This document shows positions 1 through 64,000 of a stretch of DNA of 64,000 nucleotides, in pieces. Source of the DNA: Sphingobacterium multivorum (GTDB lineage Bacteria; Bacteroidota; Bacteroidia; Sphingobacteriales; Sphingobacteriaceae); the NCBI RefSeq assembly GCF_039511225.1, contig NZ_CP154261.1, forward strand, positions 2,418,001 to 2,482,000. The letters run 5' to 3'. The translations under genes were made by a program, and so were the position numbers. The notes beneath the pieces were generated by a model. That model saw only the letters and a program-made list of their open reading frames with translations. It ran no database searches and was not told the origin of the DNA. Within the stretch, counting starts at the first letter, position 1. Each line of letters starts with the position of its first letter.

Positions 1-953
1 ACTGTGCGCCCTCTAGACACAGTTTGCAGATTTAAATTACCATCATCCGATATATTTTCACAGAATATATGCCATTTATCGTCCATGAAATACGTTTTTT
101 TTGAGTAGTTTTTCGAATTGCTGTGTTCGAAATCATAGATTCGCTCAGAAAGAAAATACTGTGCTTTACGATCGATATCATCTAGTTGTTGGCGTTGTTG
201 ATCCGCAGTCCAGTTGAGATCGGCATTGCGTATTTCAATGCTGTTTTTTGTGGTATCACCATCTAATGGCCAGCTACGAAAGTAATGTTTTCCTATGTTG
301 ATCAGATAGCCCTCGAAAAGAATCTCCGTATCCTTATCTTCATCCTGTGTGTAAGAATATTGATCGATCTGCTTGCCGTTTTTGTCCAATTTATAAAACA
401 TATGGATGGTTGGTTCTGCATCGTTAGCGTTTTTAGCCTTGCTCAAACTATGGATGATTAATTCGTTGTTCTTTGTCAAAAACTGATCAATAGGATTACT
501 ACTCGCCTTGAAAAGAATGATTTCATGTCGTCCAAATCTATTTTTGGTGTTATTGATATCGAGATATTGCCCGTATTTTTTCGGGAGTGTCGACGAGTGA
601 AAGAAGTTTTGAATCCTAATATCGATATCAAAAATACCATTTGTATATATAATTGCACAGGCTATCAGCATACATCCCAGTAGATAATATTTCAAAGTAC
701 TGGTATCTTTTAACAGCAGATAGAAATAGCAAAATACCCAGCTCAGTATAAATGCAAGCGGCGAAAAAATAATATAATTCAGCTTCACATTGTTGCCTGC
801 ATCAAAAATAAAAAAACTGATGAGATAGGCTGCCATAAACACTAGGCATCCGAAAAAAGACTTTAATAAAGGACTCTTTTTAGCTTTCTCCGGATTTTGA
901 TCTGTCTGTTGCACGATGTTATAATTTAGGATAGTTTGTATACTATTTAACAC
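1..953 (-). CDS. partial membrane protein, C-terminus beyond left edge
   Basis: A reading frame on the minus strand stays open from an in-frame stop near 988 to base 1, so the C-terminus is missing. There is no ATG at the front; GTG at 953 or GTG at 914 are the candidate starts. The protein begins with a lysine-rich stretch, then three hydrophobic segments (around LVFMAAYLISFFIF, YIIFSPLAFILSWVF and YYLLGCMLIACAII), followed by a long polar region that would lie outside the membrane. I do not recognise the family. The open frame and membrane-protein pattern support a real gene; the start is uncertain. Confidence 0.6.
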   Translation of the reverse strand, partial: MLNSIQTILNYNIVQQTDQNPEKAKKSPLLKSFFGCLVFMAAYLISFFIFDAGNNVKLNYIIFSPLAFILSWVFCYFYLLLKDTSTLKYYLLGCMLIACAIIYTNGIFDIDIRIQNFFHSSTLPKKYGQYLDINNTKNRFGRHEIILFKASSNPIDQFLTKNNELIIHSLSKAKNANDAEPTIHMFYKLDKNGKQIDQYSYTQDEDKDTEILFEGYLINIGKHYFRSWPLDGDTTKNSIEIRNADLNWTADQQRQQLDDIDRKAQYFLSERIYDFEHSNSKNYSKKTYFMDDKWHIFCENISDDGNLNLQTVSRGRT

Positions 954-1043
954 TGGACTGATAAGGGCGTAATTTAATTTTTTTCTTTAAGGTTTCAAAG
1001 AGTCGATTACACATTTGATGCTAAAAGCATGCATATGGGTTCA

Positions 1044-2348
1044 TTAATTTTTATTGGTCCTTGGGAAAACTTCCTTAACGCCACCTTTTGTTAAAATAAG
1101 GGAATTGTAAATTCCTGTTTTGTCTCTAACAAACTCGATTGTTCTGTCGTTGTCGTCTGCCCTGAAAAATTTTGTTTTAGACTCGGGAATGAGTTCAGTA
1201 TCCGCATCGTTATAGTAGAGTTTGCCTGCAATTTTTAATATATGTATTTTCCCATATTCACCTGCATAGTTATCGTACAGCGTCGTATCTATTTTGGTGG
1301 GATAATGTTTATAGGGAAGCTCTACTTCTTTACCCAGCGCAATCGCAGACAGTCCATACCCGATGATATGGGCGGGGGAGCCGTTGTTGGAAAGGACAGT
1401 GACAAAGAGTTTGTCGTCAGTAAATCGATTAAAAGAAGTCATTGTACCAAAGAATCCGCCATCATGTGCAATCAAATAATGTCCGTGATTGTAAAATGGA
1501 TTGATGATAAATCCATAGCCCCAATTTTCAGCGCTATACGGTGTAAACATTTTTCCTTTCATCGCTGCCGATAGAATCGTCGTTCCATAGAGTGCTTTGT
1601 CCCAAATGGCTAAATCTTCAACGGTTGAATAAATACCGTCGTGGCCCAAGTTGATCTCCCAGTTGATATGGGGATTATGGATAAAACCTTCTGCATTAGG
1701 ATAATATACTTTTGCCTTTTTCGTGACGATGGAATCATTATTACTGACTCCGGTGTTACTCATGCCAGCTTTATCAAATATGTTTTTCTTTAAGAAAGTA
1801 GCGTAATGCTCACCTGAGACCTTTTCAATAATCTTTGCTAACAAATAATAACCGATATTACTATAGGCGCTTTTCGTTCCCGGTGAGAATTCGAAAGGAA
1901 TTTTCTTGATGGCGGCATAAGCAGAATCGCTACTTATACTACTTAATGCGATTTCTTTAAAACCCATAGCAAGTCCTGAGGTGTGTGACAGCAACATGTG
2001 GATACTGATACTATCGGCTTTTGGATAATCGGGGAAAAACTTACTGAGTTTATCGTTTAGCGATAATCTTCCGCTGTCTACGAGCTGTAAAATAGCAGCC
2101 GCGGTAAATTGTTTTGTGACCGATGCCAACTGAAACTTCGTATCGATCGTATTTTTGATCCTCCATTCATAATCTGCTAAACCGTAGGCCTTTTTTAATA
2201 AAATCGCGCCGTTTTTCGTGACAAGAACTGTTCCACTAAAATTATTTACATCGGCTTGTGCCTGCATATAGGTGGCAAGCTTGGCTGATGTTTTTTCTTG
2301 TGCCACAAGAAAAATTGGACAAAACATAAGTAACATTAAAAGCTTCAT
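1044..2348 (-). CDS. secreted serine hydrolase, beta-lactamase class C family
   Basis: 434 residues with a signal peptide (MKLLMLLMFCPIFLVAQ). The class C beta-lactamase/penicillin-binding fold is shown by the nucleophile motif S76-V-T-K79, the tyrosine motif Y162-S-N164 and the HDG triad at H295-G297, which takes the place of KTG. Family members act on peptides, esters or D-amino-acid substrates in the periplasm; the exact substrate cannot be read. After the catalytic domain (to about residue 340) a roughly 90-residue C-terminal beta-rich tail follows, as in many Bacteroidota homologues. It lies downstream of the AraC gene on the same strand with a 74 bp gap, so co-expression is possible. 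Confidence 0.88.
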   Translation of the reverse strand: MKLLMLLMFCPIFLVAQEKTSAKLATYMQAQADVNNFSGTVLVTKNGAILLKKAYGLADYEWRIKNTIDTKFQLASVTKQFTAAAILQLVDSGRLSLNDKLSKFFPDYPKADSISIHMLLSHTSGLAMGFKEIALSSISSDSAYAAIKKIPFEFSPGTKSAYSNIGYYLLAKIIEKVSGEHYATFLKKNIFDKAGMSNTGVSNNDSIVTKKAKVYYPNAEGFIHNPHINWEINLGHDGIYSTVEDLAIWDKALYGTTILSAAMKGKMFTPYSAENWGYGFIINPFYNHGHYLIAHDGGFFGTMTSFNRFTDDKLFVTVLSNNGSPAHIIGYGLSAIALGKEVELPYKHYPTKIDTTLYDNYAGEYGKIHILKIAGKLYYNDADTELIPESKTKFFRADDNDRTIEFVRDKTGIYNSLILTKGGVKEVFPRTNKN

Positions 2349-2422
2349 AGCGTATGGTATAAATAATTATGGAGCAATGTTACTGTTTAATAAAATAGTG
2401 TGATTGTATTTTTGTAAACCTG

Positions 2423-3247
2423 CTAAATAAAAATCCATTTTATTTGTTCCCGTTCAAGATCAGCTATTTTGGAAAAGAAAGTTTTTGGTGTAAACCCTGT
2501 TAATTTTTTAAAATCTCTGATCATGTGGGACTGATCGAAATAATCCAGGTTATAAGACAGACCTATTTTGTTGCCATCTTCGAGGTGACTTTGAATCGCA
2601 GCTCGAAATCTAATGATTTTTTTGAATTGGGAAGGTGTTTTACAGATATGTTGATCGAATTGCTTATTTATGGTTGTTCTCGATCTTCCTGTTTTTAGCG
2701 AAAATTCTGACATCGATTGATTGAGGTTACTTGTATCTAGCATTTCGGTGATTATGTTTTCGAGCAATGCATTTTCAAATGCCCGAAATTTTGATATCCA
2801 ATAATTTTCTAAGGCCTTGATTCGCTCGTGTTGGTCATCAATGGAAAGGATAGATCTCATCGCGTTTTTATAATCCAGGTGCGGATTAAAATCAGGAAAT
2901 GTTCCGCTGTTATAATAGCTTAAATCATTGGGTATAAAAGCATTTATCCCAAGAGGTTTGAAGTAAGTGGTAATTTCATTTATTTTTCCCTCATAACTCA
3001 CTAAAACAGGTTCATTAAAATTGCATACAAGGTTTGTTTCTATCGAATTGGACGGACAATGCTTCGTAATGACCTCATTTGGGCTTACCTTAGTTTTGGT
3101 CTGCTCACTTATCGTCACTATGGTGTAAATGCTCGGAAACGTAAAATATGCCGTCGCTTTTTCTTCGTGAGTTTTCTCAAGTACATAGAAGCATTCAATA
3201 TATTTTTTTAGAAGTAAGCTCTTTGGTCTATATATTTTTATCGTCAT
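2423..3247 (-). CDS. AraC family transcriptional regulator
   Basis: 274 residues. The N-terminal part (about 1-150) is a sensor-like domain of the DUF6597 type (RPKSLLLKKYIECFYVLE). The C-terminal part (about 170-265) is an AraC double helix-turn-helix with the typical second-helix pattern YFDQSHMIRDFKKLTGFTP. It ends with FFSKIADLEREQIKWIFI. It sits upstream of the serine hydrolase on the same strand and diverges from the methyltransferase, so it could control either; that is inference. No ligand can be deduced. Confidence 0.9.
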   Translation of the reverse strand: MTIKIYRPKSLLLKKYIECFYVLEKTHEEKATAYFTFPSIYTIVTISEQTKTKVSPNEVITKHCPSNSIETNLVCNFNEPVLVSYEGKINEITTYFKPLGINAFIPNDLSYYNSGTFPDFNPHLDYKNAMRSILSIDDQHERIKALENYWISKFRAFENALLENIITEMLDTSNLNQSMSEFSLKTGRSRTTINKQFDQHICKTPSQFKKIIRFRAAIQSHLEDGNKIGLSYNLDYFDQSHMIRDFKKLTGFTPKTFFSKIADLEREQIKWIFI

Positions 3248-3460
3248 TTATTCTTCATGTAAATAGGTGTTATTCATACATCATCCTTTTAAACTTGGAT
3301 GTATTGGATAATCGATTTAAATATAGAGAACCTTTATGATAATTTTTACCAAGCTTAATTTCTTAAAACACTTATTTTTAAATTGGGGAAAAGATGAATC
3401 CGATAGTATTCAATTTTTAGTGTACTTTAGTCGGTAATTAACCGTTTAATAAAAAACCAA

Positions 3461-4273
3461 ATGAACGATTTGAATCCAGAAGAAAATTACATCGCAATAA
3501 ACAAACACTCGTGGAATAATAGAACAGATAAACATCTAAAATCAGACTTTTACAATCTAGCAGGATTTTTAAAAGGGGAGACTTCGCTAAATTCAATCGA
3601 ATTGGCGTTATTGGGTGATATCAGCGGAAAAAAAATATTACACCTACAATGTCATTTCGGACAGGATACAATTTCCTTGAGTAGACTTGGTGCCAAAGTT
3701 ACTGGTGTTGATCTATCCGACAAGGCTATTGAAAGTGCCCGAGAAATTGCGAAAGAAACGAATGCAGATGTACAGTTTATCTGTTGTGATTTGTATGAGC
3801 TTGAGAATCATCTTGACGGACAATTTGATCTGGTCTTTACCAGCTATGGAACGATTACTTGGTTACCGGATTTAGATAAATGGGGGAAAATAATTTCACG
3901 TTTCTTGAAACCGAAAGGGAAGTTTGTTTTTGTCGAGTTTCATCCAGTTGTCTGGATGTTCGATGATAATTTTGATAAAATTGGCTATAATTATTTTAAC
4001 ATTGCTCCAATTGTTGAAACCGAGCAGGGAACCTATGCCGATAAAGATGCAGCTATTTCGCAGTCCTATGTTACCTGGAATCATAGTATGAGTGAGGTCG
4101 TTGGAGCTTTACTTCATCATGGGCTAAACATTCAAGACCTGAACGAATTTGACTATTCACCTTATCCCATTTTTGAAAACATGACAGAACTAGATCCTAA
4201 AAAATTCAGAATAGCCCATTTGGGAAATAAAATTCCGATGATCTATGCTATTGTTGCGCGTAAAAGTGAATAA
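3461..4273 (+). CDS. class I SAM-dependent methyltransferase
   Basis: 270 residues. The Rossmann SAM-binding signature is clear: motif I LHLQCHFGQDTISLSRLGA with the acidic end of strand 2 in VTGVDLS, then FICCDLYEL and the post-I strand FDLVFTSYG. The protein is cytosolic, with no signal or membrane segment. The C-terminal third (WNHSMSEVVGALLHHGLNI) resembles small-molecule methyltransferases of the UbiE/SmtA kind. The substrate is unknown. The gene stands alone, divergent from the AraC regulator; the 213 bp between them holds no perfect TAnnTTTG box (closest TACTTTAG near 3423). Confidence 0.88.
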   Translation: MNDLNPEENYIAINKHSWNNRTDKHLKSDFYNLAGFLKGETSLNSIELALLGDISGKKILHLQCHFGQDTISLSRLGAKVTGVDLSDKAIESAREIAKETNADVQFICCDLYELENHLDGQFDLVFTSYGTITWLPDLDKWGKIISRFLKPKGKFVFVEFHPVVWMFDDNFDKIGYNYFNIAPIVETEQGTYADKDAAISQSYVTWNHSMSEVVGALLHHGLNIQDLNEFDYSPYPIFENMTELDPKKFRIAHLGNKIPMIYAIVARKSE

Positions 4274-4300
4274 ATAGAATGCTGGGAATTGACCAGGTAC

Positions 4301-4699
4301 TTATTTCTTTTTCAAATAGCGATTTATCATGGGGCTAAAATCTATTTTGGATGAAGCCTGAATATGTTCTGCCAATACGGATACGGGAAATTCATCCAAT
4401 GTTTTGAAATTAATACAGCCTTTTTGAAATTTAGCCTTGGGTAATTTTAATTTTAGTTCTTCCATTAATTCGGGGTTAGTATAGATAACCAAGGAATGGA
4501 ATGAAATGTAATTCTTTGCGACTGTTAGCCCGTATTTAAATACGCCCTGTTCATTAAAGCTAATCGCATTAGGGTTTGACATGAATTTTCCGAAGCTCTC
4601 AGAGACGGTATTGTCATTTTCTGTTATCGCTTTCCGGAATTGACGGATGACCTCTTGCTCCGTTTCCGAAAGTGTATTGATATACTGATCTATTTCCAT
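4301..4699 (-). CDS. DUF1801 (YdhG-like) protein
   Basis: 132 residues, cytosolic. The layout fits DUF1801: an N-terminal helix with an ISxxxxEV-like run (YINTLSETEQEVIRQFRKAI), a beta strand pair (GVFKYGLTVAKNYISFH), and the conserved C-terminal stretch LPKAKFQKGCINFKTLDE. The fold is related to frataxin/YdhG proteins, but the biochemical role is unknown. It converges with the methyltransferase, 27 bp apart. Confidence 0.75.
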   Translation of the reverse strand: MEIDQYINTLSETEQEVIRQFRKAITENDNTVSESFGKFMSNPNAISFNEQGVFKYGLTVAKNYISFHSLVIYTNPELMEELKLKLPKAKFQKGCINFKTLDEFPVSVLAEHIQASSKIDFSPMINRYLKKK

Positions 4700-4825
4700 A
4701 ATATCGTATTGTTCTTAAGGGCTGTAGTTATTAGCTAAAAGTATCAAATTTTCTTCTATATCGATGTAGGTCAGCATAAAAAGATGCATTGATTTATCTT
4801 GGCTACATGTTGACCTGCCTTTAAA

Positions 4826-4859
4826 ATTTTACCCCTCTTTATTTCAGATTTTACCCCCT
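4826..4859. promoter_or_regulatory. two direct repeats ATTTTACCCC(C)T, 22 bp apart
   Basis: ATTTTACCCCT at 4826-4836 and ATTTTACCCCCT at 4848-4859 are direct repeats offset by 22 bp, two helical turns, placing them on the same face of the DNA about 117-150 bp upstream of the beta-helix lipoprotein gene. The exact 12-mer recurs at 38627-38638. Direct repeats at this spacing are typical of response regulators of the LytTR type; the binding protein is not identified here. Confidence 0.45.
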
Positions 4860-4975
4860 GTGGTTGGCAAGTTATTTATAATTTAATGTTATTAATCAAA
4901 TTATACAATTCGTATTCGTTGGAATAAGGAATACGTCTGCAAGAATTATAACATTTATAAACTAAAAACAGCATT

Positions 4976-7063
4976 ATGAGAAAATTTATGATGGTGATTT
5001 CTATTGGAATCATTGGGCTATTGAGCTGCCAAAAGTCTGTTCAACTAGATTCTCCGACATCACTAAAAACAAAAGCGAAGGTGAATCTAGCAAGTATAGG
5101 TAATACTTACTATATAGATCCCAACGGAAACGATGATAGCACAGGAACGAGCACAACTGCAGCATGGCGAACGCTGGCCAAAATTAATGCCTCGGTTTTT
5201 GGTCCTGGTGATCGTATTTTGTTCAAGAGTGGTGGCGTGTGGAATGACACGTTGCATATGAAAAATTCGGGAACGGCTGAAGCTCCTATTATTATAGACA
5301 AATATGGCGGTGATGTTCGTCCGATTATCAACGGTGGTGGAAAGCGAAACGGATCAAATGCACTATACCTCAATAAGGTGTCTTATTTTGAGGTAAATAA
5401 CCTCGAACTGACAAATACAATCCCAAGCGGAACAAGTTATGCTGCTACGGGGATCCGCGTGGTTGGAGGCAGTTCTGCAGGAACAGCAATTAGCAATGTC
5501 TCCGTTAGAAATTGTTATGTTCACGACGTCAATGGTGCTATCGATGGACAGACCAATTATAACAAAAGCTCTGGCGGGATTATCTTAGACGGTAAAATAT
5601 ATGGTGCTTTGGTACAAAGTTGCCACGTAGCCAATTGTTCCGTTGAAGGGATAAGGACTACTGGCGATAGGGCTATGGCAGCAAGATCAAAAGATATTAT
5701 TATCGATAACAATTTGATTGAATATATCTACGGCGACGGAATCGTTATGTCCGGCGTGACGGGAGGAAGTAAAATCACACACAATACGGTCTATAAGGCA
5801 TGTATGAACACAGGCTCTGAAAATTATGCGGGTATTTGGACAATTGGTAGCTTGAATACGCTGGTGGCTTATAATGAAGTTTACGGTATGACAGGCGGGG
5901 GCGCTAACGATGGAGTCGCGTTCGATGCCGATGGCTATGATACCAATTCAGTAACCGATGGAGATATTTTCGAATACAATTATTCGCATGATAATAACGG
6001 CGGATTTATGCTTTTTATGAACCAGTCTAAGAATATTAAAGTTCGCTATAACGTTTCTGTCAACGATATCGGTACGACACGGTTAAAAAAACTCTTTTTG
6101 ATCGAAAAAACGACATACGATTCCCGTGAGATTTATAATAATGTATTCTATATTAAAAATCCAACCGCCAGCCTGTTTAACGTCATGAATGGCGTGAGTT
6201 CAGGAAAGCCTTATGCGACATTTTCAAATAATATTTTTTATACCACCTCAACCATTAGCAGTCTATCCACCCAAGCCGATAATGGGCTGAAGTTTAACAA
6301 TAATTGTTTATTTCCGTCAAGTACATTTACGTCATTGAACTGGGGAACTACCGTGCGGAACAACAATTTCTATGAAGATCCGGTGTTTGTCAACCCAATT
6401 GGTGGAAACGGCCTTGACGCTGCAAAAGGTTATGATGTCGGTTCCAGTTCGGCCGCCATTAATGCCGGTGTATTTATAAGTAACAATGGAGGAGAGGATT
6501 TCGCTGGAAATGCGCTGCCATTGGGTAATCCAGATGTTGGAGCGTTTCAGCATGCTGTTGTAGCCAATGCTGGAAGCTCTCTTGCCGATGCCTATGTCCG
6601 CAACGGTAGCTATGCGAGTACAAATTATGGAACTACAGCTGATCTTGTCATCAAATCCGACGCTACATCTTACGCGCGTAAAGCATATGCTAAATTTGAT
6701 ATTGCGATGATTACTAAACCTAAAGTGAGTTCGGCAAAATTAAAAATGTATGTTGCAGGGGTGAATACAGCACCACAACGTACTATTAATATTTATACAA
6801 CCTCCACGACATCTTGGTTGGAAAATAGCATTAATTGGAACAATGCACCAATGGATACTGTACTTGTCGGTAAAATTCCTATTTCTGGGATAGGTTTACA
6901 GACCATCGACGTCACTTCGGCCATTAATAGATTGCTGACCGGCACTGATCGTAAAGCATCCTTTCTATTTTTAAATACAGCTGCGGCCTCTTCTACAAAT
7001 GATATGTCTTTTAGTAGTAGGGAAGCTGCCGCCAATAAACCGACGTTGGAACTGCTCTATTAA
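4976..7063 (+). CDS. right-handed beta-helix lipoprotein with C-terminal DNRLRE domain
   Basis: 695 residues. A lipoprotein signal ends in GLLSC at C18, so the protein is exported and lipidated. Residues about 45-525 form a parallel beta-helix: it opens with the typical YYIDPNGNDDSTGTSTTAAW and contains many PbH1-type coils (IDNNLIEYIYGDGIVMSGV, ITHNTVYKACMNTGSENYAG). Residues about 535-695 match the DNRLRE domain (DAYVRNGSYASTNYGTTAD), a beta-sandwich in secreted surface proteins. Beta-helix proteins of this kind are often polysaccharide lyases or epimerases, but no catalytic set can be assigned. Monocistronic, with a strong terminator behind it. Confidence 0.85.
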   Translation: MRKFMMVISIGIIGLLSCQKSVQLDSPTSLKTKAKVNLASIGNTYYIDPNGNDDSTGTSTTAAWRTLAKINASVFGPGDRILFKSGGVWNDTLHMKNSGTAEAPIIIDKYGGDVRPIINGGGKRNGSNALYLNKVSYFEVNNLELTNTIPSGTSYAATGIRVVGGSSAGTAISNVSVRNCYVHDVNGAIDGQTNYNKSSGGIILDGKIYGALVQSCHVANCSVEGIRTTGDRAMAARSKDIIIDNNLIEYIYGDGIVMSGVTGGSKITHNTVYKACMNTGSENYAGIWTIGSLNTLVAYNEVYGMTGGGANDGVAFDADGYDTNSVTDGDIFEYNYSHDNNGGFMLFMNQSKNIKVRYNVSVNDIGTTRLKKLFLIEKTTYDSREIYNNVFYIKNPTASLFNVMNGVSSGKPYATFSNNIFYTTSTISSLSTQADNGLKFNNNCLFPSSTFTSLNWGTTVRNNNFYEDPVFVNPIGGNGLDAAKGYDVGSSSAAINAGVFISNNGGEDFAGNALPLGNPDVGAFQHAVVANAGSSLADAYVRNGSYASTNYGTTADLVIKSDATSYARKAYAKFDIAMITKPKVSSAKLKMYVAGVNTAPQRTINIYTTSTTSWLENSINWNNAPMDTVLVGKIPISGIGLQTIDVTSAINRLLTGTDRKASFLFLNTAAASSTNDMSFSSREAAANKPTLELLY

Positions 7064-7115
7064 GCTGGTACTTATTCAGGTAATTCTATCCTATTTGTGG
7101 AATAACCAGATCAAG

Positions 7116-7150
7116 AAGCCGCAGAGAATGCCAATTCTCTGTGGCTTTTT
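7116..7150 (+). terminator. rho-independent terminator after the beta-helix gene
   Basis: Stem AAGCCGCAGAGAAT (7116-7129) pairs with ATTCTCTGTGGCTT (7134-7147), 14 bp with one G-T pair, loop GCCA, and a T run to 7150. It ends transcription from 4976-7063. The rest of the 7064-7375 gap shows nothing else I can name. Confidence 0.85.
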
Positions 7151-7375
7151 ACGCTTTCCCAATAGCGCTTTATGCTATCACCCAAAAAAATCGGGCTAAG
7201 TAAACAAGACTGCCATTAATTTTAGTGTACCTTATTTTTTATGCGTCATACTATAGCCAGTTTTTGAAGTTAAATGGACATACGGTGCTCACAAAAATTA
7301 TTATTTCGTAAATTCATACTATGAAGCATCCGATACACGAGTTGGATAGCTTCTTCATACTAATAAGAGGAATGC

Positions 7376-8497
7376 ATGAAAAGCACGAAACGAAGGAAAG
7401 GTTTTCTTTTCAAACAATATGAAGAGCCGTTTCAAACGCCTTTTGATAAATTATTTGACATTTTCAAAGAATTGATTCCCCATACCTCTGGTGATTTTGA
7501 TGAAGCCATTGACTGGCTTAGGCAATTGGATAAAGAGTTCAAACTGACGACTCCAGCCTATACGATAGACGATTTCATTACGGATCTGAAGAATAAAGGT
7601 TATATCAGGGAAAAAGTGGAGTTTGGTGGTGAAGGTAGCGTAGATATTACCTCAAAGCTGGAGAAAGCTTTGCGTCAGCATGCCTTGGACCAGATTTTTG
7701 GGAAAATGAGGAAAGGAAAATCAGGCAATCATAAAACTAATCACCAGGGAAGGAGTGACGAAAATATGGGCGATTTCAGAAACTATCAGTACGGAGATGG
7801 CCTGGAGAAAATAGTTTTGACAGAGAGCTTGAAAAACGCACAGATCAATCATGGGATAGGTGAGTTTGCCTTATCAGAAAATGATCTCGTCGTAGAAGAT
7901 ACACAGTTTAAGTCGCAGATGAGTACAGTGTTGATGATCGATATCAGCCACAGTATGATTTTATACGGCGAGGATCGGATCACTCCTGCAAAAAAAGTGG
8001 CGATGGCTTTATCAGAACTTATTTTGACCCGTTACCCGAAAGACTCACTTGACGTCATTGTTTTCGGAAACGATGCATGGCCTATCGCGATAAAAGACCT
8101 GCCTTATTTGCAAGTTGGACCATTTCATACCAATACGGTCGCGGGCTTACAGCTAGCGATGGACTTACTAAGGCGAAAACGACATGCGAATAAGCAAATA
8201 TTTATGATAACCGACGGGAAACCCAGCTGTTTAAATATGCCGGACGGCACTTACTATAAGAATCCTATGGGTTTGGATCCTTTTATCACCAGCAAATGCT
8301 ATAGTATGGCTGCACAGGCTCGAAAGTTGGGAATACCAATTACAACCTTTATGATTGCTTCGGATCCTTATCTACAGCAATTTGTCGACGAGTTTACAGC
8401 TTCAAATCAAGGGAAGGCTTATTACACGGGACTTGGGGATCTGGGTGAAATGATCTTTGAGGATTACGAAGAAAATCGAAAAAAAAGAATACGATAA
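7376..8497 (+). CDS. VWA domain protein, partner of downstream AAA ATPase
   Basis: 373 residues, no signal peptide. The N-terminal 160 residues are helical and charged. A von Willebrand A domain follows, with a complete MIDAS: D189-I-S191-H-S193, the threonine region near HTNT (251-254), and D280 in MITDGKPS. It thus resembles the BchD/CobT-like metal-chelatase subunit that couples to an AAA motor. The next gene, 6 bp downstream, is that AAA partner, so the two form one operon. AGAGGA precedes the ATG, one of the few Shine-Dalgarno-like sites in the window. The client is unknown; there are no chlorophyll or cobalamin genes nearby. Confidence 0.85.
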   Translation: MKSTKRRKGFLFKQYEEPFQTPFDKLFDIFKELIPHTSGDFDEAIDWLRQLDKEFKLTTPAYTIDDFITDLKNKGYIREKVEFGGEGSVDITSKLEKALRQHALDQIFGKMRKGKSGNHKTNHQGRSDENMGDFRNYQYGDGLEKIVLTESLKNAQINHGIGEFALSENDLVVEDTQFKSQMSTVLMIDISHSMILYGEDRITPAKKVAMALSELILTRYPKDSLDVIVFGNDAWPIAIKDLPYLQVGPFHTNTVAGLQLAMDLLRRKRHANKQIFMITDGKPSCLNMPDGTYYKNPMGLDPFITSKCYSMAAQARKLGIPITTFMIASDPYLQQFVDEFTASNQGKAYYTGLGDLGEMIFEDYEENRKKRIR

Positions 8498-8503
8498 GAA
8501 TAT

Positions 8504-9970
8504 ATGGATTACACGAAGATTACAACATTTGGTGCATTAAAAACTTCGGGTTATAAACCTAAAACAATAAAAGAAGAATTGCGTCAGAATCTGATTACAA
8601 AAATAAAGGCGGGTGAAACCGTGTTTAATGGGGTACATGGTTATGAAGATACCGTAATTCCAGAACTTGAAAGAGCAATACTTTCCAAACACAACATTAA
8701 TTTCTTGGGCCTTCGCGGTCAGGCGAAAACACGTCTAGCTAGGCTCATGGTCAACTTATTGGATGAATATGTGCCTGTGGTTCAAGGTTCAGAGATTAAT
8801 GATGATCCGTTTAACCCCATATCGCGTTATGCGATAGAGTTGCTGAAGGAGAAAGGCGACGATACACCGATAAGCTGGCTTGGTCGAGGCGATCGTTTTG
8901 CGGAGAAACTGGCTACGCCTGATGTGACAGTAGCTGATTTGATCGGTGATGTAGATCCCATCAAAGCCGCAAATTTAAAACTGAGCTATGCAGACGATCG
9001 GGTGATTCATTTTGGTATGATTCCTCGAGCAAACCGTTCTATATTTGTCATTAATGAGCTACCTGATCTTCAAGCTAGAATCCAGGTAGCCCTCTTCAAT
9101 ATATTACAGGAGGGAGATATTCAGATTCGCGGTTTTAAGTTACGCTTGCCGTTAGACGTACAATTTATATTTACAGCGAATCCAGAGGATTATACCAATA
9201 GAGGAAGTATTGTGACGCCGCTGAAAGATCGCATCGGATCGCAGATACTTACACATTACCCCGCATCGGTTGAGATAGCAAAGGCAATTACTGCGCAGGA
9301 GGCGAACTTGGAAGCGGCCCAGAAGGAGCAGATATACGTCCCTGAGCTAGCTAGGGAATTGATTGAGCAGATAAGCTTTGAAGCACGAAATAGTGAATAT
9401 GTGGATGAAAAGAGTGGCGTGAGTGCGCGTATGAGCATTACAGCATTTCAAAACTTATTAAGTACCGCTGAATTACGCATGCTCAGAAGTGGGGCGCAAG
9501 CAACGGCAGTACGGCTGAGTGATTTTATGGGTATTGTGCCTGCGATAACCGGCAAAGTTGAGCTCGTTTATGAAGGCGAGCAAGAAGGAGCGGGTATCGT
9601 TGCAGTGCAGCTAATAGAAAACGCGATTAAAAGCCTTTTCCCGATTTTATTCCCAAAAATTGAGAAACTGGAAAGAGAAAACGAGCGTTATCCCTACGAT
9701 GATATTGTTCGTTGGTTTTCGGAATCAGAAGGAATCGAATTATCTGATGAACTCAACGATTTGGCGTACGGGCAGGTTTTGGACCAAGTGAAGCCTATCC
9801 ATGCTTTAATTCAGCAATACCAACCGGAAACGAAACCCGAAGATCTCCATTTTCTGACTGAATTCGTTTTATGGGGACTTACCCTCAACAATAAATTAAG
9901 TAAATATAGACTGGGGTCCGGCCTTCAGTTTCAAGATAATTTTCAGGGATATCTGAGAAATAATCTGTAA
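8504..9970 (+). CDS. magnesium-chelatase-like / MoxR-type AAA+ ATPase
   Basis: 488 residues. The P-loop is variant but usable: G69-LRGQA-K75-T76. The Walker B region reads FVINELPD with E185, and sensor 1 is FIFTANPEDYTNRG with the arginine region LKDRIGS after it, as in BchI/ChlI and MoxR families. The C-terminal 200 residues form an all-helical lid and extension (VRLSDFMGIVPAITGKVELV). It follows the VWA gene by 6 bp. The pair probably works as a motor plus adaptor that remodels or metallates a protein, as RavA-ViaA or chelatases do; the target cannot be inferred. Confidence 0.88.
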   Translation: MDYTKITTFGALKTSGYKPKTIKEELRQNLITKIKAGETVFNGVHGYEDTVIPELERAILSKHNINFLGLRGQAKTRLARLMVNLLDEYVPVVQGSEINDDPFNPISRYAIELLKEKGDDTPISWLGRGDRFAEKLATPDVTVADLIGDVDPIKAANLKLSYADDRVIHFGMIPRANRSIFVINELPDLQARIQVALFNILQEGDIQIRGFKLRLPLDVQFIFTANPEDYTNRGSIVTPLKDRIGSQILTHYPASVEIAKAITAQEANLEAAQKEQIYVPELARELIEQISFEARNSEYVDEKSGVSARMSITAFQNLLSTAELRMLRSGAQATAVRLSDFMGIVPAITGKVELVYEGEQEGAGIVAVQLIENAIKSLFPILFPKIEKLERENERYPYDDIVRWFSESEGIELSDELNDLAYGQVLDQVKPIHALIQQYQPETKPEDLHFLTEFVLWGLTLNNKLSKYRLGSGLQFQDNFQGYLRNNL

Positions 9971-9990
9971 TAGGCAACGAGTAATAGGAT

Positions 9991-10017
9991 GGGTAAGTTT
10001 ACAGCGTAAACTTACCC
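9991..10017. terminator. convergent hairpin, probable bidirectional terminator
   Basis: GGGTAAGTTTAC (9991-10002) and GTAAACTTACCC (10006-10017) form a perfect 12 bp stem with a 3-base loop AGC, placed between two converging genes. Neither side has a long T tract, so termination strength is uncertain. Confidence 0.6.
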
Positions 10018-10065
10018 GTTATGCTATTGTAAAAGGTCTCACAAGAACGGAAAAAGGAGGATAAC

Positions 10066-10788
10066 CTATCTTTTCATTAAAATTAAGTCTATCGATAGAC
10101 CAATAATAACGACGACAACAGTAAATGACAGATACCCTAAAATATAAACAGCGAGCGCTTTTAAATAACTGGGTATTTTGTAGGGGGCGAAAAATTGTCC
10201 AATAGCCCAAACGCTATATACCATAGCGACGATGCTAGCCTGTACCATAACGCCTGTATGTGTTACACCTTCAACTAATGCAAAAATAGTATAGATCAAC
10301 ATCGTGATTCCCAAAATAAAACACAGCAGGATGACAATTTCAAAAAAATTAAAACCGTATTTATTAAAAAATAGTTTCGCCCAAAAAGCGATAAACAATC
10401 CTATCATGATATTGGCGTAACCATAGTGATCCTGGATCCAGAGGTATATCGAACCCGTAGTAGAATGTTGGGATTCGTAATAGCTCACATATTTGTCGTT
10501 TACATGAAAAAAATGGCTTACTACAGAGTATATCAGCGAGTTGATGATGATAAAAATAATGGGTTTTACCAGGCGACTCCTGTTCTCGGCAATATATTTT
10601 TTTACATTTTTTCCGGGTGTGGTAATGAGTTCACGAATCGTGTACAAGATGCCGCGCTCGAAATGAAGGACATGTTCAATCTCGTGGACGATATAATGCA
10701 CATCAATTCTTTTAAGGACCGCTGGCTGTCCGCATTTCGGACAGAAATTCAGCGTTATATCTGTCCCACAGTTTTTGCAATTTGTCAT
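10066..10788 (-). CDS. DUF3667 membrane protein with N-terminal zinc ribbon
   Basis: 240 residues. It starts with a four-cysteine zinc ribbon (CKNCGTDITLNFCPKCGQP), then the conserved amphipathic block IVHEIEHVLHFERGILYTI and the TPGKNVKKYIAENRSRLVKP motif typical of DUF3667. About five hydrophobic segments follow in the C-terminal half. Family function is unknown; members are common in Bacteroidota, often near transport or EPS genes. The gene is monocistronic and converges with the AAA ATPase gene. Confidence 0.88.
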   Translation of the reverse strand: MTNCKNCGTDITLNFCPKCGQPAVLKRIDVHYIVHEIEHVLHFERGILYTIRELITTPGKNVKKYIAENRSRLVKPIIFIIINSLIYSVVSHFFHVNDKYVSYYESQHSTTGSIYLWIQDHYGYANIMIGLFIAFWAKLFFNKYGFNFFEIVILLCFILGITMLIYTIFALVEGVTHTGVMVQASIVAMVYSVWAIGQFFAPYKIPSYLKALAVYILGYLSFTVVVVIIGLSIDLILMKR

Positions 10789-11048
10789 GTTTATACTATG
10801 TTATAGGTAATAAATTTGTTAATATTTGAGGATTCTTTCCTTTCCATATTCTGAAAATCGTTGGCTTTAGCCTCCTGTCGATTAGAATTTGTCCAAAAAT
10901 ATTATAGATTATGTCAATCAAGGCTACACCCAAGTGTAGTTTTATACCAACCAACTTCTCTCGTAAGGTAAATAGATATATTGCGCTGTCGTGTAACCGC
11001 GCTGTTGGCAGAATCTTTTATTCTATTCGGGCATTTAAATAAAACTAT

Positions 11049-11089
11049 TATATTTGCATAATACTTGAGTTGTCAAGTATTGTGCAAAT
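11049..11089 (+). promoter_or_regulatory. MarR operator overlapping a -7 box
   Basis: TATATTTG at 11049-11056 is a perfect Bacteroidota -7 box (TAnnTTTG). Overlapping it is a 17 bp inverted repeat with one mismatch: ATTTGCATAATACTTGA (11052-11068), spacer GTTG, TCAAGTATTGTGCAAAT (11073-11089). The core ACTTGAgttgTCAAGT looks like a MarR dimer site. It lies 19 bp before the MarR start codon, so binding should block the operon's own promoter. No clear -33 TTG is visible. Confidence 0.7.
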
Positions 11090-11107
11090 AACAAGAACAA
11101 TAATACT

Positions 11108-11524
11108 ATGAACGCGATTAATACGATTCTGAACATTGTAAAAGTTCAATCTGTCATCACCAAAAAGTTTGATGGGTTGAGCTTGCATGGACTAAGTCTG
11201 ACAGACTTTATGATCTTACATATTTTAAGCCAGGTTCCCGGTAAGCGGCTACGGCGAATTGATCTGGCTGAAAGTACCGGTTTAACAGCCTCAGGAATTA
11301 CACGGATTATTTCCCCCATGGAAAAGATGGGGCTTGTTGTAAAAGAGCACAATGATAGAGATGCCCGGGTCAGTTATGTGAAGCTTACGGCGGTTGGTGA
11401 TCGAATTTTAAAGGAGGCGACTGTTACAGCTGAGCACATCGCCAACAAGCTATTGGACGGAATGGCCGTAACAGATCTCCTTATTTTTGCTGGGCAATTG
11501 AAGTCATTGGGCGGAGATTTATAA
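11108..11524 (+). CDS. MarR family transcriptional regulator
   Basis: 138 residues, a complete winged-helix MarR protein: dimer helix (INTILNIVKVQSVITKKF), recognition region RIDLAESTGLTASGITRII, and the wing EKMGLVVKEHNDRDARVSYV with the conserved DxRxxxV pattern. It begins a three-gene operon (17 bp and 1 bp gaps to the next genes). The inverted repeat overlapping the promoter 19 bp upstream is the natural candidate for autorepression. The inducer is unknown; MarR proteins usually respond to phenolics, oxidants or drugs. Confidence 0.92.
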   Translation: MNAINTILNIVKVQSVITKKFDGLSLHGLSLTDFMILHILSQVPGKRLRRIDLAESTGLTASGITRIISPMEKMGLVVKEHNDRDARVSYVKLTAVGDRILKEATVTAEHIANKLLDGMAVTDLLIFAGQLKSLGGDL

Positions 11525-11541
11525 TTTTAATTTAAAAACAC

Positions 11542-11886
11542 ATGAACAAAATAGATAAAAAACAACTGAAAGCCGAATTCTTGGACAGTAAACCATTGAT
11601 GGGAGTGTTAACAATTTACAATAAGGCCGAAAATAAAACATATATCGCAGATAGCCTGAATTTAACGGCTCTTTCCAACAGAATCAGATTTATGTTAAAC
11701 ATGGGGCAATTTGACAACAAAAACTTACAGGCGGATTGGAACCAATTGGGCGAGGGAAATTTCCTGTTTGAAAATGCAGTTATTATTCCATTTGAAAACG
11801 ACAAAATCATTGATTATAAAAGAGTCGTACATCATGCAGCAACTGAGTTGAAGAGTAAAGTGAGAGAAACAACAAGTATCTATTGA
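11542..11886 (+). CDS. GIY-YIG-like small protein
   Basis: 114 residues. It resembles the short GIY-YIG proteins of Bacteroidota: PLMGVLTIYNKAENKTYIAD stands where the GIY...YIG strands lie, followed by the helix SNRIRFMLNMG and the conserved LQADWNQLGEGNFLFENAV. The GIY triad is degenerate (GVL, YIA), and the catalytic arginine is hard to place, so nuclease activity is doubtful. It is the second gene of the MarR operon, followed by the next gene after 1 bp. Its role with a MarR regulator is not known to me. Confidence 0.65.
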   Translation: MNKIDKKQLKAEFLDSKPLMGVLTIYNKAENKTYIADSLNLTALSNRIRFMLNMGQFDNKNLQADWNQLGEGNFLFENAVIIPFENDKIIDYKRVVHHAATELKSKVRETTSIY

Positions 11887-11887
11887 T

Positions 11888-12313
11888 ATGGCAAGAAAGA
11901 CGTATTTGTATCCGAGTTATGAAGCCGGAAGGAATCTGGCATTGAAAAATATCCAAGGCCCCATTGTCAATCTCAATTTAATTCAGTTGAGGAAAATCGC
12001 GGACTATACTAATTTTCCGGAGATTGCGCCAATCAAAGAAATTTCGGGATACGATGCTTTCATGAATTATATAAAGCTAGCCAAACCTTTTGTGGAAGAA
12101 AGCGGCGGTGAGCTACTTTTTGTTGGGCATGGTGACCAGTTTCTGATAGGCCCCGATCAGGAGCAGTGGGATATTTGTCTGCTGATCAAACAGCGAAGTG
12201 TGTCCGATTTTTTTTCATTTGAACAAAATCCAGCGTATATGAAGATTATAGGGCATCGTACTGCAGCAATCTCGGATTCAAGACTTTTACCCCTGGAAAA
12301 TGTCCCGTTTTAA
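11888..12313 (+). CDS. DUF1330-like ferredoxin-fold protein
   Basis: 141 residues, soluble. The C-terminal half matches the alpha-beta barrel pattern of DUF1330: YIKLAKPFVEESGGELLFVG (strand after a long helix), QWDICLLIKQRSVSDFFSF and NPAYMKIIGHRTAAISDSRL, where a residue-plus-distance check near the end is typical. It is the last gene of the MarR operon and is probably induced together with the GIY-YIG-like protein. The enzymatic role is unknown. Assignment to DUF1330 rests on fold pattern, not on identical motifs. Confidence 0.55.
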   Translation: MARKTYLYPSYEAGRNLALKNIQGPIVNLNLIQLRKIADYTNFPEIAPIKEISGYDAFMNYIKLAKPFVEESGGELLFVGHGDQFLIGPDQEQWDICLLIKQRSVSDFFSFEQNPAYMKIIGHRTAAISDSRLLPLENVPF

Positions 12314-12565
12314 ACGATACTTACCATAAAAATATCGCCTATTTAAATAATAAATGTATATTTGACATTAATAAAAGTAAGCCTCGTATCATATTCTTCT
12401 ACAGCTTCGTGGAAAAGTGTTTTTGAGCAAATTTAAATTCGTGTTGAATAGCCCTTCGATCAAGATAATTTGGAATTTGTACATTAAATAATCCATGGTT
12501 AAGGTGTAATAAATAAGGTTTGCTTGGCAAATGAGCATTTAGAAAAACCTAAAAATTGATCAAAC

Positions 12566-14506
12566 ATGAAACTAAAACAAATAGGGGTATTGAGTATTGC
12601 ATTAATGAGTTTTACCAATGCCGTAGCGCAAAAAATACACAATGCAGATAAGGCGGCGGGTTATCTTTTTGCATATTTTGAAGGTTCGGGGGATAAAAAT
12701 ACACAAGAACAATTGCGATTTGCAGTCAGTCAGGATGCGCAAAACTGGGTTGCATTAAATAACAATAAACCTATTTTGTCATCGGCGGATATATCCCAAA
12801 CGGGAGGGATTCGTGATCCGCACATCCTTAGGGGAGAGGACAAAAAGTCATTTTATATGGTCGCAACTGATATGTTTACGGTAAAGAATGGGTGGGGAAG
12901 TAATCCGGGTATTATCCTGATGCGATCTGATAATCTGACGGACTGGAAACACAATTCTGTTGACCTGGCAAAGTTATACCCTAAAAAATTTAAGAACGTA
13001 AAATGGGTATGGGCACCACAGACGATCTACGATCCGGCTGAAAAAAAATACCTGGTGTATTTTACGGTGAAATCGCATGCGAATGATAAACTTGATTTTT
13101 ATGCGGCCTATGCGAATAAAGATTTTAGTGGCTTTGAAAAGGAACCTACTTTATTGTTCAGTCCAAAATTTGGCGGTATTGATGGCGACATTGTCTATAA
13201 AGATGGGCTATATCATTTTTTCTTTAAGGGTAATACAAAAGATGCTGCCGGAAAAGAAGTGAAAAATGGAATTCAGCAGGCGACAAGTAAATCCCTAAAA
13301 GGACCATGGAGAGAAGACTTCCGGTATCTCGATGCCTACGCAGACACTTCTGTTGTTGTCGAAGGATCGAGCCTTTTTAAGTTGAATGGAACAAACGATT
13401 ATATCTTGATGTACGATTTGTATGCGAATGGAAGATACGAATTTCAGCGCACAGACGATCTCTTTAATTTCTCTTCAAAACCTGAACCTTTTCATAAGAA
13501 TTTTAATCCGCGACATGGAAGTGTGATTTCAATCAGCAAGGAAGAGTCTCGTCTTCTGAACAATAAATGGGGCGGTGTACCTGGTGAATTGCTAGCTCCT
13601 GTGGCTGCGGATGACCGGTATCATTTTACCGCAAAGGGAAATCCGATTATTAAGCATCATTTTACGGCCGATCCGGCTGCATTAGTTAAGGGGGATACAC
13701 TTTGGTTGTATGCAGGTCATGACTTTGCAGGGGGTCAGAAAGGCTATAAGATGAAAGACTGGATCGTTTATTCTACAACGGATTTAAAAAATTGGACGGA
13801 ATATCCCGTGTCTTTGCGCATAAGTGATTTTACGTGGGCAGAAAGCGGCGATGCGTTTGCAGGACATGTTACCGAACGTAATGGAAAATATTACTGGTAC
13901 ATCAGTTCCAATTGGTCCGGAATAGGTGTTGCTGTCGCAGACAGACCCGAAGGTCCCTTTAGCGATGCATTGGGAAAGCCCTTATTGACCAACAAAGACT
14001 GTTTTGCTTCTTCCCATTCCTGGGCTTGTATCGATCCAGCTGTTTTTATTGATGATGATGGTCAAGCCTGGATTTTCTGGGGCAATCGCGAGTGTTACTA
14101 CGCAAAGCTCAAAGAAAATATGGTTGAGATTGATGGCGAAATAAAACAGGTGAATTTTGAAGGACTAGCTTTTACGGAAGCACCGTGGGTTCACAAGCGC
14201 AATGGAAAATACTATTTGAGTTATGCTACGGAATTTCCGGAGAAGATCGCTTATGCCATGGCCGATAAGATCGAAGGTCCCTATGTCTATAAAGGAATTC
14301 TGAATGAAATAGCAGGCAATAGCAATACGAACCATCAAGCAATTGTCCCTTTTAAAAATCAATGGTATTTCATTTACCATAATGGGGGAATTAATCCAGA
14401 TGGAGGCAGTTTTAGCCGTTCGATATGCATAGATACCTTAAATTACCGTCCAGATGGTACAATCCATAAAGTTAAAATGACAACGGAAGGAACTACCGGA
14501 GACTAA
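12566..14506 (+). CDS. secreted tandem GH43 glycoside hydrolase
   Basis: 646 residues with signal peptide (cleavage after TNAVAQ). Two five-bladed GH43-type propellers are fused. The first (about 25-335) has the general-base region GGIRDPHILR, WVWAPQTIYD and GIDGDIVYKDG. The second (about 350-646) has FTADPAALV, WAESGDAFAG, CIDPAVFIDDDG and the acid-containing FTEAPWVHK. GH43 enzymes remove arabinose or xylose from plant polysaccharides, so a beta-xylosidase/arabinofuranosidase role is likely. The catalytic triad can be assigned only in the second domain; the first may be non-catalytic. A second glycosidase follows 442 bp downstream. Confidence 0.85.
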   Translation: MKLKQIGVLSIALMSFTNAVAQKIHNADKAAGYLFAYFEGSGDKNTQEQLRFAVSQDAQNWVALNNNKPILSSADISQTGGIRDPHILRGEDKKSFYMVATDMFTVKNGWGSNPGIILMRSDNLTDWKHNSVDLAKLYPKKFKNVKWVWAPQTIYDPAEKKYLVYFTVKSHANDKLDFYAAYANKDFSGFEKEPTLLFSPKFGGIDGDIVYKDGLYHFFFKGNTKDAAGKEVKNGIQQATSKSLKGPWREDFRYLDAYADTSVVVEGSSLFKLNGTNDYILMYDLYANGRYEFQRTDDLFNFSSKPEPFHKNFNPRHGSVISISKEESRLLNNKWGGVPGELLAPVAADDRYHFTAKGNPIIKHHFTADPAALVKGDTLWLYAGHDFAGGQKGYKMKDWIVYSTTDLKNWTEYPVSLRISDFTWAESGDAFAGHVTERNGKYYWYISSNWSGIGVAVADRPEGPFSDALGKPLLTNKDCFASSHSWACIDPAVFIDDDGQAWIFWGNRECYYAKLKENMVEIDGEIKQVNFEGLAFTEAPWVHKRNGKYYLSYATEFPEKIAYAMADKIEGPYVYKGILNEIAGNSNTNHQAIVPFKNQWYFIYHNGGINPDGGSFSRSICIDTLNYRPDGTIHKVKMTTEGTTGD

Positions 14507-14582
14507 GCATGAAAAAGCCGGTGAGCAAGCTAAAGTGGCTACCGTAGAAGGTGGGGTAAAGACCGGTTTAATAAATTAAAAA

Positions 14583-14617
14583 TGTGGAACGACGCTGTCG
14601 TTCCACAAAATGTTTTT
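14583..14617. terminator. bidirectional terminator after the GH43 gene
   Basis: TGTGGAACGAC (14583-14593), loop GCT, GTCGTTCCACA (14597-14607) is a perfect 11 bp stem. The plus side is followed by AAATGTTTTT and the minus side by TTTTTAATTT, so it can stop transcription from both directions. Confidence 0.8.
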
Positions 14618-14845
14618 CAGTGTAGTATTGTAGGATTCTTTTTACAGTATTCTTATCGAATCAATTCAGAAATTTAAAATGATGAGATAGGCATCTCCAT
14701 TCATTTCGGCAATTACTTCTCTTGAGTCAAGTTTACTTATGGACAAATGTAGCTTAGAATAGCAGTAGAAAGAATATGAAAAAGATACTTTTTTATGTGA
14801 AAATGGGAATATCTGAGTTTTATATAAATTACGGTTGTTGCAATA

Positions 14846-14860
14846 TGATACATTGTATCA
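14846..14860. promoter_or_regulatory. 15 bp palindrome upstream of a glycosidase gene
   Basis: TGATACA-T-TGTATCA is a perfect palindrome 88 bp upstream of the start at 14949, in an otherwise empty 14618-14948 gap. Its length and symmetry suit a dimeric repressor. The regulator is unknown; AraC proteins, like the one encoded downstream, normally prefer direct repeats. Confidence 0.4.
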
Positions 14861-14948
14861 ATTTTACGCCGATTTGTTCCACCATGCTGAATTGTCATAA
14901 AAATTCTGTTGATTAGGTCTTCGTTCCAGTTCTATTCCACACAACCAT

Positions 14949-16829
14949 ATGAAAAGACAACATCGTTCCGTTTTTTTAAATTCTATTGTTTTAAGCAGCA
15001 CAGCCTTTTTGATTCTAGGGATTCTTTTTTCCTGTTCCAGTAATCGGCGATTTTCGGGAAAGCAGGAGTCGATATATCGGCTTGAACTTGATCGTTTAAA
15101 GGAAGTGGCGAAAAATAATCTAACAGATAATATAAAGGAGTTCAATGCTTTCGAGCACCGGCCAAAATCGGACGGAGCTTTTGACGAATCCAACAACAAA
15201 GACTTTTTGGTCAATAACATTCCGTATTTTGAGAGTTCCAACGATACCCTAAGTCGCGTGTATAATTATCGTTGGTGGATGATCAGCAAGCATCTTCGGG
15301 ATTATTACGATCCATATGATTCAAAGAAATATTGGGTTATAACGGAATTTTTTGGTTATCCCGCCTGGGGATCCCTGAGTGGAGCGATTACCTGCCCAAC
15401 AGCGCATCAGTTTTACGATGTACGTTGGCTTCGTGATCCCAAATACCTTCAATCTTATGCAGAATATTTTATGCTTGGATCAGCTTCCAAAATAAATCAA
15501 CGTGAAAACGGCAATTTTTTAACCCATTTGAGCCGGCCCGAAAGTGTTCATTTTTCCAGTTGGATGGTCGATGGCATTGAATCATTTTTAAAAATTCATC
15601 CCGATCAGGCCTGGACACAAAAGATGCTTCCAGCGATGGAGACTCACCAGCACCTTTTGGATAGCCTATTCACTGTGAAAAATCCCGATGCGAAGACCAA
15701 CGGCATGTACAAAATTCTGGATCTGTACGATGGTATGGAATTCAGCCTTTCGGCGGTGCTTGGCTTGATTGAGAGTAAAGGGCCCTATGCTATTTATGGC
15801 GATAGTACATGGAGAGATCTTTATTTAGGTTGGGGGACGACAGACAAGGCTGCAAATACGACTGCGGCGAAAGACTTTCCATTGGCCTTTACCAAAGGTT
15901 ATCCTGATTTTTATCTGGTGCGCCCATCCGTTGGAAGCTATTCCTTTGGGAATACCAACGCATTGTACAATCTCTATAGACAGGAAGAGCAACATCATCC
16001 TTCGATTAAGAATAAGGCGAAAGCAGATTACTATAAATTCAGAAGCCAGGAAATACAGCGGAAACTTCTCAGGACACTTTGGAATGCAGATGATGGTTTT
16101 TTTTATACCTTGACAGCCGGAGACAATGCCTATGGTGTACGGGATTACGAAGCGCGGGTGCGGGAATCCGTTGGTTACACCCCTTGGTATTTCAATATGA
16201 TACCGCGTGAGGATAATAAAAAGTATGAGGTAGCTTGGGCGATGTTTACTTCCGAAAAAGGTTTCAATAACCATAAAGGAATGACTACGGCCGAAAGACA
16301 ACATCCCTATTATAATGAGCAGGCTTATGCCTGGAACGGCAGAGGATGGCCTTTTCAAAACTCAGTCGTCTATAAAGCATACAGCAACTATTTAAGAAAT
16401 TATAAAAATCAAATCACTGCGCAGGACAAAGAGACCCTGTACGAACAAATTATGAAGCTTACACGGCTTCACGGTTATGCCCACCCAAATATCGGTGAAT
16501 GGTATATACCAAGTGACGGTGAGCAATTTGGTGGGCAGAAGGATTATTTTCATTCAACCTATCCAGACATAATCATAGCAGATCTCATTGGATTTAAGGC
16601 ATCCCATCACAACAGCTTTCAGGTTCAGCCGCTGATACCTGCTGGCAAAATGGATTATTTTTACCTCGGAAACTTAGCCTATCACGGGAAAACAATAGAC
16701 ATTGTTTGGAAAGAAGACTGGGATCAAAACAAACCTGGAAAACAGTCTATGTTATGCATTTGGGTAGATCATGTTTTAAAGGCAAGCAGCAAAGATCTTG
16801 GTGTTAAAATAGACGTAAATTTAGACTAA
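14949..16829 (+). CDS. MGH1-like (alpha/alpha) barrel glycoside hydrolase lipoprotein
   Basis: 626 residues. The N-terminal signal ends in a lipobox (LGILFSCSS), so it is anchored in an envelope membrane. The rest follows the (alpha/alpha)6 toroid of GH63/MGH1-type enzymes: AHQFYDVRWLRDPKYL with a conserved WLRD acid, FSSWMVDGIESFLKIHP, ILDLYDGMEFSLSAVLGL, FWNADDGFF-like RTLWNADDGFF, and QAYAWNGRGWPFQNSVVYK near the end. The substrate is probably an alpha-linked glycan side chain; the exact GH family is uncertain. It lies between the GH43 gene and an AraC regulator on the same strand. Confidence 0.75.
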   Translation: MKRQHRSVFLNSIVLSSTAFLILGILFSCSSNRRFSGKQESIYRLELDRLKEVAKNNLTDNIKEFNAFEHRPKSDGAFDESNNKDFLVNNIPYFESSNDTLSRVYNYRWWMISKHLRDYYDPYDSKKYWVITEFFGYPAWGSLSGAITCPTAHQFYDVRWLRDPKYLQSYAEYFMLGSASKINQRENGNFLTHLSRPESVHFSSWMVDGIESFLKIHPDQAWTQKMLPAMETHQHLLDSLFTVKNPDAKTNGMYKILDLYDGMEFSLSAVLGLIESKGPYAIYGDSTWRDLYLGWGTTDKAANTTAAKDFPLAFTKGYPDFYLVRPSVGSYSFGNTNALYNLYRQEEQHHPSIKNKAKADYYKFRSQEIQRKLLRTLWNADDGFFYTLTAGDNAYGVRDYEARVRESVGYTPWYFNMIPREDNKKYEVAWAMFTSEKGFNNHKGMTTAERQHPYYNEQAYAWNGRGWPFQNSVVYKAYSNYLRNYKNQITAQDKETLYEQIMKLTRLHGYAHPNIGEWYIPSDGEQFGGQKDYFHSTYPDIIIADLIGFKASHHNSFQVQPLIPAGKMDYFYLGNLAYHGKTIDIVWKEDWDQNKPGKQSMLCIWVDHVLKASSKDLGVKIDVNLD

Positions 16830-16972
16830 TATTAACAGGTGTTTAACGAATTAAAATACATCGATTGGAAGAATCTATTTTAACGGAATTTTAAAAAATA
16901 AGACTCGATTGCACATCGGTCATTTTAATTATACGGAACTCAATCGTTAAATTTGAGAAATTGAGCGGTACA

Positions 16973-17827
16973 ATGGTAAATGATTACAAAAAATATGAGC
17001 TATTTGGAAGACCGATGATGCAAAAAATTGCATTGAAGGCACCATTTACATTTGAATTTCCAGTAGCGGAACAGGCTTGCTTCCTCTATGTACTGGAAGG
17101 GGAAATGCAATACCAGGCAAATGACGAAGAGCTAATTATTGCGAAACATTATTCCTTATTGCTGAATTGTATTAATTCTGGAAAGCGAATCCACGATGTG
17201 AATCCAACGCGTGATTGTCAGCTGTTAATCGTCACTTTTTATCCAGATACCTTGAAGAAAGTTTACGATAGAGAGTTGCCCTCGTTGCTGCTTGAACCTG
17301 AAAATATTATTTCAAACCAATCAAAAGAAAAAATTGACAATGATTTCCTGATCCAGAAATATGTGGAAGGCTTGCTGTTCTATTTTGAAAATCCTTCATT
17401 GATCAATGAAGATATACTGGTGCTCAAATTAAAAGAAATTATATTGCTCCTGTCCCAAACGAGAAACGCGTCGGTCATACGAGTGATATTATCACAGCTT
17501 TTTTCTTCAAATACCTATTCGTTTAAACAGATTATTGAAGCCAATCTGTTTTCCCAATTAACTATTGAGCAGCTTGCGGAACAGAATAATCTGAGTGTTT
17601 CTTCATTTAAAAGAGAGTTTGCCAAATTATATCATGATACACCTGCCAGCTACATCAAAAATAAGAAGCTCGAAAAGGCGGCAGAGCTCCTTTTGGTTTC
17701 CGATCAGCGTGTTTCCGAAATTGCCTTTAACTGTGGATTTAACGACCTTACAACATTTACAAAGAGTTTTAGCGACAAATACAATATATCGCCAACAAAT
17801 TATCGTCGACAGCTTAAAAGCAACTAA
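16973..17827 (+). CDS. AraC family transcriptional regulator
   Basis: About 284 residues from ATG 16973; a TTG at 16961 would add four residues but is the less likely start. The N-terminal cupin-like domain (FLYVLEGEMQYQANDEELII) would sense a ligand; the C-terminal AraC helix-turn-helix pair has QLTIEQLAEQNNLSVSSFKR and the signature FNCGFNDLTTFTKSFSDKY. It follows the two glycosidase genes and probably regulates them, judged from position alone. Confidence 0.9.
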   Translation: MVNDYKKYELFGRPMMQKIALKAPFTFEFPVAEQACFLYVLEGEMQYQANDEELIIAKHYSLLLNCINSGKRIHDVNPTRDCQLLIVTFYPDTLKKVYDRELPSLLLEPENIISNQSKEKIDNDFLIQKYVEGLLFYFENPSLINEDILVLKLKEIILLLSQTRNASVIRVILSQLFSSNTYSFKQIIEANLFSQLTIEQLAEQNNLSVSSFKREFAKLYHDTPASYIKNKKLEKAAELLLVSDQRVSEIAFNCGFNDLTTFTKSFSDKYNISPTNYRRQLKSN

Positions 17828-18080
17828 AAACCAATGGCCACTTGTATATGGTACTCCATTTTGATCGAGGGGACCAATTTTTCTCCAATAAGATTGTGGT
17901 CCTGTTTTTTGAACTAAAACATCAAATCTTTGAACGAAATCAAAAAACCATTTTCCTTATTCTATCGCAACTTTGTAGTGTTCCTTTAAAGGGTTGTTAT
18001 TCCATGGATTGTGCCGTGAAAGCGTGACAACGACCTTACAGGAACATTTTTTTGAAATTATCAACGTTAAAAATAGAAAA

Positions 18081-18593
18081 ATGAATTTATCAGGTTTAGG
18101 AGTTTTCCACACAGTTATCGGAGTAACAGCACTTTTAGGCGCTGTATTAGGATTTATCAGCTATGGTAAGATCAATCTTAAAGTATTATCGGGGAAGTTA
18201 TATTTTTATGCGACAGCCATCACTTCTGTTACGGCATTAGGGATTTCGAAACAAGGCGGCTTCAATGCTGGACATGTTTTTTCGCTCTTCATCTTTGTTC
18301 TTGTAATGGTGGCCTATTGGCTGCACGCAACGAAGAAAAGTAGTACGAAGTCTCAGTATTTTGAGAATTTTCTATGGTCATTTAGTTTCTTCTTGTCGCT
18401 GGTGCCTGCTGTTAATGAGACCTTTACCAGAGTTCCGGTCGGACATCCCTTGGCAAAGGATATAAATGATCCAATTATTGGACAGACCCTTCTTGTCCTT
18501 TTTGTGCTTTTTATTATTGCAGTCATTTTTCAATACTTCAAACAAAAGAAAATCAACAATGGATTGGGGTCAGAACTGAAAAGTCAAGTCTAG
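18081..18593 (+). CDS. four-helix membrane protein, unknown function
   Basis: 170 residues from ATG 18081, chosen because it is followed at once by the first hydrophobic helix; an in-frame TTG at 17994 would add an implausible soluble leader. Four membrane segments are visible: VFHTVIGVTALLGAVLGFI, FYATAITSVTALGI, GHVFSLFIFVLVMVAYWL and LLVLFVLFIIAVIFQYF. The arrangement recalls DUF2306-like four-helix proteins, but no motif secures that. It ends in a lysine-rich tail. Preceded by a 250 bp gap in which I see no certain promoter. Confidence 0.6.
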   Translation: MNLSGLGVFHTVIGVTALLGAVLGFISYGKINLKVLSGKLYFYATAITSVTALGISKQGGFNAGHVFSLFIFVLVMVAYWLHATKKSSTKSQYFENFLWSFSFFLSLVPAVNETFTRVPVGHPLAKDINDPIIGQTLLVLFVLFIIAVIFQYFKQKKINNGLGSELKSQV

Positions 18594-18762
18594 TAGAGCT
18601 ATTTGATCCAGACCATTTCTGAACGCTCATCTTTAGCGCCTTTCGATTCATGTGGTGCTGTAATCTAGCCTGTTGTACATTATTTAAAATATGACAAACT
18701 AATTTTTTGCTTTTATTGTTTGCTCTTGTAGAAGTTCAACAACATAATCATTTTGAAAATAT

Positions 18763-19149
18763 ATGCTTAATTACGATTGTCTAAAAAAATTAAAGATGTG
18801 CAACGGAAGAAATAATTCAACGGGATTACTTCTCGCAATGGTGGCGGGAGCAGCAGTTGGTACATTGGTCGGTCTATTAGTGGCACCGAATAGTGGAAAA
18901 AAAACGCGGAAAAAAATCAAGGAAAAAACAAGGGACCTCAAAGAACAGGCAAAACACACATACGAAGAAGTAGCCGATAAAGTGAAAGAAGAGTATGATC
19001 ATCTGTCATCCTCGATTAGCGAAACAGCAGGCCATGTGGCTGATAAGGTCTCAAATGAATTTGATAAGTATAAAGATCAAGTAAGTGAAAAGACCGCCGA
19101 AGAAACTAAAGCGATTAAAGATACAATTAAAGATCATAAAGAAAAATAA
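18763..19149 (+). CDS. YtxH domain protein
   Basis: 128 residues (117 if the second ATG at 18796 is used). A single membrane segment GLLLAMVAGAAVGTLVGLLV is followed by the YtxH hallmark APNSGKKTRKKIKEK and a long charged coiled coil of lysine and glutamate. Such proteins are general-stress envelope proteins; molecular function is unclear. A strong terminator follows, so the unit is monocistronic. Confidence 0.85.
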   Translation: MLNYDCLKKLKMCNGRNNSTGLLLAMVAGAAVGTLVGLLVAPNSGKKTRKKIKEKTRDLKEQAKHTYEEVADKVKEEYDHLSSSISETAGHVADKVSNEFDKYKDQVSEKTAEETKAIKDTIKDHKEK

Positions 19150-19162
19150 GCTTTGTCGATTC

Positions 19163-19213
19163 AAACAGCAGACCGGATAATAACTATTGCTTGGTCTGCT
19201 GTTTCTTTTTTTG
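19163..19213 (+). terminator. terminator after ytxH-like gene
   Basis: AAACAGCAGACC (19163-19174) and GGTCTGCTGTTT (19193-19204) form a perfect 12 bp stem with an 18-base loop, followed by a CTTTTTTT tract. Confidence 0.85.
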
Positions 19214-19306
19214 ATCTTCGCCCATAAAATTATAATGTCCATGCCCAGATGGACCGTTTTACTGAATCCAATGGCCATTCGATAGTAACGGTTAGCGTTC
19301 ATTAAC

Positions 19307-20230
19307 TTAGTGAAAGCCTGCTCGAAATTCCTGAGGCGAAAGTTTGGTTTTTGTTTTAAACAATTTGCTGAATGACTGTGAATGTTCAAAGCCTAATTCA
19401 TAAGCGATCTGGCTAACAGAAAGTGCCGTTGTTGACAATTTCTCCTTAGCTTTTTCAATTAGTTTTTCGTGAATATGCTGTTGGGTGCTTTGTCCCGTCA
19501 GTACCTTAAGCAAACTGCTCAGATACTTGGGGGAAATATTTAAGCTATCTGCAATATATTGAACGGATGGAAGACCCTGTGCGATCAGGCTCTCTGTCGA
19601 AAAATAAGCATTCAGCAGTTCTTCCAGGCGATTTAAAACCTGATGATTGGCTTTCTCGCGCGTCAGGAATTGTCGGTTGTAAAAACGCTCCGAATAATTC
19701 AGTAATGTTTCAAGGTTTGACACAATAATGTTCTTGCTGAATTTGTCCATATTTGCTCGATATTCCCGTTGGATATTTTCAATAATATCGTTAAGTGTTT
19801 TCTCTTCACTGTCTGAAAGAAATAAAGCTTCATTTGCCGAATAATCGAAGAATTCATGCTCTTTAATAGTTTTCGCTAATGTGGTATTCCATAAAAAGTC
19901 CGGATGAATAAGCAACATCCACCCGCTTCGGTTGACGTTGGCAGCAGCGTCATTTTCTTCCAGTTTCAGCAATTGATTGGGCGACATAAAGCCGAGTACA
20001 CCATTGTCAAAATCAAAGAGCTGCTGCCCATAGCGCATTTTGCCTGCGATGCCTCTTTTATTGGAAATGACATAAAAATCAAACAATAAGGCCGAAGCAT
20101 CATCCAAAGGAGAACGTTTCATCTTTGAATATTCCACAACACTCAGCAATGGATGCTCTGGCTGTGGCAAACCTCTTAATTGATGAAATTCACTGATCGT
20201 TTTTATACGCCGTGTTCGACTTTGTGGCAT
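19307..20230 (-). CDS. AraC family transcriptional regulator
   Basis: 307 residues. The N-terminal half is a cupin-like sensor (FDNGVLGFMSPNQLLKLEEN). The C-terminal AraC domain has LPSVQYIADSLNISPKYLSS and the second helix signature YELGFEHSQSFSKLFKTKT followed by LSPQEFR. It begins 9 bp after the end of the SDR gene on the same strand, so the two are almost surely co-transcribed and the regulator may control the dehydrogenase-like gene. Confidence 0.9.
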   Translation of the reverse strand: MPQSRTRRIKTISEFHQLRGLPQPEHPLLSVVEYSKMKRSPLDDASALLFDFYVISNKRGIAGKMRYGQQLFDFDNGVLGFMSPNQLLKLEENDAAANVNRSGWMLLIHPDFLWNTTLAKTIKEHEFFDYSANEALFLSDSEEKTLNDIIENIQREYRANMDKFSKNIIVSNLETLLNYSERFYNRQFLTREKANHQVLNRLEELLNAYFSTESLIAQGLPSVQYIADSLNISPKYLSSLLKVLTGQSTQQHIHEKLIEKAKEKLSTTALSVSQIAYELGFEHSQSFSKLFKTKTKLSPQEFRAGFH

Positions 20231-20239
20231 ATAACAAAT

Positions 20240-21136
20240 TTATAAATAATTTTGCTGAACATCGTCCAATAAACCGATCTGCGTAGGCGACCAATTTAAT
20301 TGCTGCTGTGTCTCAAAACTTGTCGCCGGGCTATCGAAGGTGATGAAATGGCTCAGCCATTGGAAATGTTTAACCATATCTTCACCATGTAATGAAGTAA
20401 CAGGCAGATTTAATTTCGTGCCGATCAGTTCAGCAATTGCGCTGATTTTAATGCCGGTTTCACCAATAGCATTGTACAATGCCCCAACTTCGGCCTTCTC
20501 GGTCGCCTTGCAAAAAACTTTTGCAGCGTCCAAGCGATGAACCGCTGGCCAACGATTGTTTCCATCTAAGGGATAGGCCGAAACACCATGATTGCGCGCA
20601 AATTGGATGAGGCTTGATGTGAAGCCTGCCATAAAGCCAAGATCACTGCTGCCATGAGCAGAGGGTGGTAAGCGAATCACTGAAGCATGGACACCTTTTG
20701 CTGCCAGGGACATTGCCGCAGGTTCTGAACCTCTTGGAGAATTTAGCAGTGTACTTTCCTCTGTGATGAACCCGTTGATAAGTGGTAGACCCAAGGTTCC
20801 CGCTGTAATGACAAGCGGTTTTTGTGTACCAAGCAGCTCTTCACCCATGGCATTGATCGCATTGATATCAATTTCGGCAGCTTTTGCATATTCATTTGCA
20901 AACATCAGATCGTGGGAAAACCCCGTATGGATGACGGCCTCGGCGTTTGAAGCTGCTTGTTTTAATATATCCAAGTGTTGAAGATCGCCACGGATTACCT
21001 GAGCACCTAAATTGGTGATTATCTCTGCTGATTTTTCTGAGCGTGCTAAACCAGTTACTTGATGTCCCGCATCGATCATTTCTTGAACAACTGCTGAACC
21101 TATGAAGCCCGAAGCTCCAGTTATAAATACTTTCAT
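20240..21136 (-). CDS. NAD(P)-dependent extended SDR / epimerase-like oxidoreductase
   Basis: 298 residues. The Rossmann glycine motif is G7-ASGFIG at the very N-terminus (MKVFITGASGFIGSAV), and the downstream strand VIRGDLQHLD binds the cofactor ribose/adenine region. The catalytic YxxxK of classical SDRs is not evident, as in atypical or NmrA-like members. Members of this group act on varied small carbonyl compounds; the substrate is unknown. First gene of a two-gene operon with the AraC regulator. Confidence 0.85.
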   Translation of the reverse strand: MKVFITGASGFIGSAVVQEMIDAGHQVTGLARSEKSAEIITNLGAQVIRGDLQHLDILKQAASNAEAVIHTGFSHDLMFANEYAKAAEIDINAINAMGEELLGTQKPLVITAGTLGLPLINGFITEESTLLNSPRGSEPAAMSLAAKGVHASVIRLPPSAHGSSDLGFMAGFTSSLIQFARNHGVSAYPLDGNNRWPAVHRLDAAKVFCKATEKAEVGALYNAIGETGIKISAIAELIGTKLNLPVTSLHGEDMVKHFQWLSHFITFDSPATSFETQQQLNWSPTQIGLLDDVQQNYL

Positions 21137-21332
21137 AATCTTTTTTTTCTTGAGACAAAGTTCTTTGTAAGGTTGACGGCAGATGTATCCAAATGTCAGA
21201 ATGTTGTAGCCATCTTTCAGAAAATCGATGATCTCGTATTTTGCAAGCCGCGGTACTTTTCAAAAAAGATCCTCTGCCACGAAATAGATATAGTATTCAC
21301 GAAATAAGTAGGGTGTTAAAGCTTCGGGATGA

Positions 21333-23138
21333 TCAGTCAAACTGTCCCATATACAAACGATAGTATTTACCTTTTTGCTTTAACAATTCTGTATGGGAAC
21401 CGAACTCGGTGATTCTCCCTTTTTCGATCAGACAGATGACGTCGGCATTCTTAATGGTTGAGAGTCTATGGGCAATGACGAAGCTTGTTTTGTTTTGCAT
21501 TAACCGGTCAATACCTTCCTGAATAGCGATTTCAGTTCGTGTATCGATCGAGCTGGTCGCTTCATCCAATATTAAGATTGGCGTATTGGCTATAGTTGCC
21601 CGGGCGATGTTAATTAACTGCCGTTGTCCCTGACTCAGATTGGCTCCATCATTGGTCAATTCGGTTTTATACCCTTGCGGCAATTGCATGATAAAGCTAT
21701 CTGCTGCGGCAAGCTTCGCTGCCGCTATCACTTCATCATCTGTTGCGTTGAGCCGGCCATACCGGATGTTTTCCATAACCGAATCGGTAAACAAATGGGT
21801 GTCCTGAAATACAATAGATAGTTTTTTACGCAGTTCATTGCGATCCAGCTTAAAAATCGATGTCTTATCTAACAGAATATCCCCGGATAGCAAAGGGTAG
21901 AAGCGAGGCAGCAAATTGATAATTGTCGACTTGCCGGCACCAGTTGCACCCACAAAAGCGATCTTTTGACCTGGTTTTACGTCGATGTCGATATCAAATA
22001 AAACCTGTTTTTCCGGTACATAACCAAAATTTACATGCGATAGTGTCACTTGGCCCTGCACCGGTGCCGGCATTGGCTGCGGATCGACCGTTTCACTTTC
22101 AGGCGCCGTATCAATAACGGCAAAAATACGTTCTGCGCCTGCCAACGCTGCCTGTAGGCTATTGTATTGGCTGGAAATCTCATTGACAGGCCGTCCAAAT
22201 TGCCGTGCATACTGTAAAAATGCAGTTAATCCCCCTAAATCGAATCCACGTGTGATCACTAGAATACCACCTGCGATGGTGGTCAACGCGTAGTTAATGG
22301 TGCTCATATTCGCCATCAAAGGCATCATCATGCCAGAATAAAACTGTGCCTTTGTTGCTTTTTCCCGGAGCACTTGATTAAGCTGTTCAAATTGTTCGAT
22401 GGCGGCGTTTTCGTGCCCGAAGACCTTCACCACCTTTTGTCCGCTGATCATTTCCTCTACATAGCCATTGGCATTGCCGAGTGCAGCTTGGTTAGCGGCA
22501 AAAAAACGCTTGCTTTTGTTGATGATCAGTTTCGCCAGATATAACATCAGTGGGATCATGATCAATGCAATAATAGATAGGATAGGGCTGATATACAGCA
22601 TGAGACCGAGTGTCCCCAACAAGGTAATTGAGCTGATTAAAAGCTGTGTAATGCTATTATTTAGGGCGTCGCTTACGGTATCCATGTCATTGGTGAAGCG
22701 ACTCATCAGATCACCATGTTGATGGGTATCGTAAAACTGTAAAGGTAGGTACTGCATGCGGTCGAACAGCTCATTTCGGAGGTTTGAAATCGTTTTCTGC
22801 GCAACTTTTATGGTCAGCCGGTATTGCAACATGTTGAAAATTCCTGTAGCGATATAAATTCCGATCATGACGAGGGCGATATGTCCTAGACCAACAATAT
22901 CTTTTTTAAGTACATAATTGTTGATTGCAGGCCGTAAAAGGTAGTTGCCCGCTAGTGTTCCCGCAGTTCCCAGCAAAAGTGAAATTAAAATCAGCAGGAG
23001 CATCAGCCGTTGCGAAGACAGGTAGCGCATCAATCGCCATAGAGCTCTAAATCCCTGTTGAGGCTTTTCATTTTTAATGCGTCTTGAACTTCCGGGGCCG
23101 GGTAAACTCACGGGAATGGATTTGTTTGATGTACTCAT
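21333..23138 (-). CDS. ABC exporter half-transporter with canonical ATPase site
   Basis: 601 residues: six-helix ABC exporter membrane domain (about 40-330) and nucleotide-binding domain (about 365-601). Walker A is GATGAGKST, the signature is NLSQGQRQL and Walker B ends in LILDEATSSID with the catalytic glutamate intact, H-loop IAHRLS. Its ATG overlaps the stop of the upstream gene (TAATG at 23138), so translation is coupled and the two are expected to form a heterodimer of the LmrCD/BmrCD/TM287-288 type. The substrate is probably a drug or lipid-like compound. Confidence 0.92.
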   Translation of the reverse strand: MSTSNKSIPVSLPGPGSSRRIKNEKPQQGFRALWRLMRYLSSQRLMLLLILISLLLGTAGTLAGNYLLRPAINNYVLKKDIVGLGHIALVMIGIYIATGIFNMLQYRLTIKVAQKTISNLRNELFDRMQYLPLQFYDTHQHGDLMSRFTNDMDTVSDALNNSITQLLISSITLLGTLGLMLYISPILSIIALIMIPLMLYLAKLIINKSKRFFAANQAALGNANGYVEEMISGQKVVKVFGHENAAIEQFEQLNQVLREKATKAQFYSGMMMPLMANMSTINYALTTIAGGILVITRGFDLGGLTAFLQYARQFGRPVNEISSQYNSLQAALAGAERIFAVIDTAPESETVDPQPMPAPVQGQVTLSHVNFGYVPEKQVLFDIDIDVKPGQKIAFVGATGAGKSTIINLLPRFYPLLSGDILLDKTSIFKLDRNELRKKLSIVFQDTHLFTDSVMENIRYGRLNATDDEVIAAAKLAAADSFIMQLPQGYKTELTNDGANLSQGQRQLINIARATIANTPILILDEATSSIDTRTEIAIQEGIDRLMQNKTSFVIAHRLSTIKNADVICLIEKGRITEFGSHTELLKQKGKYYRLYMGQFD

Positions 23139-24880
23139 TAGGCTTCTTCTTTTTGCAGGTGTTGGGACTGATAAATTTCCTGATAGATGGTATTTGTTTG
23201 CAGAAGTACCTCGTGTGATCCGGAACCGACAATGCGGCCTTCTTCCATGACCAATATTTGGTCGGCGTGCATGACGCTGGAAATACGCTGTGCAATAATC
23301 AATTGTGTGGTATCCTGCAGATAATTTTTTAAACCTTCACGTATTTTCCGGTCGGTGTCGATGTCCACAGCACTTGTGCTGTCGTCCATAATCAAGATTT
23401 TAGGTTTCTTCAATAAAGCCCTGGCAATACATATGCGTTGTTTTTGTCCTCCTGAAACATTGACGCCTCCTTGTCCTAGTAGCGTGTGATATCCGGTGGG
23501 GAAGGAGCGTATAAAATCGTCTGCACAGGCAATCCTGGCAGCAGCATAAATATCCTCATCCGTTGCCTGCTCATTTCCCCATTTGAGATTTTCTAAAATA
23601 GTTCCTGAAAAAAGTTGATTTTGCTGCAAGACAATCGCAATCTGGCTGCGCAGTTCCTGTAGCTGGTAATTTCTGACATCGATGCCATCGACCAGCACGC
23701 TACCTTCAGACACATCATACAGTCGTGGGATTAATTGTACCAACGTGCTCTTTCCGGAACCTGTGCCACCTATGATAGCTAAGGTATTCGCAGGCTTCAC
23801 GTCGAAGCTAATGTTGTCGAGGTTGGGTTTCTCACTTTGTTTGTTGTACCGAAAAGTAACTTGCTGAAAGGCGATCCGTCCTGCTGTGATAGCGTATTTG
23901 TTTTGGAGACCTTCCACCGTATCCGTTAAGGAAGGCTGTTTCTCTAAAACTTCTTCAATTCTATCACCCGAAGCGATTGCCCTTGAAATCATCATGAAAG
24001 TCAATGAGAGCAACATCAAAGAAATAAGGATCTGCGTGATATAACTTAGAAAGGACATCAGTCCACCAAGCGCAAGTGTTCCGGTCATTACTTTCTGTCC
24101 GCCAAACCAGGTTACGGCAACAAGCGACAAGCCCATCACCAATTGCATGACAGGCATAATAAGGACAACGATGCTTGAAGCTTTGGTCGCAACATCCATC
24201 AGGTCGAAATTGACTTTGTCGAATTTCTTTTTCTCAAAGTCTTGACGTACAAAAGCTTTAACCACCCGCACATTGAGTAGATTTTCCTGCACAACACTAT
24301 TGACACGATCGACCGCCTGCTGCATCTTGATAAAAAAGGGGAGCCCTTTGCGTAATAATATGAAAATGCTTAGGGCCAATATAGGCAACGCAATGGCCAT
24401 CACGATGGACAGATCCTTATTTATAGAAACCGCAAAGATAATGGCAAAAACCATCATAAGTGGTGCCCTGAGGAGCATACGCAGGCACATCATCATGACT
24501 TGCTGCATCATATTGGTGTCGTTGGTGAGCCGCGTAGTAAGCGACGCCGAACTGAAATAATCGGTATCCGCAAAAGCAAAAGATTGTATTTTTCGAAACA
24601 GGGCAGTCCGGAGATTCGTCGCAAAACCCACAGATGCATGTGCAGAGTAATAGATGTTGCACAAATTGGCAACGATGGCAACGATAGCTAACCCGATCAT
24701 GGCCAATCCAATTTTCAAAATGTAATTGATATCTTTATGCAAGATTCCGTCATCGACAATAATAGACATTAGACGAGGTTGTACAATTTCGCAAAACACA
24801 TCTATTATAACGAAAAAGGGAATAATCAAAAAAGCCTTTCTAAATGACTTGGTATAAGGAGTAAACGTGGAAAGCTTCAT
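23138..24880 (-). CDS. ABC exporter half-transporter with degenerate ATPase site
   Basis: 580 residues, the same architecture as its partner. Walker A GGTGSGKST and signature NVSGGQKQR are normal, but the Walker B acid is IMDDSTSAVD with aspartate where the partner has glutamate, and the H-loop reads IAQRIS, glutamine replacing histidine. In heterodimeric exporters this subunit carries the non-hydrolysing site. It is the first gene of the two and ends in the TAATG overlap with the second. A short gap separates it from the upstream propeller gene. Confidence 0.92.
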   Translation of the reverse strand: MKLSTFTPYTKSFRKAFLIIPFFVIIDVFCEIVQPRLMSIIVDDGILHKDINYILKIGLAMIGLAIVAIVANLCNIYYSAHASVGFATNLRTALFRKIQSFAFADTDYFSSASLTTRLTNDTNMMQQVMMMCLRMLLRAPLMMVFAIIFAVSINKDLSIVMAIALPILALSIFILLRKGLPFFIKMQQAVDRVNSVVQENLLNVRVVKAFVRQDFEKKKFDKVNFDLMDVATKASSIVVLIMPVMQLVMGLSLVAVTWFGGQKVMTGTLALGGLMSFLSYITQILISLMLLSLTFMMISRAIASGDRIEEVLEKQPSLTDTVEGLQNKYAITAGRIAFQQVTFRYNKQSEKPNLDNISFDVKPANTLAIIGGTGSGKSTLVQLIPRLYDVSEGSVLVDGIDVRNYQLQELRSQIAIVLQQNQLFSGTILENLKWGNEQATDEDIYAAARIACADDFIRSFPTGYHTLLGQGGVNVSGGQKQRICIARALLKKPKILIMDDSTSAVDIDTDRKIREGLKNYLQDTTQLIIAQRISSVMHADQILVMEEGRIVGSGSHEVLLQTNTIYQEIYQSQHLQKEEA

Positions 24881-24904
24881 CTGCTTGTATATCCATTAAA
24901 TCAT

Positions 24905-25726
24905 TTAGTCCAGTTTGTATGCCTGAACACTGTTACACCTAACGGTAGGCACATAAAGCATACCCGAAGATTTGTCGTAACCGATATCGGCGGCATTTAT
25001 CTTCTTGTCCCGAGTATCAATCAATACCGTATTGGAGCCGTCAGGTTTGACATGATAGATCAGTCCTTGCCAGCCCGAAACTACAAATTCGTTGGGTTTA
25101 ATTTGTACGACACCGTCCAATCCACCTTCCATGCCTTTCGATATCACAGTGGTTTTTTTATCCTGATCTATCTTAACAAGAGCACCATCCGATAACACAT
25201 ACAAGTCTTTGCCGACAGCCAGCAGTCCGTTTGCACCTTTGAGATTTTCGGCATATAGCATAGGGACGTCATTTTCAATGCGATAGACTTTTCCAAGTCG
25301 CGTATCACTCACATAAACAATACCCTTTGAGTCAACTGTAATGTCATTGAGCAGCTCAGCACCATCGATGGTAATTCTTTTAACGATGCTTGCTTTATCT
25401 ATATCGATGACGGCAATCGATTTAGCGAATGCTTCTGCTGCATAGAGCCGGTTTTTGTGGATTCCTATGCCCAAAACAGCATTTAATCCTGTCACCCAAT
25501 CTTTTTTGATAAATTTTCCGTCCATATCCAGTTTACTGATGAATGCCGTTGTGTTAGGTTCGAAAGCAATCGTATTTGATACATAGAGTACTTTGTTTTT
25601 GGCATCTACCCACACGGACTCTGGAGATCTTAGGGTAGTGTCCGATTGCCATTGAGACGTTAAAGACTTCTGTCCAAACAGGACTTGTACAAACATGATA
25701 AGGGTTAATGTTAACGTAATTTTCAT
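24905..25726 (-). CDS. secreted SMP-30/gluconolactonase-like beta-propeller
   Basis: 273 residues with a signal peptide (MKITLTLTLIMFVQVLFGQ). The body is made of repeated blade motifs of the NHL/SMP-30 kind: PESVWVDAKNKVLYVSNT, VLGIGIHKNRLYAAEAF and LLNDITVDSKGIVYVSDT. Such proteins bind ligands or hydrolyse lactones in the periplasm; the metal-binding residues for lactonase activity cannot be confirmed by eye. It is 24 bp upstream of the ABC exporter genes on the same strand, so it may be co-transcribed with them. Confidence 0.78.
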   Translation of the reverse strand: MKITLTLTLIMFVQVLFGQKSLTSQWQSDTTLRSPESVWVDAKNKVLYVSNTIAFEPNTTAFISKLDMDGKFIKKDWVTGLNAVLGIGIHKNRLYAAEAFAKSIAVIDIDKASIVKRITIDGAELLNDITVDSKGIVYVSDTRLGKVYRIENDVPMLYAENLKGANGLLAVGKDLYVLSDGALVKIDQDKKTTVISKGMEGGLDGVVQIKPNEFVVSGWQGLIYHVKPDGSNTVLIDTRDKKINAADIGYDKSSGMLYVPTVRCNSVQAYKLD

Positions 25727-25787
25727 AGAAAATCGGATTGGTGTTTATATTAGTTTAATTTATTCGAGTTAAAAAACGACTACTCAA

Positions 25788-26038
25788 ATGAACTTTTGGT
25801 CTTCTGTTAAAGAAGAAATAGTTGTAGTCAAAAAAATCGACCATTGAGCTCCTTTAATATACAGCATTTAGATCGTATTGTTTTCTTTTTTCGAAAGAAA
25901 ATCTTGTCAGATCGCTTAGATCAATTACTGCTTTATAATTCAATTGCTGTAATATTGCTGATCTACAGTTTTGCAATAATAGACCAACCTCCCCACAATA
26001 AGTCAACTTTTAACGAACACAATTGGTTTATATAGTTT
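25788..26038 (+). other. possible small membrane protein ORFs ahead of an orphan terminator
   Basis: Within the 592 bp gap 25727-26319 a 19-codon frame starts at ATG 25788 and ends at 25847; a second frame from TTG 25844 codes for about 63 residues with one hydrophobic helix (LLLYNSIAVILLIYSFAII). They are in different frames, as if one small protein were split by a frameshift. A strong terminator follows at 26049. Homology is unknown, so this may also be a small RNA. Confidence 0.3.
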
Positions 26039-26048
26039 AATAGTACGG

Positions 26049-26080
26049 CCGAATCTTCGTTATGAAGATTCGGTTTTTTA
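26049..26080 (+). terminator. orphan rho-independent terminator
   Basis: CCGAATCTTC (26049-26058), loop GTTAT, GAAGATTCGG (26064-26073), then TTTTTTA. Perfect 10 bp stem with a T tract on the plus strand, although no established plus-strand gene lies upstream. Confidence 0.8.
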
Positions 26081-26240
26081 TAGGGTTTTATTATCCGATC
26101 AGAAAAGCACTTTTCATTTTCAATCCAGACTTTCTTTAGTAACTTTAATCTATAATGAAAGTTGCGCTTACCGTTTATAAAACTTCGCAGCATACGTTTT
26201 GTCTTGTACAGCGTTGGTCGGCAAGGTTGTCATGTACCAT

Positions 26241-26260
26241 CCTTGGTCCTAGGTCCAAGG
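26241..26260. promoter_or_regulatory. 20 bp near-palindrome before glutathione peroxidase gene
   Basis: CCTTGG-T-CCTAGG-T-CCAAGG is symmetrical except for the two T spacers. It lies 60 bp before the start of the peroxidase gene and could be an operator for a dimeric regulator. No matching known site is recognised. Confidence 0.4.
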
Positions 26261-26319
26261 GTATTCATCGACCTAAATTCAGACGATGTTGGGCTGGTTT
26301 CGTGTAGCTATAGATTGTC

Positions 26320-26916
26320 ATGTTTCAAAAAAAAATAAAAAAAATGCTCTTTATAATTTTATTCATCGTGGCGGTAGTCGCCGCAGGTGTAGCCTATTAT
26401 TTATTCACCAATGGTAATGTTAAAGTAGATATGGCCTTGAAGTCAGCTACGCTATATGATTTTAAAGTGAAGGGGTTGGATGGCTCGTCCATCGATTTTG
26501 CGCAATTTAAAGGTAAAAAGATACTTGTTGTAAACACCGCTTCTAAATGTGGGTTTACACCACAGTACGAGGGACTTGAACGTTTGTATAAAAGATTCAG
26601 TGATAAGTTGGTCATTGTAGGTTTTCCATCAAATGATTTTTTGGACCAAGAACCTGGTAAAGATGCCGAAATAGCTGCTTTTTGTCAACGGAATTACGGC
26701 GTAACTTTTCCGATGGCAGCAAAGATTGATGTTAAAGGAAAGCGGCAAGCGCCTATTTATCAGTGGTTAACCAATAAAAGCTTGAACGGCGTAGAAAGTT
26801 CTGCTGTCCTGTGGAATTTTCAGAAATATCTGATCGATGAAAACGGCAGGCTTATCAAGCATTTTCCTCCAAAAACAGATCCTGAAGATCCAGCAATTGT
26901 AGCGCTGATCGATTAG
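26320..26916 (+). CDS. membrane-anchored glutathione-peroxidase family protein
   Basis: 198 residues. An N-terminal membrane anchor (LFIILFIVAVVAAGVAYYLF) precedes a complete GPx thioredoxin fold: peroxidatic cysteine C77 in VNTASKCGFTP, WNF at 165-167, and GFPSNDFLDQEPG. The usual tetrad glutamine (NQF in relatives) is aspartate D106 here, a variant seen in this signature. The protein reduces hydroperoxides, probably with thioredoxin rather than glutathione, on the outer face of the inner membrane. A near-palindrome lies just upstream. Confidence 0.88.
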   Translation: MFQKKIKKMLFIILFIVAVVAAGVAYYLFTNGNVKVDMALKSATLYDFKVKGLDGSSIDFAQFKGKKILVVNTASKCGFTPQYEGLERLYKRFSDKLVIVGFPSNDFLDQEPGKDAEIAAFCQRNYGVTFPMAAKIDVKGKRQAPIYQWLTNKSLNGVESSAVLWNFQKYLIDENGRLIKHFPPKTDPEDPAIVALID

Positions 26917-26935
26917 TATTAATTTGAGTAGAATC

Positions 26936-27208
26936 CTAATTTTCTACGTAATTCGGTATGGTCCATTTTGCCATATGCCAATTTACTTTATACGGATAGG
27001 ATTCATAAAATGAGTCATCCTCCGTTATTGTAAAACCCTGTTCAGCATTGACTTTAGCCTCCCGCATGATTTTTTCGGCATTGACGGCATCATAGTGATA
27101 GCGGTAAGCACCGTTTTTGAGGTATTTTTCTATGATGACTTCTTGCTTGGTTTGACTGCATCCCGATGAAAATACTAGTAACAATAGGAGTGAAGAAATT
27201 ATTTTCAT
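26936..27208 (-). CDS. small lipoprotein, unknown function
   Basis: 90 residues. The signal peptide ends in a lipobox (LLVFSSGCSQ), so the product is an envelope lipoprotein. The mature part is short, rich in tyrosine and lysine (EVIIEKYLKNGAYRYHYDAV), with no domain I recognise. It converges with the peroxidase gene, 19 bp apart. Confidence 0.6.
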   Translation of the reverse strand: MKIISSLLLLLVFSSGCSQTKQEVIIEKYLKNGAYRYHYDAVNAEKIMREAKVNAEQGFTITEDDSFYESYPYKVNWHMAKWTIPNYVEN

Positions 27209-27260
27209 ATTTTATTTATATTAGAAAATATTTTGTTGTACCAGACATAACGTCTTGGAA

Positions 27261-27461
27261 TTATCGCCAGCGAACTCTTTTTTTGCTCGCTTCAAGCCCC
27301 AAGGCCATCTTACCGGATCCGGGAGGTGCTACCACATGTAAATGACCATCTTTAAGATACTCCAATAATTTTCGAAGTACCCGTAATTGGTATTTGCGCC
27401 GTGAATATTTGAATTTAATTGCTTTAGGGTATTTAGTCAATAGATTCGGATAATTTAAAAT
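27261..27461 (-). pseudogene. relic of a superfamily 2 DEAD/DEAH helicase
   Basis: A minus-strand frame without a start codon reads YSRRKYQLRVLRKLLEYLKD followed by HVVAPPGSGKMALGLE and then an early stop at 27261-27263. The Q-motif-like segment and the Walker A of SF2 helicases (APPGSGKT type) are recognisable, but only about 65 residues remain, the P-loop threonine is methionine, and both ends are missing. It sits in a 694 bp gap (27209-27903) that otherwise holds nothing clear, apart from a TATCTTTG -7 box at 27790-27797. Confidence 0.7.
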
Positions 27462-27903
27462 TTACACCATATTGCAGCGCAATATACTAATTTTAGTTGC
27501 AAATGCGATTTGCAGGAAAGGCTTGTGAAATTACCTCTATTGACCTCGAATGTAAGCGACTCACCTCTTGTACCTGAACAGTGCTATGTCCGTGCTTGAT
27601 CTGTACAGCCTCCAAAAATAGGCTAGTTTTAAGCTCTGAATTTTAGCAAGATGTTCGTTAAAAGTGAATAATAGACGGGGGGATTTTGGCACCGTTTTTA
27701 TCTGCTGTTAGGCTTATTGGAAGGCATAATAATTACTATTCGCCGAGATTGACTTTATATTCGTGTATCAGTGCCAGAAAATAACTTGATATCTTTGTAA
27801 GCGTACTTGAAGGAGTTATCAATGCATAAACAAAACGTTATCTCGGTTATATTATTCATAAAACCAAGAAATCAGCAACAGCAATTATAAAATACGAAGT
27901 AAT

Positions 27904-28362
27904 ATGGGAAAAATTATATTCAGATTTTGGTTGGTTAATGTATTGATAAGTTTCGCGCTATTTATACTGTACCGACTTGTTATCGCAGAGACGGATACGG
28001 CTGCTACGGGATTTCTGGAGACAATCATCGTTATTCTGGATATTATTGTCAATTTGGGTTTTTCAACAATATATCTTTTCGCGGTGACTTTATGTTCCTT
28101 ACTATTTTTTCTAAATCATATCGAAAAAATTCGCCGTAATAAAGCATTATCGTTTTTGACATTTTCGGGAATACCGGCTGTGTGCCTGGTCTTACTGATC
28201 ATTTATATTTTGGTTGGATTTTATAAATATCATATGGTTCTTGACCCGTTAAAAATGCTGCTTCTGTTCTCCATTATTTATCTAGCCAGCACCATCTTAG
28301 AATTTATCCTATTCCGGAAAATAATCAAAAAACAGCAGGCTGGCCCGAAAGTTCAGCAATAA
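27904..28362 (+). CDS. four-helix membrane protein, unknown function
   Basis: 152 residues with four hydrophobic segments: IFRFWLVNVLISFALFILYRL, FLETIIVILDIIVNLGF with FSTIYLFAVTLCSLLFFL, FSGIPAVCLVLLIIYILVGFY, and MLLLFSIIYLASTILEFILF. It ends in a lysine-rich cytosolic tail. No family is recognised. A TATCTTTG box at 27790-27797 may be its -7 element. Confidence 0.55.
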   Translation: MGKIIFRFWLVNVLISFALFILYRLVIAETDTAATGFLETIIVILDIIVNLGFSTIYLFAVTLCSLLFFLNHIEKIRRNKALSFLTFSGIPAVCLVLLIIYILVGFYKYHMVLDPLKMLLLFSIIYLASTILEFILFRKIIKKQQAGPKVQQ

Positions 28363-28376
28363 ACCGCATTATTATG

Positions 28377-28976
28377 TTATCCCTTCCTGGCGTATCTACT
28401 GTCCTTTACAAAAAAACGCAGGGGTAGGACTGCGTGCTCCTGAGCATAAGCGATACCGATTCGTGCTGCTTTTCCGATTTGTGCTGAACTGTATTTTATT
28501 CCCTGATCTTCAACCCATATGCTATCACCGGTCAATAATACGCCATTAAATGAAGCGTCAATTCCCAAAGCTTTAGCCGTAGATCCCGGTCCGTTGGAGA
28601 AGGAGGGTTTTTCGGGCCGCACGGGTCTCCGCAATGCCATTACGTCAATGCCAACCAACGGTTCAATCCCTCTAATTAGAACGCATTGGGGATCGTCTGC
28701 TACAGAAGTCACAATATTCAACAGATGGTGAATACCATAACAGAGGTATACATAGGCGACGCCACCGTCCTTGTACATCGGCTCGGTTCTCGATGTTCTC
28801 TTTCCGTTAAATGCATGGGATGCTTTATCCATAATGCCAAAGTAAGCTTCGGTTTCGACAATTCTACCCGCTGTTACCAGGCCATCTTTTTGCGTATAGA
28901 GAACTTTTCCTAACAGATCTTCCGCCAGGAAGATGGTATTTGTATTAGTATAATAAGATTGAGGTAGTTTAACCAT
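28377..28976 (-). CDS. mpg: DNA-3-methyladenine glycosylase (AAG/MPG family)
   Basis: 199 residues, the usual bacterial length. It excises alkylated purines from DNA. The diagnostic active-site string is present: GRIVETEAYFG with the catalytic glutamate E43 and intercalating tyrosine Y45, H54 in KASHAFNGKR at the expected nine-residue spacing, and the second block GVAYVYLCYGIHHLLNIVT. C-terminal RIGIAYAQEHAVLPLRF closes the fold. Cytosolic. It converges with the small membrane protein gene, 14 bp apart; no damage-response operator is evident. Confidence 0.95.
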   Translation of the reverse strand: MVKLPQSYYTNTNTIFLAEDLLGKVLYTQKDGLVTAGRIVETEAYFGIMDKASHAFNGKRTSRTEPMYKDGGVAYVYLCYGIHHLLNIVTSVADDPQCVLIRGIEPLVGIDVMALRRPVRPEKPSFSNGPGSTAKALGIDASFNGVLLTGDSIWVEDQGIKYSSAQIGKAARIGIAYAQEHAVLPLRFFVKDSRYARKG

Positions 28977-29037
28977 TCTTTATCCTTCAAACTGTCAACG
29001 ATTATGTTCGTCGCATGACGGTGATTAAATATAGGGA

Positions 29038-29078
29038 AAATCATTTGATTCACTATTCATTAGCCAATCAAATGATTT
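29038..29078 (-). terminator. terminator of the alpha/beta hydrolase gene
   Basis: AAATCATTTGATT (29038-29050) and AATCAAATGATTT (29066-29078) form a 13 bp stem with a 15-base loop, followed on the minus strand by TTTTCCC. It lies downstream of the hydrolase stop (29202) and before the glycosylase gene. Confidence 0.6.
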
Positions 29079-29201
29079 CAAGGCTTATATTCCGAAGCAG
29101 ATGAAAAACCTGTTTATCTTAATTTTCGTGTTTCCTTAGCAGATGTTATTGGTAAGACGGCGCAGTTTGAGAAACAATAAGTACAGTATCTGTTGTGTAG
29201 A

Positions 29202-30071
29202 TTATTTTAAAAAGCTATTCAGGAAACCTAAAATGACACTTGTCTGGCTCATCAGACTGACATGGCCCTGTCCTGGGATAATGGCTAATTGGGATTTCGG
29301 CATTTGTCCAAAGTCACCAACTACTGCACCGCCCAATAATTGATATGTTTTTACCAGCTCGATCTTGTCTAGACCGTCGTTGTCTCCAGCAATCAAGAGT
29401 ACAGGTGAAGATATTTTGGCAATATTTGCGTCTCCCAGATCATATGGTTGCTGTGCCAATGAGATCATCTGTTCCAAAAATTTTGTCCACTTTGTTTTGT
29501 CGGGAGCAACGGTTTCATAGGCTTGCTGCATCGGACTATTTTCAAATAATGCTGGTTTCATGTTCTGGAAGGCTTTGTTAATTTCCGGCATCCATCCCTT
29601 ACTTTTATAGGTAGCAGAAATAATGACTAATTCATCTAAGCGCTTCGGATACTGAATGGCAAATTGGTAAGCTACTGCCCCTCCAAAGCTGTAGCCAAGC
29701 ACTGCAGCATGTTCAATTTTCAGATAATCCATCACTTTGGCAACATCAGCTGCAAGTATGGCGTGGTCAAATTTTCTATCAGAATAGGGTGAATGGCCAT
29801 GGCCCTGCAACTCAATGGCGATGACTTTCCTGTTTTTTGACAGTTCGGGTATGAGCTGACTCCAGTTGGTGCTGATGGTCATAAAAGCGCCGTGTAATAA
29901 TACAATCGGTTTTCCAGTACCATAAACTTCATAATATACCTTGCTGTCCTTAAGGTGTACTAAACCTTGAGCCGAGGGTTTAATTTGGGCATAAGATTGC
30001 ATAACAGTAATCATCATAATGATATAAAGTAATGATTTAAAAATAGTATTGGTTTTGATACGTGTGTTCAT
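29202..30071 (-). CDS. secreted alpha/beta hydrolase
   Basis: 289 residues from ATG 30071, which puts a signal peptide (SLLYIIMMITVMQSYAQ) at the front; an ATG at 30107 is a weaker start. The catalytic triad layout is clear: oxyanion motif VLLHGAF, nucleophile elbow LGYSFGG (serine), acid in LLIAGDNDGLD and histidine in IIPGQGHVS. The fold covers esterases, lipases and haloalkane or epoxide hydrolases; the substrate is unknown. It acts in the periplasm. Monocistronic. Confidence 0.88.
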   Translation of the reverse strand: MNTRIKTNTIFKSLLYIIMMITVMQSYAQIKPSAQGLVHLKDSKVYYEVYGTGKPIVLLHGAFMTISTNWSQLIPELSKNRKVIAIELQGHGHSPYSDRKFDHAILAADVAKVMDYLKIEHAAVLGYSFGGAVAYQFAIQYPKRLDELVIISATYKSKGWMPEINKAFQNMKPALFENSPMQQAYETVAPDKTKWTKFLEQMISLAQQPYDLGDANIAKISSPVLLIAGDNDGLDKIELVKTYQLLGGAVVGDFGQMPKSQLAIIPGQGHVSLMSQTSVILGFLNSFLK

Positions 30072-30300
30072 AACGAATTTATTTAAAATGTACATGACAA
30101 ATATCATTACGATTTCCCAGGAAGATACTGTGGAAATACGACAAATATAGGGGCGATTGCGTCAGAAACGCAAGCAGACAGTTCGTTAAAAAAAGATCGG
30201 AGCGCGATAATACCGAGGGGAGGATTTCGTATCGTCGGGGCAGTTGAGGTGTAATTAAGAAAGACAGGAACCAATATCCTACACCAGCCCCTGTGTTTTG

Positions 30301-30900
30301 CTATTCTTTCAACTTATCTTTTACACTTTTAGCATGATCTAAGTGGTTTCTAAGTGTTGGTAGAGTTTTATCTACAAACGCTTTCAGCTCGGTATCTTTA
30401 AGGTTTTTACTAGCGTCCTCAAACAGCTTGATATCCTTTTCATGGTCTTTAACCATATCTTCGATATACGATTTATCGAAGTCTCCGGGCGACTTTTTGG
30501 ACAATTCATCCTTCAAATTTTGCTCATCTGTACCCAAGGTGGCTGGTAGCGTGATATTTTTTGCTTGTGCAAGCGTGGCAAGTTCATCATTTGCTTTGGA
30601 ATGATCTTTAACCATCATTTCGCCGAAGGCTTTTACATCTAGATGCTGGCCTTTTTCCTTTGCCAGTTTTCCAAGTTCTACCTCAGCCATGCCACCGTTC
30701 GCTGCTTCAGTAACGAATTTTGCATCGTCTTCACTGACTGCAACAGGCGTCGTTGCCGTATTATTATCGTCTATGTTTTTTGGTGCTTTTGTTTCGTTGA
30801 TACTGTCGGCTGTTTTTTTGCTGTCGTTATTTGCATTGCTGCAACTTTGGACAGCAACAATAGAAAATGCAATTGCTAGGGTCAAAAATATTCTTTTCAT
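30301..30900 (-). CDS. DUF4142 lipoprotein
   Basis: 199 residues from ATG 30900; an upstream ATG would add a non-signal leader. The lipobox AVQSCSN fixes it as a lipoprotein. After a low-complexity linker with DDNN repeats, the DUF4142 ferritin-like helical domain follows: FVTEAANGGMAEVELGKLA, DVKAFGEMMVKDHSKANDE and the closing FVDKTLPTLRNHLDHAK. Function is unknown; these proteins are often stress- or metal-induced. Monocistronic. Confidence 0.92.
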   Translation of the reverse strand: MKRIFLTLAIAFSIVAVQSCSNANNDSKKTADSINETKAPKNIDDNNTATTPVAVSEDDAKFVTEAANGGMAEVELGKLAKEKGQHLDVKAFGEMMVKDHSKANDELATLAQAKNITLPATLGTDEQNLKDELSKKSPGDFDKSYIEDMVKDHEKDIKLFEDASKNLKDTELKAFVDKTLPTLRNHLDHAKSVKDKLKE

Positions 30901-30982
30901 GATCTTATGAGTTTTGATTTCTAGATAAACAGTGGTCAAAACAGTATCGTTTCAAAAAAATGACCAACACAACTATTTCATA

Positions 30983-31486
30983 TTACATTAACACCTCTTT
31001 TAGCTTCAAAAATTTAATGGTGATACCCAGCTGACCCAGATGGTAAAAATCGTGATGGATAAGGCCTGTCAGGAGGTATTTGAGATTATGCGGGAAATCA
31101 GGATTCGCATGTTTATAGGGTTGTTCGAGGAAGGAATCGTCTTTGCCGTTGAGAAAGTGAATAACTTGTCGCTGACTATCCCAGAAATCTTCCAACAGCT
31201 TTTTCCAACCTGTTGTCTTCAGTTCGTCATTCGTTCGCCAATTCCTAGCTTCGTTCATTTCGAGTCCCCGTGGATTTCCCCTCAAACGGCTCAGAACCTC
31301 CTTACGCCATTCAATGAGATGCGACATCAGTTCCGCTACACTGTGCATTTCTGGGATAGGACGCTCATAAACAGATGATTCGGTCGCCGTAGCTAATTTT
31401 TTTTCAAAATTTTCATCGATCCATAGATCGGCGTGCTCCACATCCTTTAATTGCTGAATGATATCTTTTATCAGAATAGTGCTCAT
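30983..31486 (-). CDS. DinB-like protein (DinB_2 superfamily)
   Basis: 167 residues, soluble four-helix bundle of the DinB/YfiT type. The three metal histidines are placed as expected: H50 in SVAELMSHLIEWRKEVL and the pair in TGLIHHDFYHLGQLG near residues 142-150. Members are metal-dependent enzymes, such as thiol transferases, or orphan proteins; the substrate is unknown. Confidence 0.82.
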   Translation of the reverse strand: MSTILIKDIIQQLKDVEHADLWIDENFEKKLATATESSVYERPIPEMHSVAELMSHLIEWRKEVLSRLRGNPRGLEMNEARNWRTNDELKTTGWKKLLEDFWDSQRQVIHFLNGKDDSFLEQPYKHANPDFPHNLKYLLTGLIHHDFYHLGQLGITIKFLKLKEVLM

Positions 31487-31755
31487 AATGACTTAGTTTT
31501 AAAATGATTAAGTTTGAGATTTTAGAAAGTAAACCAAACTATACAGGAATTAGTTTTAACCAATTGTGCATTCGTTTAAAATGCTAACATTGTACTGAAG
31601 AATTTCAGCTAGCAACGCTGGAATAGTTGCGGTGTGAAAAGGTTCTAGGGAAGATGTAATCAGTTGACAAACTATTATTTGCTGAATCTTGTCCTTCTAT
31701 CGAGATTCCTTAGGAAAGGCAATCGCTTTATGATCCGGGCTCATACCCGCGTTTT

Positions 31756-32202
31756 ATGGTCTCGAACAATCGAATTGAAATGGCTGATCAAAGATCCACA
31801 GCACGTCTGTCTATCAACGAATTAATGAAACAGGCTAAATTATTAGAATCCGAAGGCAAACTGGAGGATGCTGTCAAAAACTATCATACAGTTATCGCAA
31901 AGGATAAGCTGCATACCGCTGCATATAATCGGCTCATGATTGTATATCATAGGCAGAAAATGTACAAGAAAGAGCTAAGTACGATAAAGAAGGCGCTCGC
32001 CGCCTATGAAAATGATCTGTTGAAAGATCAGCGCAAATGGAAGAAGCTGAACGGTGGGACAGCGGACTTAAGTCAGCGTTTGGCCAAAGTACTGGGATTA
32101 ATGCAGGAGGGTGGCCTCCCAAGATATGAAGAACCGCAAGTCATGGCCTGGAGAAAGCGTTTGGAAAGGGTAGAGCAAGTTATCAAAAAGACAAAGGTGT
32201 AA
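31756..32202 (+). CDS. TPR-like small protein
   Basis: 148 residues (start may instead be ATG 31780). One clear TPR unit, KLLESEGKLEDAVKNYHTVI, is followed by a second helix pair (AAYNRLMIVYHRQKMYKKEL). The C-terminal half is lysine-rich and helical, ending in KRLERVEQVIKKTKV. No catalytic motif. It likely mediates protein contacts. It precedes the pyrophosphatase-like gene by 117 bp on the same strand. Confidence 0.6.
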   Translation: MVSNNRIEMADQRSTARLSINELMKQAKLLESEGKLEDAVKNYHTVIAKDKLHTAAYNRLMIVYHRQKMYKKELSTIKKALAAYENDLLKDQRKWKKLNGGTADLSQRLAKVLGLMQEGGLPRYEEPQVMAWRKRLERVEQVIKKTKV

Positions 32203-32319
32203 AGACCAAGGCGCTTTAAATTTGTTATAAAATCGTAAACGAAATTGTAGATGCTGCTGTTCAACTATAAAACTCATTAGTTTTAATAAATCGATATTGA
32301 GCCGAAACCCATTTTAGAA

Positions 32320-33126
32320 ATGACGATGAAATACATATTCTGCACGGTTGAAACACCTAAAAATTCAAATGCCAAATACAACTATGAGCCAAAATGTGGC
32401 GGATTTGTTCTAGCAAAATACCTTCCTTTGGGTTCGGTTTTCCCCTATGATTTCGGTTTTATCCCGGGCACGGTAGGAGAGGATGGTGACCCCTTGGATA
32501 TTATCGTTATTTCGGAACAAGGGACGTTTCCTGGCTGTATATTGAAATGCAGAATCATTGGTGCAATAAAGGCGATACAGCAGGATAAAGATGGCGACAC
32601 TGTCGAAAATGACCGGTTTTTGGTTGTGCCAGAGGCTTCAGCCGTCTTTGGTCACATTCATCGTGTCGCCCAATTGCCTGAAACCGTGCTCGATGAACTG
32701 CAACAGTTCTTCATAAATTATAATAAACAGGAAGGCAAAAATTTCCAGCCTTTGGAAATTCTAAGTGCTAAAGATGCATGTAAGGCGATAGAAAAAGCAA
32801 AAAGTAACAGCCAGCCCATCAAAAAAATTGAACTTTTTCTTCCACTCTACGATGCGTCGGGAACACCCTTCTCCGCTCAACTATTTCAGGATATTAGTAA
32901 GCAGCTCATTAAAGACTTTGGTGGGATAACAGCTTATACGCGTGCCCCTGCCATTGGTATATGGGTCGATCCTAAAAAACAGCCAATTAAAGACGAGAAT
33001 GTGGTTTATGAAATCATGGTTGCTGAAATCGACCATGCCTACTGGAAACAATTCAAGAAAAAACTCGAATTACAATTTGCCCAAAAAGAGTTAGTTATTA
33101 GGCAAAGTGAGGTCGGGCTGCTCTAG
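32320..33126 (+). CDS. inorganic pyrophosphatase domain with C-terminal extra domain
   Basis: 268 residues. Residues 1-165 are a family I soluble pyrophosphatase: metal-binding D55-GD57-PLD60, the NDR motif at 97-99 and the FFINYNKQEGKNF helix, all typical of the divergent alpha subgroup. One expected glutamate near the metal site reads asparagine (KYNYEPKCG, N21), so activity may be altered. Residues 168-268 (LPLYDASGTPFSAQLF, FGGITAYTRAPAIGIW) form a separate roughly 100-residue domain that elsewhere occurs as a small protein. The fusion role is unknown. It hydrolyses PPi in the cytosol if active. Confidence 0.78.
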   Translation: MTMKYIFCTVETPKNSNAKYNYEPKCGGFVLAKYLPLGSVFPYDFGFIPGTVGEDGDPLDIIVISEQGTFPGCILKCRIIGAIKAIQQDKDGDTVENDRFLVVPEASAVFGHIHRVAQLPETVLDELQQFFINYNKQEGKNFQPLEILSAKDACKAIEKAKSNSQPIKKIELFLPLYDASGTPFSAQLFQDISKQLIKDFGGITAYTRAPAIGIWVDPKKQPIKDENVVYEIMVAEIDHAYWKQFKKKLELQFAQKELVIRQSEVGLL

Positions 33127-33184
33127 TCGCTATATTAATACTGTAGATCTGCTGGAATGTAGACCAGTAGGCTTATAGATTTAT

Positions 33185-35047
33185 TTAGTTTGAAGCGTAG
33201 GTGAACGGGAAATCAAAATAGAAAATAGATCCCTTATCCTTGGCGCTTTGAACGTGTATCTGTGAACCATGTTTTCGCAGGATTTCTGCGACCAAATATA
33301 GGCCGATGCCAAATCCAGATATGTTAGAAGTATTTAGGTTATCCACCCGATAGAATGATTTAAAAATATTCTTTTGATGTTTGGGCTCGATCCCAATCCC
33401 TTCATCCTGAACATATATACGTACTTTTTCGCCTATTATCTGCGTGCCAATAATAATCGTTCCGCCGTGGGGAGAGTATTTTATGGCATTGTTAAGTAAG
33501 TTGGCAAAAACCTGATCCATTTTGGGCCAGTCAGCTAAAATATGAACGGTAGGATCGCAACGCAGTTCAATGCTGTGCCGATTCGTTTCCAGATCATTAA
33601 TACAGTCCCGCATTAATTTGTCAAGCTGAAAAGTGGTTTGGTGAAGTTGCAATTTACCTTCGTCTACCTCCGTTATACTTAGAAAATCCGCAATCATGAG
33701 CATCATTTTTTTTACTTGGGATTCGATCTTAGTTCCTATCTGGGCACTTTTTTCACCAAATATAGTTGCATGCTGTTGCATCATCTGCGCACTCATCAAG
33801 ACTGTGGTGAGCGGTGTTTTGAGTTCGTGGCTTGCTACGGATATAAACGTATTTTTTCGCTTCTCTTCCTGCTTTTTTTCGGTGATATCCCGTGCAATTT
33901 TTGATACACCAATGATCTCGCCGAGATTGTTTTTTATGGGGGATATCGTCAGCGACAAATCGACCAATTTGCCTGATTTTGTCTGCCGAACAGTTTCAAA
34001 ATGCTTGATGGAATGCCCCATGCGCATTCGCCCCAGGATATAATCTTCTTCAGAATGCCTATCTCGTGGAATTAATTTTAGGATGGACTGACCGATCATT
34101 TCCGCGTTTGAATAACCAAAAAGATTCGTCGCAGCGTCGTTCCAGCTGGTTATAATACCGTCTAGTGTCTTTCCGATAATCGCATCGTAGGATGAGTTAA
34201 CAATGGCTGCGAGTTCGGCACTTTTTTCTGTCGCTTTTTTCTGATCTGTCACATCCATAAGCGCTCCGATAATCCTGCGCGATTCTTTGCTGCCGCTAAA
34301 GAAAGCCGATCCCGTGATTTTTACAAAGGCAATCCCATGTGTGATAGGTCTTATAATGCGGCAGGTAAACTCAAAATGGCCGTCCATTTTATTTTCGCTC
34401 AGCCCTTTCATTTGCTGGAAAATAGCGGATTGATCGGCCGGATGGATGAGCGTTATCATCGCTTCTTTCTTTTGGATTGGGGCAGAAAGTTCCAAAATTT
34501 CTTGAGCCTGTGGGGAAAGTTGAACTATTCCTTTCGCAGCGTCCCAATCCCAGGTCCCAAGTCCGGTAGAGGCGATGGCAAGGCGAAGTCGCTCTTCCTT
34601 CTCCTGCAGGATTGCTGTGAGTTTATCTCTTCTTTTTTCTGCAAGTACGGCTTCCGTAACATCTTTGGTAAAACACATCGAATGGACAAATTCGTCGTCC
34701 TTCATCAAAGCACTGGAATTTATAACAACATGCTTTATATCTCCATTTTTGCACCTCAGACTTGCTGGATAATCCTCCACACGTTGATTATTCAAAAGCA
34801 TGTGTAGGATTATCGAAATGGTATCCTGATCTGTGTGAAAGTCTGCAATGGGGAAACCAATATATTCTTCCTTACGATAACCAAGAAGGTCAAGTTCAGC
34901 TTGATTGGCCCAAATAATAACCCCTTCCCGGTTAACCCAATGTAGTGCTAATGATGCACTGTCGATAAAGTCAGTTAGTTCAGTAATCCGGTTGTTGAGC
35001 TCGAGATTTTCAATTCGTAATTGTTCTATTTGTTCGGAGCTGTTCAT
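33185..35047 (-). CDS. soluble PAS-PAS-PAS sensor histidine kinase
   Basis: 620 residues without membrane segments. Three PAS domains in the first 390 residues (LALHWVNREGVIIWANQAEL, STGLGTWDWDAAKGIV, DAIIGKTLDGIITSWNDAA), the last followed by a PAC motif. HisKA H-box ASHELKTPLTTVL near residue 408, then the HATPase domain with N-box FANLLNNAIKYSPHGG, G1 VQDEGIGIEP and GFGIGLYLVAE. It senses a cytosolic signal through PAS. No response-regulator gene is adjacent; the lone receiver at 52437 is a possible partner only by elimination. Confidence 0.93.
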   Translation of the reverse strand: MNSSEQIEQLRIENLELNNRITELTDFIDSASLALHWVNREGVIIWANQAELDLLGYRKEEYIGFPIADFHTDQDTISIILHMLLNNQRVEDYPASLRCKNGDIKHVVINSSALMKDDEFVHSMCFTKDVTEAVLAEKRRDKLTAILQEKEERLRLAIASTGLGTWDWDAAKGIVQLSPQAQEILELSAPIQKKEAMITLIHPADQSAIFQQMKGLSENKMDGHFEFTCRIIRPITHGIAFVKITGSAFFSGSKESRRIIGALMDVTDQKKATEKSAELAAIVNSSYDAIIGKTLDGIITSWNDAATNLFGYSNAEMIGQSILKLIPRDRHSEEDYILGRMRMGHSIKHFETVRQTKSGKLVDLSLTISPIKNNLGEIIGVSKIARDITEKKQEEKRKNTFISVASHELKTPLTTVLMSAQMMQQHATIFGEKSAQIGTKIESQVKKMMLMIADFLSITEVDEGKLQLHQTTFQLDKLMRDCINDLETNRHSIELRCDPTVHILADWPKMDQVFANLLNNAIKYSPHGGTIIIGTQIIGEKVRIYVQDEGIGIEPKHQKNIFKSFYRVDNLNTSNISGFGIGLYLVAEILRKHGSQIHVQSAKDKGSIFYFDFPFTYASN

Positions 35048-35242
35048 AAAGATGTCGTATGGTGTTATAAAGACAATTATATGGATATAAAACTACTTTA
35101 AAAAAGGTAAATGTACGGGTCATCTTAATGATAAATAACAAAAATCGCACTAAACCATGTTTGAAGCTATTTAAAGCAAACAAAAATTGGGTGACGGCAG
35201 TTTGAAAATAATAATATCGAATAATTTTAAGTATAATATTTT

Positions 35243-36079
35243 ATGGCGGACAGCAAAAAATAGAGGCTATTATATCCTAGACAATAATAAAACATCAATT
35301 TATAATGCCCTTGCTGTCAATCTACTGATAGCGCTGACCAAATTTATCGCCGCATCTTTTACCAACAGTTCTTCTATGATTTCTGAAGGAATTCATTCCA
35401 CAGTTGATACGGCTAATCAGCTGTTGATATTATATGGATTGAAACGTAGTAAAAAGGCGCCCGACCAGTCTCATCCCTTTGGTTATGGAAAAGAGCTTTA
35501 TTTTTGGTCCTTTGTGTTTTCTATTCTCATATTCGGTTTGGGTGGAGCGCTGTCCATCTATCAGGGATTGATGCATATACGGGAGCCCGAATTGATGAAA
35601 GATCCTTTCTGGAATATATCGTCTTGATTCTCTCGCTTATTTTTGAGGGTACTTCTTTTATTATTGCTGTAAAAGCATTCAACAAAGCCCGAAAGGGGGT
35701 TGGCTGGTGGGATGCGATCATTAAAAGCAAAGACCCCTCCAGTTTTCTTGTTGTTTTTGAGGATGGAGCAGCAGTGACGGGACTATTGATTGTCATGATC
35801 CTCATGTCGCTAAGCCATTCCCTGCAGATTCCCGAATTGGATGGATTAGCTTCTGTAATTGTTGGGGTGCTGTTGGTTTTTGTTTCGTTTATTCTCGCCA
35901 GGGAAAGTCGGAGCTTGCTGTCTACCTATCAGTCTCCTGAAGACGTTATACTGATGCTTATCATTGATTTTAAGGATGATCTTGATACAGAAGATATTAC
36001 CGAAGCAATTGCCCGCATCCGTACACGCATTAAAACCGAATTTCAATTTATCCATTATGTCATTATCCAACCAGAATAA
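35243..36079 (+). pseudogene. cation diffusion facilitator, frameshifted
   Basis: A CDF metal transporter is spread over two frames. The first (to the stop at 35625-35627) holds SSSMISEGIHSTVDTANQLL and SHPFGYGKELYFWSF, with the metal-site D and H residues; the second (about 35612-36079) continues with YIVLILSLIFEGTSFIIAVK and ends in IHYVIIQPE. Restoring one base near 35611-35616 rejoins FWN with YIVLIL. A second lesion may sit at the front: ATGGCGGACAGC at 35243 codes the expected MADSKK but hits TAG at once. If these are real, the transporter is dead. Confidence 0.82.
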
Positions 36080-36231
36080 ATTCTATTCATTCAATTCCTG
36101 TAAAATTCCGCGCTAAGGGGCGTAACGGCCTGTTGTGATTTTACTGTAGGCTATAGGTAAAGTGAAAAATTTTTATAAACTTCGGAAAGTTTACCAAAGG
36201 AGGGAATGGAAAACGTTTCAATTATCGATCA

Positions 36232-37197
36232 ATGAATGGGTATAGAATTTTAGGAATAGCTTTCATTAGTTTTGCAATTATATCCTGTGGAAAAAATGAT
36301 TTATCACAGGATAATTTAGGTACTGGAGAGGAGGGAAAGAATGGGACTAGCCCGGGACCGGCCCCGGAAAACAAAGTTCCGGAGCTTAGCATATGGCATT
36401 GGGGCTCTGAAAGACGTCCTTATGGTATCAACAATGTGATTATGGATGACGCCAGGATGAGGGAAACCATTGACAGCTATATTCAAAATAAAGTTACTCG
36501 GGTATATGGCGGATATTCGAAAATTCCTGCACACCCGATACAGAAAGAAAATCTTGCCAAATGGAACAGAAAACTTAAACAACTGGGCATAAAATCTATT
36601 TATCTAATCGGAAATGAACAGTGGATATATCCTGAAAATCGTCAAATGATGATAGATTATATTCTGGAATATTACGTTAAATTTAATCTTTCCGTCGATG
36701 TAGATGCAAAACTTCAAGGTTTGCATTTGGATCTTGAGCCACATCAGCTAAAAGAATGGAGTGCAGCATCTATACATAGGAAGCGTGAACTTTTGTATTT
36801 ATTGAAAGATACCTACCGAGATCTTAGGCTAACCTTACTACATTATGGGATGGAAAAGGATGAAATAATGGCTGATATTCCAACTTGGTTTGATGAAATG
36901 AGTGCTATCGGCTGGGCATCAGAAATCGAAAAATACAATTGGTTTAACGATACAATGAACTACATCAACGGATTCACCATTATGGCTTATGAATTAGCAT
37001 CAATACCAACCATCGTTCAGCGTACCAATTGGGAAAGGAATAATTTTAAAGCAAACATTCAAATCGGACTCGATGCTGATGAGATAGGTCGTATCTGGAA
37101 TAGCAAATCAGCCATAATTAATGCATTGCGGGAAATTAATGTGCAAACCCAAGCGCCAATTGCTGTCCATAATTATACGACATTTATGGAACAATAG
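36232..37197 (+). CDS. TIM-barrel-like lipoprotein, glycosidase-like
   Basis: 321 residues; signal with lipobox (AIISCGKN). After a glycine/proline-rich linker, the body alternates strands and helices in a barrel pattern: SIWHWGSERRPYGINNVIM, NKVTRVYGGYSKIPA, IKSIYLIGNEQWIYP, then GLHLDLEPHQLKEW, which resembles the acid-rich strand 4 of GH18-like enzymes, and INGFTIMAYELASIP. I do not recognise the family; an acidic glycosidase-like site is inferred from LDLEP. It lies 3 kb upstream of the exopolysaccharide operon, with an AraC regulator between. Confidence 0.5.
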   Translation: MNGYRILGIAFISFAIISCGKNDLSQDNLGTGEEGKNGTSPGPAPENKVPELSIWHWGSERRPYGINNVIMDDARMRETIDSYIQNKVTRVYGGYSKIPAHPIQKENLAKWNRKLKQLGIKSIYLIGNEQWIYPENRQMMIDYILEYYVKFNLSVDVDAKLQGLHLDLEPHQLKEWSAASIHRKRELLYLLKDTYRDLRLTLLHYGMEKDEIMADIPTWFDEMSAIGWASEIEKYNWFNDTMNYINGFTIMAYELASIPTIVQRTNWERNNFKANIQIGLDADEIGRIWNSKSAIINALREINVQTQAPIAVHNYTTFMEQ

Positions 37198-37406
37198 CGG
37201 TTTCAGGTGAAATTCCATATTTATTAAGGAAATATCTTATTATTAATTGAAACTTGGTCGTGATAAGATAGTTATTGGTCAAATTTGATGTTCGATGTTG
37301 CGATGTAGTTGAATAGCTACAGAAAAAACAAGTCTAGGATATTTGATAAGTTTAACTGACTGATTTTTCTATTTTAGCCATCAATTCTAATTCCAGCCTG
37401 ATCGCC

Positions 37407-38528
37407 ATGAAAGGGAGGGAATTCAGAAGATCGCTAAAAGATATGTTTGTTACGACCCTAACCATAATAACGCTATTTTGCGCAGGCTATCTCCTCTTTT
37501 TGAATTGTTCGAAAAGACAGATGTTATGCAACAAATTCCTGATGATTTTCTTGCTAATTACCGCATGTCATCAAATTTTAATTTGTGGTTTAAAGATTTG
37601 GTCAGCGGACGAGGTCTATTTGGTCCTTTGCTTACCCTTTGGGCTACTGTTTGGGCCCGCTATTTTATTGTTGGTAAGTAGCTTAAAGTCCAAAAATATA
37701 GGTTGGCAGTTTATTTTCCACTTTATACCATTTGTCGGTAGCTTATTGTTGTTTGGTATTGTAAAATTGAAATGGTGGATCTTAGATGGATTTGATGTTG
37801 ACGACATCTTGTTGGTTCACTTAATGTCATTCGTGCATTTTTCCAGTTATCTGACGTATGTGGGGTTAAAAAATCAGCAGGAAACGGGTGTAGATCTATT
37901 TAGGCTGATGAAAAGATATGGGATTAAAGTTTATTTTCCTATCGTATTTATATTTCTACTCATTGTAGAAATTCTGATTATGATCGGTCACTATAGAAAT
38001 GTCATTATCCATGAGATATTTGTGCTTTCATTTTTTTTAACGTTCCTTTCGTCTTTGTTTATATTTTATTTCACTTATCTGCGACAATATGAGGGAACAA
38101 ATTCAGAAGAACTCACATTAACCATCGCAGTAAGCGATGCATTATTGTGTAAAATAGAAAATATTGACTCGAATGTAACATCGTTGGATAAACGGGAACA
38201 GCTTTATCGTCGACAGCTCGAACAGTTTATCCATACCAAAGCTTATTTGGATACCGAACTTAATAAGGAGAAGTTCAGTCATCAGCTTGGAATACCGCTG
38301 AACAATATATCTCCGTTCCTTAAAAAGGAGTTCGGCAGAGGATTTAATGCCTTTATTAACCACCTTCGCGTGAATTATGCAGCAAAACAGTTGAAAAATA
38401 CTGAACTTCAAACGACAGTTGATCATTTGAGTTTTGTCTGCGGATTCAATTCACGAGCTTCATTCTACAGAAGTTTTCAGGCCGAATTTGGCTGTACACC
38501 CCTACAGTTCTGCAAAACTGCTTCCTAG
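37407..38528 (+). CDS. membrane AraC-type transcriptional regulator
   Basis: 373 residues. The N-terminal 220 residues hold about seven hydrophobic segments (LTIITLFCAGYLLFLN, LVLCLPFGLLFGPAILLLV, VYFPIVFIFLLIVEILIMI and others). The C-terminal 110 residues are an AraC DNA-binding domain (LNKEKFSHQLGIPLNNISPF, FVCGFNSRASFYRSFQAEFG). Such membrane AraC proteins of Bacteroidota bind DNA from the membrane and read envelope signals. It lies directly upstream of the exopolysaccharide operon leader, so it is the first suspect as its regulator. Confidence 0.88.
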   Translation: MKGREFRRSLKDMFVTTLTIITLFCAGYLLFLNCSKRQMLCNKFLMIFLLITACHQILICGLKIWSADEVYLVLCLPFGLLFGPAILLLVSSLKSKNIGWQFIFHFIPFVGSLLLFGIVKLKWWILDGFDVDDILLVHLMSFVHFSSYLTYVGLKNQQETGVDLFRLMKRYGIKVYFPIVFIFLLIVEILIMIGHYRNVIIHEIFVLSFFLTFLSSLFIFYFTYLRQYEGTNSEELTLTIAVSDALLCKIENIDSNVTSLDKREQLYRRQLEQFIHTKAYLDTELNKEKFSHQLGIPLNNISPFLKKEFGRGFNAFINHLRVNYAAKQLKNTELQTTVDHLSFVCGFNSRASFYRSFQAEFGCTPLQFCKTAS

Positions 38529-38626
38529 CCATCTATTTTCTTTTTACTTTGAGTTGCATCTAGCCGCTAGGATTATGCTTTTTCGGTATAACTGCTGTCC
38601 CCATGAGCACCCGGTAAAGCGGTCCC

Positions 38627-38638
38627 ATTTTACCCCCT
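38627..38638. promoter_or_regulatory. ATTTTACCCCCT motif, second intergenic copy
   Basis: An exact copy of the 12-mer at 4848-4859 lies about 620 bp before the exopolysaccharide operon. A weak half-match (CACCC) lies about one to two helical turns upstream near 38609. Confidence 0.35.
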
Positions 38639-38641
38639 TAT

Positions 38642-38878
38642 AATATTCTTAAAATTTATCGGATTTCATGTCGTCGTTATTTGTTCGACCGCTTTGAAGA
38701 TGACGGCTTTGTCATTTCGGTTGTAGGCAATTTCAAGTATCAGACTTTATATTACCCTTATCCTTTAACCATATGTATTCAGGGAAAATTGTGCTGTATT
38801 TGAAAGGATCGCGAAGTGAACCGTTTTCAATGCTGTCCCTTACCGTTTGGATTGAAACGAAAGCTACAAAAGCCTAAC
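38642..38878 (+). other. coding-like open stretches without start, possible decayed gene
   Basis: In the 732 bp gap 38529-39260 two overlapping plus-strand frames look coding: one reads RYLFDRFEDDGFVISVVGNF up to a stop near 38803, another reads MYSGKIVLYLKGSRSEPF to a stop near 38878. No start codon or family is recognised; a frameshift between them would join them. It may be a gene remnant or chance. Confidence 0.2.
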
Positions 38879-38958
38879 GACGATCCGTCTCATCCGATGT
38901 GAATGGGAAATATGCTGGCTATCAGTCGAGATTCTTCTCATGGATCAAATTTTGTCTT

Positions 38959-39053
38959 TTTCAGATTGTCTCTTTTTCAACCAATCTGAAATCTTCTACC
39001 ATTTAAGATTTTAGTTTCACTGAAAATCTGCTTATTTTTTGTAAGCTGATTTT
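38959..39053 (+). promoter_or_regulatory. two hairpins in the leader of the exopolysaccharide operon
   Basis: Hairpin 1: TTTCAGATTG (38959-38968) with CAATCTGAAA (38982-38991), 10 bp, 13-base loop. Hairpin 2: AAAATCTGCTTA (39023-39034) with TAAGCTGATTTT (39042-39053), one mismatch, loop TTTTTTG. The AATCTG element occurs in both, so CAGATT of the first could also pair with the second. The T/G-rich stretch up to 39240 then leads into the first gene. No T tail marks a plain terminator. Confidence 0.4.
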
Positions 39054-39260
39054 GGTAGTTAATGTATTGATATTGTGGTTTTTGTGTTTTGTTTTTTTGT
39101 TTAATGCTTTGTCTTTGTTTTTATGGAAAATCGACCTATTTGAAAGTGAGACATTTTTTGTTTTGTGGATAATCAATTTTGTATCAGCGTTCCAATCACG
39201 ATGTTTTTGTGCTGTAGGACAAGCAATAATTATCTATTAAAAATTTAAATAACACAAAAA

Positions 39261-40433
39261 ATGTATTATGATTACTACCTCTATTATTTAAGCTACATAG
39301 GAGCTTTGTACAATGGTTACCCATTGGTCGTAAGGATTACCGCAGCCATGGTATTGGGGCTATTGGGCCTTGTCTTGTTCGGTATTGTCCGATTACTCTA
39401 TATCGGCTATCGCATTAACAGGACGGAAAAACAGCGGAGGAAAATTCGTGAGCATTTCGATGAAAAGTTGGCTTTTGTTATGACAGCAAAGAATAACTAT
39501 GATGTGGATGAAATCCGAGAACTGTTACACTACGATGTTTCGAGATCAAAAAAATGGAGAACGGATGCATTGACCGATATCGTTCTCCACGTAAAAAATG
39601 AGTCATTCAAAAGCGGTCGGCTAAATGAGCTTAATTACAAAAATTGTTTAGAAGCACTCAGACTCATGGGTTTTTGGGAAAAGCGTATGCGTACACCTGG
39701 ATTGTCCAAACGTAGGGAGGCTTTACAGGTTGTGGGTGAGTTCAACATTGGTGTGAACAGCGGCATTCTTTCCAAATCCATGTTTCATAAAGACAAAGAT
39801 CTACGAAAGACCGCACGAGATTTATATGCAAGTCAGGAAAATTATAATCCCTTTCGTTTTATGGAGGAGAATTTCGATGAAGCATTTACACAATTGGATA
39901 AATTGCGCCTTCATGCTACATTGTTGAAACGTTCGCGGGAAATTAAGCTTCCAAATCTTCTCCGTTGGATTAATAATTCCAGAAATGTTAACTATATCCA
40001 GTTCATTATACAGGAAATAGAGTTTTTTGAGCAAAAAGAAGCTTGTCCTGCTCTTCTTGAAATGTTGGAAACGCAGGAAAATAGAGATATCCGCGCACAA
40101 ATTGTTTTGACCTTGGGGAAGCTTGAATACAATGATGGTATTTCAGAGCTTATCAACCGATTTTCCCTTGAATCGTCTATTGTACGTGAGGCAATTGTGA
40201 AAGCAATGGGCAAATTGAAATCCAAGAAAGTCATCCCGTTTTTAACCGATACCTATTGCTTTTCTGACGATGATCATTTAAAAATGTTAATCGCCCGTTC
40301 CATCAAGGCACAGGGAAAAGAAGGGGAAATTTTACTTCTCCATCTTCAGGAGGAGGCGATTTTGCAGTCGCGTGAAAAGGAGAAATTACTGTTAAATCAA
40401 GTGTTTGCAGAAAGATTAGTTATATCAGTTTAA
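39261..40433 (+). CDS. membrane-anchored HEAT-repeat protein of EPS operon
   Basis: 390 residues. One hydrophobic anchor near the N-terminus (AAMVLGLLGLVLFGIVRLLY) leaves the rest in the cytosol. The C-terminal half is HEAT-like: RAQIVLTLGKLEYNDGISEL, IVREAIVKAMGKLKSKKVIP and LKMLIARSIKAQGKEGEILL. HEAT proteins form scaffolds; here it would dock to the glycosyltransferase whose gene starts 12 bp downstream. First gene of a five-gene run with gaps under 15 bp or overlaps, until a 140 bp break. Confidence 0.8.
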   Translation: MYYDYYLYYLSYIGALYNGYPLVVRITAAMVLGLLGLVLFGIVRLLYIGYRINRTEKQRRKIREHFDEKLAFVMTAKNNYDVDEIRELLHYDVSRSKKWRTDALTDIVLHVKNESFKSGRLNELNYKNCLEALRLMGFWEKRMRTPGLSKRREALQVVGEFNIGVNSGILSKSMFHKDKDLRKTARDLYASQENYNPFRFMEENFDEAFTQLDKLRLHATLLKRSREIKLPNLLRWINNSRNVNYIQFIIQEIEFFEQKEACPALLEMLETQENRDIRAQIVLTLGKLEYNDGISELINRFSLESSIVREAIVKAMGKLKSKKVIPFLTDTYCFSDDDHLKMLIARSIKAQGKEGEILLLHLQEEAILQSREKEKLLLNQVFAERLVISV

Positions 40434-40445
40434 AATTTATTTAAG

Positions 40446-41861
40446 ATGGTCTATTTTTTTACCTATCTCATTTATTTCTATGCCACGACATTGGGTATTT
40501 CCTATGTTGTACTTATGGTAATGAGCTATTATAATACCCTCCGTTATCGCTATCGATACACGAAGCGGGAAGAGAACTATTTGCTGGAGTTTCCCGATAA
40601 GGCGCCAGGAGTCTCTATTGTCGCACCTGCGTTTAATGAAGAGGTCATCATCTTGGATAGTGTCAATTCGCTGTTGAATCTCGATTACCCCAACTTTGAA
40701 GTTGTCGTCGTGAATGACGGTAGCAGAGACAAAACCTTGGATATCCTTTTAACGGAATTTGAGCTGGAAGAAGTTCCGTATTATCTGGTTTATAAAGTGA
40801 ATTGTAAACCTATTAAACGCGTGTTTCGGTCAAAAAATCCAGCATATAGCCGGCTGATCGTGTTGGATAAAGAAAATGGCGGAACAAAAGCGGATGCTAT
40901 CAATGCCGGGATCAATGTGGTTCAGAACGATTACTTTATCAATACCGATGTTGATTGTATTCTTGCTAAAGACAGCCTCAGTAAAATCGTCCTCCCTATT
41001 TTGGATTCAGAAAAACAGGTCATAGCCGTGGGGGCCACCATGCGTATGGCAAATGGCTGCCGGATCGAAAATGGCGAGATCACACGGGTAAGACCTCCGA
41101 AAAGTTTGATTCCTTTATTTCAGGAAACAGAATATTTAAGATCTTATCTGGTAGGAAAAATGGGATGGGATATGATCAATGCTGTTCCAAATGTTTCTGG
41201 AGGATTTGGCCTATTTGATTCTAAAGTGATTATTGCAGTAGGTGGTTTTGACTCTTCTTCGCATGCCGAAGACATGGATATCACTACGCGGATTTCTGCC
41301 TATATGCTTGAAAATAATCGTGAATATAGGATCGCTCAATGTCCTTACAGTTTGTGTTGGACTGAGGGACCGCCAAATTTAAGCATATTGAACCGTCAAA
41401 GAAGCCGTTGGGGAAGAGGCCTGTTTCAGTTTCTTGTCGATCACCGGAAAATGATTTTCAATAAGGATTATGGACGCTTAGGCTTTGTTGTATTACCCTA
41501 TATGATCATGTTCGAATTCCTAGCTCCTATTATCGAATTTACAGGTCTTCTATTCATGATTTTTCTGCTGATTACCCACCAGATCAACTTCGATACATTC
41601 TGGATGATGCTGCTGTATGCCTACCTTATTGGATTTTCAGTATCTGTTATCACAGTTTCCTACGATCTGGTTTTGGGAAAACTTTACCGGAACTTTTGGG
41701 AATATCTCAAGCTGGTATTATTCTCAGCATTTGAACCGATATTATATCACCCGTTTGTCATCATTTTCACCTTGCGGGGCTATATACAATATTTAACACG
41801 GAAAGATATCAAATGGGGAAATATGACTCGTAAGGGGTTTTCTCAGACAAAAAATGCTTAA
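40446..41861 (+). CDS. processive family 2 glycosyltransferase, EPS synthase
   Basis: 471 residues. An N-terminal membrane helix, a GT2 catalytic domain, and at least three C-terminal helices (MIFLLITHQINF, LLYAYLIGFSVSVITVSY). All processive-synthase motifs are present: PAFNEE then VVVNDGSRDKT (D91), NTDVD (D168, D170), the catalytic pair AEDMD (E275, D276), and Q318RSRW. This is the architecture of PgaC, BcsA and hyaluronan synthases, which polymerise a UDP-sugar and extrude the chain. No PilZ domain is visible. Product sugar is unknown. Confidence 0.92.
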   Translation: MVYFFTYLIYFYATTLGISYVVLMVMSYYNTLRYRYRYTKREENYLLEFPDKAPGVSIVAPAFNEEVIILDSVNSLLNLDYPNFEVVVVNDGSRDKTLDILLTEFELEEVPYYLVYKVNCKPIKRVFRSKNPAYSRLIVLDKENGGTKADAINAGINVVQNDYFINTDVDCILAKDSLSKIVLPILDSEKQVIAVGATMRMANGCRIENGEITRVRPPKSLIPLFQETEYLRSYLVGKMGWDMINAVPNVSGGFGLFDSKVIIAVGGFDSSSHAEDMDITTRISAYMLENNREYRIAQCPYSLCWTEGPPNLSILNRQRSRWGRGLFQFLVDHRKMIFNKDYGRLGFVVLPYMIMFEFLAPIIEFTGLLFMIFLLITHQINFDTFWMMLLYAYLIGFSVSVITVSYDLVLGKLYRNFWEYLKLVLFSAFEPILYHPFVIIFTLRGYIQYLTRKDIKWGNMTRKGFSQTKNA

Positions 41862-41872
41862 ATGAATTAATA

Positions 41873-44692
41873 ATGTTTAAAAATATCCATAAAACGAAGT
41901 TACTTTTAGCTCTTTCAGCATCAATTTATTTCACTCCGGTTGCTTACGGGCAGCGGGCATCGACCACAATTGATAGAAATGAAAAGGCCTACGAAATAAA
42001 CGAATTATATAAACAGGGGAAATGGGATACGGGAAAGAAGATCGCAGATGCTATTCTCGAAAAAAATCCGGAGGATTCAGATATGCGTATGCTTGTGGGG
42101 AAATATTATATTCACCGCAAGGACTATAGCCGAGCAAGATATGAGCTTGTCAAATCCCTCAAATCGGCGCCCGCAAATGTCGAGTCTAAGCATATGTTGG
42201 TAGCTGTTGAAACAGAGACCGGTCGATATTCAAGTGCAATTTGCTACGTCAATGAATTGTTGGAGGTTAATCCCTATTGGAAAGGGCTTTGGCGTAAGAA
42301 AATTGAGCTCTACCGTCACCTGGGTAATCATGTGGAGGCAGACCGCTTGCTCAAGCGGATTTCCCAAATCTATCCGGAGGATAGCCAGCTAAAAAAAGAT
42401 CAGGCTTATCTGGTCGAACAGCGGCTTCTGCAGGTAAAAAAGGAAGGGAAGATGGATCAATCTATTGAAGCGACTAAGAAAATGATTGATGAGCGTCCAC
42501 TTCAATACTGGAACTATATGCCTTTAATCGACAGCTACATTAAGGTTGGAGATTATGCCAATGCCCTGGTTTATACTGAACGAGCGTTACATCAATTTCC
42601 TGCAAGTGATGCGCTGTTTCAGAAGAAAATCGCTATCCTTGAGCACGATCAACGTTATCCTGAGATTCTATCGCTCCTCAATGCCCGCATCAAAGGTGGA
42701 GCCGGAAATATCCCTATGCTGCAGAAACAATATCGCTATTTCCTAAAGGAAACGGCACGGAGTGCTAAAAATAATGAACCAGCAACACTTTACGGAAAAA
42801 TTTTTGAGGAAGCACCAAAAAACAAGGAAGCTTTTAATTATGTGTTCAACGACCTTCTAGCGAAATCACAATACGACGAAGCACTTGCAGTGCTGAAGAA
42901 GCACAAGGTGCATGTGGGCGGTAGCAAACGAATCGATATGCTAGAACTTATGGTTCACAAAAGAATGGGAAATCAGTCCAGGGTAACCGCGTTGACCAAA
43001 TATCTCTTTACTAAATATCCCGGAGATACGGAACTCAGAGAGTCAGTTGTTGGAATCAGCCTTCAGGAGGCCAAGAACAATGTGTTGGAGAGTAATGTGG
43101 CAGAGGCAATCCTGGACTGGCAGGAAGCAATACGCTATGGCGACCCAGAATCTATACGTATTGCAAAACGTGGGCTTTACGGCGCTTACATGACATCGGG
43201 ACGCTACGGCGAAGCACTTTTGAGCTTGAATGATTTGCTATCTGCTGAGCCGGATAACCTAGATCTACTGTTAAAGAAATCTGAGATTTACATGAAACAG
43301 GGCGCATATAAGCTTGCGCTGGAGACCTATGAGCAGGTGCTAACAAAGTCATTGCCCGAAGATCGCCAACGTTATATCGGTGGTTACAGCGAAATGATTT
43401 CACCAATAGTCAGAAGTATGCGTGAGGATTATAAGCTTCCTGAAGCGCAGCGACTGGTCAAAGGATGGCTTATTATTGACCCCACCAATCAAGAAGCACT
43501 GCTCAATATGATCAATATCAGCTTTATGTTAAAGGATCAGGAAGCGATGCTTCTGTATGCACAACGTGCCGAAAAACAATACGATGATCCTAAGTTCAAA
43601 ATTAAATTGGCGGAGGCACTAAACCAACAGCCCGAACAAATTCCTCATTCTTGGAAGATGCTTCATGAACAGGTGGAAAAACGCCCTTACCATGAACCAT
43701 TGGTTAATACGTTTGTTAGCACAACGCAGGTGTATGCTAAGCAGCTGCTCAATGAAAAGAATCACCAGGCCGCGCTATCCGTTATTGACAAAGGATTACT
43801 GTGTAAAGACAACAAAGATCTTAAGCATTTAAAAGGTCTCGCTTTCGAAGGTCTTCGAAACTTTGATTCCGCGTATTACTATCAGAAGTTCTACGAACCG
43901 TCGCTCCTTGAATTGGATGATTTCAAAGCACATCTCAATTATTTAGCGCAGAAAACTTTTGAAAATTATATTGCCATTTCGCATTTACGTGCAAGATTTG
44001 GTGATGATAATAGAATATCCTCAATTTCCTCTTTCGAATATGGACGCTTGCTAGCGGATGGTTCTTCCTATGTGGGACGTTTACACTATACAGGCAGGGA
44101 GGAAGGTAAAGGGGTACAAGCGCAGGTGGAGTGGAGCAGACCCTGGACTACTAAATTCTCAACACGAATTGACGCTGCCCTTGCCAACAAATATTTTGCA
44201 AAGATCGCTGTTGATGCAGCAGGGCTTTACGAGTGGAAACCTACTTGGGAAGCAGAGGTTGGTCTTGGTTATAGAAGATTTTTTACTGGACAGCACCTTT
44301 TCAACCTTAATGTGGGCTTGACGAAAGAAATTGCTGATTTTCGTCTGGGAGCTAAATGGAACAACTACTTGCTGGACAGCGAAGGGGAGCGTATTTACCT
44401 ATATAGTGTGCTTGCAAAGGCGCAGTATTTTATGAACAACCGAAAAAACTATCTTATAGCGACTGGAAGTATAGGTAGCGCGCCGGATGCCGACCTATTG
44501 AACAATCAGCTATATAATAGTTTCAATGTTTTTAATGCGATGGTCGGTGCGGGTGTGGGCAGGTCGTTTTCGAAAAATGTAAGTGCAAGCATGATGGGTA
44601 CTTGGTATAATTTCCAAGCTGCAGGCACTGTCAATGGAAGCAATTACAAAAACTTGTATAACCTTTATGTTCAGCTTCATGTCTCATTTTAA
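41873..44692 (+). CDS. TPR and YaiO-type outer-membrane barrel protein
   Basis: 939 residues with a signal peptide (LLLALSASIYFTPVAYGQ). Residues about 30-690 are TPR repeats (KIADAILEKNPEDSDMRMLV, YSRARYELVKSLKSAPANVE, ALVYTERALHQFPASDALFQ). Residues about 700-939 form a beta-barrel of the YaiO family: GRLLADGSSYVGRLHYTGRE and repeated alternating strands, ending in VQLHVSF with the C-terminal phenylalanine typical of outer-membrane barrels. The layout mirrors PgaA, the outer-membrane exporter with periplasmic TPRs. It likely guides and exports the polymer. Its stop overlaps the next start. Confidence 0.88.
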   Translation: MFKNIHKTKLLLALSASIYFTPVAYGQRASTTIDRNEKAYEINELYKQGKWDTGKKIADAILEKNPEDSDMRMLVGKYYIHRKDYSRARYELVKSLKSAPANVESKHMLVAVETETGRYSSAICYVNELLEVNPYWKGLWRKKIELYRHLGNHVEADRLLKRISQIYPEDSQLKKDQAYLVEQRLLQVKKEGKMDQSIEATKKMIDERPLQYWNYMPLIDSYIKVGDYANALVYTERALHQFPASDALFQKKIAILEHDQRYPEILSLLNARIKGGAGNIPMLQKQYRYFLKETARSAKNNEPATLYGKIFEEAPKNKEAFNYVFNDLLAKSQYDEALAVLKKHKVHVGGSKRIDMLELMVHKRMGNQSRVTALTKYLFTKYPGDTELRESVVGISLQEAKNNVLESNVAEAILDWQEAIRYGDPESIRIAKRGLYGAYMTSGRYGEALLSLNDLLSAEPDNLDLLLKKSEIYMKQGAYKLALETYEQVLTKSLPEDRQRYIGGYSEMISPIVRSMREDYKLPEAQRLVKGWLIIDPTNQEALLNMINISFMLKDQEAMLLYAQRAEKQYDDPKFKIKLAEALNQQPEQIPHSWKMLHEQVEKRPYHEPLVNTFVSTTQVYAKQLLNEKNHQAALSVIDKGLLCKDNKDLKHLKGLAFEGLRNFDSAYYYQKFYEPSLLELDDFKAHLNYLAQKTFENYIAISHLRARFGDDNRISSISSFEYGRLLADGSSYVGRLHYTGREEGKGVQAQVEWSRPWTTKFSTRIDAALANKYFAKIAVDAAGLYEWKPTWEAEVGLGYRRFFTGQHLFNLNVGLTKEIADFRLGAKWNNYLLDSEGERIYLYSVLAKAQYFMNNRKNYLIATGSIGSAPDADLLNNQLYNSFNVFNAMVGAGVGRSFSKNVSASMMGTWYNFQAAGTVNGSNYKNLYNLYVQLHVSF

Positions 44693-46802
44693 ACTCTTTT
44701 TATCCGTTTTGCTATTATGTCCGCTTTACCTATCTTGTAAGGATAAAGGTGTAGACTTTTCGCGTGATGAGTTTTTGATAACATCCAACGGAGACGAAGA
44801 GAGCACTGTGGCGGCAGATTACCTTTACCAACATATGAGCGGTCGTGCAGGTGCAGCCAAAAGCTTGAATTTAATACGTTCAGATGAAAATTTGTCCAAT
44901 TATCATGGCGAAAGGATCTATCTGGAAGTAGTGCCTGAAATGGATCATGATTTTGAAATAAAAAACGGAGTCCATAGCCTTGCTATTTTCGGAAAAGATA
45001 GGTCTGTATTAAGATGGCTAAGTTATATGCTAATCGATCATATCAGCAAATTTCAGCCACTGGAGGTTGCCGACTTACCGCCAGCATATATAGATTTTGA
45101 GGATAGGACCGGTTCCTTTGCTTTTCGTTACCGAGAGCCACATTTTTTGCCGAACCTAGATGAAAATAATCTTGGCATATTGAATACGCATAGTATTGAG
45201 CGCGAGTGGGGAATCTGGGGACATAATTTATATAAGGTGCTTCCGCAGGATTTGCCTTCCGATGCCTATGCACTTGTCGATGGGAAACGGAACAGACAGC
45301 AATATTGTTTTTCTTCAAACACCATGTTTCAAGCCCTGGAGCGCTTTATTAGCGATCATTATGGCGTGAGCGAATCCAAATGGTTTATGATCGCTCCCAA
45401 TGACAATGATCTGGTATGTAGCTGTTCAAAATGTCGTAAGCTGGGCAATAAACCTGGCGAGGCAACTGCTGGAGTTGTTGCTCTTTTAAACAGGTTGGCA
45501 ACACGCTATCCGTCGCATCATTTTTTTACGATGGCTTATCGGACTACAAAAAATGCCCCTTCGACACAAACAAATAAGAACGTCGGCGTTTTTATCAGTA
45601 CGATTGACCTGCCCACGCAGGGGGACCTTGACCTCAATGACGCACATGTGCAGGCATTTTCAAGTCTGGTAAATGATTGGCGGAAACAATCACACCAACT
45701 ATTTCTTTGGGACTACGTAAGTAATTTTGATGACTACCTTACCCCATATCCCGTCTTATCCAGAACGAAATCGCACCTCCGATTTTTTCAATCATTGGGT
45801 TGTCAAGGAATTTTCATGAATGGGAGTGGTTATGACTACTCGAGTTTCGACGATGTAAAAACCTATGTGTTAAGTGCATTGATGATTGATATGCAGCTAT
45901 CGGTAGAGAAGCTGGTGACCAACTATTTCAAAAGATTTTATCCCGTCACTGCCAGCTTGCTAACATCTTATTATCTACAATTGGAAAGAAGAGCCGAAAA
46001 GGAAAACAGCGCTGCTGACATATACACAGGTTTTTATACGGCTAAGAGAAATTATTTTGATTCAGAAAAATTCCTGGAACTATTCAAGGATATAAAGCGT
46101 CTGGAGCCACAGACAAATGGAGTAGAAAAATTACGTCTAGCTAAGCTGATAACCGCGATGAATTATACTTCATTGCAGATTTGCTATCAGCAAGGGTTTA
46201 GGGCCGGTGGATTTATGAAAATAAAAGATGAAGAACTTGTCATCGCGAATACAATTAATGAAGCGTTATTAGGTCTGGAAAAAAATCAGGGAAAAGGAGG
46301 TGTGTCCATCTACAAGGAAGAAGAGGGGCAGCTGAGCATATACTGCCATGAATGGCGAGATCAGTTGGAGAGACCTCATAAAATAAATAAAATAGCCGGG
46401 TTAAGCGTTTTATCGGCTGACGGGGAACACGAAAACAGTCATTTCCTATTCGACAATGTACTTGGCTTCCGGTCGGATTTTAACCAGGGATGGTTTCAGT
46501 GCTCAGCTGACATTGTCATCGACAAGATTTTTTTTCGTCCTTTTAAACAGACGCAGCATTTGAGTATTCGCTTCCTTCTGAACGAGCGTCATCGAATGTT
46601 ACCACCAGAGGCGATAGAAATATTTGTAAATGATCGTTTTGTTGATCGGATCAGCACAAGCGATCTTGACAAGGAAAATGGATTAATGATATTAAATAAG
46701 GATTTAAGGATCAATGAAAATGAAAAACTATATATTAAAATCTACAAAAATAGAACAATCAGAAATTCGGTTATTGCCTGCGATGAGATACAGTTATTTT
46801 AG
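44679..46802 (+). CDS. DUF4838 lipoprotein, periplasmic glycan-active protein
   Basis: About 707 residues from ATG 44679, which overlaps the previous stop by 14 bp; ATG 44667 is also possible. The lipobox LYLSC lies at C20. An N-terminal domain (40-150) resembles the glucuronidase-type alpha/beta domain that often precedes DUF4838. The core has the family string SKWFMIAPNDNDLVCSCSKC (cysteines about 247-252, likely binding metal) and a TIM-barrel-like part. C-terminal residues look like a carbohydrate-binding sandwich (IRFLLNERHRMLPPEAIEIF). In the operon it takes the PgaB-like place: a lipoprotein that edits the nascent glycan. Activity unproven. Confidence 0.8.
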   Translation: MSHFKLFLSVLLLCPLYLSCKDKGVDFSRDEFLITSNGDEESTVAADYLYQHMSGRAGAAKSLNLIRSDENLSNYHGERIYLEVVPEMDHDFEIKNGVHSLAIFGKDRSVLRWLSYMLIDHISKFQPLEVADLPPAYIDFEDRTGSFAFRYREPHFLPNLDENNLGILNTHSIEREWGIWGHNLYKVLPQDLPSDAYALVDGKRNRQQYCFSSNTMFQALERFISDHYGVSESKWFMIAPNDNDLVCSCSKCRKLGNKPGEATAGVVALLNRLATRYPSHHFFTMAYRTTKNAPSTQTNKNVGVFISTIDLPTQGDLDLNDAHVQAFSSLVNDWRKQSHQLFLWDYVSNFDDYLTPYPVLSRTKSHLRFFQSLGCQGIFMNGSGYDYSSFDDVKTYVLSALMIDMQLSVEKLVTNYFKRFYPVTASLLTSYYLQLERRAEKENSAADIYTGFYTAKRNYFDSEKFLELFKDIKRLEPQTNGVEKLRLAKLITAMNYTSLQICYQQGFRAGGFMKIKDEELVIANTINEALLGLEKNQGKGGVSIYKEEEGQLSIYCHEWRDQLERPHKINKIAGLSVLSADGEHENSHFLFDNVLGFRSDFNQGWFQCSADIVIDKIFFRPFKQTQHLSIRFLLNERHRMLPPEAIEIFVNDRFVDRISTSDLDKENGLMILNKDLRINENEKLYIKIYKNRTIRNSVIACDEIQLF

Positions 46803-47331
46803 TGTTTTGTTAAGTGTTTTAATGAGTCTCCTGTCATCGAGTTGTTTAGACGTCAAAAACAAGAAGACAACAATAGTGGTAGAAGACAGTCAGCGACATT
46901 ATTACCCTTTACTGGCTGGCCAGCAAAAAGACCTGTCTTTTAATATTAAGAATACAGGGAAAAATCCATTGATAATCACAGATATTATTACTTCTTGTGG
47001 TTGCCTGAAAGTTAATGGTGAATCAGGTGCATTTTCTGTCCCTCCGGGCAAAGAGCGGTTGCTCTCGTTAAGTTATAATAGTGCAAAAAACATAGGCTAT
47101 GTCAAACATTATGTCACCTTATACGGTAATTTTGAAAAATCACCTTTTCGGGAGATTATTTTTGATATCAATGTTGTTCCCAACGCCATGTATACAAAGG
47201 ATTATGAGGAGCTGTATACAGAGGAAATGAATGCCGGTGGGGGGGTAAAGCGTATGGTGGACGGAGAAGAAAATAATAAAGGATATTACATGGATGAGGA
47301 CTTTGAAAAAAGTATTCATGACAATAAGTAG
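46783..47331 (+). CDS. DUF1573 lipoprotein of EPS operon
   Basis: 182 residues from ATG 46783, overlapping the end of the previous gene by 20 bp; an upstream in-frame ATG (46714) would lack a proper signal. The lipobox LLSSSC makes it a lipoprotein. The DUF1573 immunoglobulin-like domain is clear: FNIKNTGKNPLIITDIITSC with the conserved SCGC (ITSCGCLKV) and VPPGKERLLSLSYNSAKNIG. Function unknown; the acidic tail is unusual. Last gene of the five-gene run. Confidence 0.85.
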   Translation: MRYSYFSVLLSVLMSLLSSSCLDVKNKKTTIVVEDSQRHYYPLLAGQQKDLSFNIKNTGKNPLIITDIITSCGCLKVNGESGAFSVPPGKERLLSLSYNSAKNIGYVKHYVTLYGNFEKSPFREIIFDINVVPNAMYTKDYEELYTEEMNAGGGVKRMVDGEENNKGYYMDEDFEKSIHDNK

Positions 47332-47474
47332 CCTTAATTAAATCTTAGTAGTTTAAAAAATAATGATATTTAAATAATTGATTGTAAGTTTGTTCTTTTA
47401 ATCCAGCGTGATATAATTTGTCATCTATAGGATATTTAGTAGATTGCCGGCTCTTTGTATATACATAATTTTCG

Positions 47475-47888
47475 ATGCGTTCAACTGTCTACGATCCAAA
47501 GGCTTTGCTTTTAACTCTTATTGATACCGAGAAGCACCTAAATCTCGAAATCGAGAAGCATTTTTCAAATGAAGGATTTTCAATTGCTGACGATTTAGAT
47601 CAAGCCTTTGCGGACTTTTTTGGGAGTCGTGATTTGAAGGGAAATGAAGTGGGGTATCTATCCTCACAGCTCACGCTGCTTCAATTGAAAAGAGAAGTAA
47701 GGAAGGCTATTGATGTTGTTGTAGATTCTAACCAGTTGCGAGCGTACTATGATTATGTGAACTTAAACGACGCCCATCTACAAATGAAAAGCTCCACTGG
47801 ACAGCAGAAGTCTCCGAAGATCAGTTTTTGGTGGGCGGTTGTTGCCAGCGTTCTCATCCTACTTGCGATCCTGTTACTTACTATTTAA
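47475..47888 (+). CDS. tail-anchored protein, unknown function
   Basis: 137 residues. A soluble helical N-terminus (DTEKHLNLEIEKHFSNEGFS, HFSN..DLDQAFADFFGS) is followed by one C-terminal membrane helix (FWWAVVASVLILLAILLLTI), so it is probably tail-anchored with its head in the cytosol. No family recognised. It sits between the exopolysaccharide operon (144 bp upstream) and the TPR-AraC regulator (56 bp downstream) and may belong to either transcript. Confidence 0.55.
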   Translation: MRSTVYDPKALLLTLIDTEKHLNLEIEKHFSNEGFSIADDLDQAFADFFGSRDLKGNEVGYLSSQLTLLQLKREVRKAIDVVVDSNQLRAYYDYVNLNDAHLQMKSSTGQQKSPKISFWWAVVASVLILLAILLLTI

Positions 47889-47943
47889 CAAGCTCTTTTT
47901 GAGAAACAAAGCGTTGATCTATTTGAGCAAAGTTTTGAAACCT

Positions 47944-49539
47944 ATGAAGAAAGTACTAATAATTTGTTTTTTTCTATTGTTTTGTCAGTACTATACTTTT
48001 GGTCAGGAGACCAAGGGAGATGAATTTGACAAGAGATATATTGAAGTGAATGTTTCGCTGGTTGCAACCAATGTTGTAGAAGCTGAGCGTGTTGCCGATT
48101 CCTTGTTAGCCGTGGCGTCAAGTGATGAGCAAAAGATTAAATCCTATATGCTTTTGGCCAAGATCTACGAAAATAAGGGTGATATGAGTAAGTCGATCAA
48201 GAGCGCCATTAATGCTAATTCGCTTGCAGAGATGACACTTAATTACTCTTGGCAGGCTGTAACTTCGGGACTTCTGTCAACAACTTTTCGAAGGTTAGGA
48301 TTGATGAAGGTCTCTGAGCGTTACCTTGTGCAGGCCGAGAAAGCAAATGAGAAGCAAAGTGATAAGGAAAGACAAGTTTTAACAAGGATAAATATAGCAC
48401 ATGAATGGTATTTTCATGCTGTTGCCGAAAATGATTACCATAAGGCAAAAAAGTATGTTCTCCAAGCGGCTTCTAATATTAAGATGGAAGGGAATGAAGA
48501 TAAGCGTGCCTTGTTAATAAAAGCAACAAACGATCAGCTCAATGCCATTTGCGAACTCCATATAGGAGATATCAAGAAGACTGATTCTCTTCTTGAAGCC
48601 TCGTTGAAAAAGCTGGGAGGTATGGAAACTAACTTAAAGCCCTATATCTATCGCATAATGGCTGAGTCAGCTCTCGCAAAAAAAGATTTAGAGAAGGCAA
48701 ATCAGTGCCTGAATTTAATCGATCCTTATCTGAAAGAGAAGAATGTGGAAGAACTGGAAATGTTGACTTATGAGACAAAAGCCGTTTACTATAAAATGAG
48801 AGGCGATTTTTCTTTATCCAATGACTATACTGCTAAAGCGATACACATTAAGGATAATAGTACAAAAATAGCCCAGCAGATAAGCGATGGTCTAATCGAC
48901 GAAATCGGCACAGATAAAGAGATTTATGAAAATAGATATATGATGGCTATCGTCGGTCTTGTTCTGGTCGTGTTATGTTTTATTATTTTTAGTGGTTACT
49001 TGATCTTGCTAAAGCGCCATTATAAGAAGCGTTATCATCAATTAAGGGAGCGCGATGTTAAGGATCAGGCCCTTGATGCAGGGTCTTCCTCTGTCAGTCA
49101 TCCAATAGCCCTTTCCAAGCGGGAAATTGAATTAAAGAAAGAGGCCAAGGAAATTAATATTTCGAAAGAAACTGAGGATCGGCTGTATCAAGGTTTTCTG
49201 TTTGAGGAGCGCGATCTGTTTTTTATTGATAAAACGACTTCTTTGGCAAAACTCGCTAGCAGTATTGGGACCAATCAACGCTATGCCAGTTATATCGTTC
49301 AGAAATATCGAAGTATGGACTTTTACACTTATCTGCAGACAAATCGGATAAACTATATTATCGGCAGAATCAAAAGCGATCCGACCCTTCTTGATTTCAA
49401 GTTGGCGCATCTTGCAGAGATGTGTGGATTTTCCTCATTAAGCACATTTTCGACAGCGTTTAAAAATCAAACTGGACTTCCGCCTTCGGCCTTCGTTCAC
49501 TTTACTAAAAAGGAACTTGAAGAAAGCGGGGGACAGTAG
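47944..49539 (+). CDS. TPR-membrane-AraC regulator
   Basis: 531 residues from ATG 47944, which gives a proper signal-like start (MKKVLIICFFLLFCQYYTFG); longer starts at 47839 overlap the previous gene. The N-terminal 330 residues are TPR repeats (VAERVADSLLAVASSDEQKI-like), then one membrane helix (LVLVVLCFIIFSGYLILLKR). The C-terminus is an AraC domain (LAKLASSIGTNQRYASYIVQ, MCGFSSLSTFSTAFKNQTG). The periplasmic TPR part would sense a protein or peptide signal and the cytosolic AraC domain would bind DNA. Located next to the EPS and CotH genes. Confidence 0.88.
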   Translation: MKKVLIICFFLLFCQYYTFGQETKGDEFDKRYIEVNVSLVATNVVEAERVADSLLAVASSDEQKIKSYMLLAKIYENKGDMSKSIKSAINANSLAEMTLNYSWQAVTSGLLSTTFRRLGLMKVSERYLVQAEKANEKQSDKERQVLTRINIAHEWYFHAVAENDYHKAKKYVLQAASNIKMEGNEDKRALLIKATNDQLNAICELHIGDIKKTDSLLEASLKKLGGMETNLKPYIYRIMAESALAKKDLEKANQCLNLIDPYLKEKNVEELEMLTYETKAVYYKMRGDFSLSNDYTAKAIHIKDNSTKIAQQISDGLIDEIGTDKEIYENRYMMAIVGLVLVVLCFIIFSGYLILLKRHYKKRYHQLRERDVKDQALDAGSSSVSHPIALSKREIELKKEAKEINISKETEDRLYQGFLFEERDLFFIDKTTSLAKLASSIGTNQRYASYIVQKYRSMDFYTYLQTNRINYIIGRIKSDPTLLDFKLAHLAEMCGFSSLSTFSTAFKNQTGLPPSAFVHFTKKELEESGGQ

Positions 49540-49613
49540 GGTTAACCAAATAGAAAAAGAAATCAATAATTTATTTCCGGAAAGTGTTTTTGGAACCATT
49601 TGAGATAAATGGT

Positions 49614-49886
49614 TTATTGGACGCTATTGCTCCAAGTTTGTTGGAAATGTTGATCTGCTATTTGGCAGAAAGTTTTCTGAGTAAACGAAAATGTGCTCAG
49701 TTGAGGTTGTGCAGGAGATTTTCTAACCTTAGTTTTGCCAACATGCGCCAATGAGAAGTCGGAAAAATCTAACTGCTCGCAAGAGACCATCATATCATTT
49801 AGCTCATGGGGATGAGCTCTTTGATGGCTTGGAGCATTCCTAACAATTATTAAAATGAAGAGCAAGAGAGTGAATAGGGAAACCAA
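49614..49886 (-). CDS. possible small membrane-anchored protein
   Basis: A 90-codon frame starting with a hydrophobic run (MVSLFTLLLFILIIVRNA) and then a polar tail with coding-like composition (AHVGKTKVRKSPAQPQLSTF). Its first codons overlap, on the opposite strand, the start of the HTH gene at 49855, so the two would be transcribed divergently from overlapping 5' ends. No family recognised; it may be a chance frame. A hairpin AACCATTT/AAATGGTT (49594-49614) lies at its end and that of the preceding regulator. Confidence 0.35.
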   Translation of the reverse strand: MVSLFTLLLFILIIVRNAPSHQRAHPHELNDMMVSCEQLDFSDFSLAHVGKTKVRKSPAQPQLSTFSFTQKTFCQIADQHFQQTWSNSVQ

Positions 49887-50184
49887 AATTGATGTCGTAT
49901 TTGCTATAGTCTATGGTAATATGACGATGAAGGAAGCGACAGAAAAATATGATGTCGCAAAGAAAAGCACAATAATTTCGTGGATTAGAACCCTTTTGCC
50001 AGAAGCAAAATTAATGCTGGAAGCAACTGAAAGCAAGGTGACAGGAGGAGCAGATTTTGAGAATATCGGCGTGAAGATGTATGAACGGATTGCGCGTCTT
50101 GAACAAGAAAAAAATATATTGGAGCGTGAAAGAGCTGCATTACGTGCAAAGTTGCTACACCTTGAGGCAAAATCGATAGAATAA
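49855..50184 (+). CDS. orphan transposase-OrfA-like HTH protein
   Basis: 109 residues. The N-terminal half is a homeodomain-like helix-turn-helix of the IS3 OrfA type (AIVYGNMTMKEATEKYDVA followed by a STIISWIRTLLPE recognition helix). The C-terminal half is a leucine-zipper-like coiled coil (RIARLEQEKNILERERAALR). There is no OrfB, DDE transposase or terminal repeat nearby, so it is a remnant or a domesticated DNA-binding protein. It is followed by the CotH gene 53 bp downstream. Confidence 0.65.
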   Translation: MKSKRVNRETKIDVVFAIVYGNMTMKEATEKYDVAKKSTIISWIRTLLPEAKLMLEATESKVTGGADFENIGVKMYERIARLEQEKNILERERAALRAKLLHLEAKSIE

Positions 50185-50237
50185 AGCAGCAAGATCTGCA
50201 TAGTAAAAACAAATGTATAACGTAAAAAAATGATGTT

Positions 50238-51497
50238 ATGAAAATGAAACATAGAATAAAGTTAGGAATCTACGGGATTATGCTAGGTACAATCATAATT
50301 ACAAGCTGCACCAAAAAGCCTGCTGACATAACGGGGGAAAAAGAAGTTGAAGAATTGCCAATCTTGGATAAAAGTATTGAAGCAAGTGTGCCACATATCT
50401 ATATTAATATCGAAGGCAGTGCCGAAGTGGTTGATAAAGATACTTATCTCAATGCGGAGGTTCATATTGTTGGTAATGGCAGATTCGCCAATATGGATAA
50501 AGTAAAGACAAAGATTAAAGGAAGAGGAAACTCTACCTGGAGCAAACCTAAAAAACCGTATCGGTTAAAATTGGATAAAAAGGCGATTGTACTTGGCCTC
50601 CCTGCAGCTAAAGATTGGGTTTTATTGGCAAATTATAATGATTATACCTTAATGTGCAACGCTGTAGCAATGAAAATGGGCAAACAATTAGGCATGCCTT
50701 ATACAAACGATATTATCGCTGTTGATTTAACGGTCAATGGCGAGTATCGAGGAAACTATAATTTGACACAACAGGTGGAAGTGAAAGAAAACAGGGTAGA
50801 TTTAGGAGATGGGGGCGTTTTGTGGGAAATAGACAATTACTTTGATGAAGCTTATAAATTTAGGAGTGCAAAAGCCAACCTTCCTGTAATGTTGAAAGAC
50901 CCGGACCCAGAATCTCCGGAGCAATTTAGTACTTGGAAAGCTGAATTTCAGTCATTTGAAGATAAGCTGTATGAAAAGAGTTTTCCAAATAATAATTATG
51001 GAGAGATTTTTGATAAACAGCAATTTGTTAATTTTTTAATTGTTAATATGCTTGCCTGGAATAATGAGGTCAATCAGCCTAAAAGCGTTTACATGCATAA
51101 AAAGGTTAATGGGAAATATACGATGGGACCAATTTGGGACTTCGACTTCGGTTTTGGTTTCAGCGAAGACCATGGAAGGACCTATTTCAATTATCTAGAA
51201 ATGAACTTGATCAGGGACGATGACGAACGTATAGGATCCAAATTCTATCAGCATCTTCTCCAAGATCCGGACCTAAGAAGATTACTAACGCAGACCTGGA
51301 AGGATTATCGCAGTCAAAAGTTTGAAGAGTTAATGCAATTCATCGAGATTTATGCCGCTCAGATTAGGGATTCTCAAAAGAAAGATTTCAATATTTGGAA
51401 AACAGGTGATAACAATTTAGCGCTCAATAAGGCGAAGCTAAAAACATTTTTGCGTCAAAGAGTGAAAGTGATCGATAATTATGTAATGACCTTATAG
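50238..51497 (+). CDS. CotH-family protein kinase lipoprotein
   Basis: 419 residues with a lipobox (IIITSCTKK), so exported. The CotH kinase signature is present: the N-terminal IKGRGNSTWSKPKKPYRL, the ATP-lysine region KDWVLLANYNDYTLMCNAV, LTQQVEVKENRVDL and the metal-binding GPIWDFDFGFGF. CotH proteins phosphorylate secreted proteins, in spores the coat proteins CotB/CotG. In Bacteroidota the substrates are unknown. The gene lies between an orphan HTH gene and an AraC regulator, 3 kb after the EPS operon; a role in modifying surface proteins is inference. Confidence 0.9.
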   Translation: MKMKHRIKLGIYGIMLGTIIITSCTKKPADITGEKEVEELPILDKSIEASVPHIYINIEGSAEVVDKDTYLNAEVHIVGNGRFANMDKVKTKIKGRGNSTWSKPKKPYRLKLDKKAIVLGLPAAKDWVLLANYNDYTLMCNAVAMKMGKQLGMPYTNDIIAVDLTVNGEYRGNYNLTQQVEVKENRVDLGDGGVLWEIDNYFDEAYKFRSAKANLPVMLKDPDPESPEQFSTWKAEFQSFEDKLYEKSFPNNNYGEIFDKQQFVNFLIVNMLAWNNEVNQPKSVYMHKKVNGKYTMGPIWDFDFGFGFSEDHGRTYFNYLEMNLIRDDDERIGSKFYQHLLQDPDLRRLLTQTWKDYRSQKFEELMQFIEIYAAQIRDSQKKDFNIWKTGDNNLALNKAKLKTFLRQRVKVIDNYVMTL

Positions 51498-51670
51498 GGG
51501 ATCAGTTTAATACCCTAGTAAGATGTTTGAAATTTCAACAGTAATTTCAAGTATCTTACTTTTTATTTTCAATGAAACTTTGATGGGTATTAATTTGCAG
51601 ATTAAAAGTCTTAGAAGTGGTGAATTTTTGCGTAGGACATCTGCAATAAAGTCGGTACGAAAGATAGCCT

Positions 51671-52471
51671 ATGCATAAAAGAAATTATTTAATGATATCA
51701 GGTTCTGAACTTTTAGATGAACCAGAGAAATGCGATACATATTTTAAATGTTTTGAGATCATGACGATTTCGAGGTTTTTAAATGTTGGACCAGGTAAGT
51801 ATAGGCAAATTGCCAAGGTCGTTCAATTGAAAAGTAATTCTGAAGTAGAGATTTTGAGGGATATGGAAATTCTTTTTCTTAATCGTGTACTGTTCGTGGA
51901 TCCTACTGTACGTATCCTTTTTGATAATCGGAAAAGCAATGAATTTAGCTTTGAATTTGACCAAAGTGAAATGGAATACCTCAAGTATATGGGATATATG
52001 ATCCGTTGCTATCAGAAAAATGAAGATAACGTATTGGGAGAAAAATTTATTTCGAGCATGTTGGGGCATGTTGTGCTACACTATAACCTTGTGTTTAATA
52101 AAAAAAGTAGAAAAGAGCAGATCGTCAAAAACTATAACCAGGAAAGGGCGAATAAGTTTTTCGAGGCTATTGTACGTTATCACCATAGCAACAAGAAGAT
52201 GGCTTTCTATGCAAATGAGATTTTGGTAAGCAAGCGGACTTTGTCGAAAATGACAAAGGAAGTTTTCGGAAAAAGTCCCAAGCAGATATTGGATAGTTAC
52301 ATTATTGAAAGAGCAAAAGAATATCTTACAAGACCGGAATTAACTTTAAAAGAAATTAGCGCTAATTTGGGCTTTTCGGAAACCAATAATTTCTTGACCT
52401 TTTTCAAAAAGGTCACAAAACAGACGCCAACAGAATTCAGGGAAGTATACTTAGGATCTTATCTCTATTGA
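51671..52471 (+). CDS. AraC family transcriptional regulator
   Basis: 266 residues. The N-terminal 150 residues are an unassigned sensor domain (YRQIAKVVQLKSNSEVEILR). The C-terminal AraC domain has KKMAFYANEILVSKRTLSKM and the second helix signature LGFSETNNFLTFFKKVTKQ followed by TPTEFRE. Its 3' end overlaps the convergent receiver gene by 35 bp. It may act on the CotH gene beside it. Confidence 0.85.
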   Translation: MHKRNYLMISGSELLDEPEKCDTYFKCFEIMTISRFLNVGPGKYRQIAKVVQLKSNSEVEILRDMEILFLNRVLFVDPTVRILFDNRKSNEFSFEFDQSEMEYLKYMGYMIRCYQKNEDNVLGEKFISSMLGHVVLHYNLVFNKKSRKEQIVKNYNQERANKFFEAIVRYHHSNKKMAFYANEILVSKRTLSKMTKEVFGKSPKQILDSYIIERAKEYLTRPELTLKEISANLGFSETNNFLTFFKKVTKQTPTEFREVYLGSYLY

Positions 52472-52811
52472 TCGGTTTTTCGATAAAATTGATTACGTTA
52501 GGATAGGTGAACGCTCTTTCCTGTGTCTGTGGGGAAGATTCCGATGTTAAGATAATAATACTAATATTGGTCTTAAGATGAAATTGGTCGATAAAATCCA
52601 ATACTTGCCAGCCATTCATAGTAGGCATGTTGATATCTAAGAAAATAAGAATTTTCCCATCAATCGGGCACAATTCCTCTAGTTTTTCAATCAGTTCTGA
52701 TCCGCTATACAATGATATGAGGCTGGAAAATAATCCAATTTCCCGCAGATGGAATTCCAATATAAAGTGATTTAATTTGTTGTCATCGACGATCAGCATT
52801 TTTAACATCAT
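52437..52811 (-). CDS. stand-alone receiver domain response regulator
   Basis: 124 residues, a receiver only. Acidic pair D9-D10 (LIVDDNKLN), phosphoryl-acceptor D59 in IFLDINMPTMNG, the threonine in IIILTSESS and the lysine in IEKPINRDK are all present. It has no output domain, so it acts by protein contact, like CheY or Spo0F. No kinase gene is adjacent. Overlaps the 3' end of the AraC gene. Confidence 0.9.
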   Translation of the reverse strand: MMLKMLIVDDNKLNHFILEFHLREIGLFSSLISLYSGSELIEKLEELCPIDGKILIFLDINMPTMNGWQVLDFIDQFHLKTNISIIILTSESSPQTQERAFTYPNVINFIEKPINRDKILSILP

Positions 52812-53033
52812 AGGTAGGACATTATTTTTATAATAGCTAAGATACCGACTGTCTATATTTTTGTTACATTTAATTTGGGTATTATTGCTATCAATTTGAG
52901 CAGTTTTTATCCGCTTTCCACGAGCAGGTGTCCTCTTTTAGACAAGTAGCCCGTTAGATGATCGAAGAAAAGGATGACCGATTTGGAAAATAACAAATGT
53001 GGTCGAAGTTAGCTGCTGTAAGCGCGAGTGAAG

Positions 53034-53054
53034 TGGGACGAATTTATCGTCCCA
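53034..53054. other. hairpin in the 500 bp gap before the SPFH gene
   Basis: TGGGACGA (53034-53041) and TCGTCCCA (53047-53054) form a perfect 8 bp stem with a 5-base loop, without a T tract on either side. The rest of 52812-53312 shows only a repeated GGATGACCGA (near 52972 and 53211). Confidence 0.35.
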
Positions 53055-53312
53055 ACAACAAATTAATCATTTTGCGCCTACCACAAGCGCTTATCAAAAC
53101 TAACAGAAAATCTTTCCTCTGATACTATCAAAATGAGAAATTTGTGTATGATATTGGGATTATTTATCTCCGTTGACTCTCATAGGATGTACTGTAGGCT
53201 ATCTTTAGGATGGATGACCGAGTTTCGGAACTTTATCGAAAAATTATAAGTAGCAGAAGAATGACAATGTAAACATGTAAGTTTGTAGATCACCAATATT
53301 AAATTTAAGGTT

Positions 53313-54248
53313 ATGCTATATTTAGGAATTTTGGTCTTTTTTGGACTTATTACATTATTTGCTTCATTTTATACGGTAAAGCAAGAGTCTGCGGCCGTGA
53401 TAGAAAGGCTGGGAAAATTTTTAAAAGTAAGTCATGCCGGTTTGCATTTAAAAATTCCATTTTTGGATCAGATCGCTAAGCGGCTGAATCTTCGGATAAA
53501 GCAATTGGATGTCATAATTGATACCAAAACACTGGATAATGTTTTCATTAAGATGAAAGTTTCTGTTCAGTATCAGGTAATCAGAGATAATGTAAAAGAC
53601 GCGTATTATCGTCTGGAGAATCCCGAAAATCAGATTACATCGTATGTTTTTGATGTTGTACGTGCTGAAGTTCCAAAAACAAAATTAGATGATGTTTTCG
53701 TAAGAAAAGACGATATCGCCATTGCTGTAAAAAGTGAATTGCAGGATGCGATGCAAAGCTACGGTTACGATATTATCAAAGCATTGGTGACAGATATTGA
53801 TCCTGATGAACAGGTGAAACATGCTATGAACAGAATCAACGCTGCTGAACGCGAAAAAACTGCCGCAGAATATGAGTCTGAGGCACAAAGAATACGAATT
53901 GTTGCGGTTGCAAAAGCTGAAGCAGAATCTAAAAAATTACAGGGGCAGGGGATTGCAGACCAGCGAAGAGAGATTGCAAAGGGATTGGAAGAATCGGTGA
54001 AAATGCTGAATGCGGCCAATATCAATGCACAGGAAGCTTCTGCGTTAATCGTGGTGACGCAACATTATGATACGCTGAATGCCATTGGAGCCAATAGCAG
54101 AAGCAATTTGGTCTTGCTTCCAAATTCGCCAACAGCAGCAAGCACTATGCTGAATGATTTGGTAGTTTCAATGGCTGCAGCACAAAAAATTGATGGGCAT
54201 AGTGCGCAATTGCCTGAAATTCCTAAAGATGGCGGTCGGCAGGAATAG
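53313..54248 (+). CDS. SPFH/band 7 (stomatin-like) protein
   Basis: 311 residues. An N-terminal hydrophobic hairpin/anchor (LGILVFFGLITLFASFYTV) is followed by the band 7 domain (VKQESAAVIERLGKFLKVSH, LDVIIDTKTLDNVFIKMKV) and the long coiled coil with the conserved VKHAMNRINAAEREKTAAEY, ending in YDTLNAIGANSRSNLVLLPN. These proteins build membrane microdomains and interact with proteases (QmcA/HflK-like). No NfeD partner is adjacent. Confidence 0.92.
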   Translation: MLYLGILVFFGLITLFASFYTVKQESAAVIERLGKFLKVSHAGLHLKIPFLDQIAKRLNLRIKQLDVIIDTKTLDNVFIKMKVSVQYQVIRDNVKDAYYRLENPENQITSYVFDVVRAEVPKTKLDDVFVRKDDIAIAVKSELQDAMQSYGYDIIKALVTDIDPDEQVKHAMNRINAAEREKTAAEYESEAQRIRIVAVAKAEAESKKLQGQGIADQRREIAKGLEESVKMLNAANINAQEASALIVVTQHYDTLNAIGANSRSNLVLLPNSPTAASTMLNDLVVSMAAAQKIDGHSAQLPEIPKDGGRQE

Positions 54249-54277
54249 AAATCCGAAGAGGCTCTTCCAACTATGTA

Positions 54278-54916
54278 TTATCTAAATGTTGATGTAACTG
54301 AATTCCTCAACAGTATGATATGGGATAAGATTACCAAGGGTACTACCAAATTGGGCAGTAAAGCATATGGAAATTGTAGCATAGCAATATTTGGCTGATC
54401 ATAGGCGATCAATTGTATGGGAATTGGGGATGATAGTATTCCCAGAATAACAACGATTAGAACTGAGCAAATACCGAATATGTTCCATAATCTGAAAATC
54501 TGGAAATAGAAAATTTTACGAAAGAAAATGCCAATTATCAAAAATACTAAGGCTGTAACTCCGAAAATTATATCATAATTGTAGCCAATAAAGGTCATTT
54601 CTCGCGCCAGCATTTTTTCTTTGAATAAAGAATAGAGAATAAATTCTATGGGAATACGCAAGATATGGATCGCCAAAAGCAAATGCATATTTATTTTTAT
54701 GTTAGTCAATAACTCCGTACACCAGGCTATTATTATAACTGTACCGAATAGCAATAAGGCAAAAGAAGGGGGGAATTGTATAAAGAGACCTGCAAGTGCA
54801 GCGAATGATATGAAGAGCGACCAAAAAATATAAACTCGTGTCGAAGGTTTGTGCCTTACAGCGAACCAAAATAGGACAAGAGAACTTATTGTAATAGCTA
54901 GAAAAAGATTTTGCAT
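54278..54916 (-). CDS. polytopic membrane protein, unknown function
   Basis: 212 residues with about six to seven hydrophobic segments (LFLAITISSLVLFWFAV, FALLLFGTVIIIAWCTELL, IFGVTALVFLIIGIFF, ICSVLIVVILGILSSPI, LPNLVVPLVILSHIILL). No family is recognised. It converges with the SPFH gene, 29 bp apart. Confidence 0.55.
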   Translation of the reverse strand: MQNLFLAITISSLVLFWFAVRHKPSTRVYIFWSLFISFAALAGLFIQFPPSFALLLFGTVIIIAWCTELLTNIKINMHLLLAIHILRIPIEFILYSLFKEKMLAREMTFIGYNYDIIFGVTALVFLIIGIFFRKIFYFQIFRLWNIFGICSVLIVVILGILSSPIPIQLIAYDQPNIAMLQFPYALLPNLVVPLVILSHIILLRNSVTSTFR

Positions 54917-55068
54917 GATTAAAGAAACATTAATCTTGTAAAACTAAAGCATAAAATACCTCAAACACTTATCTTAAGGCAAGTATTTAAGTGACAGGAA
55001 TTCTGCGCTATATTCTTTTGACCAAAATGAAAATTTCATAAAAACAGATCATCCAAGGCCATTGGATC

Positions 55069-55252
55069 CTATTTAAGCACTTCAGATTTTCGGTCTGCAC
55101 GTTGTCGAATCTGATTGATATAGCTTTTCGCTAATTCATCTACGGTATTCAAAAAAAGCAGAAGCGGGAAGTTGACGTCCAGTTTATACTGCACCCCTAA
55201 TCGGTATCCAGTAGGGCTTTGAACGTTTTTATCTCATAACGATTTGCTCCAT
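55069..55252 (-). pseudogene. frameshifted small gene of unknown family
   Basis: In the 54917-55434 gap, the minus strand starts MEQIVMR at ATG 55252 and then stops. Shifting frame near 55232 gives a well-formed stretch: SPTGYRLGVQYKLDVNF, LLLFLNTVDELAKSYINQI and RQRADRKSEVLK up to TAG at 55069. The composition is coding-like and a single base change joins the parts. I do not recognise the protein. Confidence 0.5.
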
Positions 55253-55386
55253 AATTTTAGTTATTCAGTGAACAAGCCCATTGCGAATAGTAACGGATCA
55301 GCTACGAATTCTAAGTGACCATTTACAGATATTTAATCATCATTTTAATAATTCAATGTGTCTTTATTTTTACCGTCATATACAAG

Positions 55387-55407
55387 GGTATGCCATCAAA
55401 TCATACC
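55387..55407. promoter_or_regulatory. inverted repeat before the small secreted protein gene
   Basis: GGTATG (55387-55392) and CATACC (55402-55407), 9-base spacer, 28 bp before the ATG at 55435. It might be an operator or a 5'-end hairpin; no further support. Confidence 0.3.
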
Positions 55408-55434
55408 ATGGTTTAACAAGTAAATTTAAAAACA

Positions 55435-55749
55435 ATGAAAAGATTAATGATGAGTTTGGTAGCAGTAGTCATGCTATCATCTGTTGCTTCGGCCAAGACC
55501 GCGATAACAATGGTCAACGGAAATAAATCTGTGAAAACAACTTCCCAGCGCCTTGCGAACAATACCGTTCGGGTAACCGAGGAAACTACGGAAACGAATG
55601 CCGTATTCGTACGGTGTAATTTTAAAGTAAGTATATACAGCTTTGATGGCGTTTTGTTAGGTAGCGCAGTCTTCACGGATTATGCATCGTCGGCTAGTGG
55701 TTGTGCTGGTTTCTTTGCTGCAATGCATGACTGGGTTGCAAACAACTAA
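55435..55749 (+). CDS. small secreted protein, unknown family
   Basis: 104 residues with a signal peptide (MKRLMMSLVAVVMLSSVASA). The mature part is about 84 residues, rich in threonine and with alternating small residues (SIYSFDGVLLGSAVFTD), ending in a cysteine-containing stretch GCAGFFAAMHDWVANN. It carries two cysteines, one near the middle (VRCNF) and one near the end, that may pair. It lies 66 bp before the GLPGLI gene and is probably in the same transcript. Confidence 0.6.
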   Translation: MKRLMMSLVAVVMLSSVASAKTAITMVNGNKSVKTTSQRLANNTVRVTEETTETNAVFVRCNFKVSIYSFDGVLLGSAVFTDYASSASGCAGFFAAMHDWVANN

Positions 55750-55814
55750 CTTTTATTCATTATCACAAAAAACAAAAGCGGGGCTTGCACCTCGTCTTTC
55801 TAAACTAAATTATC

Positions 55815-56597
55815 ATGCGTAAATATTATATATTCTTTTTATTTCTGTTCCTTTCCAGATTATCTTCTGCACAGCGGCTTCATGCCGTATATGAATACAT
55901 TCCATCGGCAATGGCTACTTTTAAAGAAGCTGTCTATTATGATGGAACAGTGAAGATTGCTGTTCGAGATTCCATGCCAATTCGTAAGCAAGAGCTCAAT
56001 AAAGATGCCGATGCCGACGATGAAGTAGCATCTTCATTTTCGATAACAATCGGTTCTGGCAAGAGGTATAACAGGGTCGTGATCCATCAAAATAAGGCTG
56101 ACCAACAGTTAGAAACCCGCTCCATTCAAGGTGTTAACTATTTGGTGACGGACAAATTCCCGGCACTGGTCTGGAATACGGATTACACCGATGTGGATAC
56201 ATTGGGCAAACATGTATGCCATAAGGCAACGGCCTCTTATCGAGGGACTACGTTGGTAGCTTATTATACGAATGATATTCCCGTACCTGTGGGACCATCA
56301 AAATTTGGCGGCTTGCCAGGCCTTATCGTGATGCTCTATAACGAAAGTGCTAATCCGAACTATTGGTACTTGAAGGAGGTAAATTATCCCTATACTGGCG
56401 ATATTCCCGTAAATGATAAATATATTCAGTCTTTGCCCAAATTGAGCCTGGAAGAGTTTATTAAAAAAGACGACCAATTCAATGAAGAGCAAATGCGCAT
56501 TATGTACAGCAAAATGCCAATGATGGAAGGCGTAAGCGTTGAGAAACAAAAAGTTAGGGGTAGTGTAGAGCAAGTATATGAATGGGAACATCAATAA
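55815..56597 (+). CDS. GLPGLI family protein
   Basis: 260 residues with a signal peptide (ending SRLSSAQ). The name-giving motif is at residues 166-171 (KFGGLPGLIVMLY). The family is a secreted, Bacteroidota-specific group of unknown function. Its end overlaps by 20 bp the start of the outer-membrane barrel gene, a pairing seen across the phylum, so both proteins presumably act together at the outer membrane. Confidence 0.92.
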   Translation: MRKYYIFFLFLFLSRLSSAQRLHAVYEYIPSAMATFKEAVYYDGTVKIAVRDSMPIRKQELNKDADADDEVASSFSITIGSGKRYNRVVIHQNKADQQLETRSIQGVNYLVTDKFPALVWNTDYTDVDTLGKHVCHKATASYRGTTLVAYYTNDIPVPVGPSKFGGLPGLIVMLYNESANPNYWYLKEVNYPYTGDIPVNDKYIQSLPKLSLEEFIKKDDQFNEEQMRIMYSKMPMMEGVSVEKQKVRGSVEQVYEWEHQ

Positions 56598-59268
56598 GCG
56601 GATAGCGGTCTTACTCAGCTTTTGTTTGTTGTGTATGGCCGTATATGGACAGGTTGCTATCCATGGAAGCGTCAGTACTGAAGGAAAACCTTTAGGAGGG
56701 GTACGTATTGATTTACGGCGTGATTGCGATAATAAAATGCTGGCTTATACGTTTAGTGACGGCCAGGGGAAATATCATGTGCAAACAGCCCAAAGTGGAT
56801 CATTTACGTTGCTATTCAAGGCGCTGAGCTTTAAGCCTGTTCCCCTTTCCATCACAGCAACGCAGGCCGATACGCTAATTGATGTGCAGTTATCAGCGGG
56901 GGGAATGGAACAATTGCAGGAAGTGATTGTCCACTCCAAAGGGCCTTATCGTCGGGGCAGAGATACCATTGAGCTTGCTGTGAAATCCTTTTTACAGGGC
57001 GACGAGCGTACGGTAGAAGATCTACTTCGAAAGATCCCAGGTATTCAGGTGGGTACCGACGGCAGTATCAAAATAGGTAATAAAGAAGTGGAAAAAGTGA
57101 TGGTGGAAGGGGATGATTTTTTCGAAAAGGGTTACCGCTTGCTGACGCAAAGCATGTCTGTTCGTCCCTTGGAAAAAATTCAGATATTGCAGCGGTATTC
57201 CAATAATAAGCAGCTGAAAGGTATTGAAAATTCGGACAAGATTGCACTAAATCTGCAACTTAAGGAGGAAAGCAGGGCACAGTGGCTTGGCTCTGTTGAT
57301 GCACAGGTCGTTCCCATAGGCCCAAAATATTATCAGGCGAGTGCTAACCTGATGAATTTTGGGAAGAAAAACAAATATTATCTATTGGGTGCTGCTAACA
57401 ATAACGGAGTGGATGCCGTAAGCAGCATCAACCACCTCATTCAATCTGGTTCTCCAGATGAACCAGGTCAGATTGGTGTGGGGGTAACAACACCCACTTT
57501 AATAGATAATACGCCAAATCTGCCTGGTTTTGATTATAAAAGAACCAATTTCAATAACGACAAGTTGTTGTCATTGAATACCATTTTAAATCCGACCCCA
57601 CAGTTAAAAATCAAATGGCTGGGTTTTGCAAATCCTACTAAAAAATCATTTTACCGAAATACCGTGCAGAACTATCATTTGGAGGATATCCAATTTACCA
57701 ACATCGAAGATTATCAGTTTACCAGAAACATCGATAACTACTTCACGAAACTGGAGCTGCAGTTGGAGCCCAATAAGCGTACATTGTTGAGCTATTCAGG
57801 TACACTAGGTTCTTTGAGGAAAAATGATTTGGGCGCATTATTGTTCAATGGTGTACAAAGTGAGGAACTGACCAAAAGCAAGGGGTATTTGACCAACCAC
57901 AATCTGAGTTATAGCTACAAATTTTCGGAGCGGGATGTACTGGTCAGTTCTCTACGTTGGATAAACCAGCAATCGCCAGTAGATTACAGTATCGATCAAT
58001 ATTATTATAAAGACTTGTTTGGGGGGGAAGATATCCGTGCGGTAAAACAACATATTGAAAATAATCTACAGTATTTGGGTGCCACTACGCATTATGTAAG
58101 CCGGAAAAAAAATGGTGACTTCTTTGAGTTGGCATTCAATATGGCCTACCAGCAGCAACAGCTTAATACAGAATTAGATTTGCTGTCAAATCCAGATGAG
58201 TTAGGGGGGAAAGCAGTCTCTCCCTCGGGATTTTCTAATGTGATGGACTTAAATGTGTTCCAGACAAACTTTATTTCCAAGTACACTTTTAAACGAGATA
58301 AATTGGAATTAACACCTCGCTTGCATGTAGGTCTCGTACAGAACAGGTTGACAGATTTTGGGGAAGCCAAACCTAAAAATAACCTCTTGCTTTCGCCTGG
58401 ATTATCGGGGAAATGGGCTATCCACCCAAAAGGGCGCCTGGAAACCGACCTCTATTTTCAGCAACAGAATACCTCACTTACCGAGCTCGTTCCCCATTAT
58501 TACACGACAGGGGTTCGAAACTTTATTCGAGGAATGGATAAGCTAGCGACGCTAAGCAGTTCTGGTGGTACGCTGATGTATACCTATGGCAGTATGACAG
58601 ATCGTTTTTTTGCGAACCTCTCGGTCGGACATCAGATTTTGTTTGATTATGTGGGTACGGAAAGCAGTTTAGACCCCAATTTTAGCCTTGTGCAACAGGT
58701 ATTGCTCAAAAACAAAAAGAGCAGCAATTATAAGGCAGATCTTAATTACTACCTGAAGGCTGTAGGAGGAAATTTTCGTTTGGACTTAGGCGCAAATACA
58801 GCAGATTACGAAACATTGGTGGTGGGGGTGGGCAATCGTCGCATCCATACAGAGACATACGATTATGGACTATCGTTTAGAAGTGCATGGAAATCCAGGT
58901 TGAATATTTACACAGGTTACGCCCTGCAGTCGATTACTTATCGCTCAGATAGCAAAACTACACTACATAATAGCCGCGGGTTTCTGAATGTATTTTTGAA
59001 TATGGGAAAAAACATACAGTGTAATCTAAAGAATGAATCCTATCGCTTTGGCAGTTTCCTTGGTCAGGATTCCAAGACCTATTATTTCTCGGATTTCTCC
59101 TTAGCTTATGAATTGCGGCAGCATAGGACAAGATTTACCATGACAGCAAAAAATATTTTCAATACTCGCTTTTTCAGAAATGCTGAATTGACAGACCTTT
59201 ATAATACCAGCACCGAATATAAGCTTTTGCCTGGTTATATCAGTTTTGGGGTAGATTATAGCTTTTAA
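56578..59268 (+). CDS. TonB-receptor-like outer-membrane barrel with carboxypeptidase-like domain
   Basis: 896 residues. Signal peptide, then a CarboxypepD-type beta-sandwich (about 24-105, GSVSTEGKPLGGVRIDLRR), a plug-like region (SFLQGDERTVEDLLRKIPGI, about 135-240) and a long beta-barrel to the C-terminus, ending in ISFGVDYSF with the terminal phenylalanine. It resembles TonB-dependent receptors but no TonB box is evident. Partner of the GLPGLI protein, with an overlapping start. The transported or displayed substrate is unknown. Confidence 0.88.
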   Translation: MNGNINKRIAVLLSFCLLCMAVYGQVAIHGSVSTEGKPLGGVRIDLRRDCDNKMLAYTFSDGQGKYHVQTAQSGSFTLLFKALSFKPVPLSITATQADTLIDVQLSAGGMEQLQEVIVHSKGPYRRGRDTIELAVKSFLQGDERTVEDLLRKIPGIQVGTDGSIKIGNKEVEKVMVEGDDFFEKGYRLLTQSMSVRPLEKIQILQRYSNNKQLKGIENSDKIALNLQLKEESRAQWLGSVDAQVVPIGPKYYQASANLMNFGKKNKYYLLGAANNNGVDAVSSINHLIQSGSPDEPGQIGVGVTTPTLIDNTPNLPGFDYKRTNFNNDKLLSLNTILNPTPQLKIKWLGFANPTKKSFYRNTVQNYHLEDIQFTNIEDYQFTRNIDNYFTKLELQLEPNKRTLLSYSGTLGSLRKNDLGALLFNGVQSEELTKSKGYLTNHNLSYSYKFSERDVLVSSLRWINQQSPVDYSIDQYYYKDLFGGEDIRAVKQHIENNLQYLGATTHYVSRKKNGDFFELAFNMAYQQQQLNTELDLLSNPDELGGKAVSPSGFSNVMDLNVFQTNFISKYTFKRDKLELTPRLHVGLVQNRLTDFGEAKPKNNLLLSPGLSGKWAIHPKGRLETDLYFQQQNTSLTELVPHYYTTGVRNFIRGMDKLATLSSSGGTLMYTYGSMTDRFFANLSVGHQILFDYVGTESSLDPNFSLVQQVLLKNKKSSNYKADLNYYLKAVGGNFRLDLGANTADYETLVVGVGNRRIHTETYDYGLSFRSAWKSRLNIYTGYALQSITYRSDSKTTLHNSRGFLNVFLNMGKNIQCNLKNESYRFGSFLGQDSKTYYFSDFSLAYELRQHRTRFTMTAKNIFNTRFFRNAELTDLYNTSTEYKLLPGYISFGVDYSF

Positions 59269-59514
59269 GTTTTTATTTTGAAACTAGGACGGTACTATCC
59301 CCAAAGCTGAAAGATCCCATCAGGATAGCCCAGGCAAGTGGTACGTTCGAGGGGCGTATGCCAATCGCGGATATAAAAACAACGCAACGATTTATAAATT
59401 GTCCCTATCTATCGAAAAAAGCGGTCGTATATTTATTATTATTATCTGGCAATACAGAAACTTTAAAACTGAGGTTTCCGGCTTTGCCGACTCATAGTTC
59501 ATGAAAAGAAAAAG

Positions 59515-60006
59515 ATGAAAAAATACAGCATTGCTATTGGATTGTCAACCGTATTGTGTCTCATTGCTTTCTTTGTTAGAGATCAATTTTTGACGTTTTT
59601 TACTACGGAAATTATAGGTGAAAGCCCTTTGTTTAAGGACAGTTGGCGTTTACCTGGCCAGGTTTTGCCAACACTGATTTTTATTTTCTCTCTTGGGATT
59701 CTCCCTTTTTTGTATCTGTCAGTCAAAAATTATTGTAAATTATCTTCAGTAAGAAATCAACTGTTAGCTATATTATTGATCTGTACGTCGGGATCTATAT
59801 TTTGTGGTATGCGCGTGATTTATTTAAAATTTAAAGTTGCTCAGATACATGACCTGTTAAGAAGAGCCGAGTTCGCTTCGGATAGTGATATACCCAGCAT
59901 TCGTTTTCAGGATATGCATCTGGAGTCTTATCTCTTGGTAGGTTTAATTGCTGGCTGGTTATTGTGTATGATTATTTTTAGAAAATCTACAAATCCTAAA
60001 CTTTAG
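59515..60006 (+). CDS. four-helix membrane protein, unknown function
   Basis: 163 residues. Four hydrophobic segments (YSIAIGLSTVLCLIAFFV, LPTLIFIFSLGILPFLYL, LLAILLICTSGSIFCGM, LLVGLIAGWLLCMIIF) with a short polar loop before the last. No family recognised. It follows the barrel gene after 246 bp and converges with selO, 44 bp apart. Confidence 0.55.
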   Translation: MKKYSIAIGLSTVLCLIAFFVRDQFLTFFTTEIIGESPLFKDSWRLPGQVLPTLIFIFSLGILPFLYLSVKNYCKLSSVRNQLLAILLICTSGSIFCGMRVIYLKFKVAQIHDLLRRAEFASDSDIPSIRFQDMHLESYLLVGLIAGWLLCMIIFRKSTNPKL

Positions 60007-60050
60007 CTTTTAAACCCGCCCTGAATGTTTAACGAACGGGGCATCTCATA

Positions 60051-61592
60051 CTACGAACTGCATGAAAGTGTAGAACATCCTGCGGTGTCGTCATAGATTG
60101 AAGGGCGCTTGACGGAAAATTCCGGAAATAATTCCTGGTATGGATTTTCTAATGCTTGCGTTAGTTTCATTAAGAGTGCTGTTTTTCCTGCACTAACTTC
60201 TTCAATACATTGGTAAAGCAGGTAGTTCCGCAAAATAAATTTGGGGTTTGTTTTTTTCATTAATTCCACGGACTCAGCTTTTGAAATAGCATTTGAATTC
60301 AGACGGGATTGATAGCGTTCCATGAAGTCCTTCAGTCTGCTGAGCTTTTCTTCATTTAAAGCGCTGTAAGCTACCTGGCTGAAATGTTTTTGTAAATCTG
60401 TGTCTGGTGTTATTTTCTCCAATTGATTGAAGAATAAGGTATGATCCAATGCGAGGTCCTGCATTAAGCCCTGCCAGTTGTTAAAAAACATCTCATCCTC
60501 TTCTTTTAGTTCATCAAATCCGAATTTTTTGCAGAGCATTTTGTCATGGGCTTCCCAAAAATACACGCCAAAATTATTTAGGGTGTTTTCAAGGAATTTT
60601 TCATCGTTGATGATGGGCTGGAGGGCATTTGCGAGTTTCCATAGATTCCATTGGGCAATCTGCGCCTGCTTTCCAAAAGCATATCTCCTTCCAGGAAGAT
60701 CGGTGGTATTCGGGGTGAAATTTAAATTATATTCATCCAGCATTGAATAGGGACCATAATCGATCGTTAGGCCTAAGATGGACATATTGTCTGTATTCAT
60801 TACCCCATGTACAAAACCTACTCTGTACCATTCTAACATTAAATCTGCCGTGCGGCTACAGATATTCTCAAAAAAATCTTTGTATTTCTGCTGATCGGAT
60901 GAGGCAATTTCAGGAAAGTAATTTTCAATTGTAAAATCAAGCAGATCCTGTAATAACGTATGTTCACCCTGAGCAAACATCAGTTCAAAATGTCCAAAGC
61001 GAAGGAAGCTTTCGGCGGTTCTGATCACTATGGCTCCTTTTTCGTATTGTGGATTGCCGTTATACATGATATCCCGAAGGACATCTTCTCCTGTAAAGGC
61101 CAGGCTTAAGGCCCTGGTGGTAGGTATGCCTAAGTGATACATGGCTTCACTCATTAGATATTCGCGTACAGAAGACCGTAATACGGCTCTTCCATCTGCA
61201 CGCCTTGAATAGGGGGTTGCACCGGCTCCTTTCCATTGAATTTCGGTCTTTTTACCGGCAGCATTGGTAATTTCTCCCGCCAGAATGGCCCTGCCGTCGC
61301 CCAGTTGCCCGGCCCAATTACCAAATTGATGTCCGGCATAAGCCGTAGCGTAGGTCTGAATATTGTCGGGTAGATGAGACGCTACCAGAAAGTTAAGATC
61401 CTTTTCTTCAAATTTACCTAGTCCTATTTCCTCAGCAAGAGCCTCGTTAAAAGCAATTAGTTGAGGCTGTTCAAACCCAGCAGGTTCAATCGTAGCAAAT
61501 AGCACTTTTGGGGTGCCTCGCTGTGTAGGGTTATTGGAAAAGTCTCCCGGGAATTTTTTGAAGAAAGGTTGTTTGATCTGTTCAATATTCAT
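60051..61592 (-). CDS. selO: protein adenylyltransferase SelO (YdiU family)
   Basis: 513 residues, full length for the family. SelO is a pseudokinase that transfers AMP to Ser/Thr/Tyr residues of redox proteins. The family blocks are all present: YAGHQFGNWAGQLGDGRA, EIQWKGAGATPYSRRADGRA, LRSSVREYLMSEAMYHLG, HGVMNTDNMSILGLTIDYG and the cysteine-ended C-terminus (TAGCSTLSCSS), where the human homologue has selenocysteine. Monocistronic. Confidence 0.95.
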   Translation of the reverse strand: MNIEQIKQPFFKKFPGDFSNNPTQRGTPKVLFATIEPAGFEQPQLIAFNEALAEEIGLGKFEEKDLNFLVASHLPDNIQTYATAYAGHQFGNWAGQLGDGRAILAGEITNAAGKKTEIQWKGAGATPYSRRADGRAVLRSSVREYLMSEAMYHLGIPTTRALSLAFTGEDVLRDIMYNGNPQYEKGAIVIRTAESFLRFGHFELMFAQGEHTLLQDLLDFTIENYFPEIASSDQQKYKDFFENICSRTADLMLEWYRVGFVHGVMNTDNMSILGLTIDYGPYSMLDEYNLNFTPNTTDLPGRRYAFGKQAQIAQWNLWKLANALQPIINDEKFLENTLNNFGVYFWEAHDKMLCKKFGFDELKEEDEMFFNNWQGLMQDLALDHTLFFNQLEKITPDTDLQKHFSQVAYSALNEEKLSRLKDFMERYQSRLNSNAISKAESVELMKKTNPKFILRNYLLYQCIEEVSAGKTALLMKLTQALENPYQELFPEFSVKRPSIYDDTAGCSTLSCSS

Positions 61593-61862
61593 ATAGCAAA
61601 GATATTAAAACTAAAAGATAAAGACCTCCTAAATTATGGAGAGATCCTGTATATAATCAAAGCTTATGCGGAAGGGCTATCTTTATGAAAAAATCAGTTG
61701 TTTTGGGATTAGGGCAATGCTGTACATAATTTTTTACACCCCAGATGGTGCTTTAATAACGAGGACATCAATAGCCACAACAATGGGCCGATAGCTAATT
61801 ATTGCAGGAACTGAACAATTTCAGAAATAAGACGTAAATTAGCTGACTAGATAATTGTAAAA

Positions 61863-61889
61863 ACCGCATTTGACATATCTAGGTGCGGT
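61863..61889. promoter_or_regulatory. inverted repeat before the secreted endonuclease-fold gene
   Basis: ACCGCA (61863-61868) and TGCGGT (61884-61889), 15-base spacer, 29 bp before the ATG at 61919. The wider 61593-61918 gap shows nothing else I can name with confidence. Confidence 0.25.
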
Positions 61890-61918
61890 ACTACTAGCCT
61901 TAGAAATAGACAACTCCA

Positions 61919-62959
61919 ATGAAATTAAGAAAAATTATATTGCTTTTGGTGATAAGCCTTTTGGGGCATACACTCTTCGCCCAGGCAAAAAATGAGTTAA
62001 AAGTACTGCAGATCAACATTTGGCAGGAGGGGACTGTTGTGCTCAATGGGTTTCCTGCGATTGCAAACGAAATTATTGCCAAGCATGCAGATGTCGTTCT
62101 CTTTAGTGAAGTCCGTAATTACAAGGGAACAGATTTTATTCAGCGTATACTAACGGAACTCAAAACTAAGGGGGCTATATATTTTGGCCAGTCTAGTGAT
62201 GCAAAATTGGATGTCGGTTTTATTTCCAAATATCCGATTGAATCACAACATGCGCTTTATGAAAAAGATAGTACCATGGGCGGTGTTTTAAAAAGTAAGA
62301 TCAAGATTGGGAAGCGTTTTTTTGTATGCTATTCTTTACACTTGGACTACACAAATTATGCCTGCTACTTGCCACGTGGTTACGATGGTGTGACCTGGAA
62401 GAAGTTAGATCGTCCTATTTCAGGGGTGGGTACCATTATTGAGGCTAATCGTAAAAGCAAACGTGATGAGGCTATCCAGGATATCCTGAGCGACGTAGAA
62501 AAAGAGGATCAATCACAATCGTTTATTATTGCAGGTGATTTTAATGAGCCTTCACATTTGGATTGGACATTGGCAACAAAAGATCTTTTTGACCATCATG
62601 GAGCAGTGGTTCCCTGGGACTGTTCGGTTTTATTGGAAAAAGCCGGATTTATAGATAGTTTCCGTCAATTATATCCTAACCCGGTTACTCATCCTGGTTT
62701 TACCTATCCGGCTTTCAACAAAGATGTTCCTATGGAAAAATTGGCATGGGCACCCACAGCGGATGATCGAGATCGGATCGACTATGTTTATTACCGTAGC
62801 AAAAAACCGTTGAAACCATTAAAAGCTAACGTTGTCGGTCCGGAACAAACCGTAAAATATGGACGGAAGCAGGAAAAAGATAGTGAAGATAACTTCCTAC
62901 TTCCCGAAGGTGTGTGGCCAACCGATCATAAAGCGATGTTGGTTGTATTTAAATTTTAA
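61919..62959 (+). CDS. secreted endonuclease/exonuclease/phosphatase-fold protein
   Basis: 346 residues with a signal peptide (MKLRKIILLLVISLLGHTLF). The DNase I-like fold is shown by the first strand LKVLQINIWQEG, VVLFSEVRN with the metal glutamate, IAGDFNEPSH (the D-N pair) and the closing DRDRIDYVYY and TDHKAM with the catalytic histidine. It acts in the periplasm or outside, on nucleic acids, phosphate esters or lipids; which one is unknown. Monocistronic. Confidence 0.88.
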   Translation: MKLRKIILLLVISLLGHTLFAQAKNELKVLQINIWQEGTVVLNGFPAIANEIIAKHADVVLFSEVRNYKGTDFIQRILTELKTKGAIYFGQSSDAKLDVGFISKYPIESQHALYEKDSTMGGVLKSKIKIGKRFFVCYSLHLDYTNYACYLPRGYDGVTWKKLDRPISGVGTIIEANRKSKRDEAIQDILSDVEKEDQSQSFIIAGDFNEPSHLDWTLATKDLFDHHGAVVPWDCSVLLEKAGFIDSFRQLYPNPVTHPGFTYPAFNKDVPMEKLAWAPTADDRDRIDYVYYRSKKPLKPLKANVVGPEQTVKYGRKQEKDSEDNFLLPEGVWPTDHKAMLVVFKF

Positions 62960-63112
62960 TGCATTAATAGCCATCGGAAATATTGCGAAAAGACTGCAAG
63001 GAGCTACGAATGATAATTGATCTGCAGCGAATTATAGTTGCTTCAATTTTCAGTAGGTTTTACAGTTAAATTTGGGTTTAAAATAATAATTTATTGTAAA
63101 CACATCAAGCTC

Positions 63113-63772
63113 ATGAAAAAGATTAAAAGGGTGGTTTTAGTTGTTCTGGTCCTATGCGTAGTAGCCCTGGTTGTTGTGGTGTTAACCAACAGCAATATAA
63201 CGGCTAAAACAGAGTCGGCGATTTTTACCGAACTCACCGATGTGCCAAGAACCAAGGTAGCCATTATTTTTGGTGCTGGTATCAATGGTGATCAGCCAAG
63301 TAGGTATCTGAAAGATAGACTCGATGCCGGGATTTCGTTGTATAAAAACCACAAAGTGGATAAAATATTGTTGTCAGGAGACAACGGAAGAGACGAGTAC
63401 GATGAGCTTAGCGTAATGAAGTTGTACTGTCAGAAAAATGGTATCGATACCACAAAAATTTACATCGATTATGCTGGGTTCGATAGCTACTCGACCATGT
63501 ACCGGGCAAAATATATATTTAATGTTGATACGGCAATTTTGGTATCTCAAAAATATCATCTAAATAGATGTGTTTATCTGGGTGATAAATTGGGCATAAA
63601 ATCATTCGGTTATAGTGCGGATCGAGGAGTTTATCAGGGATATAAATACTATGCATTTAGAGAAAAACTATCGGTTGCGAAAGCCGTTTTGGATATCATG
63701 AGAAATAGAAAACCAAAGTATTTAGGTAAGCAGGTTGATGTAAACGGAACATCGAATTATACGAAAGAATAA
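63113..63772 (+). CDS. SanA/YdcF-like DUF218 membrane protein
   Basis: 219 residues from ATG 63113; an earlier in-frame start (63038) would lack the anchor at the end. One N-terminal membrane helix (VVLVVLVLCVVALVVVVL) is followed by the DUF218 domain: VAIIFGAGI, DRLDAGISLYKNHKVDKILL and LSGDNGRDEY, then MYRAKYIFNV and YSADRGVYQGYKYYAFRE. SanA-type proteins affect envelope permeability; the enzymatic role is unknown. Confidence 0.85.
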   Translation: MKKIKRVVLVVLVLCVVALVVVVLTNSNITAKTESAIFTELTDVPRTKVAIIFGAGINGDQPSRYLKDRLDAGISLYKNHKVDKILLSGDNGRDEYDELSVMKLYCQKNGIDTTKIYIDYAGFDSYSTMYRAKYIFNVDTAILVSQKYHLNRCVYLGDKLGIKSFGYSADRGVYQGYKYYAFREKLSVAKAVLDIMRNRKPKYLGKQVDVNGTSNYTKE

Positions 63773-63952
63773 GTTATAAGATTTTGTAGGCCCGATTGTA
63801 TTTGATAAACCAATTTCCGATAGCTTAAAAAGGGCTTGTAATGATGGCTGTACTTACATAATGTAAATGATAGGCTTGCGTTGGAATATGGTGGTGTCGC
63901 GATAGGAAATCAATGCTTTTATAATTTAGAATAGGTAGAAAGGACACGCTGT

Positions 63953-64000
63953 ATGAAATTGATCATTAAAATCTTACTATTTGTCATGCATCTCATTTGC
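63953..64000 (+). CDS. start of a gene truncated by the right edge
   Basis: ATG at 63953 preceded by AGAAAGGA (near 63937-63944) opens a frame that reads MKLIIKILLFVMHLIC to the edge. The hydrophobic start suggests a signal peptide or membrane protein. Only 16 codons are present, so nothing more can be said. Confidence 0.5.
   Translation, partial: MKLIIKILLFVMHLIC

What the first reader, a model, noticed from the sequence alone, without database searches (positions are those of the whole stretch)
39261..47331. Five-gene exopolysaccharide synthesis and export operon of non-Pga composition
The sequence shows a HEAT membrane protein, a processive GT2 with all DDE/QxxRW motifs, a signal peptide-TPR-YaiO outer-membrane barrel, a DUF4838 lipoprotein and a DUF1573 lipoprotein in one run with 11-12 bp gaps or overlaps. 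Known Pga-type systems pair a GT2 synthase with a TPR-barrel exporter and a periplasmic lipoprotein enzyme. Here the barrel is of the YaiO family, the periplasmic enzyme is DUF4838 instead of a deacetylase, and a HEAT scaffold and a DUF1573 protein are added. I infer a distinct EPS machine; the polymer is unknown. It is the best candidate for an undescribed system in the window.
Basis: partly seen in the sequence, partly recalled or inferred. Interest (0 to 1): 0.85.

Follow-up and report, generated by a model that had tools for sequence, protein, structure and literature searches.

The report
Conserved Bacteroidota sugar-polymer secretion operon
This is a conserved set of five genes that very probably builds a sugar polymer inside the cell and threads it out through a dedicated outer-membrane channel; it resembles known biofilm-polymer machines but uses a different set of parts, and I found no report of it having been tested.

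Summary
Five same-strand genes at 39261-47331 encode a one-TM HEAT protein, a processive-type GT2, a signal peptide-TPR-YaiO barrel, a DUF4838 lipoprotein and a DUF1573 lipoprotein, with gaps of 12 and 11 bp and overlaps of 14 and 20 bp. The full order recurs in 16 loci (window included) and without DUF1573 in 7 more. It is one branch of a wider family: 39 of 41 HEAT matches adjoin a GT2 of the same clade, and 46 of 48 such GT2 loci hold a YaiO barrel. DUF4838 is tied to it: 11 of the 12 highest-scoring DUF4838 matches lie in the operon, none of 18 weaker ones. The DUF4838 model has a GH115/GH20/GH84/GH67-type fold; a paper labels a Polaribacter DUF4838 gene GH163. The GT2 is nearest PgaC among references tried but far below its cut-off; no deacetylase, PgaD or PilZ is in the operon. 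Best reading: a synthase-dependent exopolysaccharide machine of Bacteroidota, possibly for a beta-HexNAc polymer, under HEAT plus receiver-domain or AraC control. Export and polymer identity are inferred. New variant of a known kind; ten paper searches listed no description.

The parts
39261..40433 (+). Membrane-anchored HEAT-repeat protein (390 aa, TM 22-40, HEAT part predicted cytosolic)
   Evidence: PF13646 59.8 bits; one hydrophobic segment followed by basic residues; 39 of 41 matches adjoin this GT2 clade
40446..41861 (+). Family 2 glycosyltransferase, processive type, putative polymer synthase/inner-membrane translocator (471 aa)
   Evidence: PF00535/PF13641; D91, DVD 168-170, ED 275-276, QxxRW 318-322, four hydrophobic segments; PgaC_IcaA 118.7 bits but cut-off 422.3; 27% identity over 383 columns to E. 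coli PgaC
41873..44692 (+). Signal peptide, helical-repeat (TPR) region 32-694, about 18 helix pairs, and YaiO beta-barrel 698-938; putative outer-membrane exporter (939 aa)
   Evidence: PF19413 59.6 bits, TPR families; TIGR04390 32.0 bits at its cut-off of 32; AF2 model pLDDT 82.1, pTM 0.44, 14 barrel strands by DSSP
44679..46802 (+). DUF4838 lipoprotein, glycoside-hydrolase fold, putative polymer-processing or polymer-binding periplasmic protein
   Evidence: PF16126 153.9 bits; start by lipobox LYLSC; AF2 pLDDT 87.6; GH115/GH20/GH84/GH67 folds, best Z 15.1
46783..47331 (+). DUF1573 lipoprotein (HYDIN-type Ig-like), putative accessory
   Evidence: PF07610 60.0 bits, PF22544 29.1; start by lipobox; present in 16 of 23 DUF4838-type loci
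37407..38528 (+). Membrane AraC-type regulator upstream, likely control gene of the locus
   Evidence: HTH_18 48.8 bits, 6 hydrophobic segments; homologue directly upstream of HEAT in 9 of 9 named Sphingobacterium loci L045-L053
47475..47888 (+). Small protein with a C-terminal hydrophobic segment, function unknown, linked to the operon
   Evidence: No Pfam match over cut-off; segment 119-137; homologue directly downstream in 9 of 9 L045-L053
47944..49539 (+). AraC-type regulator downstream (531 aa from first ATG), with hydrophobic segments and weak TPR matches
   Evidence: HTH_18 45.6 bits, TPR_8 14.2 bits under cut-off; homologue in the same place in 9 of 9 L045-L053

Best explanation
A synthase-dependent exopolysaccharide machine of Bacteroidota. 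Inferred steps: the GT2 polymerises a nucleotide sugar (best guess a HexNAc, UDP-GlcNAc) and passes the chain through the inner membrane; the membrane-anchored HEAT protein binds the cytosolic side of the GT2 and gates it, in place of c-di-GMP/PilZ/PgaD control, with input from a stand-alone receiver protein in most relatives without DUF4838 and from flanking AraC-type regulators in most five-gene loci; the TPR superhelix of the YaiO protein spans the periplasm and leads the chain to its barrel; the DUF4838 (GH163-like) lipoprotein binds and trims or proof-reads the chain in the periplasm; DUF1573 is an accessory. Shown: gene content, motifs, predicted folds, order conservation. Not shown: synthesis, export, polymer, protein contacts.
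For: Motifs and families. Same order in 16 loci with DUF1573 and 7 without, in five family-level groups (f1, f33, f78, f36, f54). 39 of 41 HEAT matches adjoin a GT2 of this clade and 46 of 48 GT2 loci hold YaiO; the two without lie at contig ends. DUF4838: 11 of 12 strong versus 0 of 18 weak matches in the operon. GT2 profile hits E. coli PgaC at 110 bits and YaiP at 50. Helical repeats plus barrel predicted in one chain, the layout of PgaA/BcsC/PelB (PMC9384988, passages). In Polaribacter dokdonensis a GT2 (MED152_03905, 8.8-fold) and a DUF4838/GH163 gene two locus tags of five away (MED152_03915, 18.5-fold) rise together (PMC9870897, Table 3 passage); that this is the same kind of operon is inferred from tag spacing, I did not see its sequence.
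Against: No polymer, export or contact is shown. GT2 and exporter scores against the PgaC, CelA and PgaA equivalog models are far below cut-off. The barrel is predicted with 14 strands, while PgaA and BcsC have 16, and the model's pTM is only 0.44. The DUF4838 proteins of this operon mostly lack a Glu that most other DUF4838 proteins have (1 of 16 versus 11 of 15), so hydrolysis is doubtful. The fold search puts GH115 alpha-glucuronidases first (Z 15.1), ahead of the beta-hexosaminidases (Z 14.8 at rmsd 9.9; 13.3), so it does not favour HexNAc; HexNAc rests on the GH163 label and the distant PgaC likeness. The operon is patchy: 8 of 36 same-genus genomes held (own included) have the five-gene set by the HEAT search.
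Confidence: 0.68

Rival explanations
1. The GT2 adds single sugars or short chains to a lipid or envelope glycan (LPS, sphingolipid or peptidoglycan-like), and YaiO/DUF4838 are remodelling proteins; no exported polymer.
For: GT2 families include many non-polymerising enzymes, several of which score weakly; some related loci carry a sulfatase-fold domain fused to the GT2 or CotH, which could act on other envelope molecules.
Against: QxxRW and the ED motif with C-terminal hydrophobic segments are those of processive synthases; a long repeat array plus barrel in one chain matches polymer exporters.
Confidence: 0.15
2. A catabolic locus: DUF4838/GH163 cuts an outside glycan, as in N-glycan use by Bacteroides.
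For: The characterised GH163 is a catabolic endo-enzyme (PMC10154615, passages); the Polaribacter paper listed its induction among enriched CAZymes and discussed use of polymers.
Against: No SusC/SusD family among the ten proteins between 36232 and 51497 that were scanned (genes further out were not scanned); the 18 weaker DUF4838 matches lack HEAT/GT2/YaiO nearby while 11 of 12 in this branch have them; a synthase and exporter are not parts of such loci.
Confidence: 0.05
3. A sub-variant of the best explanation (overlaps it, so the odds do not add up to 1): EPS machine, but the polymer is not a HexNAc polymer and the DUF4838 protein is a non-catalytic chain-binding chaperone.
For: The FEQ-motif Glu is missing in 15 of 16 aligned operon DUF4838 proteins, and residue 180 differs cleanly (16 of 16 G, 15 of 15 V); the fold is at least as close to alpha-glucuronidases.
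Against: D241, the putative beta4 acid, and WDY are kept (32 of 32; 31-32 of 32).
Confidence: 0.4

Closest known systems
pgaABCD (poly-beta-1,6-GlcNAc synthesis and export)
   Same: Processive GT2, repeat array plus barrel in one chain, periplasmic protein with a GH-type domain; GT2 nearest to PgaC among references tried
   Different: YaiO barrel (14 predicted strands) not PgaA-type; no CE4 deacetylase and no PgaD in the operon; HEAT and DUF1573 added; GH fold is DUF4838, not GH153. Whether such genes lie elsewhere in the genome was not searched.
E. coli yaiO-yaiX-yaiP-yaiS locus
   Same: YaiO barrel family with a GT2 in the same cluster
   Different: E. coli YaiO is 257 aa, too short for the repeat array (not scanned); YaiP is a more distant GT2 (50 bits); deacetylase YaiS and acyltransferase YaiX have no counterpart among the five; no HEAT or DUF4838 annotated there
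GH163 / DUF4838 glycoside hydrolases of Bacteroides
   Same: Same Pfam family PF16126; D241, H181, R151, WDY shared with other DUF4838 proteins
   Different: Operon branch lacks the FEQ Glu in 15 of 16 aligned and sits with a synthase and exporter
Bacterial cellulose (bcs) system
   Same: GT2 plus TPR-barrel BcsC plus periplasmic hydrolase BcsZ, by analogy (passages)
   Different: CelA 35 bits versus cut-off 699; no PilZ, BcsB or GH8 family in the five proteins

Membership tests
Pga (PNAG) system | PgaC/IcaA equivalog synthase | tested here: not met
   TIGR03937 118.7 bits, cut-off 422.3
Pga (PNAG) system | PgaA equivalog exporter | tested here: not met
   TIGR03939 34.2 bits, cut-off 366.65, best stretch in the TPR part; 14 predicted strands versus 16
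Pga (PNAG) system | PgaB with CE4 deacetylase and GH153 domains in the operon | tested here: not met
   No polysaccharide deacetylase family in the five proteins; rest of the genome not searched
Pga (PNAG) system | PgaD partner in the operon | tested here: not met
   Gaps of 12 and 11 bp and two overlaps leave no room for another gene
YaiO barrel family | PF19413 above the gathering score | tested here: met
   59.6 bits, cut-off 23.9
E. coli yai locus | YaiP-type GT2 and YaiS deacetylase beside YaiO | tested here: not met
   YaiP 50 bits versus PgaC 110 against the GT2 profile; no deacetylase family in the five proteins
GH163 | DUF4838 domain | tested here: met
   PF16126 153.9 bits; that DUF4838 equals GH163 rests on the label in PMC9870897 and on recall
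GH163 | Catalytic residues kept | tested here: inconclusive
   D241 kept in 32 of 32; FEQ Glu missing in 15 of 16 operon members aligned; no solved GH163 or published catalytic pair was at hand
GH163 | Endo-beta-N-acetylglucosaminidase activity | not testable with these tools
   Needs an enzyme assay
Synthase-dependent EPS secretion (general class) | Processive GT2 with QxxRW and TM helices | tested here: met
Synthase-dependent EPS secretion (general class) | TPR scaffold plus outer-membrane barrel | tested here: met
Synthase-dependent EPS secretion (general class) | c-di-GMP element (PilZ or PgaD) at the synthase | tested here: not met
   No PilZ family in the five proteins; no room for PgaD; such an element is frequent in the class, not required (recalled)
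Synthase-dependent EPS secretion (general class) | Exported polymer | not testable with these tools
   Needs mutant and polymer analysis

The most novel reading that the evidence does not exclude
A separate class of synthase-dependent polysaccharide secretion in Bacteroidota, in which a membrane HEAT scaffold driven by a stand-alone receiver domain (or AraC circuits) replaces c-di-GMP control of the synthase, the outer-membrane pore is a 14-stranded YaiO barrel, and a GH163-fold protein that has lost a conserved Glu acts as polymer chaperone; accessory CotH, sulfatase-fold or DUF4838 modules set the polymer type in each subfamily.
Probability: 0.3. Interest if true: 0.75.

Novelty: new variant of a known kind. 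Interest (0 to 1): 0.55.

Why it matters
Bacteroidota make biofilm and capsule polymers, but their synthase-dependent systems are little known (my own knowledge). This family recurs widely: HEAT matches in 23 of 196 genera of the sample, a lower bound since a single protein was the query; those that adjoin the GT2 fall in 13 family-level groups. The window's genome holds three copies, and G004, G012 and G016 two each. It offers a compact, testable five-gene unit with an unusual control module, and it would make DUF4838/GH163, known as catabolic, a part of polymer export.

Tried and rejected
Pga membership: rejected on equivalog cut-offs and missing PgaB/PgaD. Catabolic locus: disfavoured. Literature for a prior description: I saw listings only, several cut short (for example 40 of 41, 20 of 43, 12 of 61, 12 of 64, 15 of 58, 10 of 160); none of the listed titles describes a HEAT-GT2-YaiO machine. 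What I recall as the founding GH163 paper is not held. Sequence searches of DUF4838 against solved structures found no GH163: nothing, or a GH20 protein, 6q63, as the best hit, mainly through its C-terminal part. PMC8250860 (passages) has GT2 and CotH genes in a stalk cluster of Zetaproteobacteria; no link to YaiO or HEAT repeats appeared, so I left it. Foldseek on the whole YaiO model showed only helical-repeat proteins in the 50 rows listed, so the barrel was in effect not compared; absence of PgaA or BcsC there means nothing. Promoter and terminator scans gave 42 sites against 32.2 (sd 6.2) and 11 against 8.8 (sd 3.3) expected, of no use.

GT2 tree (32 of the 48 loci, made before the last 16 were fetched): the E. 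coli outgroup branches are very long, so the root and the order of DUF4838 gain or loss are open; GT2s without DUF4838 are one side of a branch (97/94), those with it are not (2 changes). GT2 loop NGG(T/S)KADA: the DUF4838-linked GT2s shown, and L064, have one residue more than the other relatives and YaiP; but E. coli PgaC has the same length as they do, so I do not use it as a mark of this system.

Limits and rows dropped: the genome searches scored at most 4 or 2 candidates per genome. One search shows up to seven genes on either side of DUF4838, and several of the weak matches lie on short contigs. In one search the operon group is 16 of the 23 known DUF4838 operon proteins, the other group 15 of the 18 weak ones (L110, G302 and G276 not aligned), and the orphan L104 was left out of both.
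Full report
OBSERVATION. The window lies in a 5.95-Mb single-contig genome. The nearest relatives that could be tied to names are Sphingobacterium (by equal contig length). The GT2 shows D91, D168/D170, E275-D276 and Q318xxRW322. Correct starts of the last two genes are 44679 and 46783, giving overlaps of 14 and 20 bp; the first two gaps are 12 and 11 bp.

CONSERVATION. I searched the HEAT protein, the most system-specific part, in 59 relatives (14 with a match at E 0.001) and in 395 genomes of the class (26 with a match). The two searches gave 18 and 28 places, 41 distinct. I held or fetched the neighbourhoods of all 41 and called genes by script. In 39 of 41 the HEAT gene adjoins a GT2 of one clade (over 250 bits to the profile). 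The two exceptions are L058, where GT2 to DUF1573 are missing, and L135. Nine further loci came by other routes (five more, L055 from the genome's own YaiO search, L105-L107 from the DUF4838 search), which makes 48 GT2 loci. Of these 48 have HEAT, 46 YaiO (the two without, L126 and L127, lie at contig ends), 23 DUF4838, and 16 of the 23 also DUF1573 (a 17th DUF1573 flag, L071, has no DUF4838 and lies on the other strand). The five-gene order is the same in all 16: the window, nine named Sphingobacterium records (L045-L053), L056, L057, L059, L060, L061 and L062. Seven loci have the first four only: L054 (a paralogue in the same genome), L063, L105-L107, L136, L139. Identity to the window's HEAT protein is 27-31% in L056, L057, L060 and L061 and 21-22% in L059 and L062. 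The operon is patchy: 8 of the 36 same-genus genomes (own included) have the five-gene set.

DUF4838 BELONGS TO THE MACHINE. A profile of the operon's DUF4838 proteins found 30 places in 28 of 395 genomes at E 1e-20, with at most two candidates scored per genome. Of the 12 that score 417 bits or more, 11 lie in HEAT-GT2-YaiO-DUF4838 operons and one (L104) does not. Of the 18 that score 353 or less, none has the HEAT, GT2-clade or YaiO gene in the stretch looked at (some of those contigs are short; L116 has an unrelated GT2 of 34 bits). The AF2 model (pLDDT 87.6) matches GH115, GH20, GH84 and GH67 enzymes: GH115 4zmh Z 15.1, rmsd 4.1 over 456; 6q63 Z 14.8, rmsd 9.9 over 485; human O-GlcNAcase 5vvt Z 13.3, rmsd 4.6 over 293; GH67 1l8n Z 12.7, rmsd 3.9 over 396. 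In a joint alignment D241 is kept in 32 of 32 and W343-D344-Y345 in 31-32. The Glu of an F-E-Q motif, present in 11 of 15 other DUF4838 proteins, is present in 1 of 16 operon proteins (L063). Residue 180 is G in 16 of 16 versus V in 15 of 15 (numbering starts at the codon after the ATG). Which residues are catalytic in GH163 I could not check, so this is a flag, not a proof of lost activity.

GT2 AND EXPORTER. The best curated model for the GT2 is PgaC_IcaA at 118.7 bits, far under its cut-off of 422.3; next come an XrtG-associated GT at 79.2 and CelA and NodC at about 35. The clade profile scores E. coli PgaC at 110 and YaiP at 50 bits. In a tree of 32 of these GT2s those without DUF4838 form one side of a branch (97/94), those with it do not. 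The exporter is modelled with 37 helices between residues 32 and 694, about 18 pairs, and a barrel of 14 strands (pLDDT 82.1 but pTM 0.44). PgaA and BcsC barrels have 16 strands; PgaA is predicted to have 8 TPRs, BcsC and PelB 19 (PMC9384988, passages).

CONTROL. By the script's rule a stand-alone receiver protein lies near 21 of 25 loci without DUF4838 and 4 of 23 with it. None of the 16 five-gene loci has it, but 12 of those 16 have AraC-type genes. In all nine L045-L053 loci a homologue of the window's membrane AraC regulator precedes the operon, and homologues of the small 137-aa protein and of the downstream AraC regulator follow it. I infer that the cytosolic HEAT domain gates the GT2 in place of c-di-GMP elements; no PilZ was found in the five proteins.

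OTHER PARTNERS. Relatives place CotH between YaiO and HEAT (L065, L066, L070, L073; beside HEAT in L132) or have the GT2 fused to a sulfatase-fold domain (L055 by Pfam; long homologues of that fusion in L069, L105, L137, L138, L140-L142). The core is therefore HEAT-GT2-YaiO, and the accessory enzyme probably tailors or trims the polymer. The likeness to LtaS is recalled.

LITERATURE. PMC9870897 (passages) lists in Polaribacter dokdonensis a GT2, MED152_03905 (8.8-fold), and a DUF4838/GH163 gene, MED152_03915 (18.5-fold), both higher with an alga in co-culture; the authors counted them as CAZymes outside PULs. The tag spacing fits GT2-YaiO-DUF4838, an inference. PMC10154615 (passages) describes one GH163, an endo-enzyme on GlcNAc-beta-1,2-Man. 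PMC5933820 (passages) names periplasmic hydrolases or lyases as parts of EPS machines (PgaB GH153, BcsZ, AlgL). My ten searches (listings only, several capped) showed no description of this machine in the held library, which lacks most subscription papers.

VERDICT. A conserved Bacteroidota operon that most likely makes and exports a polysaccharide by a synthase-dependent route with parts unlike Pga, Bcs or E. coli Yai. It is a new variant of a known kind; polymer, export and control remain to be shown.

Noticed in passing
L054 (own genome 3126000-3144000) and L055 (own genome 3541000-3556000): Two more members of the family in the same genome: receiver-HEAT-GT2-YaiO-DUF4838, and receiver-HEAT-GT2 fused to a sulfatase-fold domain with a convergent YaiO gene.
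   Followed up: yes
window 50238-51497: CotH-family protein with a lipobox (PF08757 131 bits) downstream of the AraC gene; CotH also sits inside related operons (L065, L066, L070, L073, L132) and downstream in L053.
   Followed up: partly
L058 (G028:C1:2338000-2356000): Same AraC-type genes and HEAT gene as in L056/L057, but GT2, YaiO, DUF4838 and DUF1573 are missing: looks like a natural deletion of the machine.
   Followed up: partly
window 36232-37197: 321-aa protein with a lipobox and no Pfam or NCBIfam match at E 0.1, upstream of the AraC gene.
   Followed up: no
window 49855-50184: Small protein with a weak match to an IS3 transposase model (20.8 bits, cut-off 160).
   Followed up: no
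L065, L066, L071, L126, L129, L130, L132, L134: A roughly 390-aa protein without a Pfam match at E 0.001 (L071:6754-7914) has homologues beside HEAT-GT2 in these loci, none of which has DUF4838; another unknown accessory.
   Followed up: no
L104 (G200:C31:100000-119000): DUF4838 protein of the operon's score range (463 bits) without HEAT, GT2 or YaiO nearby; it keeps the FEQ Glu.
   Followed up: no
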